Shown here piece by piece: positions 1-64,000 of a stretch of DNA of 64,000 nucleotides (positions within the stretch are counted from its first letter, which is position 1; the number at the start of each line of letters is the position of its first letter). The position numbers and the translations under genes are program-made. This DNA comes from an uncultured Gammaproteobacteria bacterium (lineage in GTDB: Bacteria; Pseudomonadota; Gammaproteobacteria; Enterobacterales; Psychrobiaceae), in the NCBI GenBank assembly GCA_913060565.1, contig CAJXRU010000010.1, positions 1 through 64,000 on the forward strand, given 5' to 3'. The notes under the pieces were generated by a model, which worked only from the letters and a program-made list of their open reading frames with translations, did not search any database and was not told where the DNA came from.

Positions 1-3
1 AAA

Positions 4-33
4 AGCCGCTACAGAAATGTAGCGGCTTTTTTG
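4..33. terminator. Rho-independent terminator, probably bidirectional
   Basis: Two 10-base arms, AGCCGCTACA and TGTAGCGGCT, enclose a GAAA loop. The hairpin is followed by a T run on the plus strand and preceded by an A run, so it could stop transcription from either side. It probably ends a gene lying before the window. Confidence 0.85.
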
Positions 34-261
34 CTTTCTGACGTTTAGTTAATTACGCGTGATGATAGGTCCCATCACTGTGTCATGGTCGCTCCAGTGC
101 ACCTATATGCACTTGCGACATTCGGACGCCTGTCCATCAAACGATTTAGCGCTGAGGCTCTGCAATGTGCTCCGTACCGACATCTATGTCGGCAAGCACT
201 CGCTCCCATGTAGGAGATTGTCGGAACTGTGGCAGCGTGGGGCGTCTCCGACGTAGTTGAA
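34..261. other. Unassigned stretch before the transposase remnant
   Basis: No gene is recognisable here. A 65-codon open frame at 59-256 has no ribosome binding site and an unfamiliar protein. The stretch holds a near-palindrome, CCGACATCTATGTCGG, at about 178-193, and is more GC-rich to the eye than its surroundings. It might be part of a dispersed intergenic repeat or debris from a mobile element; nothing in the window decides this. Confidence 0.3.
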
Positions 262-486
262 ACAAGGGTTGGATATCTAGCCGTATGCCTTTTTGTTGAA
301 GGTAAATCTAGAGCCTAAATTGCTAGATACCTTAAAGTAGTTAGGGGAAGTATTCACGAATGGGTAATAAATTACCTAGTACAATGCGTAGGTGCGCTAC
401 CTGAAACTGAGCATGCTAGTCGCCCATCAAGATTGTCACCCGAGCAATTTGAACATGTAAAAGCCTATGGCAAACGCCTAACTTAA
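262..486 (+). pseudogene. Decayed transposase fragment (helix-turn-helix region, IS630-like)
   Basis: Reading codons from 262 gives a protein with an in-frame stop (TAA, 316-318) in the middle of an otherwise coherent helix-turn-helix sequence. The stop is preceded by FVEGKSRA and followed by IARYLKVVRGSIHEWV, then SRPSRLSPEQF and a terminal stop at 484-486. The pattern GxS-x2-xIA-xxLxVxRxSIxxWV, followed by a proline/arginine linker and LSPEQ, is typical of the N-terminal DNA-binding domain of IS630-type transposases. The catalytic DDE part is missing and there is no start codon. This is what remains of an insertion. Family assignment is by motif only. Confidence 0.6.
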
Positions 487-550
487 ATGATAATGGCGGG
501 CGATTATAAGCAAAGGATGTTACATCAGTTCATTGTCTTAGTATTTGTCA

Positions 551-1432
551 TTAGTTATTAGCGGCTTTTAAGAGTTCGCTTGCGCTTAATGGGCGTGCAT
601 TTGAAATAGGCTTTTTCGGTCGCTTATTATTGATATTTCGACGACGCTTAAACCCAAGCATTTCGTACAATGCGCCCTCTTGAACCCGCTGTTCAGCAGT
701 ACTAATTAAACCTTGGCGTTGATATTGCTGTAACAGTGAATGCAGAATGGGCTGTAATTCTTGGCGAGACATCCCTGCTTTGACTGTATCTTCGGCTAAT
801 AATCGTAATAATATTTCGTCTAATCCGGTGAGAAGCGCATTACGCGTTTTATCGTTGAATATTGATGGGAATACGAGTTCGGAGTCTCTGATTAGTCCTA
901 AAGTTTGTGTTAATTCTTCAACAATGCATGCCACTAATTTTCCGTGCATTCTGGCTTGATCGACGGGAATAAATATATGTGCTGACGTGATGTGATTATT
1001 ACGGTCAGTTTTTACATTGGCTAAGCAAATTGCCCCATGTAGATATTCAACAACAGAAGCCCCTAGCTCAGTCCGGACGAGCTTTGGCAGCATTGATTGC
1101 TTGGTAAAATAGTAATAAACGTTAGCTTGGGATTTTCGCTCTACTCGGCGAATATCAAAGTTTGTAATCTGCACGAGCTGATTGATGTGTGCATCTAGTA
1201 GCTGATTATGTAAAGCTTGATCACCGATCTGGTGTTCAACATAAATACGCAGCGGTTTTTTCCACTTTCTAAGATTTAAATTTGGACTTACACCATGTTC
1301 GGCCCCTAAACCTACTTCAAAAAAACTATTAGTAATGTAATCAAGATTTGACCATGCATTGCTTTTTGCGTATACATGCTGAACGGGTATATAGCTCAAG
1401 ATAAAAGCAAATACGCAGGATGTTATCTTCAA
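551..1432 (-). CDS. DUF2927 family secreted protein
   Basis: The 293-residue protein starts with a signal peptide: a Lys at position 3, a hydrophobic core, and a likely cleavage near residue 22 (VYA-KS). The mature part carries the DUF2927 pattern: a WKKPLRIYVEH segment near residue 57, a conserved cysteine in CIVEELTQTLGL near residue 170, then PSIFND and a TGLDEILLRLL helix. Proteins of this family are exported and have no established biochemical role that I know of. The C-terminal tail (residues 260-293) is rich in Lys and Arg. The gene runs away from the neighbouring MAPEG gene and stands alone. Family call is firm; function is unknown. Confidence 0.75.
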   Translation of the reverse strand: MKITSCVFAFILSYIPVQHVYAKSNAWSNLDYITNSFFEVGLGAEHGVSPNLNLRKWKKPLRIYVEHQIGDQALHNQLLDAHINQLVQITNFDIRRVERKSQANVYYYFTKQSMLPKLVRTELGASVVEYLHGAICLANVKTDRNNHITSAHIFIPVDQARMHGKLVACIVEELTQTLGLIRDSELVFPSIFNDKTRNALLTGLDEILLRLLAEDTVKAGMSRQELQPILHSLLQQYQRQGLISTAEQRVQEGALYEMLGFKRRRNINNKRPKKPISNARPLSASELLKAANN

Positions 1433-1514
1433 TTCTTACCCCAAGTTTATTGGTCATTATAGATTTGTGGTATGTTTCATTTTCTTTCAACCAAACTATC
1501 ATGTTGAGTATTTA

Positions 1515-1901
1515 ATGAATACGCTTATTTTATTAACATTTATTGGCGCGTTATTGCCGTATATTACAAAGATTCCTGTCATTGTTGCGATGCACAAAAG
1601 CGGTGGCTATGATAATTGCCATCCCCGACAGCAACAAGCACAGTTAACTGGGTTCGGTGCTCGCGCTTTAGCGGCTCATCAAAATGCATTTGAAGCGTTG
1701 ATAATTTTTGGGATCGCAATGTCAACAGCGATGGCGACGAACACTACGAGTCAGGAAGTTGTTTATTTAGCCATCGCACATATTGTAGCTCGGATTTTTT
1801 ATAGTGCGATGTATTATTTAAATATAAATATAGTACGGTCGGTATTGTGGGCTGTAGCGACTGTATCGAGCTTTTCGATTATTTTATTGTCGATGATCTA
1901 A
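1515..1901 (+). CDS. MAPEG family membrane protein
   Basis: From ATG 1515 the product is 128 residues with four hydrophobic segments, near residues 2-16, 50-68, 76-95 and 106-127. The family signature is visible in the polar stretch after the first helix and in the R-A-xx-AHQNAFE motif near residues 51-60. MAPEG proteins include glutathione-dependent membrane enzymes; bacterial members of this short type (YecN/DUF-like) are mostly uncharacterised. An upstream in-frame start at 1467 would add 16 residues before the first helix that are unlike the family, so 1515 is preferred. Its stop codon abuts the stop codon of the convergent small gene at 1902. Confidence 0.8.
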   Translation: MNTLILLTFIGALLPYITKIPVIVAMHKSGGYDNCHPRQQQAQLTGFGARALAAHQNAFEALIIFGIAMSTAMATNTTSQEVVYLAIAHIVARIFYSAMYYLNINIVRSVLWAVATVSSFSIILLSMI

Positions 1902-2075
1902 TTAATTATCTAGGTCTGGATTGTTCGCTTCAGCCTGTGCCGCTATTTCTCGTTGTTGTTTTCTATAGATACTCATTTGATCATAGAAATGATCCCAAAC
2001 ACAAGGACAACACGAACCGCCGCCGCAGCAATCATCATCAAGGGGCTTCTCAGGTTTTTCGATTAAATCTGTCAT
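1902..2075 (-). CDS. Small oxidoreductase-like (Oxidored-like, PF09791-type) protein
   Basis: A 57-residue open frame with the motif DDDCCGGGSCCPCVWDHFYD near residues 13-32. This CCGxGCxxCVWDxY pattern is the hallmark of the small oxidoreductase-like family, which also occurs as the N-terminal part of some eukaryotic proteins. The five cysteines in ten residues suggest metal or redox binding; that is inference. The C-terminal half is a charged helix (YRKQQREIAAQAEA). It is convergent with the MAPEG gene, the two stop codons being directly adjacent. No strong ribosome binding site is seen, but the protein is unmistakable. Confidence 0.75.
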   Translation of the reverse strand: MTDLIEKPEKPLDDDCCGGGSCCPCVWDHFYDQMSIYRKQQREIAAQAEANNPDLDN

Positions 2076-2133
2076 AGTTTTTATGATTAATGTAAATAAT
2101 GATCTAGTTTAGCATTGTGGCTGACATAAATAA

Positions 2134-2171
2134 AAAGACCGCCTGGGATAGATACCTAGGCGGTCTTTATT
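2134..2171. terminator. Bidirectional rho-independent terminator
   Basis: Arms AAAGACCGCCT and AGGCGGTCTTT enclose a short loop, with T-rich sequence on the far side of each arm. It lies just past the pckA stop codon on the minus strand and most likely ends that transcript. Confidence 0.85.
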
Positions 2172-2191
2172 TGTACGATAATGTTAATGAA

Positions 2192-3814
2192 TTAAAGGCT
2201 TGGGCCAGCAGCGATTAACGCCTTACCTTCATCAGTATCGGTGAACTTCTCGAAGTTGTTAACAAAGCGTTTTGCTAAGTCCTGGGCTTTTTCTTCCCAC
2301 TCGCTAGCATTTTGGTAAGTGTCGCGTGGGTCCAAAATGTCACCTTCAACACCACCTACTTGTGTTGGAACACTCAGGTTAAAGTGAGGTAGATTTTGAC
2401 ATTCAGCGCTATCGATTGAACCGTCAAGAATCGCATCAATAATCGCACGAGTTGCTTTGATCGAAATACGTTTTCCTGTGCCATTCCAACCAGTGTTTAC
2501 TAAATAAGCAGTCGCACCAGCATCTTCCATACGCTTGGTTAGTACTTCTGCGTATTGAGTCGGATGTAAGCTTAAGAAAGCCGCACCAAAACAAGAAGAG
2601 AATGTCGGTGTTGGTTCTGTGATACCACGTTCAGTACCAGCTAGTTTAGCGGTGAAGCCTGAAAGGAAATAGTAACGTGTTTGCTCTGGTGTCAGTTTAG
2701 ACACTGGCGGTAGTACGCCAAATGCATCAGCAGTTAGGAAGATAACTTTCTTCGCATGGCCGGCTCTAGAAACTGGTTTAACAATATTTTCAATATGGTG
2801 AATTGGGTAAGATACACGAGTATTCTCAGTTTTTGAGTTATCATCGTAATCAATCTTGCCATCGCTATCTACTGTTACATTTTCTAGTAGCGCATCACGG
2901 CGAATTGCGTTGTAGATATCTGGTTCGTTTTCTTCACTTAAGTTGATTGTTTTAGCGTAACAACCACCTTCGAAGTTAAATACACCGTTATCATCCCAAC
3001 CGTGCTCGTCATCACCAATTAGTTGGCGCTTTGGATCTGTAGATAATGTTGTTTTACCAGTTCCTGACAAGCCGAAGAATACTGCTGTATCACCGTCTTC
3101 GCCAACATTTGCACTACAGTGCATAGATGCGATACCTTTTAATGGCAATAGGTAGTTCATCATTGAGAACATACCTTTTTTCATTTCGCCGCCATACCAA
3201 GTACCGCCAATCAACTGCATACGTTCTGTTAAGTTGAAGGCAACGAAGTTTTCTGAATTAAGACCTTGTTCTTTCCAGTTAGGATTTGTCGTTTTTGCAC
3301 CATTCATTACAACAAAATCTGGTTCAAAGGTTTCAAGCTCTGCGTCTGTTGGACGAATGAACATGTTTTTCACGAAATGCGCTTGCCATGCTACTTCAGT
3401 AATAAAGCGAACTTTCAGACGTGTATCTTCGTTTGCACCACAAAATGTATCAACAACAAATAGGCGTTTGCCTGAAAGTTGTGTTGATACTAAGCCTTTT
3501 AATGAATCCCATGTTTCAGGTGTCATTGGCTTGTTGTCGTTTTTACCTTGATCTGACCACCATACTGTATCGCGTGTTACATCATCACGCACAATATATT
3601 TATCTTTTGGAGAGCGGCCTGTGAAAATCCCTGTATCAACAGATACTGCGCCTGATTGCGTTACTACGCCTTTATCAAAGCCAGATAATTCCGCTTTTGT
3701 TTCTTCTTCAAATAACAAGTCATATGACGGGTTATAAACTACTTCTTGGACGTCGTTAATACCATATTGGGTTAAATCGATAGTGGTATTGTTACCAGCT
3801 GTGGCGACGGTCAT
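2192..3814 (-). CDS. pckA: Phosphoenolpyruvate carboxykinase (ATP)
   Basis: Converts oxaloacetate plus ATP to phosphoenolpyruvate, CO2 and ADP, the entry step of gluconeogenesis, in the cytoplasm. At 540 residues it is the usual length for the ATP-dependent bacterial enzyme. The kinase-1a (P-loop) motif [13 protein letters not shown] is near residue 248, followed by the metal-binding IGDDEHGWD segment near 267, and the substrate-binding [12 protein letters not shown] segment is near residue 67. A clear AGGAG ribosome binding site precedes the start. The gene lies downstream of hslR-hslO on the same strand, but a terminator separates them, so it has its own promoter region (3815-4075). Confidence 0.97.
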
Positions 3815-3843
3815 TTTTCTAGCTCCTAAGGATGGTAAGTGGT

Positions 3844-3858
3844 ATGTAATGATTACAT
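3844..3858. promoter_or_regulatory. Perfect palindrome in the pckA leader, possible operator
   Basis: Seven-base arms ATGTAAT and ATTACAT flank a single G. It lies between the pckA start codon and the probable pckA promoter, a position suited to a repressor site. The half-sites resemble those of HexR sites (TGTAAT...ATTACA), but the spacing here is two bases shorter than the HexR consensus as I remember it, so the regulator is not identified. Confidence 0.4.
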
Positions 3859-3892
3859 CAAGGTTTGTAATTCAAACGTATTTTCTGACGCG

Positions 3893-3927
3893 ATTGTACA
3901 GGATCTTAGGGTGTGATTTAAACCACG
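3893..3927 (-). promoter_or_regulatory. Possible pckA promoter with CRP-like site
   Basis: On the minus strand a TACAAT hexamer (3893-3898) could be the -10 of pckA. Just upstream is CGTGGTTTAAATCACA (3912-3927), whose right half TCACA matches the CRP consensus and whose left half is imperfect. CRP control of pckA is known in enterobacteria; here it is only suggested by sequence. Confidence 0.35.
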
Positions 3928-4075
3928 TATTTAATAAAAATGTCATTAAGTACTTTACAGTCCTACAGTAATTAGTCTAATTCGTTGTTTTGTGGGTGCT
4001 TGAGGTTAAATTGAGAAGCAAAATTAATTGTGAAAGTCACTATGAAAGTCTTTCATTTTTGTCGTTTTGGGGTAT

Positions 4076-4105
4076 AAAAAAGCCCGATTATTAAATCAGG
4101 CTATT
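4076..4105 (-). terminator. Terminator of the hslR-hslO transcript
   Basis: Read on the minus strand, AGCCTGATT and AATCGGGCT form a hairpin with one mismatch-type G-T pair, followed by six Ts. It lies 40 bases beyond the hslO stop codon and separates hslO from pckA. Confidence 0.8.
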
Positions 4106-4143
4106 AGATTTAGATGATACAATTTATTGATTTAGCTTGGGGT

Positions 4144-5004
4144 CTAGTGCACTTGATCGTTATTTTCAGATGGGTCATGGAAAAGCTGCGCTATTTCATC
4201 GCTGCCAAATTCATACTTGGTATTGCAGTAATCGCAATGCATTTGAATATTTCCTTGCTCGCTAATAATCGATTCAGCTTCTTCACGGCCAATAGAAATG
4301 ATGGCGGATCCACTGCGTTCTAATGAGCAGGTACATTTAAAGCTCAGTGATTGCGGATCAAATAAGCGAACATCTTCTTGGTGATATAAGCGAGTCAAAA
4401 TAACTTGTGGCTCTAACTCAAAAAGCTCCTCGTCTTTGATTGTCGCACTTAACTGGCGTAAGTTGTCATAACCGTCATCATCAGCGTCACTTTCTTCCGG
4501 CAGTGCTTGCAACATCAGTCCAGCCGCATTTTTTTCATCTGCACGTAGCCAGAAATGAGTTTTCAACTGCTCTGACTGTGCAAAATAACCTTCTAAGCAT
4601 TCAGCAATAGTGTCTTTATCTATGGCTACAATGCCTTGATAGCGCTCGCCTTGTTTGGGCGTGATAGTGATGACCATGTAACCCTTTTTGAATAACTCAG
4701 TTAGCTTGGTTTCGGTGACCTCGCCAGTAATATTAGCTACACCGCGTAATTCTTGTTGGTCATTACCGTTGACAACCATCGCTGGGATAGGGCCGTCACC
4801 TTGCATTTGAACGGCAATATCCCCTTCAAATTTTAACAAAGCCGTTAGCATGGATGTTGCTGCTAACAGTTGACCTAACAATTGATTCACCGCTGTTGGG
4901 TAATCGTGATTGTTAATGATTTCTTGATAAGTGTTTGACACTTGGACAAGCTCGCCACGTACGTGGACGTTATCGAATAAATAACGGTTTAATTGATCGT
5001 TCAT
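4144..5004 (-). CDS. hslO: Hsp33 redox-regulated holdase chaperone
   Basis: A cytoplasmic chaperone activated when its zinc-bound cysteines oxidise; it holds unfolding proteins during oxidative heat stress. The 286-residue length is normal. The redox switch is present as CTC (Cys224, Cys226) and CDYC (Cys257, Cys260) in the C-terminal domain, the CXC...CXXC arrangement of the family. The N-terminal half carries the substrate-binding domain with GDGPIPAMVV and the following beta strands. It follows hslR by about 20 bases on the same strand, the order seen in enterobacteria, so the two are likely co-transcribed. The acidic insert ESDADDDGYDN near residue 173 is in the linker region. Confidence 0.96.
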   Translation of the reverse strand: MNDQLNRYLFDNVHVRGELVQVSNTYQEIINNHDYPTAVNQLLGQLLAATSMLTALLKFEGDIAVQMQGDGPIPAMVVNGNDQQELRGVANITGEVTETKLTELFKKGYMVITITPKQGERYQGIVAIDKDTIAECLEGYFAQSEQLKTHFWLRADEKNAAGLMLQALPEESDADDDGYDNLRQLSATIKDEELFELEPQVILTRLYHQEDVRLFDPQSLSFKCTCSLERSGSAIISIGREEAESIISEQGNIQMHCDYCNTKYEFGSDEIAQLFHDPSENNDQVH

Positions 5005-5026
5005 AATATTCCAGTGCTATAGAGGA

Positions 5027-5425
5027 CTACTGATTTTTAAATTGAATAATTTTACGGCGTTGCTTTTTATCTGGGCGCTTGTCTGGGTGTGGATTATCCA
5101 GTGCATGTAATCTTCGAAGCTCAGCATTTTGTTGGCGCTTAGCAATGCTTGTTGCTGTCTCTTCATAAAGAGTTTGTGCAATAGGTGCCCCACGACGTTG
5201 ATCGCTCAATTGAAGTATGGTGACTTCTTTAACATCGTTACCTTGTCTTAAGGTAACTACGGCGCCAGTTTCAACCAGTTTGCTAGGCTTACTGCGTTGA
5301 TTGTTATATGACACTTTACCAGACTGAACCATGTCACGAGCGACGGAACGTGTTTTATAGAATCGAGCTGCCCATAGCCACTTATCCAAGCGAACAGTAA
5401 GAGATGATTTTTCAGCTAAATTCAT
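5027..5425 (-). CDS. hslR: Hsp15 ribosome-associated heat shock protein (S4 domain)
   Basis: RNA-binding protein that recognises 50S subunits carrying a stalled nascent chain and helps recycle them. The S4 domain occupies residues 9-70: VRLDKWLWAARFYKTRS, then the conserved VxxGKVxxN-type turn at QSGKVSYNNQ. The tail is very basic (HPDKRPDKKQRRK), as in E. coli Hsp15, and the 132-residue length matches. It is the first gene of the hslR-hslO unit and is divergent from gspC; the 198 bp between them must hold both promoters. Confidence 0.94.
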   Translation of the reverse strand: MNLAEKSSLTVRLDKWLWAARFYKTRSVARDMVQSGKVSYNNQRSKPSKLVETGAVVTLRQGNDVKEVTILQLSDQRRGAPIAQTLYEETATSIAKRQQNAELRRLHALDNPHPDKRPDKKQRRKIIQFKNQ

Positions 5426-5520
5426 GGTGTTCCAACGTCATAAAAAGTTCCGCAAAAATTAACATAATTTGTGTTTTTTTTCTATGCTGATTTGGGGATG
5501 ATCGTTAGCGATTTCAATGG

Positions 5521-5549
5521 TTGTGACACAGACAATAACTTAGTATAGT
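5521..5549 (+). promoter_or_regulatory. Putative promoter of the gsp operon
   Basis: TTGTGA (5521-5526) and TATAGT (5544-5549) are separated by 17 bases, a good sigma-70 match, about 75 bases upstream of the gspC start. Prediction from sequence only. Confidence 0.5.
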
Positions 5550-5623
5550 GTTGAGTCTTTGATAATAATTCGCATATTCAGATCCTGCGTTATGCTAAGT
5601 TAGTAATTTTACTGTGATATTTA

Positions 5624-6496
5624 ATGTTAATAATAAATAAATTCATCGCCTATTCGACGAAAAACCTTTCTAAAATTGTCGCTTTAATTACCAGTATTTT
5701 AATTATTTTGGCGATTTATTATGCCGCGAAGTTAACATGGTTAGTTATAACGCCTGCTCCTCAAATTGAGCAGTGGACACCACCTTCAGTAGCATCTTCC
5801 AGCGCAAAAAATTCAGCTGTAAACTTTTCGAACTTTCATTGGTTTGGTCAGCCTAATGCAGAGCCGGTGGAAGTCGAACAACAAGAGATAACTGACGCAC
5901 CTAAAACATCGCTTAATATGACGTTGACGGGTGTTGTTGCAAATAATGATGTTAAGCGCTCGATGGCTATTATTGAATATCAATCGAAACAAGATACTTA
6001 TGTGATTAACCAAAAAGTAAAATCGTCGCGTGCCAGTATTGCTGAAATTCACAGTGATAGAGTTATTTTAAAAAATAACGGTCGGTACGAAACTTTAATG
6101 CTTGATGGTTTTGATTACACTAAAAACTCTGCCCCAAAAGCATCAGAGAGGCCGACAGTATCCAGCAGTTCGCGTAAGCAACTTGGTAAGAAGTTTTCGA
6201 AAACACGTCAAGAGATTTTAAAAGATCCCGGTAAAATAATGGACTACATTTCGATTAGTCCAGTCAGCACCCAAGGGAAAGTTCAAGGTTATCGATTAAA
6301 CCCTGGACGGCGTCCTGAATTGTTTAAGGCCTCAGGTTTGAAGCCTAGAGATCTTGCTGTAGCCATTAATGGCTATGATTTATCGGATCCGTCGCAGTCA
6401 ATTCGCGTGATGAGTGAACTGCGAAACATGAATAATATAATGATCACCGTAGAGCGCGATGGTCAGTTAACTGATATAGAATTTGCATTGCCTTAG
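5624..6496 (+). CDS. gspC: Type II secretion system inner-membrane protein GspC
   Basis: Links the inner-membrane platform to the GspD secretin and takes part in substrate selection. One membrane helix (about residues 18-38) follows a short cytoplasmic N-terminus. The homology region, with the pattern LxLTGVVANNDVKRSMAIIE, spans about residues 95-165, and a PDZ domain (QGYRLNPGRRPELFKASGL...DLAVAINGYDL) fills the last 90 residues. The PDZ type is typical of Vibrio and Alteromonadales GspC. The ribosome binding site is weak. First gene of a twelve-gene operon; gspD follows after 3 bases from its longest start. Confidence 0.94.
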   Translation: MLIINKFIAYSTKNLSKIVALITSILIILAIYYAAKLTWLVITPAPQIEQWTPPSVASSSAKNSAVNFSNFHWFGQPNAEPVEVEQQEITDAPKTSLNMTLTGVVANNDVKRSMAIIEYQSKQDTYVINQKVKSSRASIAEIHSDRVILKNNGRYETLMLDGFDYTKNSAPKASERPTVSSSSRKQLGKKFSKTRQEILKDPGKIMDYISISPVSTQGKVQGYRLNPGRRPELFKASGLKPRDLAVAINGYDLSDPSQSIRVMSELRNMNNIMITVERDGQLTDIEFALP

Positions 6497-6523
6497 TCTA
6501 TGAATTGCCAAGGAAATAATAAC

Positions 6524-8626
6524 ATGTCTGGAACTAGACGCCTTTTTTCACCACGTAAATGTGCTGCTGTCATGTTAATGGCAAGTTTATTAGCACTGCC
6601 TGCGACATCATCAATAGCTAGTCAATATTCTGCAAGCTTTAAAGGTACCGATATTAATGAATTCATTAATACGGTTGGCCGTGCGTTAAATAAAACGATA
6701 ATTATTGAGCCAAATGTTCGCGGAAAAATTAATGTACGTAGCTACGAAACCTTTAATGAAGAGCAATACTACCAATTCTTTTTAAGCGTATTGGAAGTTT
6801 ACGGTTATGCCGTGGTTGAAATGGATAATAACATCCTAAAAATCATCAAAGATAAAGAAGCTAAGTCTTCCGCTATTCCTGTTATTGGGGCAAATGATAC
6901 TGGATATGGCGATGAGATGGTGACGCGGATTGTGCCTGTCTACAATGTTCCTGTTCGTGATTTGACACCTATTCTACGCCAGCTCAATGATAATAGCGGT
7001 GGTGGTAACATCGTGGCGCATGATGCATCAAATGTTATTATGCTAACTGGCCGAGCATCTAAAGTGAACCGCATTGTTGAAATGATCCGCCGTGTTGATA
7101 AGCAAGGTGATCAAGAAGTCGCTATTGTGCAATTAAAGTATGCTTCAGCACCAGAGCTCGTTCGTATCATTGAAACGATTATTACCAATACTGGCGGCAG
7201 TAAGTCAAAGTCTGCAAATCAACTCACTCCGAAACTGGTTGCTGACGAGCGTACAAATAGTGTTGTAGTAAGTGGTGAAAAACGCGCCCGTGATCGCGCT
7301 GTATCGTTAGTTAAGCGTTTAGACAATGAACAAGAGAGTTCAGGCAATACCAAGGTTGTCCATTTACGTTATGCACAAGCTAAAGAGGTTGTAAAAGTAT
7401 TAACTGGTGTTGCTGATTCGATTAAAAATGGCGGTTCAACGTCAAAGTCTAAAACCAAGAAATCTAATCGTGACGTTAATATTCAAGCCCATGAGGACAC
7501 CAACTCATTGGTTATAACTGCACAACCTGATGTGATGCGCAGTCTTGAAAGTGTTATTCGTCAGCTTGATTTCCGCCGTGCACAAATTAATGTTGAAGCG
7601 ATTATTGTTGAAGTGAGTGAAGGCGACGGTATTGATTTAGGCGTGCAATGGGCAAGTGCTGATGGTGGCGTGATTCAATTTAATAATGGTGGAGCGTCTA
7701 TTAGTGGTATTGCTGCTGGTGTTGAAGCAGCAAGAGATATTACGACACCAGCTAGTCAGACAACAACAGGCGCAGGGGATAACCAAGTAACAACAAATAA
7801 TCCAGCACTCGTAACGCAAGGCGATTACTCGTTACTTCAAAGTGTACTTGGTGGTGTAAACGGTGCATTGGCTGGCTTTGTTAAAGGCGACTGGGGCGCG
7901 GTGATTCAAGCAGTTAGCGCGGCTTCAACCTCTAATATTTTGGCAACACCGAATATTACAACCCTTGATAACCAAGAAGCGGATTTTGTGGTTGGTGAAG
8001 AAGTACCTGTAATTACCGGATCGGCGGCAAGCAATAACAACAGCAATCCTTTCCAAACTGTCGAACGTAAAGAAGTGGGCATTAAGCTCAAGGTAACGCC
8101 ACAGATTAACGAAGGTAATGCTGTTCAGCTGAAAATTGAGCAAGAAGTGTCAGGTGTTAAACCTGGTACTGCGGGTACTGCGGTTGATGTTATCTTCTCA
8201 AAACGATCAGTCACTACAACTGTAATGGTTGATGATGGTCAAATTGTCGTAATTGGCGGCTTGATTGATGAAGATGTACAGGAAACAGAGTCTAAAGTGC
8301 CGCTACTAGGTGATATTCCGATTCTTGGCCACTTATTCCGCTCGACGAAAAGCAGCAAAAGTAAACGTAATTTAATGATCTTTATTAAACCAACTATCAT
8401 TCGTGATGCGGCAACAATGCAGCAGTTAAGTTCTAGAAAATACAATATGATCCGCGCTGAGCAGTTGGCACAACAAGAGGATGGTATTGCATTAATGCCA
8501 TTCACCGATCAGCCGGTAATTAATGAAGATCCTGCTGCGATTGAATTACCAAAGCCGCTTAAAGATTATGTAGAAGAGCATAACAAGAAAATGGCTAAAA
8601 AATCGGCTAAGCAAGATGATGAATAG
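6524..8626 (+). CDS. gspD: Type II secretion outer-membrane secretin GspD
   Basis: Forms the multimeric outer-membrane channel through which folded exoproteins leave the periplasm. ATG 6524 is preferred over 6500 because an AAGGA site (6510-6514) lies nine bases before it; the 700-residue product then begins with a clean signal peptide ending near ATSSIAS. N0 ([17 protein letters not shown]...) is followed by N1-N3 repeats with the [16 protein letters not shown] pattern, and then the C-terminal secretin domain with VPVITG and the signature [14 protein letters not shown]. An S-rich loop ([15 protein letters not shown]) interrupts N3, as in other GspD proteins. No pilotin gene (gspS) is seen in the window. 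Confidence 0.97.
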
Positions 8627-10169
8627 TGAAGCTAAATTAAATGATGCTCTTGTAGAAGAGATTGAAACTAATGAACCGGAAATCGATGCTGATGCTCCAG
8701 ACATCGTCGCTCCTGGTGAATTTAGTTTCGCATTCGCCAAGCGTCATCAAGTGCTCTTAGTACGTAGTGAGGATGCGACAACGATTTTCTATAGCGACGC
8801 TACAAAACTTAGTGGGCTAATCGAAGCACGTCGATTTGTTGGGCAAGATGTTGCGTTAGTTCATCTGTCAGCTGATGACTTTGAACGTGATTTAACCATT
8901 AAATATCAGCATGACACTTCACAAACACAACAGTTAGTCGAAGACTTAGGAAATGATGTTGATCTATTTACATTGGCCGATGAATTAACAGAGACTCAAG
9001 ACTTACTTGAGTCGGAAGATGATGCACCCATCATCAAGCTTATTAATGCAACGCTAAGTGAAGCGATTAAAGAAGGCGCCAGTGATGTTCACATTGAAAC
9101 CTTTGAAAAGCAGTTAACGATTCGTTTTCGTGTCGATGGCATTTTACGTGAAGTACTTAAGCCAAATCGAAAATTGGCCTCGTTGTTAGTATCACGTATT
9201 AAGGTAATGGCGCGGTTAGACATTGCTGAAAAACGTGTACCGCAGGATGGTCGTATTTCTTTACGCATTGCCGGACGTGGTGTTGATGTTCGTGTTTCAA
9301 CGATGCCATCCAGTCATGGTGAACGCGTGGTTTTACGTTTATTAGATAAAAACCAAGCTCGCTTGAATCTAAAAGATTTGGGGATGACGGAGAGTATTCG
9401 CGAACGCTTTAATACGCTTATTCATCGCCCGCACGGTATTATTTTGGTTACTGGCCCTACAGGTTCTGGTAAGAGTACAACTCTATACGCAGGCCTCACA
9501 GATTTAAACAGTAAAGATCGCAATATCTTAACGGTTGAAGATCCTATCGAATACAACATCGAAGGTATTGGACAAACGCAGGTAAATGCCAAAGTTGATA
9601 TGACCTTTGCGCGGGGTTTACGTGCTATTTTACGTCAAGATCCCGATGTCGTCATGATCGGTGAGATTCGTGATTTAGAAACCGCGCAAATCGCTGTTCA
9701 AGCGAGTTTAACTGGTCACTTAGTGATGTCAACGCTTCATACTAATACGGCGGTGGGCGCAGTAACTCGTATGCAAGACATGGGAGTTGAAACCTTCTTG
9801 TTATCATCGAGTTTGTTGGGCGTTCTCGCCCAGCGATTAGTTAGAACGCTTTGTAGCGAGTGTCGTGAAGAGCATTTGGCTGATGACGCTGAACTGACAT
9901 TATTGGGGCAAACAGCTCCTACTAAAATCTATCGTCCAAAGGGCTGTGAATCTTGTAATTATAGTGGTTATAAAGGTCGTACTGGTATTCATGAGTTACT
10001 AGAAGTTGATGATACAGTTCGTGAAATGATTCACAACGGGGCGAGTGAATCTGAAGTTGAACGTCAGGCGCGAAGTGTTAGCAATGGTATCCGTGGTGAT
10101 GGCGTATCTAAAGTGTTAGCAGGTATTACAACACTTGAAGAAGTGCTTCGAGTAACTAAGGAAGAATAG
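8616..10169 (+). CDS. gspE: Type II secretion ATPase GspE
   Basis: Cytoplasmic hexameric ATPase that powers pseudopilus assembly. Residues 1-130 form the N1E region that docks on GspL. The ATPase core has Walker [11 protein letters not shown] near residue 280, the Asp box and Walker [13 protein letters not shown] near residue 345, and the His box [13 protein letters not shown] zinc-binding tetracysteine loop is present: CSEC followed about 30 residues later by CESC. Length 517 is normal. The start overlaps the end of gspD by 11 bases; ATG 8619 is an equally good start. Translational coupling with gspD is likely. Confidence 0.97.
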
Positions 10170-10170
10170 C

Positions 10171-11385
10171 GTGGCAGCATTTGAGTACAAAGCGCTAAAT
10201 AAACAAGGGAAGCAGCTAAAAGGCGTGCTTGAAGCTGACTCATCGCGTCAAATTCGTCAACAATTACGTGACAAAGGCTTAATGCCATTAGAAGTCAATC
10301 AGGTTGCTAGTGTCGCCACGAAGAAAAAATCGAGTTTATTTGCGAAGAAAATTAGTGCGGGTGACTTGGCATTGGTTACACGCCAATTGGCCACTTTGGT
10401 GCAATCATCTCTTCCTATCGAAGAAAGCTTACAAGCGGTTGCTGAGCAATGTGAAGAAGCTAAAGTTAAATCCATCGTAATGGCAGTGCGCAGTCGTGTT
10501 GTGGAAGGATATAGTCTGGCTGATTCAATGGCAGAATATCCTGATGTGTTTGAAAAGTTGTACACAGCGATGGTGGCAGCTGGAGAAAAGTCAGGGCATC
10601 TTGATACGGTATTAAACCGGTTGGCTGATTATACTGAACAGCGCCAAGCTATGCGTAGTAAATTGATGCAAGCGATGATCTACCCAATCATGTTAACGAC
10701 TGTTGCTCTTGGTGTTATTGGCCTGCTCTTAGCGCTCGTAGTACCGCAAGTTGTGCAGCAATTTGATCATATGTCTCAGGAGTTACCTTGGGCTACTCAA
10801 CTTTTAATTACGCTTAGTGATTTTGTTCGACATTATGGTTTATTGATTATTGTGGCAATTATCATTGGTATTATCGCGTTTAAACAACGATTAAAGAACG
10901 AAGCATTTGAGCTTAAAGTTCATAAACGGATCTTAAAAACGGCCGTTATTGGTAAGGTCTCACGCGGCATTAATACGGCACGTTTTGCGCGAACACTCAG
11001 TATTTTAACCTCATCGAGTGTACCCTTATTAGAAAGTATGAAAATTTCAGCAGAAGTGTTGGCTAATCAACATATGCGAAGCGCTATTTTAGATGCAGCT
11101 AACTATGTACGAGAAGGCTCTAGTTTGAGGGCTTCGTTAACGCAAACGAAACTATTTCCACCGATGATGCTCCATATGATTGCATCTGGCGAAAAAAGTG
11201 GTGAGCTCGAGCAAATGTTAGGCCGCGCTGCGGATAATCAAGATCGAGAGTTTGAATCAACAGCAAATATTGCGTTGGGTATATTTACTCCGGCGATTGT
11301 AGTGACAATGGCAGTCATTGTATTTTTTATAGTGATTGCGATTTTACAGCCAATTTTGGCACTAAACTCCTTAGTTGGAGCGTAG
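10171..11385 (+). CDS. gspF: Type II secretion inner-membrane platform protein GspF
   Basis: Polytopic inner-membrane protein thought to couple GspE motion to pseudopilin extraction. The 404 residues hold two repeated GspF domains: the first from about residue 70 (LVTRQLATLVQSSLPIEESL), the second from about 270 (FARTLSILTSSSVPLLESM). Membrane helices lie near residues 170-190, 220-235 and 375-398. The start is GTG, one base after the gspE stop, in keeping with tight coupling. The GEKSGxL motif occurs after each repeat (AAGEKSGHL, ASGEKSGEL), as in the family. Confidence 0.96.
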   Translation: MAAFEYKALNKQGKQLKGVLEADSSRQIRQQLRDKGLMPLEVNQVASVATKKKSSLFAKKISAGDLALVTRQLATLVQSSLPIEESLQAVAEQCEEAKVKSIVMAVRSRVVEGYSLADSMAEYPDVFEKLYTAMVAAGEKSGHLDTVLNRLADYTEQRQAMRSKLMQAMIYPIMLTTVALGVIGLLLALVVPQVVQQFDHMSQELPWATQLLITLSDFVRHYGLLIIVAIIIGIIAFKQRLKNEAFELKVHKRILKTAVIGKVSRGINTARFARTLSILTSSSVPLLESMKISAEVLANQHMRSAILDAANYVREGSSLRASLTQTKLFPPMMLHMIASGEKSGELEQMLGRAADNQDREFESTANIALGIFTPAIVVTMAVIVFFIVIAILQPILALNSLVGA

Positions 11386-11412
11386 TTTTTTATGTTAGTA
11401 AGAGAGAGTGTT

Positions 11413-11859
11413 ATGAAAAACAACAAGCAAAAACAAGGCGGTTTTACGCTTATTGAATTAATGGTAGTTATCGTCATTTTAGGCCTATTAGGTGCCATGG
11501 TTATCCCTAGTGTGTTTGGTAGCAAAGAAAAGGCTGATTTCCAAAAGGTACGTTCCGATATTGGCCAATACGAAGCGGCGCTTAAACGCTATCGTCTAGA
11601 CAATGGCAGCTACCCGACGACTGATCAAGGTCTAGAAGCGTTAGTGACAAAGCCATCTATTGATCCAATTCCGCGTAACTTTAGTGATGAAGGCTATGTT
11701 GATCGTCTATTTAGTGATCCATGGGGCAGCGAATACTACATGGTATCACCGGGCGAGAATGGCAAAATCGATATTTATTCTGCCGGTCCTGATGGTGAAG
11801 AAGGTACCGATGATGATATTGGTAACTGGAATATGCACGACAAACCAAAAGAGCAATAA
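11413..11859 (+). CDS. gspG: Major pseudopilin GspG
   Basis: The main subunit of the periplasmic pseudopilus. The product starts with a short basic leader and the prepilin peptidase site QGG-FTLIELMVV, with Glu at position +5 of the mature protein. Start ATG 11413 gives the usual short leader; the in-frame ATG at 11392 would add seven residues. The C-terminal part has the GspG signature YPTTDQGLEALV and the calcium-binding loop with SAGPDGEEGTDDDIGNW, typical of major pseudopilins. Length is 148 residues. Confidence 0.96.
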   Translation: MKNNKQKQGGFTLIELMVVIVILGLLGAMVIPSVFGSKEKADFQKVRSDIGQYEAALKRYRLDNGSYPTTDQGLEALVTKPSIDPIPRNFSDEGYVDRLFSDPWGSEYYMVSPGENGKIDIYSAGPDGEEGTDDDIGNWNMHDKPKEQ

Positions 11860-11869
11860 GTAGCAATTT

Positions 11870-12493
11870 GTGAATACTGGTACCGCTAAGCGACACTCTC
11901 ATCAACGAGGCTTCACGTTAATTGAAGTCCTTATTGTGGTGCTCATTATGGGGCTTGCGACAAGCTTTGTTGTGATGTCGGTGGGCGGTTCTACTCATAA
12001 AGATAATGTAAAACGTGCTGCTCATAAAATGGCGGCACTGTCGAATATCGCACTTGATCAAGCTGTCTTATCTGGGCGTGATTATGGTGTGGTAGTTGCG
12101 CGAGATAAGTATCATTTTGTTGAGCTCAAAGAGCAGCGTTGGGGCCCAGCACAAGACGAGTTACTTAAAGAACAGCAATTAGAAGATATCTATTTGCAGG
12201 CCGAAGTGGATGGTTTTGTATGGTTGCCAGACCAAGTTGATTATTCGTCTAGCGCGTTGTTTAGTGAACGCGAAGCCGACGAAGAACAAGATGAGAAAGA
12301 AAAGCCTCATATCCCACAATTACTCATTTTATCGTCAGGCGAAATGACGCCCTTCAAATTAACCTTCGCCGTTGACCAAGAAAAGTTGTTTAATCTAGAT
12401 ACTGACGAAATAGAATACTTTGCCATTGTCAAAGCTAACACTTTAGGGCTATTAACTGTGTTTGATTCAAATGATGAGCAATCTTATGAATAG
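11870..12493 (+). CDS. gspH: Minor pseudopilin GspH
   Basis: Minor subunit of the pseudopilus, processed by prepilin peptidase at QRG-FTLIEVLIVV. It starts with GTG at 11870. At 207 residues it has the hydrophobic N-terminal helix, a following segment with AAHKMAALSNIALDQAVLSG characteristic of GspH, and a globular domain that contains an acidic insert EREADEEQDEKEKP near residue 137. Its end overlaps the start of gspI. Confidence 0.93.
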   Translation: MNTGTAKRHSHQRGFTLIEVLIVVLIMGLATSFVVMSVGGSTHKDNVKRAAHKMAALSNIALDQAVLSGRDYGVVVARDKYHFVELKEQRWGPAQDELLKEQQLEDIYLQAEVDGFVWLPDQVDYSSSALFSEREADEEQDEKEKPHIPQLLILSSGEMTPFKLTFAVDQEKLFNLDTDEIEYFAIVKANTLGLLTVFDSNDEQSYE

Positions 12494-12881
12494 TCAAATG
12501 ACAGTGCACAGATTAAAGAGACAATGTGGTTTAACACTAATTGAAGTAATGGCGGCATTGGCTATTTTCGCGGTAGCCGCGTTAGCCATTGTTAGTGCGA
12601 CCGGTGAACATATTCGCAGTCTGAGCTATCTCGAACAAAAAAACATGGCGTTGTGGGTAGCTAACAATCATCTTACTCAATTAACGTTAGATAATAAATT
12701 TCCCCAGCTTGGTGATAAAAAAGGCAATGTCGAGTTAGCTAATGTCACTTGGTATTGGCAACAAAAGGTGGTTAAAACTACCGATCCAAAATTTCGTTCG
12801 ATCACTATTCGGATTCTGAGTGAAGAGAAAGGTGATTACGCCTTGGCTGAGTTAACAACCTATATGGCGTCTAAATCATGA
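12486..12881 (+). CDS. gspI: Minor pseudopilin GspI
   Basis: Initiates the pseudopilus tip together with GspJ and GspK. The prepilin site is QCG-LTLIEVMAAL, followed by the hydrophobic helix and the GspI pattern ALWVANNHLTQL. Several in-frame starts exist (12462, 12474, 12486); 12486 gives a leader of ordinary length and an eight-base overlap with gspH, but the choice is not certain. Length from 12486 is 131 residues. Confidence 0.92.
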   Translation: MNSQMTVHRLKRQCGLTLIEVMAALAIFAVAALAIVSATGEHIRSLSYLEQKNMALWVANNHLTQLTLDNKFPQLGDKKGNVELANVTWYWQQKVVKTTDPKFRSITIRILSEEKGDYALAELTTYMASKS

Positions 12882-13504
12882 TGCAACGTGGCTTTACGCT
12901 CATTGAAGTGTTAATTGCAATGGCTATTGTTGCGATTATTGGTGTGGCATCAGCGCAAGTTGTTTCATCTGTGATTGCCAGTGATGAAGCATCGCGAAAA
13001 GCCGATAAACGAATTACGCTGCTACAGCGAACGTATCAAACCATTCAGCGTGACATGTTACAAATGACCTCGCGCGCAGTGCGGTTCAATGGCGGAAAAC
13101 CGCGCAAACAGTTTATATTGGCAGGTGAAAATGTCATAGAAAGCGATGATGATGGCATAGTATTTACGCGAAAAGGATGGAGAAACCCCGCGCAAATGTT
13201 TCCCCGAAGTAATCTGCAAGGTGTTGGTTATCGTGTTGTCGATGGTAAGTTAGAGCGACTTCATTATCTTTATCCTGATCAAGGAGCTGGTGTTGAGCCT
13301 CAAGTAACAACGTTAATTGAAGGTGTTATTGGTTTTAAAATTGAATACTTTGATGCAAAAAAGTGGCAGAAACAATGGCAAAAGCCATCCTTACCACAAG
13401 GAATTGCACTTAACATCACCACGCAAGCCTTAGGTGAAGTTCGGTGGCAGTTTTTAGTACCCTCAGCGCCGTCGACATCTAAAGACGGAGGCGATAAACC
13501 ATAA
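12878..13504 (+). CDS. gspJ: Minor pseudopilin GspJ
   Basis: Pseudopilus tip subunit that binds GspI and GspK. The leader is only five residues (MMQRG) before the cleavage site G-FTLIEVLIAMA. The family pattern LQRTYQTIQRDMLQMTSRAVR follows at about residues 48-68, and VIGFKIEYFD near residue 150. It overlaps gspI by four bases (ATGA). Length 208 is normal. Confidence 0.94.
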   Translation: MMQRGFTLIEVLIAMAIVAIIGVASAQVVSSVIASDEASRKADKRITLLQRTYQTIQRDMLQMTSRAVRFNGGKPRKQFILAGENVIESDDDGIVFTRKGWRNPAQMFPRSNLQGVGYRVVDGKLERLHYLYPDQGAGVEPQVTTLIEGVIGFKIEYFDAKKWQKQWQKPSLPQGIALNITTQALGEVRWQFLVPSAPSTSKDGGDKP

Positions 13505-14508
13505 TGAGTATTCATTCAAGTTCAGGGTTGAAACAACAACGTGGTGTGGCGCTGATTACGGTATTATTGGTTGTCGCAATCATAGTCGTCTTGGCCACCA
13601 ATATGACGGGAAGACTACAGCTGTTGATGGGACGTAGCATTAATATGCAAGCCAATCAGCAAGGCTTATGGTCTGCAATGGCTGGTGAGCAATTAGTATT
13701 TAACGTGCTCGAACAAGATCATAAAGATGATCCTCAAAAAGTTCATTTGGCGCAGCTTTGGGCGCGAGAAGGCATGATTTTTCCACTCAATGATGGAGCG
13801 CTGTCTGGCGAAGTTCGGGATTTGCATAGCTGTTTTAACATCAATGCATTAGGTGTTAAAGCAGAGAATGAGCAGACGCAAAAGCGTCCATTACCGCAAC
13901 GTCAGTTTGAGATTTTGTTAAGACAGTTAGAAATCGAAGACTATGTAGCTGAAGTGTTGTCTTATACTATTGCCGATTGGGTAGATGAAGATAGTAGAAT
14001 CAATGGTAATTTTGGTGCTGAAGATGAGACATATTCCAGCCGTACAGTGCCTTATATTACGGCCAATGGCCCTATTGGTGATATAAGTGAATTATTAGCA
14101 ATTGAAGGTATGACGCCAGCGATATATCGTGAAATAACACCTTATTTGTGTGCGTTACCTGAGCTGAAAAACAAACTTAATATTAATACGATTAAAGAAG
14201 AGCACGCGCAATTATTAGTGGCACTATTTGATAATAAGCTCAGCGTTGAAGATGCGAAGTCTTTAATTAGCAGTAGAGATCCTGAAGGATTTAAATCAGT
14301 GGACGAATTTTTAAGTAGCCCTGAAATAAGCAGTATTGGCACACTAGCAGACGAAATTAAAGAGCAGTTTGATGTTAAGAGCCAAGACTTTATGGCTAAG
14401 TTAACTTATACATTAGACGATCAAAGTTTTACGCTAAACAGTGTCTATCACAGGGATGACGGTGGAAAACTCCATGTTGTATCCAGACAAATTGGCGATG
14501 ATAGATAA
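13504..14508 (+). CDS. gspK: Minor pseudopilin GspK
   Basis: Large minor pseudopilin that caps the tip. The prepilin-like site is QRG-VALITVLLVVA; as usual for GspK the mature protein lacks Glu at +5. The 334-residue length, LHSCFNINAL segment near residue 105, and two helix-hairpin-helix-like stretches (AEVLSYTIADWVDEDSR and LNINTIKEEHAQLLVALF) match the family. It shares one base with the gspJ stop. Confidence 0.94.
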   Translation: MSIHSSSGLKQQRGVALITVLLVVAIIVVLATNMTGRLQLLMGRSINMQANQQGLWSAMAGEQLVFNVLEQDHKDDPQKVHLAQLWAREGMIFPLNDGALSGEVRDLHSCFNINALGVKAENEQTQKRPLPQRQFEILLRQLEIEDYVAEVLSYTIADWVDEDSRINGNFGAEDETYSSRTVPYITANGPIGDISELLAIEGMTPAIYREITPYLCALPELKNKLNINTIKEEHAQLLVALFDNKLSVEDAKSLISSRDPEGFKSVDEFLSSPEISSIGTLADEIKEQFDVKSQDFMAKLTYTLDDQSFTLNSVYHRDDGGKLHVVSRQIGDDR

Positions 14509-14525
14509 ATCATGAGGAATTATAG

Positions 14526-15731
14526 GTGAGTGAACGTTTAGTAATACGTTTAGGTAGCAACGATGGTGATTCGATCCATTGGTTGCAATTTGACGATAAA
14601 GCCCAAGAAGTTATAGCTTCTGGGTCGTTGAACAGTGCCGAAGAATTATCGCAATTAGCACAGCAAGCCGCTGCTGCTTTCGTGCAGGTGCTAGTTCCAG
14701 GTAGTGACGTTAGTTACTTTGAAGTGGATGTTCCTAAAAACAATCGCCGACAAGCAATTGCTGCTATCCCATTTATGTTGGAAGATGAACTCGCTTCAGA
14801 TATTGATACATTGCATTTTGTGTATGGCGCTGTCGTTGATAGTCGCCAGAGCGTTTATGTGTGCGACAAGCTAACCATTGCTCGTTGGATAGATTGGCTA
14901 TCACAGGCAGGCATCAATGCTAGTCAATTATTACCTGACTATTTAGCCGTTCCAATGGCTCAGGAGCCAGAACATATCAGTGTCTTACAACTTGATAACC
15001 AATTATTGTTCCGACTCAATAGTAATCAAGGTTTGTGTATTAATCAGCAGTGGCTAAATGTCACTCTTGAAAAGCTACGCGACGGTGAAGAATCGTTATC
15101 CATCGAACATTATGATGTTCAATCTGATAATCAATTGTCTCCTCATCAATGGTTAGCACAACCACTGATTTTACCAATGCAACAATTTGCAATGTCACTG
15201 ACAAAGCTGCCAATTAACCTGTTGGTTGGTGAGTTTACTCAAAATAAAAAAACTAATAATCACTGGAAAGTATGGCGTAGTGTTGCTATTGCGGCGTCTT
15301 TATTAGTGGTGATGTTTTTCGTCGAACAATTCATTCGCGTTAATCAATTAGAACAGCAACAAGCACAGCTCAAACAACAAAGCGAAGATATTTTTAGACA
15401 GCTTAATCCCAATGTTCGTAAAGTAATCAAGCTAAAATCGAGAATGCAAAACGAAATAAAATCGCTTGCTGGTGGCGGTGGCACGAATGAATTATTCGAT
15501 ATGTTAGAAGCGATGAATAGTGCACTCAATGCTGTGCCAGAGCTAAAGCCAAGTACCATTAAATTCGATAAGCGTCGTAATGAATTGCGTTTACAAGCGC
15601 AAGCGGGTTCTTATCAGCAATTTGAAAAGTTTAAGGGGTTACTAGAGCAACAATACTCTGTCACCATGGGCGCCATGAACAACAATGGCAACAAGGTTAA
15701 TGGCTCATTAGTAGTTAAGGTGTCCTCATGA
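14526..15731 (+). CDS. gspL: Type II secretion inner-membrane protein GspL
   Basis: Bitopic protein that recruits the ATPase GspE to the membrane. Residues 1-235 form the actin-like cytoplasmic domain (with QAIAAIPFMLEDELASDIDTLHF, the most conserved stretch, near residues 77-99), one membrane helix spans about 251-268, and the C-terminal ferredoxin-like periplasmic domain follows a coiled-coil (QLEQQQAQLKQQSEDI). Start is GTG with a GAGGA ribosome binding site. Length 401. Confidence 0.94.
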   Translation: MSERLVIRLGSNDGDSIHWLQFDDKAQEVIASGSLNSAEELSQLAQQAAAAFVQVLVPGSDVSYFEVDVPKNNRRQAIAAIPFMLEDELASDIDTLHFVYGAVVDSRQSVYVCDKLTIARWIDWLSQAGINASQLLPDYLAVPMAQEPEHISVLQLDNQLLFRLNSNQGLCINQQWLNVTLEKLRDGEESLSIEHYDVQSDNQLSPHQWLAQPLILPMQQFAMSLTKLPINLLVGEFTQNKKTNNHWKVWRSVAIAASLLVVMFFVEQFIRVNQLEQQQAQLKQQSEDIFRQLNPNVRKVIKLKSRMQNEIKSLAGGGGTNELFDMLEAMNSALNAVPELKPSTIKFDKRRNELRLQAQAGSYQQFEKFKGLLEQQYSVTMGAMNNNGNKVNGSLVVKVSS

Positions 15732-16195
15732 AAGAATGGTTTAATAATTTAGCTGAGCGTGAACAGCGCTTGATTTCAGTGATGGCTGGCGTAGTGATGA
15801 TTGCTATCATTTACTTTATGCTAATCAAACCTTTACAAGAGCGAGTGGCGAAAGCTGAGCAAGGCGTAAATCGTAATCAGCAATTGCTGACTTGGGTTGA
15901 AAAAAATGCCAAAAGAATTGTGCAATTGCGTGCGCAAGGAGGCGTTACTTCTAACGCCAGTGGCTCAATTGAACAGCGAATTAATAGCTCTGCTCGCAGT
16001 TTTAATATCACCATCAATCGACTGCAACCGCAGAATAATAAAATGCAAGTCATGATTGATAACGCGCCATTTAACAACATTTTACAATGGGTTCAATCAT
16101 TACAGTTTAAACAAGGTTTAATTATAGAAATAGCGGATGTCCGTGCCGAAAACCAACCCGGCTTTGTTAAAACAAGGCTAGTGGTGAGTCAATAA
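15728..16195 (+). CDS. gspM: Type II secretion protein GspM
   Basis: Small inner-membrane partner of GspL. The start overlaps the gspL stop by four bases. The N-terminus has the usual NLAEREQRLISVMAG pattern, one membrane helix at about residues 16-34, then a periplasmic domain with a ferredoxin-like fold (ITINRLQPQNNKMQVMIDNAPFNNILQWV). Length 155 fits. Confidence 0.93.
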   Translation: MKEWFNNLAEREQRLISVMAGVVMIAIIYFMLIKPLQERVAKAEQGVNRNQQLLTWVEKNAKRIVQLRAQGGVTSNASGSIEQRINSSARSFNITINRLQPQNNKMQVMIDNAPFNNILQWVQSLQFKQGLIIEIADVRAENQPGFVKTRLVVSQ

Positions 16196-16196
16196 T

Positions 16197-16964
16197 ATGG
16201 TTAAAACATTAAAAATAATCTTGGCCATTACCTTACTTTATATTGTTTTTTTGGTGGTGTTGTTTCCAGCTCGTTTTGCGACAGCGATGCTACAAGAAAT
16301 GAATGCGATTCCTCCTGTTATCAAACTTGGAAACGTTAGTGGTTCAATTTGGAATGGAAAATTAAGCACTGCTTCTTATCAGGGCATTGCTCTTGATTCA
16401 ATTAACTGGCAATTATCTCCGTTTTCAATGCTTACAGGCACAATGTTAGTCGACTTTAAAGCGGGTAGCCGTCGCAGTGATATTAAAGCGAAGGGACAAG
16501 TGGCCTTTAACAGCGAAGGATTGGCTGCGAATAATTTATCACTTAAGGCGCCGCTTACTGCGATATTACAGCATTACCCTTTACCCTATGGTTTAACGAG
16601 TACAGGACACTTAGATTTATCTATTGCCCATTTTCAACAGGATAAACCGTGGTGTGAATCGCTTGATGGCGTCGTAAAAGCAAATGATTTATTGATCAAA
16701 AGTGCATTCGGCCAATTAGCCGTTGATAATGTCTCTGCAAAGTTAGCATGTCCGAACGGCGTGCTAACCGCATATATGCAGCTATCGACTAATAGTTTAG
16801 GTATTAATGGCAACGTTCAATTGACAAAAACACGTCAATATATTCTCGATGCTAACGTCAAGCCACCGAGCAATGCGACCCAAGACTATATCAATGTACT
16901 GAAGTTTTCTGGCTCACCAAATAGTCAGGGTCAGTATGTATTCAAATATAGCGGTAAGCTTTAG
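16197..16964 (+). CDS. gspN: Type II secretion protein GspN
   Basis: The last gsp gene of the operon. The product has an N-terminal membrane helix (about residues 4-25) and a periplasmic domain. The signature segment GSIWNGKLSTASYQGIALDSINWQLSP near residues 49-75 and the Cys pair (Cys154, Cys180 by inspection) are typical of GspN. Its role in secretion is accessory and not present in all systems. A prepilin peptidase (gspO) does not follow and must lie elsewhere. Confidence 0.9.
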   Translation: MVKTLKIILAITLLYIVFLVVLFPARFATAMLQEMNAIPPVIKLGNVSGSIWNGKLSTASYQGIALDSINWQLSPFSMLTGTMLVDFKAGSRRSDIKAKGQVAFNSEGLAANNLSLKAPLTAILQHYPLPYGLTSTGHLDLSIAHFQQDKPWCESLDGVVKANDLLIKSAFGQLAVDNVSAKLACPNGVLTAYMQLSTNSLGINGNVQLTKTRQYILDANVKPPSNATQDYINVLKFSGSPNSQGQYVFKYSGKL

Positions 16965-16985
16965 CTCGTAAATAGAGGATGAAGG

Positions 16986-17540
16986 ATGAGTAAATCAACG
17001 TTACCGCAAATATTATCCGTTAGCACTGTTGCGCAAAGCAGATTGTTTACTATTGAGCAGGTGGCTTTAAAGTTCTCTAACGGCGTTGAGCGTGAATATG
17101 AACGTATGAAAAATCACGGCCGTGGTGCTGTGATGGTTGTTCCTTTTATTGATGCTCAAACACTATTGCTTATTAGAGAATATGCTTGTGGTACTCATCG
17201 CTATGAACTAGGCTTTCCTAAGGGAATGATTGATGCGGGTGAAACACCTGAGCAAGCTGCAAATAGAGAGCTCAAAGAAGAGATAGGTTTTGGTGCTAAT
17301 AAATTTATACCGCTTAAACCGCTTGCGATGGCACCGACATATTTTGGGTCGACAATGCATGTATTCATTGCACAAGATCTGTATCCAGAACGATTAGAAG
17401 GTGATGAACCTGAAGAGCTTGAAGTTATTCAATGGCCATCTGGCCAAGTTGATGAACTACTAAATAACGATGATTTTTCCGATGGTCGCTGTGTTGCGGC
17501 ATTATTAATGGCAGATAGATTGTTAAAACCCAGTCGTTAA
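16986..17540 (+). CDS. nudE: ADP compounds hydrolase NudE (Nudix)
   Basis: Hydrolyses NADH, ADP-ribose and related dinucleotides. The full Nudix box runs from Gly80: G-x5-E86-x7-R94-E95-L-x-E98-E99-x-G101, a perfect match to GX5EX7REUXEEXGU. The 184-residue length and the YERMKNHGRGAVMVVPF lead-in are those of NudE. It follows gspN by 21 bases with a GAGGATGAAGG ribosome binding region and precedes cysQ, the same pair seen in enterobacteria and Vibrio. Confidence 0.92.
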   Translation: MSKSTLPQILSVSTVAQSRLFTIEQVALKFSNGVEREYERMKNHGRGAVMVVPFIDAQTLLLIREYACGTHRYELGFPKGMIDAGETPEQAANRELKEEIGFGANKFIPLKPLAMAPTYFGSTMHVFIAQDLYPERLEGDEPEELEVIQWPSGQVDELLNNDDFSDGRCVAALLMADRLLKPSR

Positions 17541-17561
17541 AGTTATAAATTAGGGGATGAG

Positions 17562-18365
17562 ATGGATTTATGTGAGTTAACGTTAGCTGTAGAAAAAATA
17601 GCTCGGGAAGCAGGCGCGGAAATTCAGCGAATTTATGAACAAGGAAAATTCACGACTTACACTAAAGACGATGAATCCCCTGTTACCAGTGCTGATTTTG
17701 CGGCTAACGATATCATTGTGTCTGCACTTGCTACATTAACGCCTAATATCCCCATTGTGTCTGAAGAATCTGACAAAGCAGCAATTGAAAAACGCAGAGA
17801 GTGGCCGGAATATTGGCTCATCGATCCGCTTGATGGAACCCAGGAATTTGTTGCTGGTAGCGGTGACTTTGCCGTTGCCATTGCACTAATTGTTAATCAT
17901 ATTCCCACTATCGGTGTTATCTATGCGCCTATTCATGATCGTTGTTATTTTGCCTCTCGCGATAAGGGAGCCTATCGTCGCGATGCTGACGGTTTGTCGC
18001 CTATTAATGTCGACACACAATCACGTGATGCTATACGAATTGCTGTGAGCTTACGCCAAGCGAAGGAACTAGTTAAATCACGACTTAGCAGTGACTTTAA
18101 TTATGAGTTTATTGCCATGGGGAGTGCTACATTAAAAGCCTGTTTGGTGGCGCAAGGTGGCGCTGATATCTATATGCGTATCGGGCCAACTGGCGAATGG
18201 GATACCGGCGCAGCGCATTGTATTGTGAGTGAAGCTGGTGGTGATATTTATGACTTGTTCATTAATCGATTAACATACAACGAGCGTGATACTTTAGCTA
18301 ATCCAAATTTTATCGTTTGTGGAAATCAAGCATTGCCATGGTCTCAAATTGTGGATGAGCAGTAA
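17562..18365 (+). CDS. cysQ: 3'(2'),5'-bisphosphate nucleotidase CysQ
   Basis: Removes phosphate from 3'-phosphoadenosine 5'-phosphate, the by-product of sulfate assimilation, to give AMP. It belongs to the inositol monophosphatase superfamily: the metal-binding residues are in SEESD (near residues 67-71), DPLDGT (88-93), and WDTGAAHC in the C-terminal half. Length 267 is slightly longer than E. coli CysQ. Co-directional with nudE, 21 bases apart; probably one transcript. Confidence 0.94.
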   Translation: MDLCELTLAVEKIAREAGAEIQRIYEQGKFTTYTKDDESPVTSADFAANDIIVSALATLTPNIPIVSEESDKAAIEKRREWPEYWLIDPLDGTQEFVAGSGDFAVAIALIVNHIPTIGVIYAPIHDRCYFASRDKGAYRRDADGLSPINVDTQSRDAIRIAVSLRQAKELVKSRLSSDFNYEFIAMGSATLKACLVAQGGADIYMRIGPTGEWDTGAAHCIVSEAGGDIYDLFINRLTYNERDTLANPNFIVCGNQALPWSQIVDEQ

Positions 18366-18430
18366 GACTGACACATCTTATGATTTTGAACTAGACTTAT
18401 AGTTTAGGGGGAAGATTGTAGAGGTGATGT

Positions 18431-18757
18431 ATGACGTCTGTAACTCAATTTGAATTTCGTTTAAAGGTGATGCAGTCAGAGCTCAATAATAAGCTTGATA
18501 GTATCAAAGAAAACGTCACAACAGCGGCAAACGCAGATTGGAATGAACAAGCCCAAGAGCGTGAAAATGATGAAGTGTTAGATGCGTTAGGCAATGAAGT
18601 TCGCCGAGAGCTCAATTTAGTTAATGGCGCGTTGCACCGGATTAACATTGGTGAATATGAATTTTGCGATGATTGCGGTCAAACGATCAATCCATCCCGC
18701 TTAGAGATACTGCCATATACTCAATATTGTATAGATTGTGCGAGTAAACGTGATTAA
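18431..18757 (+). CDS. DksA/TraR family C4 zinc-finger protein
   Basis: A 108-residue protein with an N-terminal helical hairpin and a C-terminal zinc finger CDDC...CIDC (Cys79, Cys82, Cys100, Cys103). The finger sequence GEYEFCDDCGQTINPSRLE is that of the DksA/TraR family. It is shorter than DksA (about 150 residues) and is closer to the small paralogues (YocK/TraR-like) that may bind the RNA polymerase secondary channel. Whether it acts on transcription here is inference. Its stop codon overlaps that of the convergent cyclase gene by four bases. Confidence 0.85.
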   Translation: MTSVTQFEFRLKVMQSELNNKLDSIKENVTTAANADWNEQAQERENDEVLDALGNEVRRELNLVNGALHRINIGEYEFCDDCGQTINPSRLEILPYTQYCIDCASKRD

Positions 18758-20082
18758 TCGGCCCGTATTGCACAGTTTCTTCCTTGTGCCTTAGCGATAT
18801 TTAGTGCGTCATCAGCACTTGTTAATAATTGTTCGCTACTCAACTTAGCAAGTATCGAAGGCGTGGTGACACCAATGCTGATAGAAAGTGCAATATCATA
18901 TCCTTTGTACATCACCGTCTCCTGGTTTACACGGCTTACTAACTTTTCTGCAAATCGCAACGCAGAATCGATTTTGGTATTGGTTGCTATAATGGCAAAT
19001 TCTTCACCGTCGTAGCGAGCGAATGTATCACTTTCACGTAAGGATTGTTTAACAGATTCTGCGAATGCTTTTAGTACAATATCACCACATTCATTGCCGT
19101 ATTTATCGTTAATTTGTCTAAAATGATCAAGGTCGATTAACAATAATGAAAAATCACTTTTATAACGTTGATAACGTTTCAGCTCGTTTTTAAGTGACTC
19201 TAGTAAATGACGACGATTACGAATTCCTGTAAGTGGGTCATGGGTTGAAATTCGTTGGAGTGTACTTCTGACTTCTTTGTGTTGCTGAATTTCTTCTTTG
19301 AGTACCGCTGTCTTTTCTTCAATAATTAAATCGCGATTTGCTTTTTCGTACTCTAACTGACGCACCAAGCGTCTAATACCATTGAGGGATAGCAAGCTAA
19401 TACTTGTCATTAATAAAAATATAACGATGTGAATCATCAAATTTTGACGGTGAAGTGGCTTTTCTTGCTCTATCAGTTCACTGATATCATAAGAAATAAC
19501 GAGTCCACCCAACGTATTATTCGGTTCTAATTGTGATTTATCGTGACAAGAAAAACAGCTGTCGTTAGCAACAAATGAAGAAAAATAATGAAATTGATTA
19601 TTTATGATTTTCTTGAAATCGTTAGTTGGTGTTAACTGATGTGCGAGGACTTCTTTTTGCCATCCCTTTACTTTGTTCTTTGGATTGATTGGCTTTAAGC
19701 TGATCAGCGAGAGGGAGAACGTGGGATCTAAAAATGATTCATTGAGCTGTTCAAGCATTCGACCAACCGAAATTTGCGTAAACTTTTTACCGTCTTCTCG
19801 TGTGAGATTCTTATTGGCAGTATTTAAATAAGGGTTTTCAGGGTTATGCGCTGATATTGGTACGTAAATTTGTTGATGTTTTGTCGTCCAACGAAGCAGA
19901 ATTTCAACCATTCGTTTACCACCAAGGCCTTTAGCTTGAATAGTCTTCTGAGTTGATTGACTGATAATTATTTGATTCCAATAATAGGAAACACTGGTAA
20001 GCATGAGCCAGATAGCGACTAAAACAACAGTGGCAATGGGGGCTTTAATTAACCGCAACATTGGAATGTTATTCGTGCTCAC
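18754..20082 (-). CDS. Membrane diguanylate cyclase with periplasmic CXXCH sensor
   Basis: Makes c-di-GMP from two GTP. Residues 17-36 and 215-233 are membrane helices; between them is a periplasmic domain resembling DUF3365/Tll0287-type haem-binding PAS-like sensors, with a c-type haem motif CFSCH at 176-180. After a coiled-coil (about 240-275) comes a GGDEF domain from HDPLTGIRNRR to the end. The catalytic motif is DGEEF (358-362), a variant with Asp at the first position. The inhibitory I-site RESD (349-352) is at the correct five-residue distance. Likely an active cyclase, but the DGEEF variant makes this less than certain. Haem attachment would need the Ccm system elsewhere. Confidence 0.88.
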   Translation of the reverse strand: MSTNNIPMLRLIKAPIATVVLVAIWLMLTSVSYYWNQIIISQSTQKTIQAKGLGGKRMVEILLRWTTKHQQIYVPISAHNPENPYLNTANKNLTREDGKKFTQISVGRMLEQLNESFLDPTFSLSLISLKPINPKNKVKGWQKEVLAHQLTPTNDFKKIINNQFHYFSSFVANDSCFSCHDKSQLEPNNTLGGLVISYDISELIEQEKPLHRQNLMIHIVIFLLMTSISLLSLNGIRRLVRQLEYEKANRDLIIEEKTAVLKEEIQQHKEVRSTLQRISTHDPLTGIRNRRHLLESLKNELKRYQRYKSDFSLLLIDLDHFRQINDKYGNECGDIVLKAFAESVKQSLRESDTFARYDGEEFAIIATNTKIDSALRFAEKLVSRVNQETVMYKGYDIALSISIGVTTPSILAKLSSEQLLTSADDALNIAKAQGRNCAIRAD

Positions 20083-20185
20083 AAATTATCCTTCGATTAG
20101 TAATTTATTCTATTATAGCCAACAAATTGTCGACTCGGCGATGAAAAATCGTCAATTTCTTTCAACAATAGTTGTTAAATTTTGA

Positions 20186-20402
20186 TCTTCTTCCCAATTA
20201 AACAGGGGATCGTGTTTTTAACACCTTGCTATCTCGGGAGGTTCAAATTACAATAACGCGCTAAATTTTGTAAGTCCTGTTCTTAACAGGGTAAAGGGCC
20301 TGTTTTTTAACAGGCCCTAGTTTATGGTTTCAATGTAAGATTTTATGTGAAGAGCAGGTTGCTGGGCAGGCTGTTTGAGTACAACTATTAGGATAGTAGT
20401 AA
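20186..20402 (+). other. secE upstream region with two CCTGTT/AACAGG hairpins
   Basis: A first small hairpin CCTGTT-CTT-AACAGG (20276-20290) is followed by a stronger one, AGGGCCTGTT and AACAGGCCCT around TTTT (20295-20318). Neither has a T run after it on the plus strand, so this is not a standard terminator. No tRNA gene is found, although tRNA-Trp often lies upstream of secE in this class. A ribosome binding site TAGGATAG precedes secE. Confidence 0.5.
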
Positions 20403-20786
20403 ATGAACGCAACAAATACTGAAAATCAGAACGGATCGATGGATCTAGTAAAATGGATCCTTGTTATCGGTTTATTAGCGGGTGCCGTTGTTGGTAACTA
20501 CATGTATGGCGAAGAAGTGTCGGTACTTTACCGCGCATTAGGCGTAGTCGCTGCTATCGGCGTTGCACTTTTTGTTGCAGCGCAAACTGAAAAAGGGCGT
20601 GAAGCGGTTGCTTTCGCCAAAGAATCTCGCCTTGAAATTCGCAAAGTAGTATGGCCAACCCGTAAAGAAGCAACCCAAACGACGTTAATCGTCTTGGCAG
20701 CTACTGGTGTAATGGCATTAGTACTTTGGGGTTTGGATGGTGCATTAGTAAGAATCGTCGGCTTTATCACAGGCATCAAGGTTTAA
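20403..20786 (+). CDS. secE: Preprotein translocase subunit SecE
   Basis: Membrane subunit that clamps SecY in the Sec translocon. The 127-residue protein has three helices (about 13-31, 43-60, 95-115), the long gammaproteobacterial form. The amphipathic conserved motif [21 protein letters not shown] lies near residues 72-92 just before the last helix and is the essential part. First gene of the secE-nusG pair. Confidence 0.97.
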
Positions 20787-20790
20787 AATT

Positions 20791-21345
20791 ATGTCAGAAG
20801 AACAACCAAAATTCAGATGGTACGTTGTACAAGCTTTCTCAGGCTATGAGCAACGTGTACAAAAAACCTTAGTCGAGCATGTTTCGATTCATGGTATGGA
20901 AGATTTGTTTGAAGAGATTCTTGTTCCGACTGAAGAAGTCGTTTCAATGAAATCTGGTAAGAAAACAAAAAGCACGCGTAAATTCTTCCCTGGCTATGTA
21001 TTAGTTAAAATGGTGATGAACGAAGACAGCTGGCATTTAGTTAAGAATGTTCCTCGCGTTATGGGCTTTATTGGTGGTACGAGTGATCGTCCTGCGCCAA
21101 TATCTTCAAAAGAAGCTGAGCGCATTTTACAACGTCTTGAAGATGCTGTGGACTCACCAACACCAAGTTCATTGTATGATCCAGGTGAAATTGTTCGTGT
21201 TATTGAAGGTCCATTTGCTGACTTTAACGCAACTGTTGAGGAAGTAGATTACGAGAAGAGCCGTGTGAAAGTATCTGTGCTTATCTTTGGTCGCTCTACG
21301 CCTGTTGATCTTGAGTTCGGTCAAATCGAAAAGGATGATGCGTAG
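20791..21345 (+). CDS. nusG: Transcription elongation/antitermination factor NusG
   Basis: Binds RNA polymerase and couples it to Rho or to the ribosome through S10. The N-terminal NGN domain starts at [17 protein letters not shown] and contains [11 protein letters not shown]; the C-terminal KOW domain has [23 protein letters not shown]. Length 184 is near the E. coli 181. It starts four bases after secE stops and is followed by about 190 bp containing the L11 operon promoter. Confidence 0.98.
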
Positions 21346-21417
21346 CATTATCATCTCGAGAATTTAGAGGGAGTTGTTGGGAGTTTAACTTTATTGGTTA
21401 AATAACTAGCAATTTTC

Positions 21418-21446
21418 TTGTCTGGGGCGCGAATTATCGCTATAAT
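21418..21446 (+). promoter_or_regulatory. Promoter of the rplK-rplA operon
   Basis: TTGTCT (21418-21423) and TATAAT (21441-21446) are separated by 17 bases. A GC-rich discriminator (TCGCGCCC) follows the -10, the arrangement expected for ppGpp/DksA-controlled ribosomal promoters. A 12-base perfect inverted repeat (21425-21436 and 21443-21454) straddles the -10. Confidence 0.8.
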
Positions 21447-21454
21447 TCGCGCCC

Positions 21455-21534
21455 TTAATTAACTGGGGAGCCGAATATTTGTCAGTAATGACTGAATTAG
21501 TAAGCGATTGTACCCAAACTAGGAAATATGAAAA
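21455..21534 (+). promoter_or_regulatory. rplK leader, possible L1 autoregulatory site
   Basis: The transcribed leader begins near CTGGGGAGCC, which resembles the GGGGAGCC at the start of the E. coli L11 operon leader where L1 binds. I cannot fold it reliably by eye. Confidence 0.35.
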
Positions 21535-21963
21535 ATGGCTAAAAAAGTCCAAGCTTATATCAAGCTACAGGTTGCTGCTGGTGCAGCTAACCCGTCACCA
21601 CCGGTTGGTCCTGCTCTAGGTCAGCACGGTGTAAACATCATGGAATTCTGTAAAGCGTTTAACGCAGCAACTGATTCTATCGATAAAGGCGCTCCGGTTC
21701 CTGTAGTTATCACTGTATATAACGATCGTTCTTTCACGTTCGAAACAAAAACTCCACCTGCTGCTTACCTTCTTAAGAAAGCTGCTGGTATCAAATCTGG
21801 TTCTGGTCGTCCTAACACTGAAAAGTGTGGCACCGTTACTCGTGCACAGTTAGAAGAAATCGTTGCTACTAAGCAACCAGATCTTACTGGTGCAGATTTG
21901 GAAGCTAATGTTAACTCTATTGCCGGTTCTGCTCGTGCAATGGGTCTGAACGTAGAAGGATAA
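21535..21963 (+). CDS. rplK: 50S ribosomal protein L11
   Basis: Forms the stalk base at the GTPase centre with 23S rRNA and is needed for RelA activation. The 142-residue length equals that of E. coli. N-terminal [33 protein letters not shown] is nearly invariant and holds the proline-rich helix; the RNA-binding C-terminal domain ends [11 protein letters not shown]. First gene of the L11 operon; rplA starts five bases later. Confidence 0.99.
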
Positions 21964-21968
21964 GAATA

Positions 21969-22673
21969 ATGGCTAAATTAACTAAACGTATGAAGAACAT
22001 CCGTGAAAAAACTGATGCTCTAAAATCTTACGATATCAACGAAGCTGTTACTCTTTTAAAAGAATTAGCGACTGCTAAATTCACTGAAAGCGTAGATGTT
22101 GCTGTTAACCTTGGTGTTGATCCACGTCGCTCAGATCAAAACGTTCGTGGTGCTACAGTATTACCACACGGTACTGGTCGTACAGTTCGTGTTGCTGTTT
22201 TCACTCAAGGCGCTAATGCTGAAAAAGCAAAAGAAGCTGGTGCAGACATCGTAGGTATGGACGATCTAGCTGCTGCTGTTAAAGGCGGCGAGATGGATTT
22301 TGACGTAGTTATCGCTTCTCCAGATGCAATGCGTGTTGTTGGTCAACTAGGTACAATCTTAGGCCCACGTGGTTTAATGCCTAACCCTAAAGTTGGTACA
22401 GTTACGCCTGACGTTGCTACAGCAGTTAAAAACGCTAAGTCTGGTCAAGTACGCTACCGTAACGATAAGAATGGTATCATCCATTCTACAATCGGTAATG
22501 TTAGTTTTGACAATGACAAGATCAAAGAAAACCTAGAAGCTCTACTTATCGCTTTAAATAAAGCGAAGCCAAGTGGCGCTAAAGGTACTTTCCTTAAGAA
22601 AGTTTCTTTATCTACTACAATGGGTGCTGGCGTTACAATCGACCAAGCAACTATTGATACTAAAACAGCTTAA
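21969..22673 (+). CDS. rplA: 50S ribosomal protein L1
   Basis: Binds 23S rRNA at the E-site stalk and, in E. coli, represses its own operon. The signature [32 protein letters not shown] is at about residues 116-146. Length 234 matches the family. The gene ends before a 350 bp region holding the rplJ promoter and L10 leader. Confidence 0.99.
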
Positions 22674-22726
22674 TCGCGTTTTAGAAAAATCTTAGGGCTC
22701 AATCACAGAGTTTGTTTGGTTACATA

Positions 22727-22754
22727 TTGTGTTATCAAATAACTTCTGTATAAT
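22727..22754 (+). promoter_or_regulatory. Promoter of the rplJ-rplL-rpoB-rpoC operon
   Basis: TTGTGT (22727-22732) and TATAAT (22749-22754), 16 bases apart, are followed by TTTGCGCCCTAATGGG. The GCGCCC discriminator and the TAATGGG after it recur at the rplN promoter (49573), suggesting shared control. Confidence 0.7.
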
Positions 22755-22810
22755 TTTGCGCCCTAATGGGTTGAGGTTCGAGTAAAATCGTTGATTTTAT
22801 TCGGGCTCTC

Positions 22811-23010
22811 GTCCAAGACCGTAGGAGCCGCGATTGACTGATATTAAGAAATTAATATCGTAAAAACAACGCTTAATCTTATTTGTAAAAAATGAGTCCT
22901 ACGCAGACGGTGTGAATCCAAACATTCCTATGTTTTGTTTTTTTACCGTGTTCACACTCTAAGTTGTTTTGATTTAGGGTTTTACTAAAGTTCCGAGTTA
23001 TCTCGGAGTG
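22811..23010 (+). ncRNA. L10 leader RNA
   Basis: The leader shows the conserved pairing of AGACCGTAGG (about 22816-22825) with CCTACGCAGACGGTG (about 22899-22913), including the asymmetric internal bulge of the kink-turn bound by L10-(L7/L12)4. The same elements occur in the E. coli rplJ leader, where binding represses translation of rplJ and rplL. The edges are approximate. Confidence 0.8.
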
Positions 23011-23027
23011 AACCAGGAGTTATGCCA

Positions 23028-23519
23028 ATGGCATTAAGACTTGAAGACAAAAAAGCAATCGTTGCTGAAGTCAATGAGGTCGCCAAAAGCGCTCTGTCTG
23101 CAGTAGTTGCTGACTCTCGTGGTGTTACTTTAGGTGCAATGACAGCTATGCGTAAGCAAGCTCGTGAAGCTGGTGTACATGTACAAGTTGTACGTAATAC
23201 ACTAGTTAAACGTGCTCTAGCTGGTACTGATTTTGAGTGTCTTTCAGATACTTTTAAAGGTCCAACTCTAATTGCATTTTCAAGCGAACATCCGGGTGCT
23301 GGCGCACGTATCTTTAAAGACTTCGCGAAAGCTGAAGAAAACTTTGAAGTACTAGCAGCTGCATTTGAAGGCGCTTCTTGTGATCCAGAAGTTCTTGCAA
23401 CGCTTCCTACGAAAGACGAAGCTATTGCACGACTAATGAGCGCAATGAAAGAAGCTTCTGCTGGCAAACTTGTACGCACTATTGCGGCAATTCGCGATCA
23501 GAAGGAAGAAGCAGCTTAA
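23028..23519 (+). CDS. rplJ: 50S ribosomal protein L10
   Basis: Anchors the L7/L12 dimers on the ribosome stalk. ATG 23028 is chosen: AGGAG (23015-23019) lies eight bases before it but only two before ATG 23022, and the product then starts [15 protein letters not shown] like E. coli L10 (MALNLQDK). The C-terminal helix that binds L7/L12 is present. From 23028 the product has 163 residues. It is followed by rplL after 114 bases. Confidence 0.97.
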
Positions 23520-23633
23520 TTCTTGTTTTCAGCTTTTTAAAGCTGTTAGAAGAGAAGTTAACTGTTTTTATAATCAATTTTTTAGAACGCAAATTCATTT
23601 TGAATTGTGTTCACAATATTAGGAATGTATACC

Positions 23634-23999
23634 ATGTCTGTATCTAAAGACGATATCCTAAACGCTGTTGCTGAAATGTCAGTAATGGACGTTGTAGAAC
23701 TAATCGAAGCAATGGAAGAGAAATTCGGCGTATCAGCTGCTGCAGCTGTTGCTGTTGCTGGTGGTGCTGCTGAAGCTGCTGAAGAACAATCAGAATTCGA
23801 CGTAATTCTTACTTCTTTCGGCGACGCTAAAGTTGCTGCAATCAAAGCTGTTCGTGGCGCTACAGGTCTAGGCCTTAAAGAAGCTAAAGCTATGGTTGAA
23901 TCTGCTCCTGTTGCCATCAAAGAAGGTGTTGACAAAGCTGAAGCTGAAGAGCTTAAGAAAACTCTGGAAGATGCAGGTCTTTCTGTTGAACTTAAATAA
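23634..23999 (+). CDS. rplL: 50S ribosomal protein L7/L12
   Basis: The multi-copy stalk protein that recruits translation GTPases. From ATG 23634 (AGGA nine bases upstream) the product is 121 residues: an N-terminal dimerisation domain, the alanine-rich hinge ([17 protein letters not shown], about 37-53), and the C-terminal factor-binding domain with [15 protein letters not shown]. An upstream GTG in frame at 23607 would add nine residues unlike the family. Confidence 0.98.
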
Positions 24000-24324
24000 G
24001 GTTAACCCTTATTTGAGTGCCGCTTAGTTAGCAATAGCTGATTAAGCGCGAGGCTGGTGATTATTTAATCACCAGCCTTTTTGCGCTAAAAAACATGGTG
24101 GATTTCGCACTACATACACCATGAGTTTTAAACACTTATTAAATGATGTAAAACTATGATAAATAGTAATTATTTTATTTAGTGTCCAGTCCCTACCAGA
24201 GATTACTGGGTAGGTTCTTACCAAAGTGTTGTTATTTTCGAGGTTGTTTAGCAATAAGGCTACAGATAGCGCTTATTGAAGACTAGGCAACAGTTGTCAA
24301 ACGTCAGCTAATTTGAGGAAACCC
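24000..24324 (+). other. rplL-rpoB intercistronic region
   Basis: About 325 bases without a gene. It begins with a strong hairpin and T run (listed separately) and continues with AT-rich sequence to the rpoB ribosome binding site (AGGA, 24316-24319). E. coli has a partial terminator and an RNase III site in the same place. I see no promoter-like pair strong enough to list. Confidence 0.6.
24051..24083 (+). terminator. Attenuator between rplL and rpoB
   Basis: A perfect 12-base stem (AGGCTGGTGATT / AATCACCAGCCT) with a four-base loop is followed by TTTTT. Since rpoB and rpoC must be expressed from upstream, it probably acts as a partial terminator that lowers polymerase genes relative to L7/L12, as in E. 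coli. Confidence 0.75.
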
Positions 24325-27300
24325 ATGGGTTACTCTAGTAACGAAAAAAAACGTATCCGTAAGGATTTTGGTAAGCGTCCGCAGGTGGTTGAAATTCCAC
24401 AGCTTTTGGATATCCAAAAGGACTCTTTTGCCAGATTTATCACGATGGACTCTACCGGTGAGCTAGGTTTAGAAGCCGCTTTTAGATCTATTTTCCCTAT
24501 CAAGAGCTTTTCTGGTTATGCAGAACTGCAATATGTAAGTTATAAGCTTGGTACACCAGTATTTGATGTTAAAGAATGTCAAATCCGTGGCATTACTTAC
24601 AGCGCACCGCTACGTGTAAAACTACGTCTTGTACTATTTGATCGTGAAGCGCCGAAAGGCACAATCAAAGATATTAAAGAGCAAGAAGTATACATGGGCG
24701 AAATTCCATTAATGACAGACAACGCAACGTTTGTTATCAATGGTACTGAGCGTGTTATCGTTTCTCAATTACACCGTTCTCCTGGTGTATTCTTCGATCA
24801 CGATAAAGGTAAAACACACTCTTCAGGTAAGATTTTACATAACGCTCGCGTTATTCCTTACCGTGGTTCATGGTTAGATTTCGAATTCGATCCTAAAGAT
24901 GCTGTATTTGTACGTATCGATCGTCGTCGTAAACTACCAGCTTCTATCATCCTTCGTGCAATGGGCATGGAAACTGAAGAAATCTTAGATTTATTCTTTG
25001 AGACAACTTCATTTAAAGTTAAACGCGGTAAGATCATTATGGATCTTGTACCTGATCGTTTACGTGGTGATACAGCATTATTTGATATTAAAGACAATGA
25101 CGACAATGTTATTGTTGAGACTGGTCGTCGTGTTACGGCTCGTCACGTTCGTCAAATGACTAAAGCTAAGTTAACGACTGTTGAAGTGCCAACAGAATAC
25201 GTGATTGGTAAAATTATCAACCGTAACCACGTTAACAAAGAAACTGGTGAAGTAATCATTAACGCTAATGATGAAATTACACTAGAAAACTTAGCGGCTC
25301 TTTCTGAATCTGGCGTTAAAGAATTCGACACTATCTACTTCAATGATTTAGATAACGGTCCATTCATGTCAGATACTTTACGTGTTGATTCTTCAACTAA
25401 CCGCCTAGAAGCGCTAGTTGAAATCTACCGTATGATGCGTCCTGGTGAGCCACCAACCAAAGATGCTGCTGAAGGATTATTTGAAAACTTATTCTTCAAT
25501 GACGAGCGTTATGATCTATCTAAAGTAGGTCGTATGAAGTTTAATGCTCGTGTTGGCGCTGATGTTGAATTAACGACTGGTACTTTATCAAAAGAAGATA
25601 TCATTGCCGTTATGAAAACACTTATCGACATTCGTAACGGTAAAGGTGAAGTGGATGATATTGATCATCTTGGTAACCGTCGTATCCGTAGTGTTGGTGA
25701 GATGGCTGAAAACCAATTCCGAGTTGGTTTAGTACGTGTTGAACGTGCTGTTAAAGAACGTCTATCATTAGGCGATCTAGCTGAAATCATGCCACAAGAT
25801 TTGATCAACGCTAAGCCTATTTCTGCTGCTGTTAAAGAATTCTTTGGTTCAAGCCAATTATCTCAGTTCATGGATCAAAATAATCCATTATCTGAAGTAA
25901 CGCATAAGCGTCGTATTTCAGCATTAGGCCCTGGTGGTTTAACGCGTGAACGTGCTGGCTTTGAGGTTCGAGATGTACATCCGACGCACTACGGTCGTCT
26001 ATGTCCTATCGAAACACCTGAGGGACCAAACATCGGTTTGATCAACTCACTAGCTTCTTACGCTAAAACAAACGATTACGGTTTCTTAGAAACACCTTAC
26101 CGTAAAGTTGTTGATGGCGTTGTAACTGATGACGTTGAATTCCTATCTGCAATCGAAGAAACAAACTTCGTTGTAGCACAAGCATCTGCTGTTATCGACA
26201 AAGATAACCGTTTAGCAGAAGAACTTGTGGCTTGTCGTACTAAAGGTGATTCAACCTTTATGCACGGTGACCAAATTGATTATATGGATGTATCTCCACA
26301 ACAAATTATCTCTGTGGCTGCATCAATCATCCCATTCCTAGAGCACGATGATGCTAACCGTGCCTTAATGGGCGCGAATATGCAACGTCAGGCTGTTCCA
26401 ACATTAAGAGCTGATAAGCCTTTAGTTGGTACAGGTATGGAACGCACAATCGCTGTTGACTCTGGTGTTACCATTGTTGCTAAGCGTGGTGGTGTGGTTG
26501 ATTATGCTGATGCTGGTCGTATTGTTGTTAAGGTTAACGAAGATGAGTTAGTTGCTGGTGAAGCAGGTATCGATATCTACAACTTAACTAAATACACCCG
26601 TTCTAACCAAAATACTTGTATTAACCAACGTCCAACTGTAATGGCTGGTGAAGTGGTTGTTCAAGGTGATGTGATGGCTGATGGCCCATCAACCGATATG
26701 GGTGATTTGGCACTAGGCCAAAACATGCGTATTGCATTCATGCCTTGGAATGGTTACAACTTTGAGGATTCTATCTTAGTTTCTGAGCGTGTAGTTCAGC
26801 AAGATCGTTTCACAACAATCCACATTCAAGAACTAACGTGTATTGCACGTGATACTAAGCTTGGTAGCGAAGACATCACGGCTGATATTCCAAATGTAGG
26901 CGAAGCTGCACTAGGTAAGTTAGACGAGTCTGGTATCGTTTACATCGGTGCTGAAGTTAAAGGCGGCGACATCTTAGTGGGTAAAGTTACTCCTAAAGGT
27001 GAAACGCAATTAACGCCAGAAGAAAAGCTTCTAAGAGCTATCTTCGGTGAGAAAGCATCTGATGTTAAAGATAGCTCACTACGTGTTCCTAATTCAGTTA
27101 GCGGTACTATCATTGACGTTCACGTATTTACACGTGATGGCGTTGAGAAAGACAAGCGTGCACTTGAAATTGAACAAATGCAGCTTAAAGAAGCGAAGAA
27201 AGATTTATCAGACGTATTTACTATCTTAGAAGATGGTATTTTCGAGCGTGCTGAAAAATTGCTGCTAGCTTCTGGTCTATCTAGCGACCAGTTAAGTGCT

Positions 27301-28353
27301 ATGCCACGTCGTGAATGGTTAGAGCAAACATTATCTGATGAAGCTTCTCAAACAGCGCTTGAGCAAATTGCTGCACAACACGCTGAAACTAAAGCTGATT
27401 TCGACAAACAGTTTGAAAACAAACGTCTTAAAATTACTCAAGGTGCAGATCTGCAACCTGGTGTATTGAAAGTTGTTAAAGTTTACTTAGCTGTTAAACG
27501 TCGTATCCAGCCTGGTGATAAGATGGCTGGTCGTCATGGTAACAAAGGTGTTATCTCTAAACTGTGTCCAGTTGAAGATATGCCACATGATGAAAATGGT
27601 CGTACTGTAGATATCGTACTTAACCCGCTGGGTGTACCGTCTCGTATGAACATCGGTCAGATTTTAGAAACTCACTTAGGCTTAGCCGCTCGTGGTATCG
27701 GTGATCAAATCACTGACATGCTTGCACAGCAACGCCAAGTGTCTGAACTTCGTGATTATATCCAACGTGCATATGCATTAGGTAACTGTAATCAAGAAGT
27801 TAACATTGACGACTTCAGCGATGAAGAAGTTGTTCGTCTTGCGAAAAATCTTCAAGGTGGTATGCCGATGGCAACCCCTGCGTTTGATGGTGCAGACGAA
27901 GCTGAAATCAAAGGTATGTTGAAACTTGCTGGCTTACCTGAGTCTGGCCAAATGGCATTGTTTGATGGTCGTACTGGTGATCAGTTTGAGCGTCCAGTGA
28001 CTGTTGGTTACATGTACATGTTGAAACTGAATCACTTGGTTGATGACAAAATGCATGCGCGTTCTACTGGTTCTTACTCACTTGTTACTCAGCAGCCACT
28101 AGGTGGTAAAGCTCAGTTCGGTGGTCAGCGTTTCGGTGAGATGGAAGTATGGGCACTTGAAGCATACGGTGCTGCTTACACGCTACAAGAGATGTTAACT
28201 GTTAAGTCTGATGACGTTAACGGCCGTACAGAAATGTATAAGAACATTGTTGACGGTAAGCACGAAATGAATCCAGGAATGCCGGAATCATTCAACGTAT
28301 TGTTGAAAGAAATCCGCTCTCTAGCGATCAACATCGAGCTTGATGAAGAGTAA
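24325..28353 (+). CDS. rpoB: RNA polymerase subunit beta
   Basis: Forms one side of the polymerase active cleft. From ATG 24325 (GAGGA site just before it) the product is 1342 residues, the same as E. coli; the upstream in-frame start would add four residues. The rifampicin region reads [20 protein letters not shown] followed by [13 protein letters not shown], with no residue expected to give resistance. The fork-loop [19 protein letters not shown] and C-terminal switch region are intact. The end of the gene is separated from rpoC by two small hairpins. Confidence 0.99.
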
Positions 28354-28356
28354 GCC

Positions 28357-28410
28357 CAAACTATTTTTATAGTTTGAGATTCTAATTTATGGCACGCATT
28401 AGTGCGTGCC
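28357..28410 (+). other. Two hairpins between rpoB and rpoC
   Basis: CAAACTA and TAGTTTG pair around a T-rich loop (28357-28376). GGCACGCA and TGCGTGCC pair perfectly around TTAG (28391-28410). Neither has a T run suited to termination. They may stabilise or direct processing of the message; the role is not known. Confidence 0.5.
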
Positions 28411-28432
28411 CTAACTCCACTAGGAGATAAAA

Positions 28433-31400
28433 GTGAAAGACTTACTGAAGTTTCTAAAACAGCAGAACAAAACCGAAGAATTTGATGCAATCAAAATCGG
28501 TCTTGCTTCTCCTGAACAGATCCGTTCTTGGTCATTTGGTGAAGTTAAAAAGCCAGAGACTATTAACTACCGTACCTTCAAGCCTGAGCGTGAAGGTCTA
28601 TTCTGTGCACGTATCTTTGGCCCAATTAAAGATTACGAATGTTTGTGTGGTAAATACAAACGTCTGAAGCACCGTGGTGTTATTTGTGAAAAATGTGGCG
28701 TTGAAGTAACGCAGTCTAAAGTTCGTCGTGACCGTATGGGCCACATCGATTTAGCTAGCCCAGTGGCACACATTTGGTTCTTAAAATCGCTTCCGTCCCG
28801 TATTGGTCTACTACTAGATCTTACATTGCGTGACATTGAGCGTGTTCTTTACTTCGAATCATTCGTCGTAACAGAGCCAGGTATGACAGATCTTGAAGCA
28901 TCTCAAATCCTGACTGAAGAAGAATACTTAGATGCCTTAGAAGAGCATGGCGATGAGTTCGAAGCTAAAATGGGTGCTGAAGCAGTTCTAGCCCTATTAG
29001 GTCATCTTGAACTTGCGCGAGAAATTGAAGAAATGCGCGAAGAGCTACCTTCAATTAACTCTGAAACTAAGCGTAAAAAGATCACTAAGCGTCTTAAATT
29101 AATGGAAGCATTCCACGAATCAGGTAATAATCCTGAGTGGATGATCATGACTGTATTACCAGTTCTTCCGCCAGATCTTCGTCCATTAGTACCGCTAGAA
29201 GGTGGCCGCTTTGCGACGTCAGATCTCAATGATTTATACCGTCGTGTCATTAACCGTAATAACCGTCTAAAACGTCTTCTAGACTTAGCTGCACCAGATA
29301 TTATCGTACGTAACGAAAAACGTATGTTACAAGAGTCTGTTGATGCGCTACTAGATAACGGACGTCGTGGTCGTGCTATTACGGGTTCTAACAAGCGTCC
29401 ACTTAAGTCGCTTGCAGACATGATTAAAGGTAAGCAAGGTCGTTTCCGTCAAAACTTACTTGGTAAGCGTGTTGATTACTCTGGTCGTTCGGTTATCACC
29501 GTTGGTCCTACGCTACGTTTACACCAATGTGGTCTTCCTAAGAAGATGGCTCTTGAGTTATTCAAGCCGTTTATCTACGGAAAATTAGAATCACTTGGCA
29601 TGGCAACTACCATTAAAGCTGCTAAGAAAATGGTTGAGCGTGAAGTTGGCGAAGTTTGGGATATTCTTTCAGACGTTATCCGCGAACATCCAGTCATGCT
29701 TAACCGTGCACCTACTCTTCATAGACTAGGTATCCAAGCGTTTGAACCTGTACTAATCGAAGGTAAAGCAATTCAGCTTCACCCGTTGGTTTGTGCGGCA
29801 TATAACGCCGATTTCGATGGTGACCAAATGGCGGTACACGTACCGTTAACTATCGAAGCACAACTTGAAGCGCGTGCGCTAATGATGTCGACTAACAACA
29901 TCTTGTCACCAGCAAATGGTGAGCCGATCATCGTACCTTCACAGGACGTTGTATTGGGTCTGTACTACTTAACACGTGATTGTGTTAATGGTTTAGGCGA
30001 AGCGATGGCATTTAGTGATATCGATGAAGTAGAAAAAGCTTACCGTACTGGTCACGCTCAACTACACGCTCGCATTAAAGTACGTATTACAGAATATCAA
30101 AAAGACGAAAACGGTGAATTACAAGCTAGCACTAAGCTAACTGATACGACAGTTGGTCGTGCGTTATTCTCACGTATTATGCCAAAAGGTCTGTCTTATT
30201 CTTTATTAGACAAGCCATTAGGTAAGAAACAAATTTCAACGCTACTAAACACTTGTTACCGTGAAGTTGGCCTTAAAGATACTGTTATCTTTGCTGACCA
30301 ATTAATGTATACCGGTTTCGGTTATGCAACAGTGTCTGGTTGTTCTGTTGGTATCGACGACATGGTGATTCCAGATGAGAAGAAGACGCTTATCGAAGAA
30401 GCACAAGCAGAAGTTGCAGAAATCTCTGAGCAGTTTGCTCAAGGTCTGGTAACAGCTGGTGAGCGTTACAACAAAGCAATCGATATTTGGGCTGGTACCA
30501 ATGAGAAAGTATCGAAAGCGATGATGGATAATCTTTCAACTGAAACGGTTATTAACCGTGACGGCGAAGAAGAAACTCAACCATCATTTAACAGCGTATT
30601 CATGATGGCCGATTCAGGCGCTCGTGGTAGTGCTGCTCAGATCCGTCAGCTAGCTGGTATGCGTGGTCTGATGGCTAAGCCGGATGGCTCAATCATCGAA
30701 ACGCCAATCATTGCAAACTTCCGCGAAGGTCTGAATGTAAACCAATACTTCATCTCGACGCATGGTGCGCGTAAAGGTCTAGCGGATACGGCACTTAAAA
30801 CGGCTAACTCTGGTTACTTAACACGTCGTCTAGTTGATGTTGCACAAGATTTAGTTATCTCTGATCAAGATTGTGGCACATTAAACGGTCTAATGATGAC
30901 GCCATTAATCGAAGGTGGTGATGTTGTTGAACCACTACGCGAACGTGTATTAGGTCGTGTAGTTGCAGAAGACATTATCAAGCCAGGTACTGAAGACGAA
31001 GTACTTGTCGAGCGTAACGTTATGCTTGATGAAGGTCTTGTTGATATGATTGAAGCTAACTCTGTTGACCAAGTTAAAGTACGTTCTATTATCACATGTG
31101 ATTCTGACTTTGGTGTTTGTGCCAACTGTTACGGTCGTGATTTAGCACGTGGTCACTTGATTAACATGGGTGAAGCAGTAGGTGTTGTTGCTGCTCAATC
31201 AATCGGTGAACCGGGTACACAGCTTACGATGCGTACGTTCCATATCGGTGGTGCGGCATCTAGAGCGTCTGCTGAGAATAATGTTCAAGTTAAGAACGCT
31301 GGTACTATTAAGCTTCATAACTCTAAGCACGTTGATAACTCTGAAGGTAAGTTAGTAATCGTTTCTCGTTCATCTGAGCTTACAATCATTGATGAAATGG

Positions 31401-32641
31401 GTCGTGAGAAAGAGCGCTATAAAGTGCCTTACGGTACGATCTTAGAGAAGGGCGAAGATGCAACAGTAGCTGCTGGCGAAATCGTAGCAAACTGGGATCC
31501 GCATACGCATCCAATCATTACTGAGGTACAAGGTAAGATTCAATTCGTTGACTTAATCGATGGTATTACCATGGATAAGAAAACTGATGATCTAACTGGT
31601 CTATCTTCAGTCGTTGTTATTGATGCTGCACAACGTGCTGCTGCTGGTAAAGAAATGCGCCCTGCAGTAAAACTTGTTGATGCTAAAGGTAATGACGTAT
31701 TAATCGCTGGTACTGACGTTCCTGCTATCTATTTCTTACCGGGTAACGCAATCGTTAACCTAGAAGATGGTGCATTAGTAAACGTTGGTGACGCGCTAGC
31801 GCGTATTCCACAAGAAAGCTCGAAGACTCGTGATATCACGGGTGGTCTTCCACGCGTTGCAGATCTATTTGAAGCGCGTAAGCCAAAAGAGCCTGCGATT
31901 CTTGCTGAAATTAGCGGTACGATTTCATTTGGTAAAGAAACCAAAGGTAAGCGTCGTCTAGTTATTACTCCAGCTGATGGTAGCGATCACTACGAGGAAA
32001 TGATTCCTAAGTGGCGTAACCTGAACGCGTTCGAGGGTGAGAAGGTTGAAAAAGGTGAAGTAATCGCCGATGGACCTGAATCTCCACATGATATTCTTCG
32101 TTTACGTGGTATTACTCACGTTGCGAATTACATTGTGAACGAAGTTCAAGACGTATATCGTCTACAGGGTGTAAAAATCAATGATAAGCACTGTGAAGCG
32201 ATCATTCGTCAAATGCTACGTAAGTGTACTATTACCTTCTCTGGTGACAGTAACTTCCTAGTAGGCGAAATGCTTGAGTACTCTCAAGTTAAAGTGGCTA
32301 ACCGTGAATTGGAAGAAGCTGGTAAAGAGCCGGCACGTTTTGAGCGTAACCTAATGGGTATCACTAAAGCGTCGCTTGCTACTGAGTCATTTATCTCAGC
32401 AGCATCGTTCCAAGAAACAACACGTGTACTTACCGAAGCAGCTGTAAGCGGTAAACGCGATGATTTACGTGGTCTGAAAGAAAACGTAATCGTAGGTCGT
32501 TTAATCCCAGCAGGTACTGGTTTTGCTTACCATGAGAAGCGTCGTGCTGCTCAAGTTGAGCCAGAAGTTGTTAAGATTGACACGGATGAAGCAGAAGCTA
32601 ACTTAGCTGATTTACTTGGTAGCCTAGGTGGCGACGAGTAA
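28433..32641 (+). CDS. rpoC: RNA polymerase subunit beta'
   Basis: Catalytic subunit of RNA polymerase. GTG start with AGGAG nearby. The N-terminal zinc site is [19 protein letters not shown] near residues 69-88; the catalytic magnesium site NADFDGDQM is near residue 457; the second zinc site ([15 protein letters not shown]) is near residue 890. Length 1402 against 1407 in E. coli. A good terminator follows. It ends the rplJL-rpoBC operon. Confidence 0.99.
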
Positions 32642-32663
32642 GCAACTAATTAGTTGATGTATA

Positions 32664-32696
32664 AAAACCCGATGATTATATCATCGGGTTTTTTTA
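32664..32696 (+). terminator. Terminator of the rpoBC operon
   Basis: Arms AAACCCGATGAT and ATCATCGGGTTT enclose a very short loop, followed by a run of Ts. It lies 23 bases after the rpoC stop and also has an A run before it. Confidence 0.92.
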
Positions 32697-32762
32697 TGCC
32701 TGCTGTTCAGCTAAAGTAGGCTAATATTAATCAAAATAATTAGAATAAAACAGGAAGTAAGT

Positions 32763-34949
32763 TTGTCCATTTTCAAATCACGGAAGATTAAATTATCCAC
32801 CTCTGCGCCTACCGAATTAGTCATATCCCGTAACGAGCATGGGATTATGAATGTTAAAGCACCCTCTCTTGGCTCGCTATTATGGGGCAGCGGCTATGCC
32901 CATGCCTATGATCGTTATACCCAACTTTTATTAATGCGAATAATAGGCCAAGGGAGGCTATGTGAGTTACTAGAAGATACGCAAGTTAATCTTGAAATAG
33001 ACACGTTTTTTCGTAAAGCCAATTGGCATAACAACATAAACAATGAAATCGACAAGCTCGATCCATATACGAAATCTATGTGCCAACACTATTGTGATGG
33101 CGTCAATGCGGGAATAAAGCAGAAGAATTGGTCGATACTCAAGGCCATGGGTTATAAACATGAACCGTGGACTATAGAAGACTCGATATTGATCTCACGT
33201 ATGACTGGCTATCTTACGTTAGCGCAATCGCAGACAGAAATTGAGCATTTTTTCGTTGAGTGCATTCAAGCGGGTATTGAAACCGACCTCTTGAAAGAGT
33301 TATTCCCGCTTAGTAAGCAGGACATCGATCTCGACTTACTCAGTAAAGTTTCTCTCGAAGATTCTATTATTCCATCGCACGTTTTATGGAACAGTGTTCT
33401 ACCGCGAATGATGGCTTCAAATAATTGGGTGATTAGCGGTAATAAAACACAGAGTGGTAAAGCTATGCTCGCAAACGACCCGCACCTTGAAGTTAATCGA
33501 CTACCTAATGTGTGGTGTGAACAAATCCTCGAATACGGTGAAAACCGTGTTAAAGGTCTCGGCATGCCTGGGTTGCCTGGTGTGGTTATTGGTCGCAGTA
33601 ACGATTTGGCTTGGGGAGTAACTTATGCATTCATGGATAGTGTAGATAGCTGGATTGAGGATTGTAAAAGTGGTCAGTATCTTCGGGATGGTATCCGCTG
33701 TGATTTTCAAATAAGAGAGGAAATTATCAAGCGTAAGAAATCTGCTGACCATCTAGTAACATTTTATGATAATCATCATGGCGTGCTAAGTGGTGATCCT
33801 TGCGTCGATGGTTACTACTTATCGACCAAGTGGAGCGGTGCTCAAAGTGGCGCAGCATCACTAAATGCCGCCATAAAAATGTTTACTGTCGATGATACTC
33901 GAGCCGCGTTGGCTACCCTTGGGCAAGTCGAATCAGCGTGGAATTGGGTTGTCTGCGATAAGAAAGGTGATATTGGTTATCAAATGTCGGGTTTAATGCC
34001 ATTGCGTACTAACGGATGGAATGGGTTCGCACCACAGCTAGGATGGTATAGTGAAAATGATTGGCAAGGCTTTGTCGACGCCAAAGAATTACCTAGATCT
34101 TACAACCCCGAGTCAAACTACATCGTAACAGCCAATCAAGATCTCAATCACCTCGGAACTTGCTCGCCTATTAATATGCCAATGGGAGATTATCGTGCAC
34201 AGCGTATAGCAGACTTAATTGAAGAAGGATCTCAACATGATATATCCAGCAATCAGAAAATTCAGCTGGATGTGCACTCCAAGCAGGCTCGTCAATTTTT
34301 AGATATTTTATTACCGCTATTGAGAATCGCTCATGGCAATCATGCGCTGTTTATTATCTTGGATAACTGGGATTGTTGCTATGATCTCAAGTCCAAAGGT
34401 GCAGTGGTATTTGAAGCGTTCTACAGTCAATTACGTCATATCGTTTTTGCCAATAAAAACTACGGATTCTCCAATAAAGTAGGAAGCTATCTAACTCAGG
34501 AGACGGGAATATTCATTGATTTCTACCAACAGTTTGACCAAGTGTTATTGAACAAAGATTCTGCGTGGTATCAAGATGCTTCTCAAGAGGAATGCTTTGA
34601 AAGTGCATTCCTTAACATTGAACAGCATTCTCTTAAACCTAGTTGGGGAGAAGAGAACAAATTGAGTTTTGTTAATATCTTACTAGGTGACAAATTGCCT
34701 CAATGGATGGGGGCGACAACATCCCCAATTTCATTGCGAGGCGGCAGAGCAACGCCAAGTCAAGGGCAAATATATCGCAGCGCTAACCGACAAACGAGTT
34801 TTGCACCAACGATTCGTGTTGTGACTCAAATGAATGATTCTGTGTTACATACGTCAGTGGCTGGTGGCCCTTCAGATAACTTTCTATCACCATGGTATCG
34901 CAGTGAATTAAAAGCTTGGCAAAATGGTCAGTACAAGAAACTAACTTGA
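32763..34949 (+). CDS. Penicillin acylase family amidohydrolase, no signal peptide
   Basis: An N-terminal-nucleophile hydrolase precursor of 728 residues; the family includes penicillin and acyl-homoserine-lactone acylases that cleave themselves into alpha and beta chains. N-terminal ISRNEHGIMNVKA and GSGYAHAYDRYTQL are the alpha-chain motifs. The new N-terminus would be Ser219 in ASNNWVISG, the SNxW nucleophile, followed by LANDPHL and GRSNDLAWGVT. The start is TTG (32763) with CAGGAAG upstream; the first later ATG would remove the conserved N-terminal motif. Members are normally exported, but I see no signal peptide. Substrate cannot be told from sequence. The scramblase-like gene follows after 18 bases. 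Confidence 0.88.
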   Translation: MSIFKSRKIKLSTSAPTELVISRNEHGIMNVKAPSLGSLLWGSGYAHAYDRYTQLLLMRIIGQGRLCELLEDTQVNLEIDTFFRKANWHNNINNEIDKLDPYTKSMCQHYCDGVNAGIKQKNWSILKAMGYKHEPWTIEDSILISRMTGYLTLAQSQTEIEHFFVECIQAGIETDLLKELFPLSKQDIDLDLLSKVSLEDSIIPSHVLWNSVLPRMMASNNWVISGNKTQSGKAMLANDPHLEVNRLPNVWCEQILEYGENRVKGLGMPGLPGVVIGRSNDLAWGVTYAFMDSVDSWIEDCKSGQYLRDGIRCDFQIREEIIKRKKSADHLVTFYDNHHGVLSGDPCVDGYYLSTKWSGAQSGAASLNAAIKMFTVDDTRAALATLGQVESAWNWVVCDKKGDIGYQMSGLMPLRTNGWNGFAPQLGWYSENDWQGFVDAKELPRSYNPESNYIVTANQDLNHLGTCSPINMPMGDYRAQRIADLIEEGSQHDISSNQKIQLDVHSKQARQFLDILLPLLRIAHGNHALFIILDNWDCCYDLKSKGAVVFEAFYSQLRHIVFANKNYGFSNKVGSYLTQETGIFIDFYQQFDQVLLNKDSAWYQDASQEECFESAFLNIEQHSLKPSWGEENKLSFVNILLGDKLPQWMGATTSPISLRGGRATPSQGQIYRSANRQTSFAPTIRVVTQMNDSVLHTSVAGGPSDNFLSPWYRSELKAWQNGQYKKLT

Positions 34950-34967
34950 ATCAAAGGAGTGTTATAG

Positions 34968-35567
34968 ATGGAGCAGCTTACTAATCATTCGCAACTTATG
35001 GTGAGGCAGCAAAAAGAATGGGGCGAAATAATCACCGGATTCGAAACTAAGAATAAGTATGCGATTGTGGACAGCCAAGGTAATCAGCTTTATTTTGCGG
35101 CTGAGCGGAAAGGATCTTGGCTCGCTAGGCAGTTTCTAAAAGCCAATCGTCCTTTTGAATTAGCGATTCTAAATAATAGTGGACATCAAGTGATGAGCGT
35201 CGTGCGACCTTTTCGTTTCTTATTCCCAGAAGTAACCGTCTATGATGAAAATAATAAGGTATTGGGCGTTGTGAAGAAGAAGTTTTCGATCATTAGCAAA
35301 CATTACTGTCTATATGATGCGTCCGGCAAAGAGTTATTTACACTTAAGGGGCCACTTCTCAAACCATGGACATTTAATATTATGCAGCGTGATCGAGAAG
35401 TAGGGAAGATAACAAAGAAATGGAGCGGCCTTATGAAGGAAAGTTTCAGCGATGCAGATAACTTTGGGGTGCTTTTTCCTAAAAATGCGGATGTTTCAAT
35501 AAAGGCGTTTATACTGGGTGTAGTTTTTCTAATTGATTTTGTACACTTTGAAAATAAAGGCGACTAA
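34968..35567 (+). CDS. Phospholipid-scramblase-like (LOR-type beta-barrel) protein
   Basis: A 199-residue protein with the repeated strand pattern of the scramblase/LURP-one fold: YAIVDSQGNQLYFAAERKGS, FELAILNNSGHQVMSVVRPFRFLFPEVTVYDENNKVLGVVKKKFS, YCLYDASGKELFTLKGPLLKPWTFNIM. The C-terminus is hydrophobic (AFILGVVFLIDFVHF), like the terminal helix of scramblases. Bacterial members have no settled function. A strong AAAGGAG site precedes the start, and the gene probably shares a transcript with the acylase gene. Fold assignment is from pattern, not from a search. Confidence 0.7.
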   Translation: MEQLTNHSQLMVRQQKEWGEIITGFETKNKYAIVDSQGNQLYFAAERKGSWLARQFLKANRPFELAILNNSGHQVMSVVRPFRFLFPEVTVYDENNKVLGVVKKKFSIISKHYCLYDASGKELFTLKGPLLKPWTFNIMQRDREVGKITKKWSGLMKESFSDADNFGVLFPKNADVSIKAFILGVVFLIDFVHFENKGD

Positions 35568-35605
35568 TATCGCCTTGATGTTTAAGTCTTATCATAGAGC
35601 TATTG

Positions 35606-36031
35606 CTATAAATGTTCTGTCAAAAAGGGCGGCAAAATATCAAAATTAGGAATGCCATCCGGTAACGTCGCCCAAGAAGGTGCATAAGCGGTATAAATAA
35701 GCATTGCAGGCTTCAAGCCTGTTTGATCATCCAATGTTGAGGCTGAAATTGAATAGAAATTACCAACTTCGATTTCTGCACAGACAGTCACACCACAAGT
35801 TTGACAAAAGTTGTACCGAGTTTTTTGACCTGAATCGCCAACACGCACGTAGGTTGAAGGCATGCCTTTGGTAAATGTAAAGTTGTCTTTGTGAGCCCAT
35901 ACGCCAAACCACTTGTCTGAACCTGTATGTAATTGACATTGTTTACAATAACAGAAAACAGTATTAAGGGGCTCGCCAGTATAAGCATAAGTTACCTGCC
36001 CACATGCACAGCCACCTGTCTTGTGCTTCAT
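35606..36031 (-). CDS. GFA family zinc protein (glutathione-dependent formaldehyde-activating/CENP-V type)
   Basis: A 141-residue protein with the cysteine set of the GFA fold: CxC (Cys8, Cys10), CYCKQC (Cys27, Cys29, Cys32), CQTC (Cys76, Cys79) and Cys84. GGCACGQVTYAY at the N-terminus and RYNFCQTCGVTV are typical. Members bind two zinc ions; a formaldehyde-related activity is known for a few and not shown for most. It runs against the flanking genes and is a lone gene. Confidence 0.88.
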   Translation of the reverse strand: MKHKTGGCACGQVTYAYTGEPLNTVFCYCKQCQLHTGSDKWFGVWAHKDNFTFTKGMPSTYVRVGDSGQKTRYNFCQTCGVTVCAEIEVGNFYSISASTLDDQTGLKPAMLIYTAYAPSWATLPDGIPNFDILPPFLTEHL

Positions 36032-36165
36032 GATTTACTCCATCTAAATCTTAAGAAGCTTAAAGCTAACAGAGAGTTGATTCAGGTGCGAGATAAATTT
36101 GAAATTACCCATACGATCAAATAACCAAAAATACGATCCCGTTCACGCCTAAAACTGGTTATTTC

Positions 36166-36194
36166 TTGACTATTAGCTGTGATGAGCATAGAAT
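36166..36194 (+). promoter_or_regulatory. Promoter of the str operon (rpsL-rpsG-fusA)
   Basis: TTGACT (36166-36171) and TAGAAT (36189-36194) with a 17-base spacer are close to the sigma-70 consensus. The discriminator TTCGCGTCCC is GC-rich, as at the other ribosomal promoters here. The rpsL start is about 85 bases downstream. Confidence 0.8.
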
Positions 36195-36278
36195 TTCGCG
36201 TCCCTATTTTTATGGGGATAGATTTTTCACCTAACTGGCTTAGGTAACTAAGCTGAATTCAACTAACTAGGAGCTATA

Positions 36279-36653
36279 ATGGCAACAGTTAATCAACTAG
36301 TGCGCAACGCTCGTACAAAGAAGGTATCTAAGACAAACGTACCTGCTTTAGAAGCTTGTCCACAACGTCGTGGTGTATGTACTCGTGTATATACTACTAC
36401 ACCTAAAAAACCTAACTCGGCACTACGTAAAGTTGCTCGTGTTCGTTTAACTAACGGCTACGAAGTTACTTCATACATCGGTGGTGAGGGTCATAACTTA
36501 CAAGAGCATAGCGTGATCTTAATCCGCGGTGGTCGTGTTAAAGATTTACCTGGTGTTCGTTACCATACAGTTCGCGGAACATTAGATTGTTCTGGCGTAG
36601 CTGATCGTCGTCAAGGTCGCTCTAAATACGGTGCTAAAAAGCCTAAGGCTTAA
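36279..36653 (+). CDS. rpsL: 30S ribosomal protein S12
   Basis: Decoding-centre protein. The 124-residue sequence carries the standard streptomycin-sensitive residues in [12 protein letters not shown] and [18 protein letters not shown] lies before the ATG. First gene of the str operon. Confidence 0.99.
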
Positions 36654-36735
36654 TAGATCTCCGACAGTAAGGCCAAGCAAACGAAACTAAGTATTAACCT
36701 GTTTTGGGGTAACCTGAACACATTGGAGAATTAAG
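36654..36735 (+). promoter_or_regulatory. rpsL-rpsG intercistronic leader, possible S7 site
   Basis: An 82-base gap at the position where S7 binds the E. coli str mRNA to repress translation. I see TTTTGGGGTAACC-type local pairing but cannot establish the S7 structure by eye. Confidence 0.3.
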
Positions 36736-37206
36736 ATGCCAAGAAGACGCGTCATAGGTCAACGAAAAATCCTTCCAGATCCTAAATTTAAATCAGAGAT
36801 CCTGGCAAAATTCGTAAACATCGTAATGGTTGACGGTAAGAAATCAACTGCTGAAAAAATCGTATACGGTGCACTAGACATCGCCGCTGAGAAATCAGGT
36901 AAAGGCCATGTTGAATTATTTGAAATCGCACTTGAAAACGTGTGCCCAACGGTAGAAGTTAAATCTCGCCGTGTTGGTGGTTCTACGTACCAAGTACCGG
37001 TTGAAGTACGTCCTGTACGTCGTAACGCACTTGCTATGCGTTGGTTAGTTGAGTTCTCGCGTAAGCGTGGTGAAAAATCTATGGCTCAACGCCTAGCTGG
37101 TGAATTAGTTGACGCTCTTGATAACAAGGGTGCTTCAGTTAAGAAACGTGAAGACGTACACCGTATGGCTGATGCTAACAAAGCATTCGCTCATTACCGC
37201 TGGTAA
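36736..37206 (+). CDS. rpsG: 30S ribosomal protein S7
   Basis: Nucleates assembly of the 30S head. 156 residues, starting [18 protein letters not shown], with the conserved [25 protein letters not shown] stretch. Ends AFAHYRW as usual. Second gene of the str operon; fusA follows after about 80 bases. Confidence 0.99.
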
Positions 37207-37289
37207 TAAATTAAGTAGTTGGCTGATTCAATTAGTCGACTACGTTTGTTTTGCATATGCAAAACGTTGCAGTATTAAGGGAAACTATT

Positions 37290-39386
37290 TTGGCACGCAC
37301 TACCCCAATTGAACTGTACCGAAACATCGGTATTGTTGCCCATGTTGACGCTGGTAAAACAACGACAACCGAGCGCGTATTGTTCTACACTGGTCTTTCT
37401 CATAAGATCGGTGAAGTACATGATGGCGCTGCGACGATGGACTGGATGGAGCAAGAGCAGGAACGTGGTATCACTATCACGTCTGCTGCGACGACGACAT
37501 TCTGGCCTGGGATGAACAAGCAGTTCAAAGAACACCGTATCAATATCATTGATACTCCTGGACACGTAGATTTCACTATTGAAGTTGAACGTTCATTACG
37601 TGTTCTAGATGGCGCTGTAGTCGTGTTTTGTGGTGCATCTGGTGTAGAACCACAGTCTGAAACCGTATGGCGTCAGGCTGATAAATACGAAGTACCTCGT
37701 TTGGTATTCGTTAATAAGATGGACCGCACGGGCGCAGACTTTGAAGTTGTTGTTGAACAAATTCGTAATCGTTTAGGTGCTACTTGTGTACCTATGCATT
37801 TGAATATTGGCACAGAAGAAGACTTTAAAGGCGTTATTGACCTCATTAAAATGAAGGCCATTAACTGGAACGAGGCCGATCAAGGTGCCACATTCACCTA
37901 CGAAGATGTTCCTGCTGATCTACAGGATCGTGCAGAAGAGCTTCGTGAAGAATTAGTAGAAGCTGCGGCAGAAGCTAATGATGAATTGATGGACAAATAC
38001 CTTGAAGAAGGCGAGCTCTCTGAAGAAGAGATTAAAGCTGGTCTTCGCCAACGTACTCTTGCAAACGAAATAGTACTCGCCACTTGTGGTTCGGCATTTA
38101 AAAATAAGGGTGTTCAAGCAGTACTTGATGCTGTTGTTGAATTCCTACCGGCGCCAACCGAAGTTAAAGCCATTACTGGCGTTGATATGGACGACAACGA
38201 AGTTGCACGTCCATCAAGTGATGAAGAACCTTTTGCTGCGTTAGCATTTAAGATTGCTACTGACCCATTCGTGGGAACGTTATCTTTCATGCGCGTCTAC
38301 TCAGGTGTTGTTCAGTCTGGTGCTCACGTCTACAATTCTGTTAAACAGAAACGTGAGCGTCTAGGCCGTATCGTGCAAATGCACGCTAATGATCGAAATG
38401 AGATCACTGAAGTTCGAGCGGGCGACATCGCCGCCGCCATTGGTCTTAAAGATGTAACAACGGGAGATACACTGTGTGATCCAGACCATAAGGTCATCTT
38501 GGAACGCATGGAGTTTCCTGAACCTGTCATTGCGATTGCTGTTGAACCAAGAACAACAGCCGCCCAAGAAAAAATGGGGATTGCGTTAGGTAAACTAGCG
38601 GCTGAAGATCCTTCATTTAGAGTTGAAACTGACGCGGAAACGGGTCAAACCATCATCTCTGGTATGGGTGAACTACATTTAGATATTATTGTAGATCGCA
38701 TGCAGCGCGAATTCGGCGTTGATTGTAATGTCGGTAAACCTCAGGTTGCTTATCGTGAAACTATCCGCAGTTCTGTCGAGGCAGAGGGTAAGTTTGTACG
38801 TCAATCTGGTGGTAAAGGCCAATATGGCCATGTCGTGCTGAAACTAGAGCCTCAAGAAACTGGTGCTGGCTATGAATTCGTTAATGAAATTGTAGGCGGT
38901 TCTGTTCCTAAGGAATACATCGGTGCTGTTGATAAGGGCTGTTTTGAATCGATGAATCAAGGTGTTATTGCCGGATTCCCGATGCTTGACATAAAAGTCA
39001 CGCTTATTGATGGTTCATATCATGATGTAGATTCTAATGAAGTTGCTTTTAAAGTAGCAGCTTCAATGGGCTTTAGGCAAGGCGCACTCGATGCAAGCCC
39101 TGTGTTACTTGAACCGATGATGAAGGTTGAAGTAACCACACCAGAAGACTGGATGGGTGATGTTGTTGGTGACTTGAATCGTCGCCGCGGCATGATTGAT
39201 GGAATGGAAGATGGCGTTGCTGGTATCAAACTAGTATTCGCTAAGGTTCCTTTGTCGGAGATGTTCGGTTATGCAACCGCACTACGTTCTGCGACTCAGG
39301 GCCGAGCTTCGTACTCAATGGAATTCTTTGAGTACAGTGAAGCGCCAAAAAACATTTCTGATGCTGTTGTATCAGGAAAAAGATAA
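37290..39386 (+). CDS. fusA: Elongation factor G
   Basis: GTPase that drives translocation. The start is taken as TTG 37290, giving [30 protein letters not shown] like E. coli EF-G; AGGGA lies seven bases upstream, whereas the ATG codons at 37251/37257 would add 13 residues not found in the family. The P-loop is [10 protein letters not shown]2 is ERGITIT, G3 is DTPGH, G4 is NKMD. The product is 698 residues. The TTG start is the unusual point. Confidence 0.96.
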
Positions 39387-39398
39387 ATAACTTTATAG

Positions 39399-39417
39399 CC
39401 GACCTCACAGAGGTCGG
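39399..39417 (+). other. Hairpin between fusA and tuf
   Basis: CCGACCT and AGGTCGG pair around CACAG. No T run follows, so it is unlikely to terminate; it may separate or process the fusA and tuf messages. Confidence 0.45.
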
Positions 39418-39442
39418 TATAACACAATAAAAGGTAATTCTC

Positions 39443-40627
39443 GTGTCTAAAGAAAAATTTGACCGTTCAAAACCGCACGTAAACGTTGGTACAATTGGCC
39501 ACGTCGATCACGGTAAAACAACTCTTACTGCTGCAATCACTAAAGTACTTGCTGAAACTTACGGCGGCGACGTTAAAGCATTCGATCAAATCGATAACGC
39601 TCCTGAAGAGAAAGCACGTGGTATAACTATCTCTACTTCACACGTTGAGTACGATACTCCATCACGTCACTACGCTCACGTAGATTGTCCAGGTCACGCC
39701 GATTACGTTAAAAACATGATCACTGGTGCTGCACAAATGGATGGCGCTATCTTAGTAGTTGCTGCTACAGATGGTCCAATGCCACAAACACGTGAGCACA
39801 TCTTGCTTTCACGTCAGGTTGGCGTACCTTTCATCATCGTATTCATGAACAAATGTGACATGGTTGATGACGAAGAATTACTAGAGCTAGTAGAAATGGA
39901 AGTTCGTGAACTTCTTTCAGAATACGAATTCCCAGGTGATGATCTTCCAGTAATTCAAGGTTCTGCTCTTAAAGCACTTGAAGGTGAAGGCGATTGGCCG
40001 GCTAAAGTTGTTGAGCTTGCAGAAGCACTAGACAGCTACATCCCAGAGCCAGAGCGTGACATCGATAAGCCATTCCTACTTCCAATTGAAGATGTATTCT
40101 CAATCTCAGGTCGTGGTACTGTTGTAACTGGTCGTGTTGAACGTGGTATCGTTAACGTAGGTGACGCAGTAGAAATCGTTGGTATCAAAGAGACTACAGA
40201 GTCAACTTGTACTGGTGTTGAAATGTTCCGTAAACTTCTTGACGAAGGTCGTGCTGGTGAGAACGTTGGTGTTCTTCTACGTGGCGTTAAGCGTGAAGAA
40301 ATCGAACGTGGTCAAGTACTTGTTAAGCCAGGTACAATCACTCCACATACTAAGTTCGAATCAGAAGTATACGTACTTTCTAAAGATGAAGGCGGACGTC
40401 ACACTCCATTCTTCAAAGGTTACCGTCCACAGTTCTACTTCCGTACAACTGACGTAACTGGTGCTGTAGAGCTTCCAGAAGGCGTAGAAATGGTAATGCC
40501 AGGTGATAACCTTAAGTTTGTTGTTGAGCTAATCTGCCCAATCGCAATGGACGAAGGTCTACGTTTCGCTATCCGTGAAGGTGGCCGTACAGTAGGTGCT
40601 GGTGTTGTTGCTAAGATCATGGACTAA
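39443..40627 (+). CDS. tuf: Elongation factor Tu
   Basis: Delivers aminoacyl-tRNA to the ribosome. GTG start with AAAAGG upstream. 394 residues, with [23 protein letters not shown] and SALK. The end carries the conserved [17 protein letters not shown]. It is the last gene of the str operon, followed by two terminators that are copies of each other (see repeats). The only complete tuf in the window; a second copy, common in this class, may be elsewhere. Confidence 0.99.
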
Positions 40628-40686
40628 TATTTAGCCTAGCTAAATACCATACTTAGAATAAGGGTTGCTTCGGCAGCCCTTTTTTA
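40595..40686 (+). repeat. tuf 3' end repeat, copy 1 (functional)
   Basis: The last 33 bases of tuf, its stop codon, the sequence AAATACCATACTTAGAATAAG and a terminator form a unit that is repeated downstream. This is the intact copy. Confidence 0.85.
40661..40686 (+). terminator. Terminator 1 of tuf
   Basis: AGGGTTGC and GCAGCCCT pair around TTCG, followed by six Ts. It is 33 bases past the tuf stop. Confidence 0.9.
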
Positions 40687-40716
40687 TGCCTGAGACTAAG
40701 ATAGATTGATAGGGCT

Positions 40717-40821
40717 GGCGCAGGTGTTGTTGCTAACTCTTTCCTAAGGTTCAGTGGACTAATATTTGGCTAACACTAAATACCATACTTAGAAAAAGGG
40801 TTGCTTCGGCAACCCTTTTTT
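40717..40821 (+). repeat. tuf 3' end repeat, copy 2 (decayed)
   Basis: Contains GGCGCAGGTGTTGTTGCTAA, which matches the tuf codons for Gly-Ala-Gly-Val-Val-Ala, then a disrupted stretch, TGGACTAATATTT over the former stop codon, AAATACCATACTTAGAAAAAG and a second terminator. It looks like the leftover tail of a duplicated tuf. Confidence 0.8.
40795..40821 (+). terminator. Terminator 2 after tuf
   Basis: AAAGGGTTGC and GCAACCCTTT pair around TTCG with a T run; a near-identical copy of terminator 1 with a compensated stem. Confidence 0.88.
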
Positions 40822-40913
40822 ATGTTCACGACTAACTGGATTTAGGAGTTAGAGCGAAGTTATCTGAAATATACTGATAGCGCTAGGCAAGTTATTGGTT
40901 ACGGTTAGGTCGC

Positions 40914-40948
40914 CAAATAACACACTTAGAATAAGAACAGCTTCTGCC
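40914..40948 (+). repeat. tuf 3' end repeat, copy 3 (fragment)
   Basis: CAAATAACACACTTAGAATAAG matches the AAATACCATACTTAGAATAAG of copies 1 and 2 with two changes, and is followed by a ruined hairpin (CAGCTTCTGCC). No T run remains. Confidence 0.55.
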
Positions 40949-40980
40949 AATGATTTGTAAAGTTCTTAACAAGATGCTCA

Positions 40981-41721
40981 TTAATCTAAAAAACCTCCGA
41001 CACTCTGAACTGGTGTAGGGCTCCCTTCTTTAGTCACCCAAGCAACGATCCCACTTTTGCTGCTTTCGGTTATCGCTTTTGAGAGTGTTTCGGAGAGTAC
41101 ATAGGATTTTTCAGCTTCTTGAAATAAAACTCTTTGAAAACTTAACGCTACAAAATCATGTTGAAGCTGCCTTCCTGCGTTTTCACCTTGATGAATAGTG
41201 TTTGTTAAACGAAATCCTACACGAGCTATATTAAGCACAAACCTATCTCCATTGAAAGTCGATGGCGTAAACCGTGCACTAAAATTGCTATCACGAATGA
41301 GTAAATCTAAAGAGCCTACTTCTTTTGGCCGAAGAATAGGTAACGCTTTGCCATAAAACCATCCATGCCAACCTTGACCATTAATAACAAAACCCGGTGT
41401 TGCAACCACTTGCGTATTACCATGCGCTTTATAAGCGCGTTGACGATTTGTAAAAACAGAAGAAGCATAAGGATCTGGCCAACCTAAATTATCCCAATAG
41501 TCGACATGAAAGTTAATCGGAATTATTTGTTGCCATAGATAGGGCTTCGTCAAATATTGATTAAGCCATTTCTCCGCCGGAGGACAGCTACTACATCCTT
41601 GCGAGGTATATAATTCTACTAATTGGGTTTGAGTTGTACCACTATAAAAATGTTTAGTTACAGCAGCACCGGCGATAAATGGCGTCAAGGCCAGTACGAG
41701 TGTAATTAATCTAATTATCAT
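40981..41721 (-). CDS. DUF1223 family secreted thioredoxin-like protein
   Basis: A 246-residue protein with a signal peptide (about residues 1-19, ending AGAA). The mature N-terminus has the family motif VELYTSQGCSSCPPAEKW with Cys43 and Cys46, a CXXC in thioredoxin-like context, and later FHVDYWDNLGWPDPYAS and TPGFVINGQGWHGW. DUF1223 proteins are presumed periplasmic redox proteins; no function is established. It runs away from the S10 operon and is placed between the tuf repeats and the S10 promoters. Confidence 0.88.
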   Translation of the reverse strand: MIIRLITLVLALTPFIAGAAVTKHFYSGTTQTQLVELYTSQGCSSCPPAEKWLNQYLTKPYLWQQIIPINFHVDYWDNLGWPDPYASSVFTNRQRAYKAHGNTQVVATPGFVINGQGWHGWFYGKALPILRPKEVGSLDLLIRDSNFSARFTPSTFNGDRFVLNIARVGFRLTNTIHQGENAGRQLQHDFVALSFQRVLFQEAEKSYVLSETLSKAITESSKSGIVAWVTKEGSPTPVQSVGGFLD

Positions 41722-41920
41722 ATTAACTCCTTAATAGAACGCTTAGCCTATCATTCCGAATTAGAAAATATGTCACAGGATTATCACATGTGCATCTTGA
41801 ACTTTGAGAATATCCTCTTTGTTAGGATTAAAAATAAATGAATGAGAATGCGTAAACTTGGGAGTTTACTCAAGCTTTTCAAATGTGCTGTTTGAAAATA
41901 ACCCAGCAATTAAAAAAATA
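41722..41920. other. Intergenic region between the DUF1223 gene and the rpsJ promoters
   Basis: About 200 bases of AT-rich sequence upstream of both divergent units. It must hold the promoter of the minus-strand gene. A weak AATGAGAATGCG is loosely Fur-box-like, but not enough to call. Nothing else is recognised. Confidence 0.4.
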
Positions 41921-41921
41921 A

Positions 41922-41949
41922 TTGATTTTGTTTGTCGATTAAGTATACT
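41922..41949 (+). promoter_or_regulatory. Upstream promoter of the S10 operon
   Basis: TTGATT (41922-41927) and TATACT (41944-41949) are 16 bases apart and are followed by GCGCGCC, a GC-rich discriminator. Confidence 0.6.
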
Positions 41950-42012
41950 GCGCGCCATTCGTTACCAATAGTGTGACGATCTACGACAAATGAGTCGTAG
42001 AATTTAAAAGAC

Positions 42013-42041
42013 TTGCGTTTGCTAAAAAATGAGCATATAAT
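42013..42041 (+). promoter_or_regulatory. Main promoter of the S10 operon
   Basis: TTGCGT (42013-42018) and TATAAT (42036-42041) with a 17-base spacer, followed by TCGCGTCC. The rpsJ start is about 180 bases downstream, leaving room for a structured leader. Confidence 0.8.
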
Positions 42042-42045
42042 TCGC

Positions 42046-42535
<490 letters not shown>

Positions 42536-42561
42536 TCCTGGGACGGTAAGAGGTTATAACA

Positions 42562-43200
42562 ATGGCTATTGGTCTAGTCGGTCGTAAAGTTGGAATGACA
42601 CGTGTCTTCACAGAAGATGGCGTATCAATTCCAGTGACTGTTGTTGAAGTCGAGGCAAACCGCGTTACTCAAGTGAAAACACTTGAAACTGACGGTTACC
42701 GCGCACTTCAAGTAACTACAGGCGTTAAAAAAGCAAGCCGCGTTAACAAACCACAAGCAGGTCATTTTGCTAAAGCTGGTGTTGATGCAGGCCGCGGTCT
42801 GTGGGAATTTCGTCTAGGTACAGACGAAGGTAATGATATCGAAGTTGGCGCTGAGCTAAACGTAGATGTATTTACTGAAAATACAAAAGTAGATGTTACT
42901 GGTACTTCTAAAGGTAAAGGTTTCGCTGGTGTTATCAAGCGTTACAACTTCGCCATGCAAGATGCTACTCACGGTAACTCTATTTCGCATCGTGCTCCTG
43001 GTTCAATCGGTATGTGTCAAACTCCTGGACGTGTGTTCAAGGGTAAGAAGATGGCCGGTCACATGGGTGCAGAACGAGTTACAGTACAGAGATTGGATGT
43101 TGTTCGCGTAGACGCGGCTAACAACCTTCTTCTGATCAAGGGCGCGATCCCAGGTGCAATCAACGGCACTGTTTTCGTTAACCCTACTGTTAAGCCATAG
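42562..43200 (+). CDS. rplC: 50S ribosomal protein L3
   Basis: Early 23S rRNA assembly protein. 212 residues; the long loop near the peptidyl transferase centre reads [22 protein letters not shown]. The Gln of this loop (CQTPG) is the one methylated by PrmB in E. coli. RBS AGAGG upstream. Confidence 0.98.
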
Positions 43201-43213
43201 TTAGGAGATAGTA

Positions 43214-43819
43214 ATGGAATTGGTATTGAAAGACGCGGGTAACGCTCTTGAAGTTTCCGAAGCTACTTTTGGCCGTGACTTTAATGAAGCTCTGGTTCAT
43301 CAAGTAGTAGTAGCCTACGCTGCTGGTGCCCGTCAAGGTACCCGTAAGCAGAAAACCCGCTCTGAAGTGAGTGGTGGTGGTGCTAAACCTTGGAAACAAA
43401 AAGGTACTGGCCGTGCACGTGCTGGTACAATCCGTAGCCCAATCTGGCGCTCTGGTGGTGTTACATTTGCTGCTCGTCCACAGGACCACAGCCAAAAAGT
43501 AAACCGCAAGATGTACCGTGCTGCGCTACAGTCAATCTTCTCTGAGTTGGTTCGTCAAGACCGCTTAGTAGTGGTTGAAAACTTTGCTGTTGAAACGCCT
43601 AAGACTAAAGAATTAGTTGCAAAACTAAAAGAATTAGAACTTAAAGACGTTTTAATCGTTACCGAAGAAGTAGAAGAGAACTTGTTCTTAGCTGCTCGCA
43701 ACTTATACAAAGTTGACGTTCGTGACGTAGCTAGTTTAGACCCAGTATCTTTAGTTGGCTTCGACAAGATTGTTGTTACTGCAGCTGCAGTTAAACAAAT
43801 TGAGGAGATGCTAGCATGA
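43214..43819 (+). CDS. rplD: 50S ribosomal protein L4
   Basis: Lines the peptide exit tunnel and is the repressor of the S10 operon in E. coli. The tunnel loop has [25 protein letters not shown] with no insertion or change at the macrolide-linked Lys. 201 residues, as in E. coli. Its stop overlaps the rplW start. Confidence 0.98.
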
Positions 43820-44118
43820 TCACTGAAGAACGCATTTTAAAAGTATTAGTAGGTCCACATATCTCTGAAAAGAGTACGTTAACTGCTGAAACTAACAACA
43901 CGATCGTTTTCAAAATCGACCCAACTGCAACAAAAGCTGAAGTTAAAGCGGCTGTTGAGAAGTTGTTCGAAGTTGAAGTTGACACTGTTCGTACACTAAA
44001 CGTTAAAGGTAAGACTAAACGTACTGGTGCTCGCACAGGTCGTCGTAACGACTGGAAAAAAGCTTACGTAACGCTGAAAGACGGTAGTGATATCGATTTC
44101 GTTGGCGGCGCTGAGTAA
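43816..44118 (+). CDS. rplW: 50S ribosomal protein L23
   Basis: Sits at the tunnel exit and docks trigger factor and SRP. The 100-residue sequence starts [21 protein letters not shown]. It overlaps rplD by four bases. Confidence 0.98.
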
Positions 44119-44133
44119 TAGAGGAGTATTTAG

Positions 44134-44961
44134 ATGGCTATAGTTAAATGTAAGCCTACCTCTCCGGGTCGCCGCCATTTAGTTAAGGTAGTGAACTCAG
44201 AGTTGCATAAAGGGAAACCTTACGCACCTCTTTTAGAGAGCAAAAGCAAATCTGGCGGTCGTAACAATAACGGTCGTATTACAGTTCGTCATATTGGTGG
44301 TGGTCACAAGCATCATTACCGCATGATTGACTTTAAACGTAATAAAGATGGCATCCCTGCGACAGTTGAACGTTTGGAATATGATCCAAACCGTAGTGCA
44401 AACATTGCACTAGTACTGTACAAAGACGGTGAGCGTCGTTATATCCTAGCACCTAAAGGCCTTAAAGCTGGTGATTCTATTCTTTCAGGAATGGACGCAC
44501 CTATTAAAGCCGGTAACACTATGCCAATGCGTAGCATGCCATTAGGTTCTGTGATTCATAACATTGAAATGAAGCCTGGTAAAGGTGCACAAATTGCACG
44601 TTCTGCTGGTACTTATGCTCAGTTAATCGCTAAAGATGGCGCCTATGTAACTCTACGTTTACGTAGTGGTGAAATGCGTAAAATCCTAGCTGATTGTCGT
44701 GCTACCTTCGGTGAAGTTGGTAACGCTGAACATATGCTTCGTCGCCTTGGTAAAGCTGGTGCAAACCGCTGGCGTGGTGTTCGTCCTACCGTTCGCGGTG
44801 TTGCGATGAACCCAGTAGATCACCCACATGGTGGTGGTGAAGGTCGTACCTCTGGTGGTCGTCACCCTGTTACTCCATGGGGCGTACCTACTAAAGGCTA
44901 TAAAACACGTAAGAACAAGCGCACTGACAAATACATTGTCCGTCGTGCTTCTTCTAAGTAA
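44134..44961 (+). CDS. rplB: 50S ribosomal protein L2
   Basis: Needed for subunit joining and peptidyl transferase activity. 275 residues; the conserved C-terminal [24 protein letters not shown] contains the critical histidine. AGAGGAG precedes the start. Confidence 0.99.
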
Positions 44962-44979
44962 TTTTAAAGAGGAATTACT

Positions 44980-45255
44980 ATGCCACGTTCTCTCAAGAAG
45001 GGTCCTTTCATTGACCTACACTTGTTAAAGAAGGTAGAGACAGCAGTGGAAAGCGAGAGTAAAAAACCAATTAAGACTTGGTCTCGCCGTTCAATGATCA
45101 TCCCAGATATGATTGGTTTGACCATCGCTGTCCATAATGGTCGTCAGCACGTTCCAGTATTTGTTACCGAAGATATGATCGGTCACAAGCTGGGTGAATT
45201 TGCACCAACACGTACTTATCGCGGCCATGCTGCAGATAAGAAAGCGAAGAAATAA
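44980..45255 (+). CDS. rpsS: 30S ribosomal protein S19
   Basis: 30S head protein. 91 residues: [18 protein letters not shown] at the start and [18 protein letters not shown] at the end. AGAGGA site upstream. Confidence 0.99.
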
Positions 45256-45266
45256 GGGAGTTAATG

Positions 45267-45599
45267 ATGGAAGTTCTTGCTAAACATCGCTATGCCCAGA
45301 TTTCTCCGCAGAAAGTACGTCTGGTAGCAGATCAAATCCGTGGTTTATCAGTTGCAGAAGCAATCGATATCTTAACTTACAGCCCTAAAAAAGCGGCTGG
45401 TCTAGTTAAGAAAGTGCTTGAGTCAGCAATGGCTAATGCAGAGCACAACGAAGGTGCAGACATTGATGAGTTAACAGTTGCTAAGGTTTTCGTAGACGAA
45501 GGCCCAACTATGAAACGCATCATGCCTCGTGCTAAGGGTCGTGCAGACCGTATTCTTAAGCGTAGCAGTCACATTTCTGTGATTGTTTCAGATAGCTAG
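45267..45599 (+). CDS. rplV: 50S ribosomal protein L22
   Basis: Lines the exit tunnel with L4. Of two adjacent start codons (45264, 45267) the second gives the standard [22 protein letters not shown], 110 residues. The tunnel loop [18 protein letters not shown] is unaltered. Confidence 0.98.
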
Positions 45600-45608
45600 G
45601 AGAAAGCA

Positions 45609-46295
45609 ATGGGACAAAAAGTACATCCTAATGGCATCCGCCTAGGTATCTCAAAGCCTTGGAATTCTACTTGGTACGCAGAGTCTAAAGATTTTGCAGA
45701 TAACCTAAAGGGTGATCATCTGGTTCGTAAGTTCTTAACTAAAGAACTTGCTAAAGCCTCTGTATCTCGCATCGTTATCGAACGTCCAGCGAAAAGCATC
45801 CGTGTGACTATTCACACTGCTCGTCCTGGTGTTGTAATCGGTAAGAAAGGCGAAGATGTTGAAAAACTACGCAAGCAAATCACCAAAATTACTGGTGTGC
45901 AAGCGCAAATCAACATTGCAGAAATTCGTAAGCCTGATCTAGACGCTAAACTAGTAGCTGAAGGTATCGCTAGTCAACTTGAACGCCGTGTTATGTTCCG
46001 TCGTGCTATGAAGCGCGCAGTACAAAATGCAATGCGTCAAGGCGCTAAAGGTATCAAAGTACAAGTTGGTGGTCGTCTAGGCGGTGCTGAAATCGCACGT
46101 TCTGAATGGTATCGTGAAGGTCGTGTACCTCTACATACTCTTCGTGCTGACATTGACTATGCTACAGCTGAAGGTCTAACACAATACGGTATCTTAGGTA
46201 TCAAAGTGTGGATCTACAAAGGTGACGTTTTAGGTGGTTTACCACTTAAAGTTGAAGAGCCTAAAAAACCAGCTAAGCGTAAGCCACGCAAATAG
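45609..46295 (+). CDS. rpsC: 30S ribosomal protein S3
   Basis: Part of the mRNA entry helicase. 228 residues; the KH domain has [16 protein letters not shown] and the C-terminal domain [40 protein letters not shown]. Confidence 0.99.
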
Positions 46296-46306
46296 GAGAC
46301 TGAATA

Positions 46307-46717
46307 ATGTTGCAACCTAAACGTATGAAGTTTCGTAAAATGCACAAAGGCCGTAACCGCGGTGTAGCTAAAGGATCTGAAGTTTCTTTCGGTGAATTTG
46401 GTCTAAAAGCGGTAGGTCGTGGTCGCTTAACAGCGCGTCAAATCGAAGCTGCACGTCGTGCAATGACACGTCATGTAAAACGTCAAGGTAAAATCTGGAT
46501 CCGTGTTTTCCCAGATAAGCCAATTACCTCTAAGCCATTAGAAGTTCGTATGGGTAAAGGTAAAGGTAATGTTGAATACTGGATTTGTCAGATTCAACCA
46601 GGCCGTGTTTTATATGAAATGGAAGGTGTTCCTGAAGAACTAGCGCGTGAAGCGTTTGAACTTGCAGCAACTAAACTTCCAATGAAAACTACTTTTGTAA
46701 CTCGGACGGTGATGTAA
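46307..46717 (+). CDS. rplP: 50S ribosomal protein L16
   Basis: Contacts tRNA near the A site and is needed for late 50S assembly. 136 residues, [19 protein letters not shown], with the conserved Arg segment [25 protein letters not shown]; in E. coli the Arg in MTRHVKR is hydroxylated by YcfD. Its stop shares the A with the rpmC start. Confidence 0.99.
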
Positions 46718-46905
46718 TGAATACAGTCGAACTGAGAGAAAAGTCGGTTGAAGAGCTGAATGCAGAGCTATTAAACTTATTACGTGAGCAATTTAACTTA
46801 CGTATGCAAAATAGCACTGGTCAGCTTGCTCAAACTCACTTGTTAAAGAATGTGCGTCGCGATATCGCACGTGTTAAAACCATTCTGAACCAGAAGGCAG
46901 GTTAA
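46717..46905 (+). CDS. rpmC: 50S ribosomal protein L29
   Basis: Small tunnel-exit protein. 62 residues of mostly helix: [27 protein letters not shown], then [17 protein letters not shown]. Starts one base into the rplP stop. Confidence 0.98.
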
Positions 46906-46907
46906 TT

Positions 46908-47156
46908 ATGAGCGATAAGATCCGTACTCTTCAAGGTCGTGTAGTTAGCGACAAAATGGACAAATCTATTGTTGTCCTAATTGAACGTCGTGTTAAGCAT
47001 CCTATGTATGGCAAGTTCCTAACTCGCTCTACTAAGATCCACGCTCATGACGAGACTAACCAATGTAAAGAAGGCGATTTAGTGACTATCCGTCAAACTC
47101 GCCCTATCTCTAAGACTAAGTCTTGGGCATTGGAGTCAGTAGTTAAACAAGCTTAA
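46908..47156 (+). CDS. rpsQ: 30S ribosomal protein S17
   Basis: Early-binding 30S protein of the OB fold. 82 residues with [23 protein letters not shown] and [20 protein letters not shown]. Last gene of the S10 operon here, followed by a strong terminator. Confidence 0.98.
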
Positions 47157-47180
47157 TTTTTTAAGTTTATTTAACCAATA

Positions 47181-47208
47181 AAAAAGCGACCTTCGGGTCG
47201 CTTTTTTT
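47181..47208. terminator. Bidirectional terminator between the S10 operon and the EIIC-EAL gene
   Basis: AAAAGCGACC and GGTCGCTTTT pair around TTCG, with A and T runs outside. It ends the rpsQ transcript and, on the other strand, lies 34 bases past the stop of the convergent EIIC-EAL gene. Confidence 0.93.
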
Positions 47209-47241
47209 ATGCTTTTAGAAAAAGTGCTCTCTGCTTATATA

Positions 47242-49284
47242 TTACATTGCATCTTTATCTAGCTGCCAATGAGTCGCAAATTGATGAGCTCTGTCTTTTG
47301 GCATCGCTTCCGCGTAGTACCATCCCTGAATGACATCGACCTGTAATTCGCTAACCCAGTCTTTCTCATCTGAGTTTTCGACGCCTTCAGCAACGACCGT
47401 TAGTTTGAGTTCGCGAAACATTTTCACCAATTGTCCATATATACTCCGACCCTTTGCTGTTTTGCAGCGCTCTAAGAAAGTTCGGTCAAGCTTAATGATA
47501 CTTAAGTTCAACTTTGAAAGTATCGACAGATTTGAATACCCTGTTCCAAAATCATCAAGCGCGACTTCGACGCCCACTCGATTTAGCCTTTCAATATGTT
47601 GATTAATGACATTGGTATTTTCTAAGAAATTTGACTCGATTATTTCTACCGTTAACTGACTGGGAAATGACTCAAAGTTATCACAGATTAAACTTATTAA
47701 GTCACGATTGAGTAAGCTGTCTGGACAAAGGTTAATGCTAATTCTTGGCGCGAAGTTCTTTTGGCGCCAATAGGTCAAATCTAATGCTGCACGTTCAATT
47801 ACCCAGCGGTCTATTGTCTCGGAAATATGATTTTCGTACAAAGTAGTCAAAAAGTAGGGGTTTTTGATGTTGCCGTCTTTGTCACGCAGCCTCATTAAAC
47901 TTTCATAGCCGTAAAGACGATTGGTGGCGACGCTGATCTGAGGCTGATAATACAATATGAGGTCGCCATGGCTAATTTCTTCGAGTGTATTGACTAAAAA
48001 GGAGTCGTCATCGAGTGCTTGATGTTTATAGGTGAAATGCCGAGACTCATCTTTATTCTCTACATGCTGAGGCAACGATAACGCCTCGTCAAAGTTGATA
48101 ATTGCGGAATCAACGGCGCGATACCGATAACTTAGATTGACAAAGGGAACATAGATTGCCGCGTTAATTGCAATTAGCGTAAGCTGAAACGCGATAACCC
48201 ACAAACTCTCGCTCACTATCCAACCTTGGATGAAAAAAGGCATACTCCAAGAGACGGTTCCGCCGTTATATGGTAACCAGCCACTAGAAAGAAATTGATA
48301 GGCGAGTGTAAAGTTAACTACTGGACAGACAATGAAAGGAATAAAGTAGATTGGATTTAGAACGATGGGTAGGCCATAGAGAATTACTTCATTCATGTTA
48401 AATAGCGTAAAAGGAATACTTAACCGCGCGATGGAGTTTTCGTGATCTTTACGGTTCTTTATCAAAATGGCGATGATTAACCCAAACATGCCCCCTGCAC
48501 CCCCAAGAAATACGAATGTGTCGAAAAACGAAATCATGGTCATATTTGGTAAAAATTCTTCATACAAAAATGAATTACCAAATAATGAGTCGAACGCATT
48601 TGAACCATGAACGCCTACCAACCAAAATAGACTTGTTAGCAGTTGCCTGATTAATCCTTTCTCATAGAGCTCTCTTTCTTGGAGGAAATTACTAAACGGT
48701 GCAAATATCCAGTCAGTAATCACCGCACCATAAGGAACCACGATATATAAGGTGATAAAGACCAGAATAAATGGCGTCACCATTTGTAAGTTTACCCGTA
48801 AGAATCGGCTAATCCCGAGTAAGCTTGCCGTTGTTAGTTTTAAGAGGTGGAAATAGAAACGCAGTAGATAACTGCTTAAAGACGGTATAACTATTGCGTA
48901 AATAGTTGCGTGGGACGAGGGGATGACAAGAGCTCCATCTTCGAACAACACATAACTGCCATGTGTTAGAAAACAAACGAGTCCGAGTAATGAACCACCG
49001 ATGGGGTTGACTCCAAGGTTTTTTGACAAATAAAAACCTATCGAGATAACCATCATTATCGGGTATATCAGCAAGATAATGGATAATTCTCGACTAAAGG
49101 ACTCCACGCTTATGTCGCCCAGTGAAAAGTCTTGAACTGCGAATGTATTAAAATGGGTAACGAGACTTTGTACCACCAAAAAGCTTGCAGTGAGGGTTAG
49201 AAAAGCAATTAAAGTAATAAATGCTTCCCGTAAACTCAGTAAATAAATGCTATTGACTACCTTAACTAAGCGAGCATGTAACAT
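47242..49284 (-). CDS. PTS EIIC-like membrane domain fused to c-di-GMP phosphodiesterase (EAL)
   Basis: A 680-residue fusion. Residues 1-395 resemble EIIC of the lactose/cellobiose/chitobiose PTS family: ten or so hydrophobic segments, FWLVGVHG (220-227), and NEVILYGLPIVLNP (298-311), both family motifs that lie in the sugar site. Residues about 425-670 are an EAL domain with ESLMR (461-465, Ser in place of Ala), Asn518, Glu547, DDFGTGYSN (577-585), Lys598, EGVEN (633-637) and QGW (653-655), so all metal and catalytic residues expected for hydrolysis are present. No EIIA or EIIB domain or gene is near. AAGGGA lies before the ATG. Likely an inner-membrane sensor that lowers c-di-GMP; that the EIIC part senses sugar is inference. 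Confidence 0.9.
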   Translation of the reverse strand: MLHARLVKVVNSIYLLSLREAFITLIAFLTLTASFLVVQSLVTHFNTFAVQDFSLGDISVESFSRELSIILLIYPIMMVISIGFYLSKNLGVNPIGGSLLGLVCFLTHGSYVLFEDGALVIPSSHATIYAIVIPSLSSYLLRFYFHLLKLTTASLLGISRFLRVNLQMVTPFILVFITLYIVVPYGAVITDWIFAPFSNFLQERELYEKGLIRQLLTSLFWLVGVHGSNAFDSLFGNSFLYEEFLPNMTMISFFDTFVFLGGAGGMFGLIIAILIKNRKDHENSIARLSIPFTLFNMNEVILYGLPIVLNPIYFIPFIVCPVVNFTLAYQFLSSGWLPYNGGTVSWSMPFFIQGWIVSESLWVIAFQLTLIAINAAIYVPFVNLSYRYRAVDSAIINFDEALSLPQHVENKDESRHFTYKHQALDDDSFLVNTLEEISHGDLILYYQPQISVATNRLYGYESLMRLRDKDGNIKNPYFLTTLYENHISETIDRWVIERAALDLTYWRQKNFAPRISINLCPDSLLNRDLISLICDNFESFPSQLTVEIIESNFLENTNVINQHIERLNRVGVEVALDDFGTGYSNLSILSKLNLSIIKLDRTFLERCKTAKGRSIYGQLVKMFRELKLTVVAEGVENSDEKDWVSELQVDVIQGWYYAEAMPKDRAHQFATHWQLDKDAM

Positions 49285-49572
49285 CGAACAACGTCCCTTG
49301 AATTGGTTTACTTTGTTAAATGATAGACGAATATCTTATTGTTGCTTTTTATACTGATAAATTGGGATGAAATCGGTGACGACCTCTTCGCCCGATCATG
49401 TTACTTAGTTGAAATAGTGGTTTTGTGATCTGTATCTCTTCGTCATAATCATTAGTTCGCTGCCAATGCTATTAGAACCTCTGTAAGTGATTGTTTCTCA
49501 CGTTGATAAGCTTAAAAAATGCGCAGTTGATGCTAAATTGAACTTGCCCTTTCTAAATTATTTTTACTTTGT

Positions 49573-49578
49573 TATACT
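49573..49578 (+). promoter_or_regulatory. -10 element of the spc operon promoter
   Basis: TATACT followed by ATCGCGCC as discriminator and TTAATGGG, closely similar to the rplJ promoter (TATAAT, TTTGCGCCC, TAATGGG). A matching -35 hexamer is not evident; TTTCTA at 49550 is the best at 17 bases. Confidence 0.6.
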
Positions 49579-49584
49579 ATCGCG

Positions 49585-49621
49585 CCTCTTAATGGGAAGA
49601 GGTCCATATCAATCGGTATGG
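49585..49621 (+). promoter_or_regulatory. Double hairpin in the rplN leader
   Basis: CCTCTT/AAGAGG (49585-49602) and CCATA/TATGG (49604-49621) form two adjacent stem-loops at the 5' end of the spc message. Role unknown; 5' end stabilisation is possible. Confidence 0.45.
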
Positions 49622-49649
49622 ATTTAGTTAAATTAGCGGAGCATATAAC

Positions 49650-50018
49650 ATGATCCAAATGCAATCTAAACTTGACGTAGCAGATAACTCTGGTGCCCGT
49701 CGAGTACAATGTATTAAGGTTCTTGGCGGTTCACACCGTCGTTATGCGCGCGTTGGTGATATCATCAAAGTTTCTGTAAAAGAAGCTATTCCTCGCGGTA
49801 AAGTGAAGAAAGGTGATGTAATGAACGCCGTAGTTGTTCGTACGTCTAAAGCAATCCGTCGTGCAGACGGAAGCGCAATTCGTTTCGACAACAATGCAGC
49901 TGTAATGTTAAATGCTAACTTACAGCCTGTTGGTACTCGAATCTTTGGTCCAGTAACGCGTGAACTACGTAACGAAAAGTTCATGAAAATCGTTTCACTG
50001 GCTCCAGAAGTACTGTAA
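49650..50018 (+). CDS. rplN: 50S ribosomal protein L14
   Basis: Sits at the intersubunit bridge B8. 122 residues beginning [19 protein letters not shown], ending [13 protein letters not shown]. First gene of the spc operon, with its own promoter because the EIIC-EAL gene separates it from the S10 operon. Confidence 0.99.
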
Positions 50019-50029
50019 GGAAATTAATC

Positions 50030-50338
50030 ATGGCAGCGAAAATTCGTCAAAATGATGAAATCATTGTTTTAGCCGGTAAAGATAAAGGCAAGCGCGGTAA
50101 AGTATTAAGCGTGCAAGCTGACGGTAAAGCAATTGTAGAAGGTGTAAACCTAATCAAGAAACACCAAAAGCCAAACCCACAATTGGGCGTAGCTGGCGGT
50201 ATTGTTGAGAAAGAAGCACCAATCCAAATATCTAACATTTCACTTGTAGATGCCGATGGCAAAGCAAGTCGTGTTGGTTTCCGACTAGAAGACGGCAAAA
50301 AAGCTCGTTTCTTCAAGTCTAATAATGAACTAGTTTAA
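50030..50338 (+). CDS. rplX: 50S ribosomal protein L24
   Basis: Initiates 50S assembly. 102 residues with the KOW motif [20 protein letters not shown] and [21 protein letters not shown]. Confidence 0.98.
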
Positions 50339-50351
50339 TTCGGAGTTAACG

Positions 50352-50891
50352 ATGGCGAAACTGCATGGTTATTACAACGAGACTGTAGTAAACAAACTTA
50401 AAGAAGAGTTTGGTTTTACCAGTGTCATGCAAGTCCCTCGGATTGAAAAGATCACCCTTAACATGGGTGTTGGTGAAGCACTAGCCGATAAAAAGGTACT
50501 AGAGCACGCAGTTAAAGACATGACAGCTATCGCTGGTCAAAAACCTGTAATCACTGTTGCCCGCAAATCTGTTGCTGGCTTTAAAATCCGTGAAGGCTAC
50601 CCAATTGGTTGTAAAGTGACCCTACGTGGCGAGCGTATGTGGGAATTTTTAGAGCGTTTAATCTCTATTTCAATTCCTCGTATCCGTGACTTCCGTGGTT
50701 TATCAGACAAGTCTTTTGACGGTCGTGGTAACTACAGCATGGGTGTACGTGAACAGATTATCTTCCCTGAAATCGATTACGATAAAGTAGACAAAATCCG
50801 TGGTATGGATATTACCATTGGTACTACTGCATCTAGCAACGATGAAGGTCGAGCTCTGTTAGCCGCATTCAACTTCCCATTCCGCAAATAA
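50352..50891 (+). CDS. rplE: 50S ribosomal protein L5
   Basis: Binds 5S rRNA in the central protuberance. 179 residues, as in E. coli, with [27 protein letters not shown] and [28 protein letters not shown]. Confidence 0.99.
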
Positions 50892-50902
50892 GGTGTAGGG
50901 TT

Positions 50903-51208
50903 ATGGCAAAGCAATCAATGAAGGCCCGTGAGGTCAAACGCGCGAAATTAGCAGCGAAGTACGCCGAAAAGCGTGCTGCTCTAAAAGCGATTATCAGCAG
51001 CGTAACTGCTTCTGAAGAAGAAAAGTGGGATGCAGTTTTAACACTGCAATCATTGCCACGTGATTCTAGTAAATCTCGTGCTCGCAACCGTTGTAACGTT
51101 ACAGGTCGCCCACACGGCTTCCTACGTAAGTTCGGTATGAGTCGCATCAAGACGCGTGAAGCGGCGATGCGCGGTGAAATCCCTGGCTTAACAAAAGCCT
51201 CTTGGTAA
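50903..51208 (+). CDS. rpsN: 30S ribosomal protein S14
   Basis: 30S head protein. 101 residues, the long form without zinc cysteines (only one Cys, in [12 protein letters not shown]), which means no zinc dependence. Ends GLTKASW. Confidence 0.98.
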
Positions 51209-51223
51209 TCGGAGTACGCTAAT

Positions 51224-51616
51224 ATGAGCATGCAAGATCCTATCGCGGATATGCTAACACGCATCCGTAATGGTCAGAAAGCAGCAAAAACTGCTGTATC
51301 TATGCCTTCTTCAAAACTTAAAGTAGCTATTGCTAAATTACTTAAAGATGAAGGTTATATTACTGACTACGCTGTTTCTGGTGAAGTAAAATCAGAATTA
51401 GAAGTAACTTTAAAGTACTTCGAAGGCAAACAAGTAATCGAAACTATCCAACGTGTGAGCCGTCCTGGTCTTCGCATTTATAAGGGCAAAGACGAGCTGC
51501 CAAAAATCATGGCTGGCATGGGCGTTGCTGTAGTTTCTACTTCTAAAGGTTTGATGACCGACCGTGCAGCGCGTAAAGCGGGCATGGGTGGCGAGATCAT
51601 CTGCTACGTAGCTTAA
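51224..51616 (+). CDS. rpsH: 30S ribosomal protein S8
   Basis: Binds helix 21 of 16S rRNA and represses the spc operon in E. coli by binding mRNA near rplE. 130 residues, [18 protein letters not shown] at the start and [19 protein letters not shown] at the end. Confidence 0.99.
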
Positions 51617-51629
51617 TAAGGAGTTTACA

Positions 51630-52163
51630 ATGTCACGTGTCGCAAAAGCACCCGTTGCAATTCCTGCTGGCGTAGAGGTATCTCTAAACGGTCAGGAAAT
51701 CACCGTAAAAGGTGGTAAAGGTTCACTAACTCGCGTATTTAACGCGCAAGTAGCCTTAACTGTTGAAGACAATGCTGTTAAATTCGCACCTGCTGAAGGT
51801 TCGGTTGACGGTTGGGCACAAGCTGGTACAGCTCGCGCTCTAGTTAACAACATGGTTAAAGGTACTAGCGAAGGTTTCGAAAAGAAACTTGAACTAGTTG
51901 GTGTTGGTTACCGTGCGAAAATCGCTGGTAAGTCAATCGACCTTTCACTTGGTTTTTCTCACCCAGTAGTTCACGAACTACCTGAAGGTGTTACAGCTGA
52001 GTGTCCAAGTCAAACTGAAATCGTTCTTAAAGGCGTAGACAACCAGGTTGTAAACCAGGTTGCTGCAAAAATTCGCGCTTACCGTCCACCAGAGCCTTAT
52101 AAAGGTAAAGGTGTTCGCTATGCTGACGAACATGTACGCCGTAAAGAAGCTAAGAAGAAGTAG
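51630..52163 (+). CDS. rplF: 50S ribosomal protein L6
   Basis: Binds near the sarcin-ricin loop. 177 residues: [17 protein letters not shown], with the C-terminal [30 protein letters not shown]. Confidence 0.99.
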
Positions 52164-52172
52164 GTAAATACG

Positions 52173-52526
52173 ATGGATAAGAAAACATCTCGTTTGCGCC
52201 GCGCTACTCGCGCCCGCGCAAAAATGGCAGAACTAAGCGCTACGCGTTTAGTTGTACACCGTACGTCTAGCCATATCTACGCTCAAGTAATCGCTGCAGG
52301 TTCTGGCGATGTAGTAGCTAGCGCTTCTACAGCTGAAAAAGCGATCCGTACTGAACTAAAGAGCACAGGTAACGTTGAAGCAGCAACTCTTGTTGGTAAA
52401 ACTGTTGCAGAACGTGCTGTTGAAAAGGGTGTAACTGCTGTTGCATTCGATCGTTCAGGTTTCAAATACCACGGCCGCGTAGCAGCATTAGCAAATGCTG
52501 CTCGTGAAGCTGGTCTGAAATTCTAG
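52173..52526 (+). CDS. rplR: 50S ribosomal protein L18
   Basis: 5S rRNA binding protein. 117 residues with the basic N-terminus [17 protein letters not shown] and the end [27 protein letters not shown]. Confidence 0.98.
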
Positions 52527-52536
52527 GAGTTAGATC

Positions 52537-53040
52537 ATGGCAAAGTTTGAAGAACAACAACAAAGCGACATGGCCGAAAAGCTAATCGCTGTAAACCGTG
52601 TATCTAAAGTAGTTAAAGGTGGTCGTATCTTTAGCTTCACAGCATTAACTGTTGTGGGTGATGGCGCTGGTAAAATTGGTTTTGGTTACGGTAAAGCACG
52701 TGAAGTGCCTGCTGCAATCCAAAAAGCAATGGAAAAAGCTCGTCGCAACTTAATCACGGTTAACCTTAAAGGTACAACCTTACAACACGCAATCAAAGGT
52801 AAGCACTCGGGTTCGAATGTTTACATGCAACCAGCATCAGATGGTACTGGTATCATCGCCGGTGGCGCAATGCGTGCAGTACTTGAAGTTGCAGGTGTAC
52901 AAAACGTACTATCTAAAGCTTACGGTTCTACTAACCCGATCAACATCGTTCGCGCAACGTTTAACGCTCTTGAAGGCATGAAAACTCCTTCTTCTGTAGC
53001 TGCTAAACGTGGTCTAAGCGTTGACGAGATCATGGAGTAA
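52537..53040 (+). CDS. rpsE: 30S ribosomal protein S5
   Basis: Acts in decoding fidelity and the mRNA entry site. 167 residues, as in E. coli; the spectinomycin loop [10 protein letters not shown] has no change seen in resistant strains. Confidence 0.99.
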
Positions 53041-53043
53041 GAA

Positions 53044-53226
53044 ATGGCTAATAAAACAGTTAAAGTAACTCAGGTAAAGAGCTCAATCGGCCGTTTACCT
53101 AAGCACAAAGCTTGTTTAGCAGGTCTTGGCTTACGTCGCATTAACCACACTGTTGAACTTGAAGATACTCCTTCAGTTCGCGGTATGATTAATAAAGTTT
53201 ACTACATGGTTAAGGTAGAGGATTAA
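53044..53226 (+). CDS. rpmD: 50S ribosomal protein L30
   Basis: Small 50S protein of 60 residues: [30 protein letters not shown] then [19 protein letters not shown]. Sits between rpsE and rplO with gaps of three bases on each side. Confidence 0.98.
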
Positions 53227-53229
53227 GAC

Positions 53230-53664
53230 ATGCGTTTAAATACTCTTTCACCAGCTGCTGGCTCTAAAAAAGTAGCTAAACGTGTAGGCCGTGGTATCGG
53301 TTCTGGTCTTGGTAAGACTGGTGGTCGTGGTCACAAAGGTCTTAAGTCACGTTCTGGCGGTAGTGTTCGTCCAGGTTTTGAAGGTGGTCAAATGCCTTTG
53401 AAACAACGTTTACCAAAATTTGGTTTTACTTCACGTAAAGCATTGGTAACGGCTGAAGTTCGCTTGCACGAGATTGCTCAAGTATCTGGTGACGTAGTTG
53501 AACTAGCTAGCCTAATGGAAGCTAACGTTATTACTCGTAACATTAAGTTTGCTAAAGTAGTACTTTCGGGTACTATTGAGCGCCCAGTGACCGTTAAAGG
53601 TCTACGTGTAACTAAAGGCGCCCGCGCAGCTATTGAAGCTGCCGGTGGCAAAATCGAGGAATAG
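53230..53664 (+). CDS. rplO: 50S ribosomal protein L15
   Basis: Late 50S assembly protein. 144 residues with the Gly/Arg-rich N-terminus [19 protein letters not shown] and a C-terminal [27 protein letters not shown]. Confidence 0.99.
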
Positions 53665-53670
53665 TAGCTG

Positions 53671-54984
53671 ATGGCTAAACCAGGAAAAGATATGCAAGGT
53701 GCACAAGGCGGCCTTTCTGAACTGAAATCGCGCTTGTGGTTTGTTTTAGGTGCGATTATCGTGTTTAGAGCAGGCTCATTTGTTCCAATTCCTGGTGTTG
53801 ACGCCGCAGTACTAGCCCAGCTGTTTGAACAGCAAAAAGGAACCATCCTGAGCATGTTTAACATGTTTTCAGGTGGGGCCCTTGAACGTGCCTCTATCTT
53901 TGCTTTAGGTATCATGCCGTACATTTCTGCAAGTATTATCATGCAGTTAATGACCGTGGTACATCCTGCTATGGCAGAACTAAAGAAAGAAGGTGAAGCT
54001 GGTCGTCGTAAGATCAGTCAATACACCCGTTGGGGTACGCTAGTGTTGGCAACCTTCCAAGCAATTGGTATTGCTACTGGGTTGCCAAACCTCATTGCCG
54101 GACTTGTTGTTAGTCCAGGCCCTGCATTCTACTTTGTAGCTGTAGTGAGCTTGGTAACGGGCACAATGTTCTTAATGTGGTTAGGTGAGCAAATCACAGA
54201 GCGCGGTATCGGTAACGGTATCTCTATCTTGATTTTCGCTGGCATCGTTGCCGGCTTGCCATCAGCACTAGGTTCAATGGTTGAGCAAGCGCGTCAAGGG
54301 GATCTAAATCCACTACTGGCATTATTATTGGCCGGAATTATGTTCGCCGTCACATATCTTGTGGTGTTTGTAGAGCGTGGACAGCGTCGCATTGTGGTAA
54401 ACTATGCGAAACGTCAGCAAGGACGTAAAGTTTTTGCAGCGCAAAGCACACATTTACCGTTAAAGGTAAACATGGCGGGTGTTATCCCACCAATTTTCGC
54501 ATCAAGTATTATTTTATTCCCAGGTACACTGGGACAATGGTTTGGTCAAACTGAGGGATTAACTTGGTTAGCTGATTTGTCATTGGCAATTGCGCCAGGA
54601 CAACCGTTGTATTCAATGCTTTATGCTGCTGCTATAATCTTCTTCTGCTTTTTCTACACGGCATTGGTTTTCAATCCGCGTGAAACTGCTGATAACTTGA
54701 AGAAGAGTGGTGCATTTGTTCCAGGAATTCGCCCTGGTGAGCAAACATCGAAATATATCGATAAGATAATGACACGTTTAACCTTTGCTGGTGCGTTGTA
54801 CATTACCTTTATTTGTTTGGTACCAGAGTTCATGACCATGTCTATGAATGTACAATTTTACTTTGGTGGCACATCGCTACTAATTATGGTTGTAGTAATC
54901 ATGGATTTCATGGCTCAAGTTCAGACCCATCTGATGTCTCATCAGTATGATTCGGTCATGAAGAAAGCTAATCTTAAAGGTTAG
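53671..54984 (+). CDS. secY: Preprotein translocase subunit SecY
   Basis: Channel of the Sec translocon with ten membrane helices. 437 residues. Helix 2 plug area has [25 protein letters not shown], and the cytosolic C5 loop [26 protein letters not shown] that contacts SecA and the ribosome. It lies at the standard position in the spc operon. Confidence 0.99.
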
Positions 54985-55014
54985 TCCTTAAGATAGTATT
55001 ATTGGAGTAATGAT

Positions 55015-55128
55015 ATGAAAGTTCGTGCATCAGTAAAGAAGATCTGCCGTAACTGCAAGGTCATCAAACGCCATGGTGTTGTTCGTGTTCTTTGTACAGA
55101 ACCACGTCATAAACAGCGTCAAGGTTAA
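55015..55128 (+). CDS. rpmJ: 50S ribosomal protein L36
   Basis: A 37-residue protein, [20 protein letters not shown] at the start and HKQRQG at the end. Cys11, Cys14, Cys27 and His32 form the zinc site, so this is the zinc-binding (C+) form. TTGGAG lies 11 bases upstream of the ATG. Last gene of the spc operon. Confidence 0.98.
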
Positions 55129-55179
55129 GAAAGAAAATATTGCATCAGGCGTAGTTATGCTTGGTGCAAAATTAATTTG

Positions 55180-55262
55180 CAAACTGACATGAGGTCGAGT
55201 ATCCTAACGGGCTTTTCGACCCCAGTCCATTAAACTTAGAGGAGTGCTACAGTGGCCCGTAT
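55180..55262 (+). promoter_or_regulatory. Alpha operon ribosome binding site (S4 pseudoknot)
   Basis: The sequence GGTCGAGTATCCTAACGGGC (55193 on), followed by TTTTCGACC and later GGAGTGCTACAGTGGCCCGT, matches the E. coli alpha operon leader around the rpsM start, which folds into a pseudoknot that S4 traps to block translation. The GGGC and GGCCC elements that pair across the start codon are conserved. Confidence 0.75.
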
Positions 55263-55608
55263 CGCTGGCATTAACATTCCTGATCAGAAACACACAGTAA
55301 TCGCACTGACGTCAATTTATGGCATCGGTCTTACTCGTGCACAGGCTATCTGTGCATCAACGGGTATTGCTGAAGATGTTAAGATCAAGGAATTAGACGA
55401 AACACAATTAGATGTTCTACGTAACGCCGTTGGCGAATTCACTGTTGAAGGTGATTTACGTCGTGAAGTTTCTATGAACATTAAACGACTAATGGATCTC
55501 GGTTGTAACCGCGGCCTACGTCATCGTAAGAGCTTGCCTCTACGTGGACAGCGTACTAAAACGAACGCTCGTACTCGTAAGGGTCCTCGTAAACCGATTA
55601 AGAAGTAG
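55252..55608 (+). CDS. rpsM: 30S ribosomal protein S13
   Basis: 30S head protein that contacts P-site tRNA. GTG start within the leader structure, as in E. coli. 118 residues: [21 protein letters not shown], ending [12 protein letters not shown]. First gene of the alpha operon. Confidence 0.99.
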
Positions 55609-55620
55609 GCGGGATAAATT

Positions 55621-56010
55621 ATGGCTAAAACTCCATCACGTTCTCGTAAGCGCGTACGTAAGCAAGTCGCAGACGGCATGGCTCATATCCATGCTTCTTT
55701 TAACAACACAATCATTACGTTGACTGATCGCCAAGGTAACGCTCTTTCATGGGCAACATCTGGTGGTTCTGGCTTCCGTGGTTCTCGCAAATCAACACCG
55801 TTCGCTGCACAGGTTGCTGCTGAACGCGCTGGTGAAGCTGCGAAAGAATACGGTTTAAAGAACATTGAAGTATTCGTAAAAGGTCCGGGACCAGGTCGTG
55901 AATCAGCAATCCGTGCATTAAATGCAGTGGGTTACAAGATCACTAACATCACTGATGTTACTCCTATTCCGCACAATGGTTGTCGTCCACCTAAAAAACG
56001 TCGCGTTTAA
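55621..56010 (+). CDS. rpsK: 30S ribosomal protein S11
   Basis: 30S platform protein. 129 residues with [29 protein letters not shown] and the end [18 protein letters not shown]. Confidence 0.99.
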
Positions 56011-56041
56011 GACAGTTTTTTAGGCCAGTTGGAGAAAGAAC

Positions 56042-56662
56042 ATGGCAAGATATTTGGGTCCAAAACTCAAACTAAGCCGTAGAGAAGGTACTGACCTTTT
56101 CTTGAAGAGCGGCGTTCGCGCAATCGACTCTAAATGTAACATCGAGCAAGTGCCTGGTGTTCACGGAGCGCGCAGAACTCGTTTATCAGAATACGGTATT
56201 CAATTACGTGAAAAGCAAAAAGTACGTCGTATGTACGGTGTATTAGAAAAGCAATTCCGTAACTATTACAAAGACGCTGCACGTCTTAAAGGTAACACAG
56301 GTGAAAACCTATTAGTTATCCTTGAAGGTCGTTTGGATAATGTTGTTTACCGCATGGGATTCGGATCTACTCGTTCTGAATCACGTCAGCTAGTTAGCCA
56401 TAAAGCTATCTTAGTAAACGGTCAAGTAGTAAACATTCCGTCGTATAACGTTAAGCCTAGCGACGTAATCAGCGTTCGCGAAAAATCTAAGAAGCAAGCA
56501 CGTATTGCCGCTTCATTAGAATTGGCCGCACAACGCGAGCCTAGTGCTTGGGTTGAAGTTGACAACACTAAATTCGAAGGTACTTTCAAGCGCCTTCCAG
56601 AACGTAGTGATTTGTCTGCGGAAATCAACGAACAGCTGATCGTCGAGCTTTACTCTAAGTAG
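56042..56662 (+). CDS. rpsD: 30S ribosomal protein S4
   Basis: Primary 16S rRNA binding protein and translational repressor of the alpha operon. 206 residues, as in E. coli, [19 protein letters not shown], with the S4 RNA-binding domain [34 protein letters not shown]. Confidence 0.99.
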
Positions 56663-56685
56663 AGCTAATAATAAGAGAGGACACA

Positions 56686-57675
56686 ATGCAGGGTTCTGTT
56701 ACAGAATTTCTAAAGCCACGACTTGTCGAAATCGAACAAGTCAGTGCTACTCGTTCAAGGGTTATTTTAGAGCCTTTAGAGCGTGGATTTGGTCATACAC
56801 TAGGTAATGCGCTACGTCGCATTTTATTATCGTCAATGCCTGGTTGTGCCGTAACTGAAGTTGAGATCGATGGTGTACTTCACGAATATTCTTCGAAAGA
56901 AGGTGTTCAAGAAGATGTACTTGAAATCTTACTAAACCTAAAAGGTTTATCAGTTAAGTTGGAAGGTAAAACTGAAGCTATGTTGACACTCTCAAAGAGT
57001 GGAGCAGGCCCTGTGACGGCAGGTGACATCACCCATGATGGTGATGTTGAAATAGTAAACCCTGACCATGTTATTTGTCATCTTTCACAAGATGGTGAAG
57101 TTAACATGCGTATCAAGGTTGAAATGGGTCGTGGTTATGAGCCAGCTACAGCTCGTCAATCTGACGAAGATGAAGAGCGTCCAATTGGTCGCTTGTTAGT
57201 TGATTCTTCTTATAGCCCGGTTGTTCGTATCGCATATAACGTTGAAGCTGCTCGTGTAGAACAACGTACTGACTTAGATAAGTTAGTTATCGATATGACA
57301 ACTAACGGTACTCTTGATCCTGAAGAAGCGATTCGTCGTGCTTCAACGATCCTTGCTGAGCAACTAGATGCATTCGTAGATTTACGTGATGTAACAGAAG
57401 TTGAAGAGAAAGAAGAGAAGCCAGAGTTCGATCCGATCCTGCTGCGTCCTGTAGACGATCTTGAACTCACAGTTCGTTCGGCTAACTGTTTGAAAGCCGA
57501 AGCTATTCACTATATTGGTGATTTAGTACAGCGTACCGAAGTTGAGTTGTTAAAGACTCCTAACTTAGGTAAGAAATCGCTTACTGAAATTAAAGATGTA
57601 CTTGCTTCACGCGGTCTGTCTTTAGGTATGCGTTTAGAAAACTGGCCACCGGCTAGTATCGCTGACGCACTATAA
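56686..57675 (+). CDS. rpoA: RNA polymerase subunit alpha
   Basis: Scaffold for polymerase assembly. 329 residues, as in E. coli. The N-terminal domain has [21 protein letters not shown]; the C-terminal domain ([25 protein letters not shown]) retains the UP-element and CRP-contact residues. Lies inside the alpha operon, between rpsD and rplQ. Confidence 0.99.
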
Positions 57676-57725
57676 TCAGCAATTTAGTTAATTGTCGAAC
57701 AAGATTTAGTTAAAAGGATAAGGTC

Positions 57726-58118
57726 ATGCGCCATCGTAAGAGTGGACGTCAACTGAACCGTAACAGCAGTCACCGTCAAGCTATGTTTCGCAACATGGCG
57801 GTATCTTTGTTAGAAAACGAAGTTATCAAGACGACTTTGCCAAAGGCAAAAGAACTGCGTCGCGTAGTTGAACCATTAATCACACTCGCTAAGAGTGACA
57901 GCGTTGCTAACCGTCGTTTAGCATTTGCCCGCACACGTGATAAAGCGGTTGTAGGTAAATTGTTCACCGATCTAGGTAAACGTTATGAAGATCGCCCAGG
58001 CGGTTATACTCGTATTCTTAAGTGCGGCTTCCGTGCAGGTGACAATGCTCCAATGGCATACATTGAGCTAGTTAACCGCCCAGTAGTTGAGCAAGAAGAA
58101 GAGTCTTCAGAAGATTAA
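57726..58118 (+). CDS. rplQ: 50S ribosomal protein L17
   Basis: 130 residues with [29 protein letters not shown] at the start and an acidic tail [11 protein letters not shown]. Last gene of the alpha operon, followed by a terminator. Confidence 0.99.
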
Positions 58119-58151
58119 TTTCTTCCGACTAAGTAGTAATATTTAGTCTTT

Positions 58152-58180
58152 AAAAAACCCAGCTTCGGCTGGGTTTTTTT
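58152..58180. terminator. Terminator of the alpha operon
   Basis: AAAACCCAGC and GCTGGGTTTT pair around TTCG; a long T run follows and an A run precedes. Confidence 0.94.
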
Positions 58181-58234
58181 ATGTCTGAAAATTGTGTTAG
58201 GTTAGTGACTCTTCTATTTAAAGGAATGACAATA

Positions 58235-58612
58235 ATGATTGGATACGTAACACTAGGGACTAATGATTTAGCGAAGTCGACAGCATTTTTTGATGAGTTG
58301 TTTGCATCCATTGGGGTGGGACGTTTTATTGAGACTGATTCATTTGTCGCTTGGGCACCAGCGCCTGATAAGCCTGGAGTATCTGTCACGAAACCATTTA
58401 ATGGTGAGAAGGCGACAGTAGGTAACGGTGTGATGGTTGCTTTAGCAATGGATTCTCAAGAGCAAGTCGATGCATTTTATGACAAAGCCATTGAGCTAGG
58501 TGCTACGTGCGAAGGTAAAACAGGTCTTCGCGAAGAAATGCCAGGCTTTTATGCTGGCTACTTTAGAGATTTGGATGGTAATAAGTTTAATGCCTTTCAT
58601 ATGGCAATGTAG
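58235..58612 (+). CDS. VOC superfamily (glyoxalase/bleomycin resistance-like) protein
   Basis: A 125-residue protein of one VOC fold: MIGYVTLGTNDLAKSTAFFDELF at the start and YAGYFRDLDGNKFNAFH near the end, where the metal-binding His/Glu usually sit. ATG 58235 is chosen because AAGGA (58221-58225) is nine bases before it. Enzyme activity cannot be told; small VOC proteins of this kind may have no metal site. Confidence 0.88.
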   Translation: MIGYVTLGTNDLAKSTAFFDELFASIGVGRFIETDSFVAWAPAPDKPGVSVTKPFNGEKATVGNGVMVALAMDSQEQVDAFYDKAIELGATCEGKTGLREEMPGFYAGYFRDLDGNKFNAFHMAM

Positions 58613-58628
58613 CTTGATCGAATGCTAA

Positions 58629-58655
58629 TAAAAAAGCCGCATTCGAGTGCGGCTC
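58629..58655 (-). terminator. Terminator of the tat-hemB transcript
   Basis: On the minus strand AGCCGCA and TGCGGCT pair around CTCGAA-type loop sequence, followed by six Ts. It lies about 20 bases past the hemB stop. Confidence 0.88.
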
Positions 58656-58675
58656 TTAAGGTGGTTTTTAACAGC

Positions 58676-59692
<1,017 letters not shown>

Positions 59693-59695
59693 CTA

Positions 59696-61576
59696 TTAAC
59701 TTTTGGCGGAGTTCGCAAACTCCTGAAATGTTTTAACCATATTCCGACCTGACTCCTTGGCAAAGTATAGTGCTTGGTCGGCTTGTTCAAAGAGTTGGCT
59801 ATCTGGTGTTTCTTGTTCGATAAATAAAGTCGATATACCTATACTGACAGTCACTTGTAAATCAATGTTTTCTGTTTTTACTGTCGTTTCAGCAATGCGC
59901 TGGCGAATGACTTCTGCCACTTTTTCTGCGCCTTTTTGCTCGGTGTTTGAGAGTAATATTGCAAACTCTTCACCGCCGTAACGACAAACATAGTCGTTTG
60001 GTCGCTTGAGTATTCTACTGGCTATTTTGCTGATTTCGACGAGAACTTTATCACCAGCTAAATGGCCGTGATTGTCGTTAACGAGTTTGAATTTGTCGGC
60101 ATCAAGCAACAATAAGGACAGTGGAGTATGTTGACGTCTACTGAGGCGATATTCAGCTTGTAAGCGTTGGTCAAAGAATTTACGATTTTTAACGCCCGTT
60201 AGCGCATCATTGGTTGCTTGCTCTTCGAGCTGTCGATTAGTTTCTTGTAATTCTCTGAGGGTAACATTGAGCTCAAAAGTGCGTTCATCAAACAACGCTT
60301 CCATAGATGTCTGCTCTTCTCGAGCTTCACTGAGTATTTCTTCGAGTTCTTCGTAATCGTGTTGATTCTCAGCTAATTGCTTACTTTGAATGGTTAGTTT
60401 ACGTTCGTTTAGCTTGATATGTCGGAGCAATATAATGGCTCCCCATAACACAAATTGAGAGGTATAACTAACGGTCGCCAAGTTAAAAACTAGTGTTGGG
60501 AATTCAACAAAACCAGAAAAATAAAGAGTTTTTACAAAGAGTGAAACGATAAAGCTTATCCAAGCTGTGATCAGCAAGAAAGGAATTTGTTTAGTGTGTC
60601 TGCTAAAGAGTACTAAAGCGATTACAACTAGTACCAATGCAATATGGAGTGTAATTAGTGAGGCCAAAACAGCTATAAATGCTGGTAATGCTAATAAGAT
60701 AGCCGCTATAACTACGACAGACCGGGATAGCCACTTCAGCAAATTATCAATGAGCGAAAAGTCTTCAACTTTCTCTTGTAAAAGAGCTCGCGTAATCTGA
60801 ATTGAGCACCATGTTGTTAGCACAAATAGCGGCGGTAGTAGCAGATTTTGAAGCCACGGTAAATAGCCCCATATATAGGTCGATGCAACGCCTTCTAGGC
60901 CTAGGATACCGAGAGAACCGCATGAAACTAAACCAATAAAATATCGATAAATGGCGAGTTTTTCTCTGTTATAAAAAACAATAGCTGTAACAAGCAATAA
61001 CAGAGACACGCCAATAATCATTCCTATAAAAATGCCATGTATGCTGACTTGCTCAAACGTTTCTTTACTATTTGTGATTGCTAGAGGTAGCACGGAAGCG
61101 GCTTCGTCTTGATATCGAATGTAGACATCAAGTGTTGAATCGGTGCTTGTCGGAAGTGGGAAATATAGTTCGGGTGTTGCAATGGGCCGCTTTGATACGA
61201 GGATTTTATCTCCTGCAATATAGTGTCGCACTTCCTTGCCCAAAACTAAGTGCACATCTATTTGATCGACAAGTGGATTTGCAACTTCAAGATATAACGG
61301 ACTTCGAATTATTTTTGGCGTTAATTCGATTGAAAACTTCATCCAGTAATTACGGTCAACTAGGCCGTATGGCGTAAAGTTATTACTGGCTATCCACTGT
61401 TGTTCACGAAGTTGTTTGATCTGTTCGAAGCTATAGTTACGATTATCACTGGTAAAATAGCTGAATTCTGTATTTGAAGAATCGATGGTTATCCGAATGT
61501 TTTCATTCGCAATACTTAATACTGGCAAAGAGATAAGTAAGAAAAGCGCAAATAAGCGCACAGCAACACTTATCAT
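59696..61576 (-). CDS. 7TMR-DISM diguanylate cyclase
   Basis: A 626-residue membrane c-di-GMP synthase. A signal peptide (1-23) is followed by a periplasmic 7TMR-DISM extracellular 2-type jelly-roll domain (about 30-165, with GLVDRNYWMKFSIE), seven membrane helices (about 180-390), a coiled-coil (395-455) and a GGDEF domain. The active motif GGEEF is at 534-538 and the I-site RPND at 525-528, so it should be active and product-inhibited. DISM domains are thought to bind carbohydrate-like or other small ligands. Its start overlaps the tatD stop by four bases (ATGA), so it is translated with the tat genes. Confidence 0.93.
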   Translation of the reverse strand: MISVAVRLFALFLLISLPVLSIANENIRITIDSSNTEFSYFTSDNRNYSFEQIKQLREQQWIASNNFTPYGLVDRNYWMKFSIELTPKIIRSPLYLEVANPLVDQIDVHLVLGKEVRHYIAGDKILVSKRPIATPELYFPLPTSTDSTLDVYIRYQDEAASVLPLAITNSKETFEQVSIHGIFIGMIIGVSLLLLVTAIVFYNREKLAIYRYFIGLVSCGSLGILGLEGVASTYIWGYLPWLQNLLLPPLFVLTTWCSIQITRALLQEKVEDFSLIDNLLKWLSRSVVVIAAILLALPAFIAVLASLITLHIALVLVVIALVLFSRHTKQIPFLLITAWISFIVSLFVKTLYFSGFVEFPTLVFNLATVSYTSQFVLWGAIILLRHIKLNERKLTIQSKQLAENQHDYEELEEILSEAREEQTSMEALFDERTFELNVTLRELQETNRQLEEQATNDALTGVKNRKFFDQRLQAEYRLSRRQHTPLSLLLLDADKFKLVNDNHGHLAGDKVLVEISKIASRILKRPNDYVCRYGGEEFAILLSNTEQKGAEKVAEVIRQRIAETTVKTENIDLQVTVSIGISTLFIEQETPDSQLFEQADQALYFAKESGRNMVKTFQEFANSAKS

Positions 61577-62382
61577 ACTTGTTCCTCATTCTTGATTAGA
61601 TTAAAAAAACTCAGGCTATTGTTATAGCAGCTCTGTCGTAACATTTCGACAGGTTGTTTTCTTGCCGCCGCTACCGTGTCTGCAATATGATACAGGTTGG
61701 CTGGTCTATTGTTGCGAGACTTTGGTTTAGGCTTGATGCTACGTGGCATTAAATACGGTGAATCGGTTTCAAGCATTAAGCGATTATCAGGAATTGAAGG
61801 AACGCTTTCTAACAAATGCAGGCCGCGACGTTCGTCGCAAATCCAACCAGTAATGCCGATGTGGCAATCAAGGTCAATATAATCTAATAATTCTTGATGG
61901 GTGCCTGTGAAACAATGGACAACGACTTGAGGTAACTGACTACGATATTTCGCTAAAATCTCCACAAAGGCATCATGAGCATCTCGTTGGTGCATCACTA
62001 CTGGCATTTGGAGCTCAACGGCAAGTTTGAGCTGTGCTTCAAAAGCAGACTTTTGTTGGTCTCGTGGCGAAAAGTCGCGATTAAAGTCTAAACCACACTC
62101 ACCTAGAGCAACTACTTGTGGCGAAGCTGCTAACGACTTGAGTGTTATTAAGCTGTTGTCATCGAAGGTTTTAGCGTCATGAGGATGAATGCCCGCAGTT
62201 GAATATACACAATTAGGGTATTGTTGAGCTACTGCTAATGCGTCGTGACTACCTTGAATACTACAGCCTAAAGCAATCATGTTAGATACATTTGCAGCCA
62301 ATGCTTGTTCAACAATTTCAGGGGTTCTATTAGCTAGCACACTAGCACCAAAGTTAACCGCGATATCGAACAATGGAGCCAT
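61573..62382 (-). CDS. tatD: TatD family metal-dependent deoxyribonuclease
   Basis: A TIM-barrel nuclease; not needed for Tat export. 269 residues. Metal residues lie in TAGIHPHDA, ALGECGLDFNRD, PVVMHQRDAH, VVHCFTGT and LETDSPYL. One deviation: the N-terminal metal motif, often HxH or GVN in this family, is DIAVNFG, like E. coli TatD (DIGVNLT). Lies five bases after tatC. Confidence 0.95.
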   Translation of the reverse strand: MAPLFDIAVNFGASVLANRTPEIVEQALAANVSNMIALGCSIQGSHDALAVAQQYPNCVYSTAGIHPHDAKTFDDNSLITLKSLAASPQVVALGECGLDFNRDFSPRDQQKSAFEAQLKLAVELQMPVVMHQRDAHDAFVEILAKYRSQLPQVVVHCFTGTHQELLDYIDLDCHIGITGWICDERRGLHLLESVPSIPDNRLMLETDSPYLMPRSIKPKPKSRNNRPANLYHIADTVAAARKQPVEMLRQSCYNNSLSFFNLIKNEEQV

Positions 62383-62387
62383 AAAGC

Positions 62388-63128
62388 CTAATTCTCGTCT
62401 TCTGTTTCTTCGTCTTTATTACGATAAATTGATGCCACTATAATTCCTACTTCATAAAGCAAGAGCATAGGCACCGCGAGCATTGACTGTGAAATAATAT
62501 CTGGTGGTGTTAGTAACATACCAATGACAAATGCACCGACAACGACATACGGGCGTTTTTGGCGAAGCTTCGCTGGTGTCGTGACACCAGCCCAACAAAG
62601 TAAAATAATCGCAATAGGAATTTCAAACGCAAAACCAAAAGCAAAAAATAGCTTAAGTACAAAGTTTAGATAGCTCTCGATGTCAGTTGCTATGGTGACA
62701 TCGTCTGGCGCAACACTGGTAAAGAAACCAAAAATAACGGGGAATACAAGAAAATAGGCGAAGGCAATACCAGCGTAAAATAAGATGGTGCTTGATAATA
62801 ACATTGGAAAAACTAGGCGTTTTTCGTGCTTATATAGCGCTGGTGCAATAAACGTCCATATCTGATGTAGCACAAAGGGAATTGCTAAGAAAAATGACAA
62901 CATCATTGTTAATTTAAACGGCGCAAAAAACGATGACGTAACGCCTGTCGCTATCATCGTAGTGCCTTCCGGCAGGTGATTCTTTAGTGGCAGTGCAACG
63001 TACGCGTAAATATCATTGGCAAAATAAACGAGTCCAATGAAAATCACTAAGATGCTGGCAACCGCTTTTAGCAGGCCATTACGCAGTTCAATAAGATGAC
63101 TAATAAGCGGTTGTTGCATTGATGACAT
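62388..63128 (-). CDS. tatC: Twin-arginine translocase subunit TatC
   Basis: Polytopic receptor for twin-arginine signal peptides. 246 residues with six membrane helices; conserved [16 protein letters not shown] at the N-terminus holds the signal-peptide-binding Glu, and the first periplasmic loop has [15 protein letters not shown]. Acidic tail. Confidence 0.97.
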
Positions 63129-63130
63129 GA

Positions 63131-63478
63131 TTATTCTTTTGTTATTTTAGCGTTGTCTTGCGAAGTCTGCTCGGCTTGATAAGGCTGGGTGACGTCTTGT
63201 GCGGCTTGTTGTAATGTAGCAATGGATTCCTTTAATTCATCAGGAATGTCGCTACTATTCACATCTTTGCTAATATTTTCAGCTTTCTTTAAGTCGCTAT
63301 GAAGCTTTTCGATCTCAAGCTCTTGCTCAAGTTCGTTCTTCACGTTTTGCGCTAGCCGGCGCATGGTTTTTATCCAGCCGCTAACGGTTCTAACGGCTGT
63401 TGGTAAACGCTCTGGGCCAAGGACTACTAATCCAATAATGCCGATGAGAATTAGCTCCCATAACCCAATATCGAACAT
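63131..63478 (-). CDS. tatB: Twin-arginine translocase subunit TatB
   Basis: Partners TatC in substrate recognition. 115 residues: [26 protein letters not shown], one membrane helix and the TatB-type Glu, then an amphipathic helix and a Gln-rich tail. Two bases before tatC. Confidence 0.96.
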
Positions 63479-63483
63479 CTAAA

Positions 63484-63708
63484 TTAAACCTGTTCTTTAT
63501 CTTTAGTTTGCGTTGTTTTTTCGTCGCTAGCTTCTTTAACGTCTAAAGACTCTTGCTTATCTTGCTGGTTTTCATCCTGCATTGCTTTCTTAAAGCCCTT
63601 CACAGATGAACCTAAATCACCACCAAGGTTACGTAGTTTCTTGCTGCCAAAAATAACGATAATAATTACAGCAACAATTAATAATTGCCAAATACCAATG
63701 TTTCCCAT
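63484..63708 (-). CDS. tatA: Twin-arginine translocase subunit TatA
   Basis: Pore-forming component. 74 residues: [33 protein letters not shown], then [10 protein letters not shown], the amphipathic helix, and an acidic tail. First of tatABC. Confidence 0.97.
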
Positions 63709-63819
63709 GGTGTCTCCGAATACTTATAATAATAAATTGTCACCTAGACATTCTAAGCGTTTTACTAGCGTGCTGTATAGCTTCTTTTTTGCTAAAACAG
63801 TTTTTAAAACAATAACTAC

Positions 63820-64000
63820 CTAGTTCAGGTAGCGATCTTTACTATGCCATGCTTTTATCCAACTTAGCAGGCTTGTTGCACCACTAAGTATACAAGGTAA
63901 CTCTACTCCGTCCTTGATATAAAGCAAGGTTGAGCAAATACCTAACATTGCAGCTAACAATGTCCAGAATTGACTGCGTTGCTGTAAATGTTGATTACGT
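63820..64000 (-). CDS. ubiB: UbiB C-terminus (partial, cut by the window edge)
   Basis: A reverse-strand frame open to the window edge encodes about 59 residues ending SWIKAWHSKDRYLN. It contains two hydrophobic segments (FWTLLAAMLGICSTLLYI and LPCILSGATSLLSW), which fits the C-terminal membrane pair of UbiB, a kinase-like protein in ubiquinone synthesis. The position directly upstream of tatA is the usual one for ubiB in this class. Too short for certainty; identification rests on position and on the two helices. Confidence 0.6.
   Translation of the reverse strand, partial: RNQHLQQRSQFWTLLAAMLGICSTLLYIKDGVELPCILSGATSLLSWIKAWHSKDRYLN

Follow-up and report, generated by a model that had tools for sequence, protein, structure and literature searches.

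An EIIC-EAL fusion between the S10 and spc ribosomal operons as a candidate PTS-independent membrane sensor controlling c-di-GMP hydrolysis

Results

The S10-spc junction and its fusion gene

The window analysed here is a 64,000-nucleotide stretch of contig CAJXRU010000010.1, from an uncultured gammaproteobacterium of the Psychrobiaceae (assembly GCA_913060565.1, referred to below as G000). One part of it contains the following features:

46908..47156, plus strand: rpsQ (S17), last gene of the S10 operon
47180-47207, no strand assigned: bidirectional Rho-independent terminator, serving both the S10 operon and the fusion gene that converges on it; ancestral, as seen in congeners with an empty junction
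47242..49284 (stop included), minus strand: EIIC-EAL fusion gene, 680 aa; intact ORF, ATG start, profile matches
48121..49263, minus strand: EIIC domain, residues 8-388, lactose/cellobiose family; TIGR00410 match, 3qnq alignment, structure match
47983..48120, minus strand: linker, residues 389-434; AlphaFold model
47290..47982, minus strand: EAL phosphodiesterase domain, residues 435-665; Pfam, full catalytic set, structure match
49568..49649, plus strand: promoter region and leader of the spc operon, with TATACT at 49573-49578; ancestral, from a seven-congener alignment
49650..50018, plus strand: rplN (L14), first gene of the spc operon

The fusion gene lies between the S10 and spc operons, in the interval from the end of S17 (47156) to the start of L14 (49650), as the first-pass annotation had proposed. 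Its second claim, that EIIC and EAL are fused in one frame, is confirmed by the Pfam matches in the 680-aa ORF: PTS_EIIC at residues 20-321 (8.9e-15, 55 bits against a cut-off of 30.7) and EAL (PF00563) at residues 435-659 (7.4e-58, 196.1 bits against a gathering score of 31.3). The lacE/cello_pts_IIC profile (TIGR00410) also matches over residues 7-385 (6.9e-40), with a score of 137.3 bits that is below its curated cut-off of 236.

A congener, G007, carries a copy of the protein at the same site that is 84% identical. Non-synonymous differences per site between the two copies amount to 0.09 in the EIIC part and 0.11 in the EAL part, with synonymous sites saturated, and the two parts thus appear equally constrained by purifying selection. 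The ORF is therefore not a chance one, since a copy so similar stands at the same site with both domains constrained; an assembly or frame artefact is ruled out by the same copy. The GC content of the gene is 0.405 and its GC3, 0.426, is the highest among the compared window ORFs with a length of 150 aa or more, which is mildly suggestive of acquisition.

We compared the junction in seven congeners (G000, G001, G002, G003, G007, G008 and G009). The intact fusion is found there in G000 and G007. In G008 the junction spans about 1.1 kb (L091 680-1795) and contains a 74-aa ORF ending in IIHGWYYADTKPKAIAHHFVTHLERYKGAM, the decayed EAL end of the fusion. The junction is empty in G001, G003 and G009, where it measures about 300-425 bp, and the 3.6-kb junction of G002 (L090 3262-6883) holds a methyltransferase-like gene and UspA-like genes, with no fusion. 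In G015, which belongs to another family, three other genes occupy the junction (L092 680-3257). Since different genes occupy it, as in G002 and G015, the junction appears to be an insertion-tolerant spacer between two transcription units. The fusion gene is missing from most congeners and decayed in one, so its role is dispensable.

The empty junctions contain both the terminator, AAAAAGCGACCTTCGGGTCGC(T)7, which in some cases differs by one or two substitutions, and the spc promoter region (TATACT, CGCGCCTCTTAATGGGAAG); consequently both elements predate the fusion gene. The first-pass annotation had described a bidirectional terminator and a new-looking spc promoter; the terminator is indeed present, but the promoter is not new. 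A recent origin of either element is ruled out by the same congeners. The idea of a necessary link between fusion and locus was not borne out, as other genomes carry fusions elsewhere, including G003, whose fusion (37-39% identical) lies away from the junction. Nor is the junction a home site of the fusions: only G000, G007 and the G008 relic use it. In G329 a fusion lies directly behind rplQ (L100 7653-10381), at another ribosomal-operon edge, which is probably a coincidence.

The EIIC part and its sugar site

Sequence comparison found a single solved EIIC, Bacillus cereus ChbC (PDB 3qnq), which aligns over residues 8-385. The two sugar-site motifs reported by the first-pass annotation hold up in this alignment: GVHG falls on GIHG of 3qnq, with H226 on H250, and NEVILYGLPIVLNP falls on NEMVTFGMPIVMNP, with E299 on E334. 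In all, W221, H226, N298 and E299 occupy the positions of ChbC W245, H250, N333 and E334, and judging from these residues the sugar pocket looks to be kept. The sugar sites of chitobiose and glucose EIICs share no more than the equivalents of E334 and H250 (PMC11393339). Because both kinds of site share these two residues, keeping H226 and E299 does not name the sugar.

E299 is invariant in 45 aligned intact fusions, as are a GG-x-G motif (261-264) and several prolines of the EIIC part. H226 is retained throughout the clade of the window protein, and a second fusion subclade has asparagine in place of this histidine (GxNGH for GxHG); the EIIC pocket is therefore not uniform across the fusions. 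One genome, G252, has three EIIC-EAL fusions clustered together and followed by a GAF-GGDEF-EAL gene (L118 3237-10896), all three with the histidine replaced by asparagine. Most fusions also lack a near-invariant P-x-x-V-P...S-F stretch common to stand-alone EIICs (176-187 in Escherichia coli ChbC). The positive charges that flank it suggest that the stretch is cytoplasmic, and it is possibly involved in the work with EIIB.

The EAL part and the predicted structure

The window protein has E461, N518, E547, E550, D577, D578, K598, E633, E636 and Q653, and these ten metal-binding, catalytic and loop residues are all invariant in the 45 intact fusions, which span down to about 20% overall identity with it. 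The full catalytic set noted in the first-pass annotation is thus present and general to the intact fusions. The signature triplet reads ESL, with the metal-binding E retained. From established EAL biochemistry and these retained residues, the protein is expected to be an active c-di-GMP hydrolase; a degenerate EAL domain is ruled out by the presence of every catalytic residue.

The AlphaFold model of the fusion has a mean pLDDT of 84.1 and a pTM of 0.57; the relative placement of the domains is unreliable. One long helix (361-439), of low confidence at 398-421, starts in the final EIIC helix and reaches the EAL domain. Foldseek matches the model to the EAL structures of PaMorA, BifA, DosP and PdeA and also to ChbC 3qnq, the latter with a TM-score by target length of 0.48 and an rmsd of 9 A. 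The predicted structure is consistent with an EAL fold and, moderately so, with a ChbC fold.

Distribution and phylogeny of the fusions

A search with the EIIC part in 395 genomes of the order returned many fusion-sized frames (about 675-740 aa) beside stand-alone EIICs of 430-475 aa. One further fusion-sized frame was found in a class sample of 369 genomes and a few more in a phylum sample, one of them in another class. The collected ORF set comprises 47 fusions, 45 of them intact, and 12 stand-alone EIICs; the fusions represent many families of the order, plus an alphaproteobacterial plasmid. Named carriers include a Pseudoalteromonas plasmid and Tritonibacter mobilis plasmids, where the NCBI label is "EAL domain-containing protein". 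For the T. mobilis plasmid fusion (Alphaproteobacteria, L139 5977-7983), horizontal transfer is likely. Two fusions are broken by stops (G070, L065 631-2280; G387, L135 2627-4381), which argues that losses are recent and repeated.

In an EIIC tree, built by a quick method and with several long rows included, all 45 intact fusions fall on one side of a single branch and the 12 stand-alone EIICs on the other (SH-aLRT 99), with the window protein and its G007 counterpart inside the fusion clade. The EAL tree requires at least two label changes for the fusions and places the window protein inside a starred group of 20 that are all fusions. The simplest reading would be one ancient fusion event, with later loss and horizontal movement.

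The neighbours of the fusions elsewhere include GGDEF or EAL genes, adjoining or near the fusion at several loci, a LacZ-type glycosidase near one fusion and a cellulose/chitin-binding exoprotein near another; as pointers to a role, these are weak hints only. In G156 the fusion is immediately preceded, on its own strand, by a Cache-GGDEF gene (L136 1475-5092), and the two could form an opposing cyclase-phosphodiesterase pair.

PTS components in the genus and in the carriers

In the window genome, estimated to be 100% complete, the fusion is the sole PTS_EIIC. The first-pass annotation had found no EIIA or EIIB gene near it; this holds for the window and extends to the genome, as neither PTS_IIB (PF02302) nor lactose-type PTS_IIA (PF02255) had a match in G000 and eight congeners. 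Moreover, HPr (PF00381, which also covers NPr) had no match in any of ten genomes of the genus and matches in 36/36 other genomes searched; Enzyme I (PF05524) had none in nine genomes of the genus and matches in all three others. These searches used draft genomes and a few Pfam models, the phosphocarrier and EIIA/EIIB ones being PF02302, PF02255, PF00381 and PF05524. Since no HPr/NPr or enzyme I match was found in any genus genome searched, even PTS-Ntr appears to have been lost across the window genus, unlike in all other sampled families. Among 38 fusion carriers, 19 are without any PF02302 EIIB, and several others do have EIIB genes.

Set beside a lactose/cellobiose PTS permease, the fusion has the sugar-site residues but a score below the TIGR00410 cut-off, and neither EIIB/EIIA nor HPr/EI was detected to serve it. 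Because HPr, EI, PTS_IIA and PTS_IIB all went undetected, a role as PTS permease or phosphoreceiver is excluded for it in this genus, provided that the phosphocarriers are genuinely missing.

Discussion

We propose, with a probability of roughly 0.6, that the fusion is a PTS-independent membrane ligand sensor that gates a c-di-GMP phosphodiesterase, its EIIC part being derived from a former PTS permease. As the genus seems to be without the rest of the PTS machinery, the EIIC part is probably a pure sensor. The first-pass annotation had already taken the EIIC part for a membrane sensor or a transport-coupled switch, and the apparent absence of the whole PTS strengthens the case for a sensor over a permease. 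Its candidate ligands were cellobiose and chitobiose, and binding, which it expected to lower c-di-GMP, could either lower or raise it.

EIICs are elevator-type homodimers (PMC7329351), and like the solved EIICs the EIIC part would be dimeric, placed in the inner membrane. The retained H226/E299 pocket would admit a small molecule, probably a sugar, which when bound would bias the elevator movement expected from EIIC biochemistry. This movement would be transmitted along helix 361-439 to the EAL domains. EAL enzymes are regulated via their dimers, and a shift in EAL dimer packing would then alter the hydrolysis of c-di-GMP to pGpG. In the window, the fusion gene has no sugar gene next to it. 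Whether such proteins form a receptor class, in which a PTS permease deprived of its energy source became a dedicated sugar receptor and an elevator-type transporter serves as an allosteric sensor in seemingly PTS-free bacteria, is a broader proposal for which we see the odds as even.

The retained sugar-site residues and the full EIIC length would also suit a transport-coupled switch, in which sugar crosses the EIIC part unphosphorylated, by facilitated diffusion, and the transport cycle rather than static binding sets EAL activity. Any transport by the fusion would indeed be facilitative, since no phosphorylation machinery was detected. However, most fusions lack the near-invariant stretch of the stand-alone EIICs, and no catabolic gene adjoins the window gene; we regard this alternative as unlikely. 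Slightly more doubtful still is a role as a membrane anchor only, with EIIC localising an EAL enzyme that is unregulated or controlled through its expression and the pocket left as a relic. The altered pocket histidine of some fusions would fit such a relic, but E299, the GG-x-G motif and several prolines, all invariant in divergent fusions, would be superfluous in a simple anchor, and its EIIC part would not be expected to be under constraint equal to that of the EAL part.

The ESL triplet could recall a c-di-GMP receptor that, like LapD or FimX, is degenerate and non-catalytic, but all metal-binding and catalytic residues are present and invariant and the same protein has no GGDEF partner, which makes this very improbable. 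The least probable reading, in our view, is a PTS-linked trigger enzyme, on which the EIIB of another system docks or which it phosphorylates via the EIIC part, so that PTS flux is reported to the EAL domain. EIIB genes do occur in several other fusion carriers, and an EAL enzyme under PTS control has a precedent in PdeS (PMC6877527), but HPr, EI, PTS_IIA and PTS_IIB are undetected in the window genus and half of the carriers lack a PF02302 EIIB.

The EIIC-EAL architecture itself is already known and catalogued as rare. What is new is that the fusions form a single clade, that the EAL active site and the EIIC glutamate are universally retained in it, and that it occurs in a genus without detectable PTS. 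We found no functional study of an EIIC-EAL protein in the open-licence literature. At several fusion loci a 787-aa neighbour reads as DNA polymerase II (polB). Because several fusions adjoin this polB-like gene and VC1212 of Vibrio cholerae is polB, VC1211 may be a candidate member of the family. One screen that includes VC1211 among predicted EAL proteins scored it negative for binding of c-di-GMP (PMC4624772).

The presence of the gene, intact and under constraint, in a genus without detectable PTS separates the sensor from phosphotransfer. It makes possible a clean test of whether an EIIC fold alone can turn ligand binding into a second-messenger change, and the solved EIIC structure supplies candidate pocket residues for mutation.

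Comparison with known systems

A census of c-di-GMP sensory domains lists the PTS_EIIC-EAL architecture, with PTS_EIIC rare in c-di-GMP proteins, and treats PTS_EIIC as a phosphoreceiver domain answering to PTS phosphorylation (PMC8846402). The window protein has the same two Pfam domains but belongs to a genus in which no PTS is detectable. Since this genus lacks a detectable PTS and half of the carriers lack a PF02302 EIIB, phosphoreception cannot be the general mechanism.

With the ChbC/CelB/LacE EIICs (B. cereus 3qnq, E. coli ChbC) the fusion shares a full-length alignment and the same sugar-site histidine and glutamate. It differs from them in its EAL domain, its separate clade, the lack of EIIB/EIIA partners and a score below the TIGR00410 cut-off, and most fusions differ further in missing the P-x-x-V-P...S-F stretch that these stand-alone EIICs have.

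PdeS (VC1710) of V. cholerae is likewise an EAL phosphodiesterase and couples sugar state to c-di-GMP, but it does so with a PAS domain, is inhibited in trans by EIIA-Glc and has no described EIIC domain (PMC6877527). For a control of the PdeS type, the search covered HPr and EI (PF00381 and PF05524) and found no match to either in the genus. Other membrane EAL phosphodiesterases, with integral sensors such as MASE or CSS-motif domains, also combine a membrane input with a C-terminal EAL domain. Unlike theirs, the input of the fusion comes from a family of transporters whose sugar pocket has been solved, and for this reason its ligand classes are directly testable.
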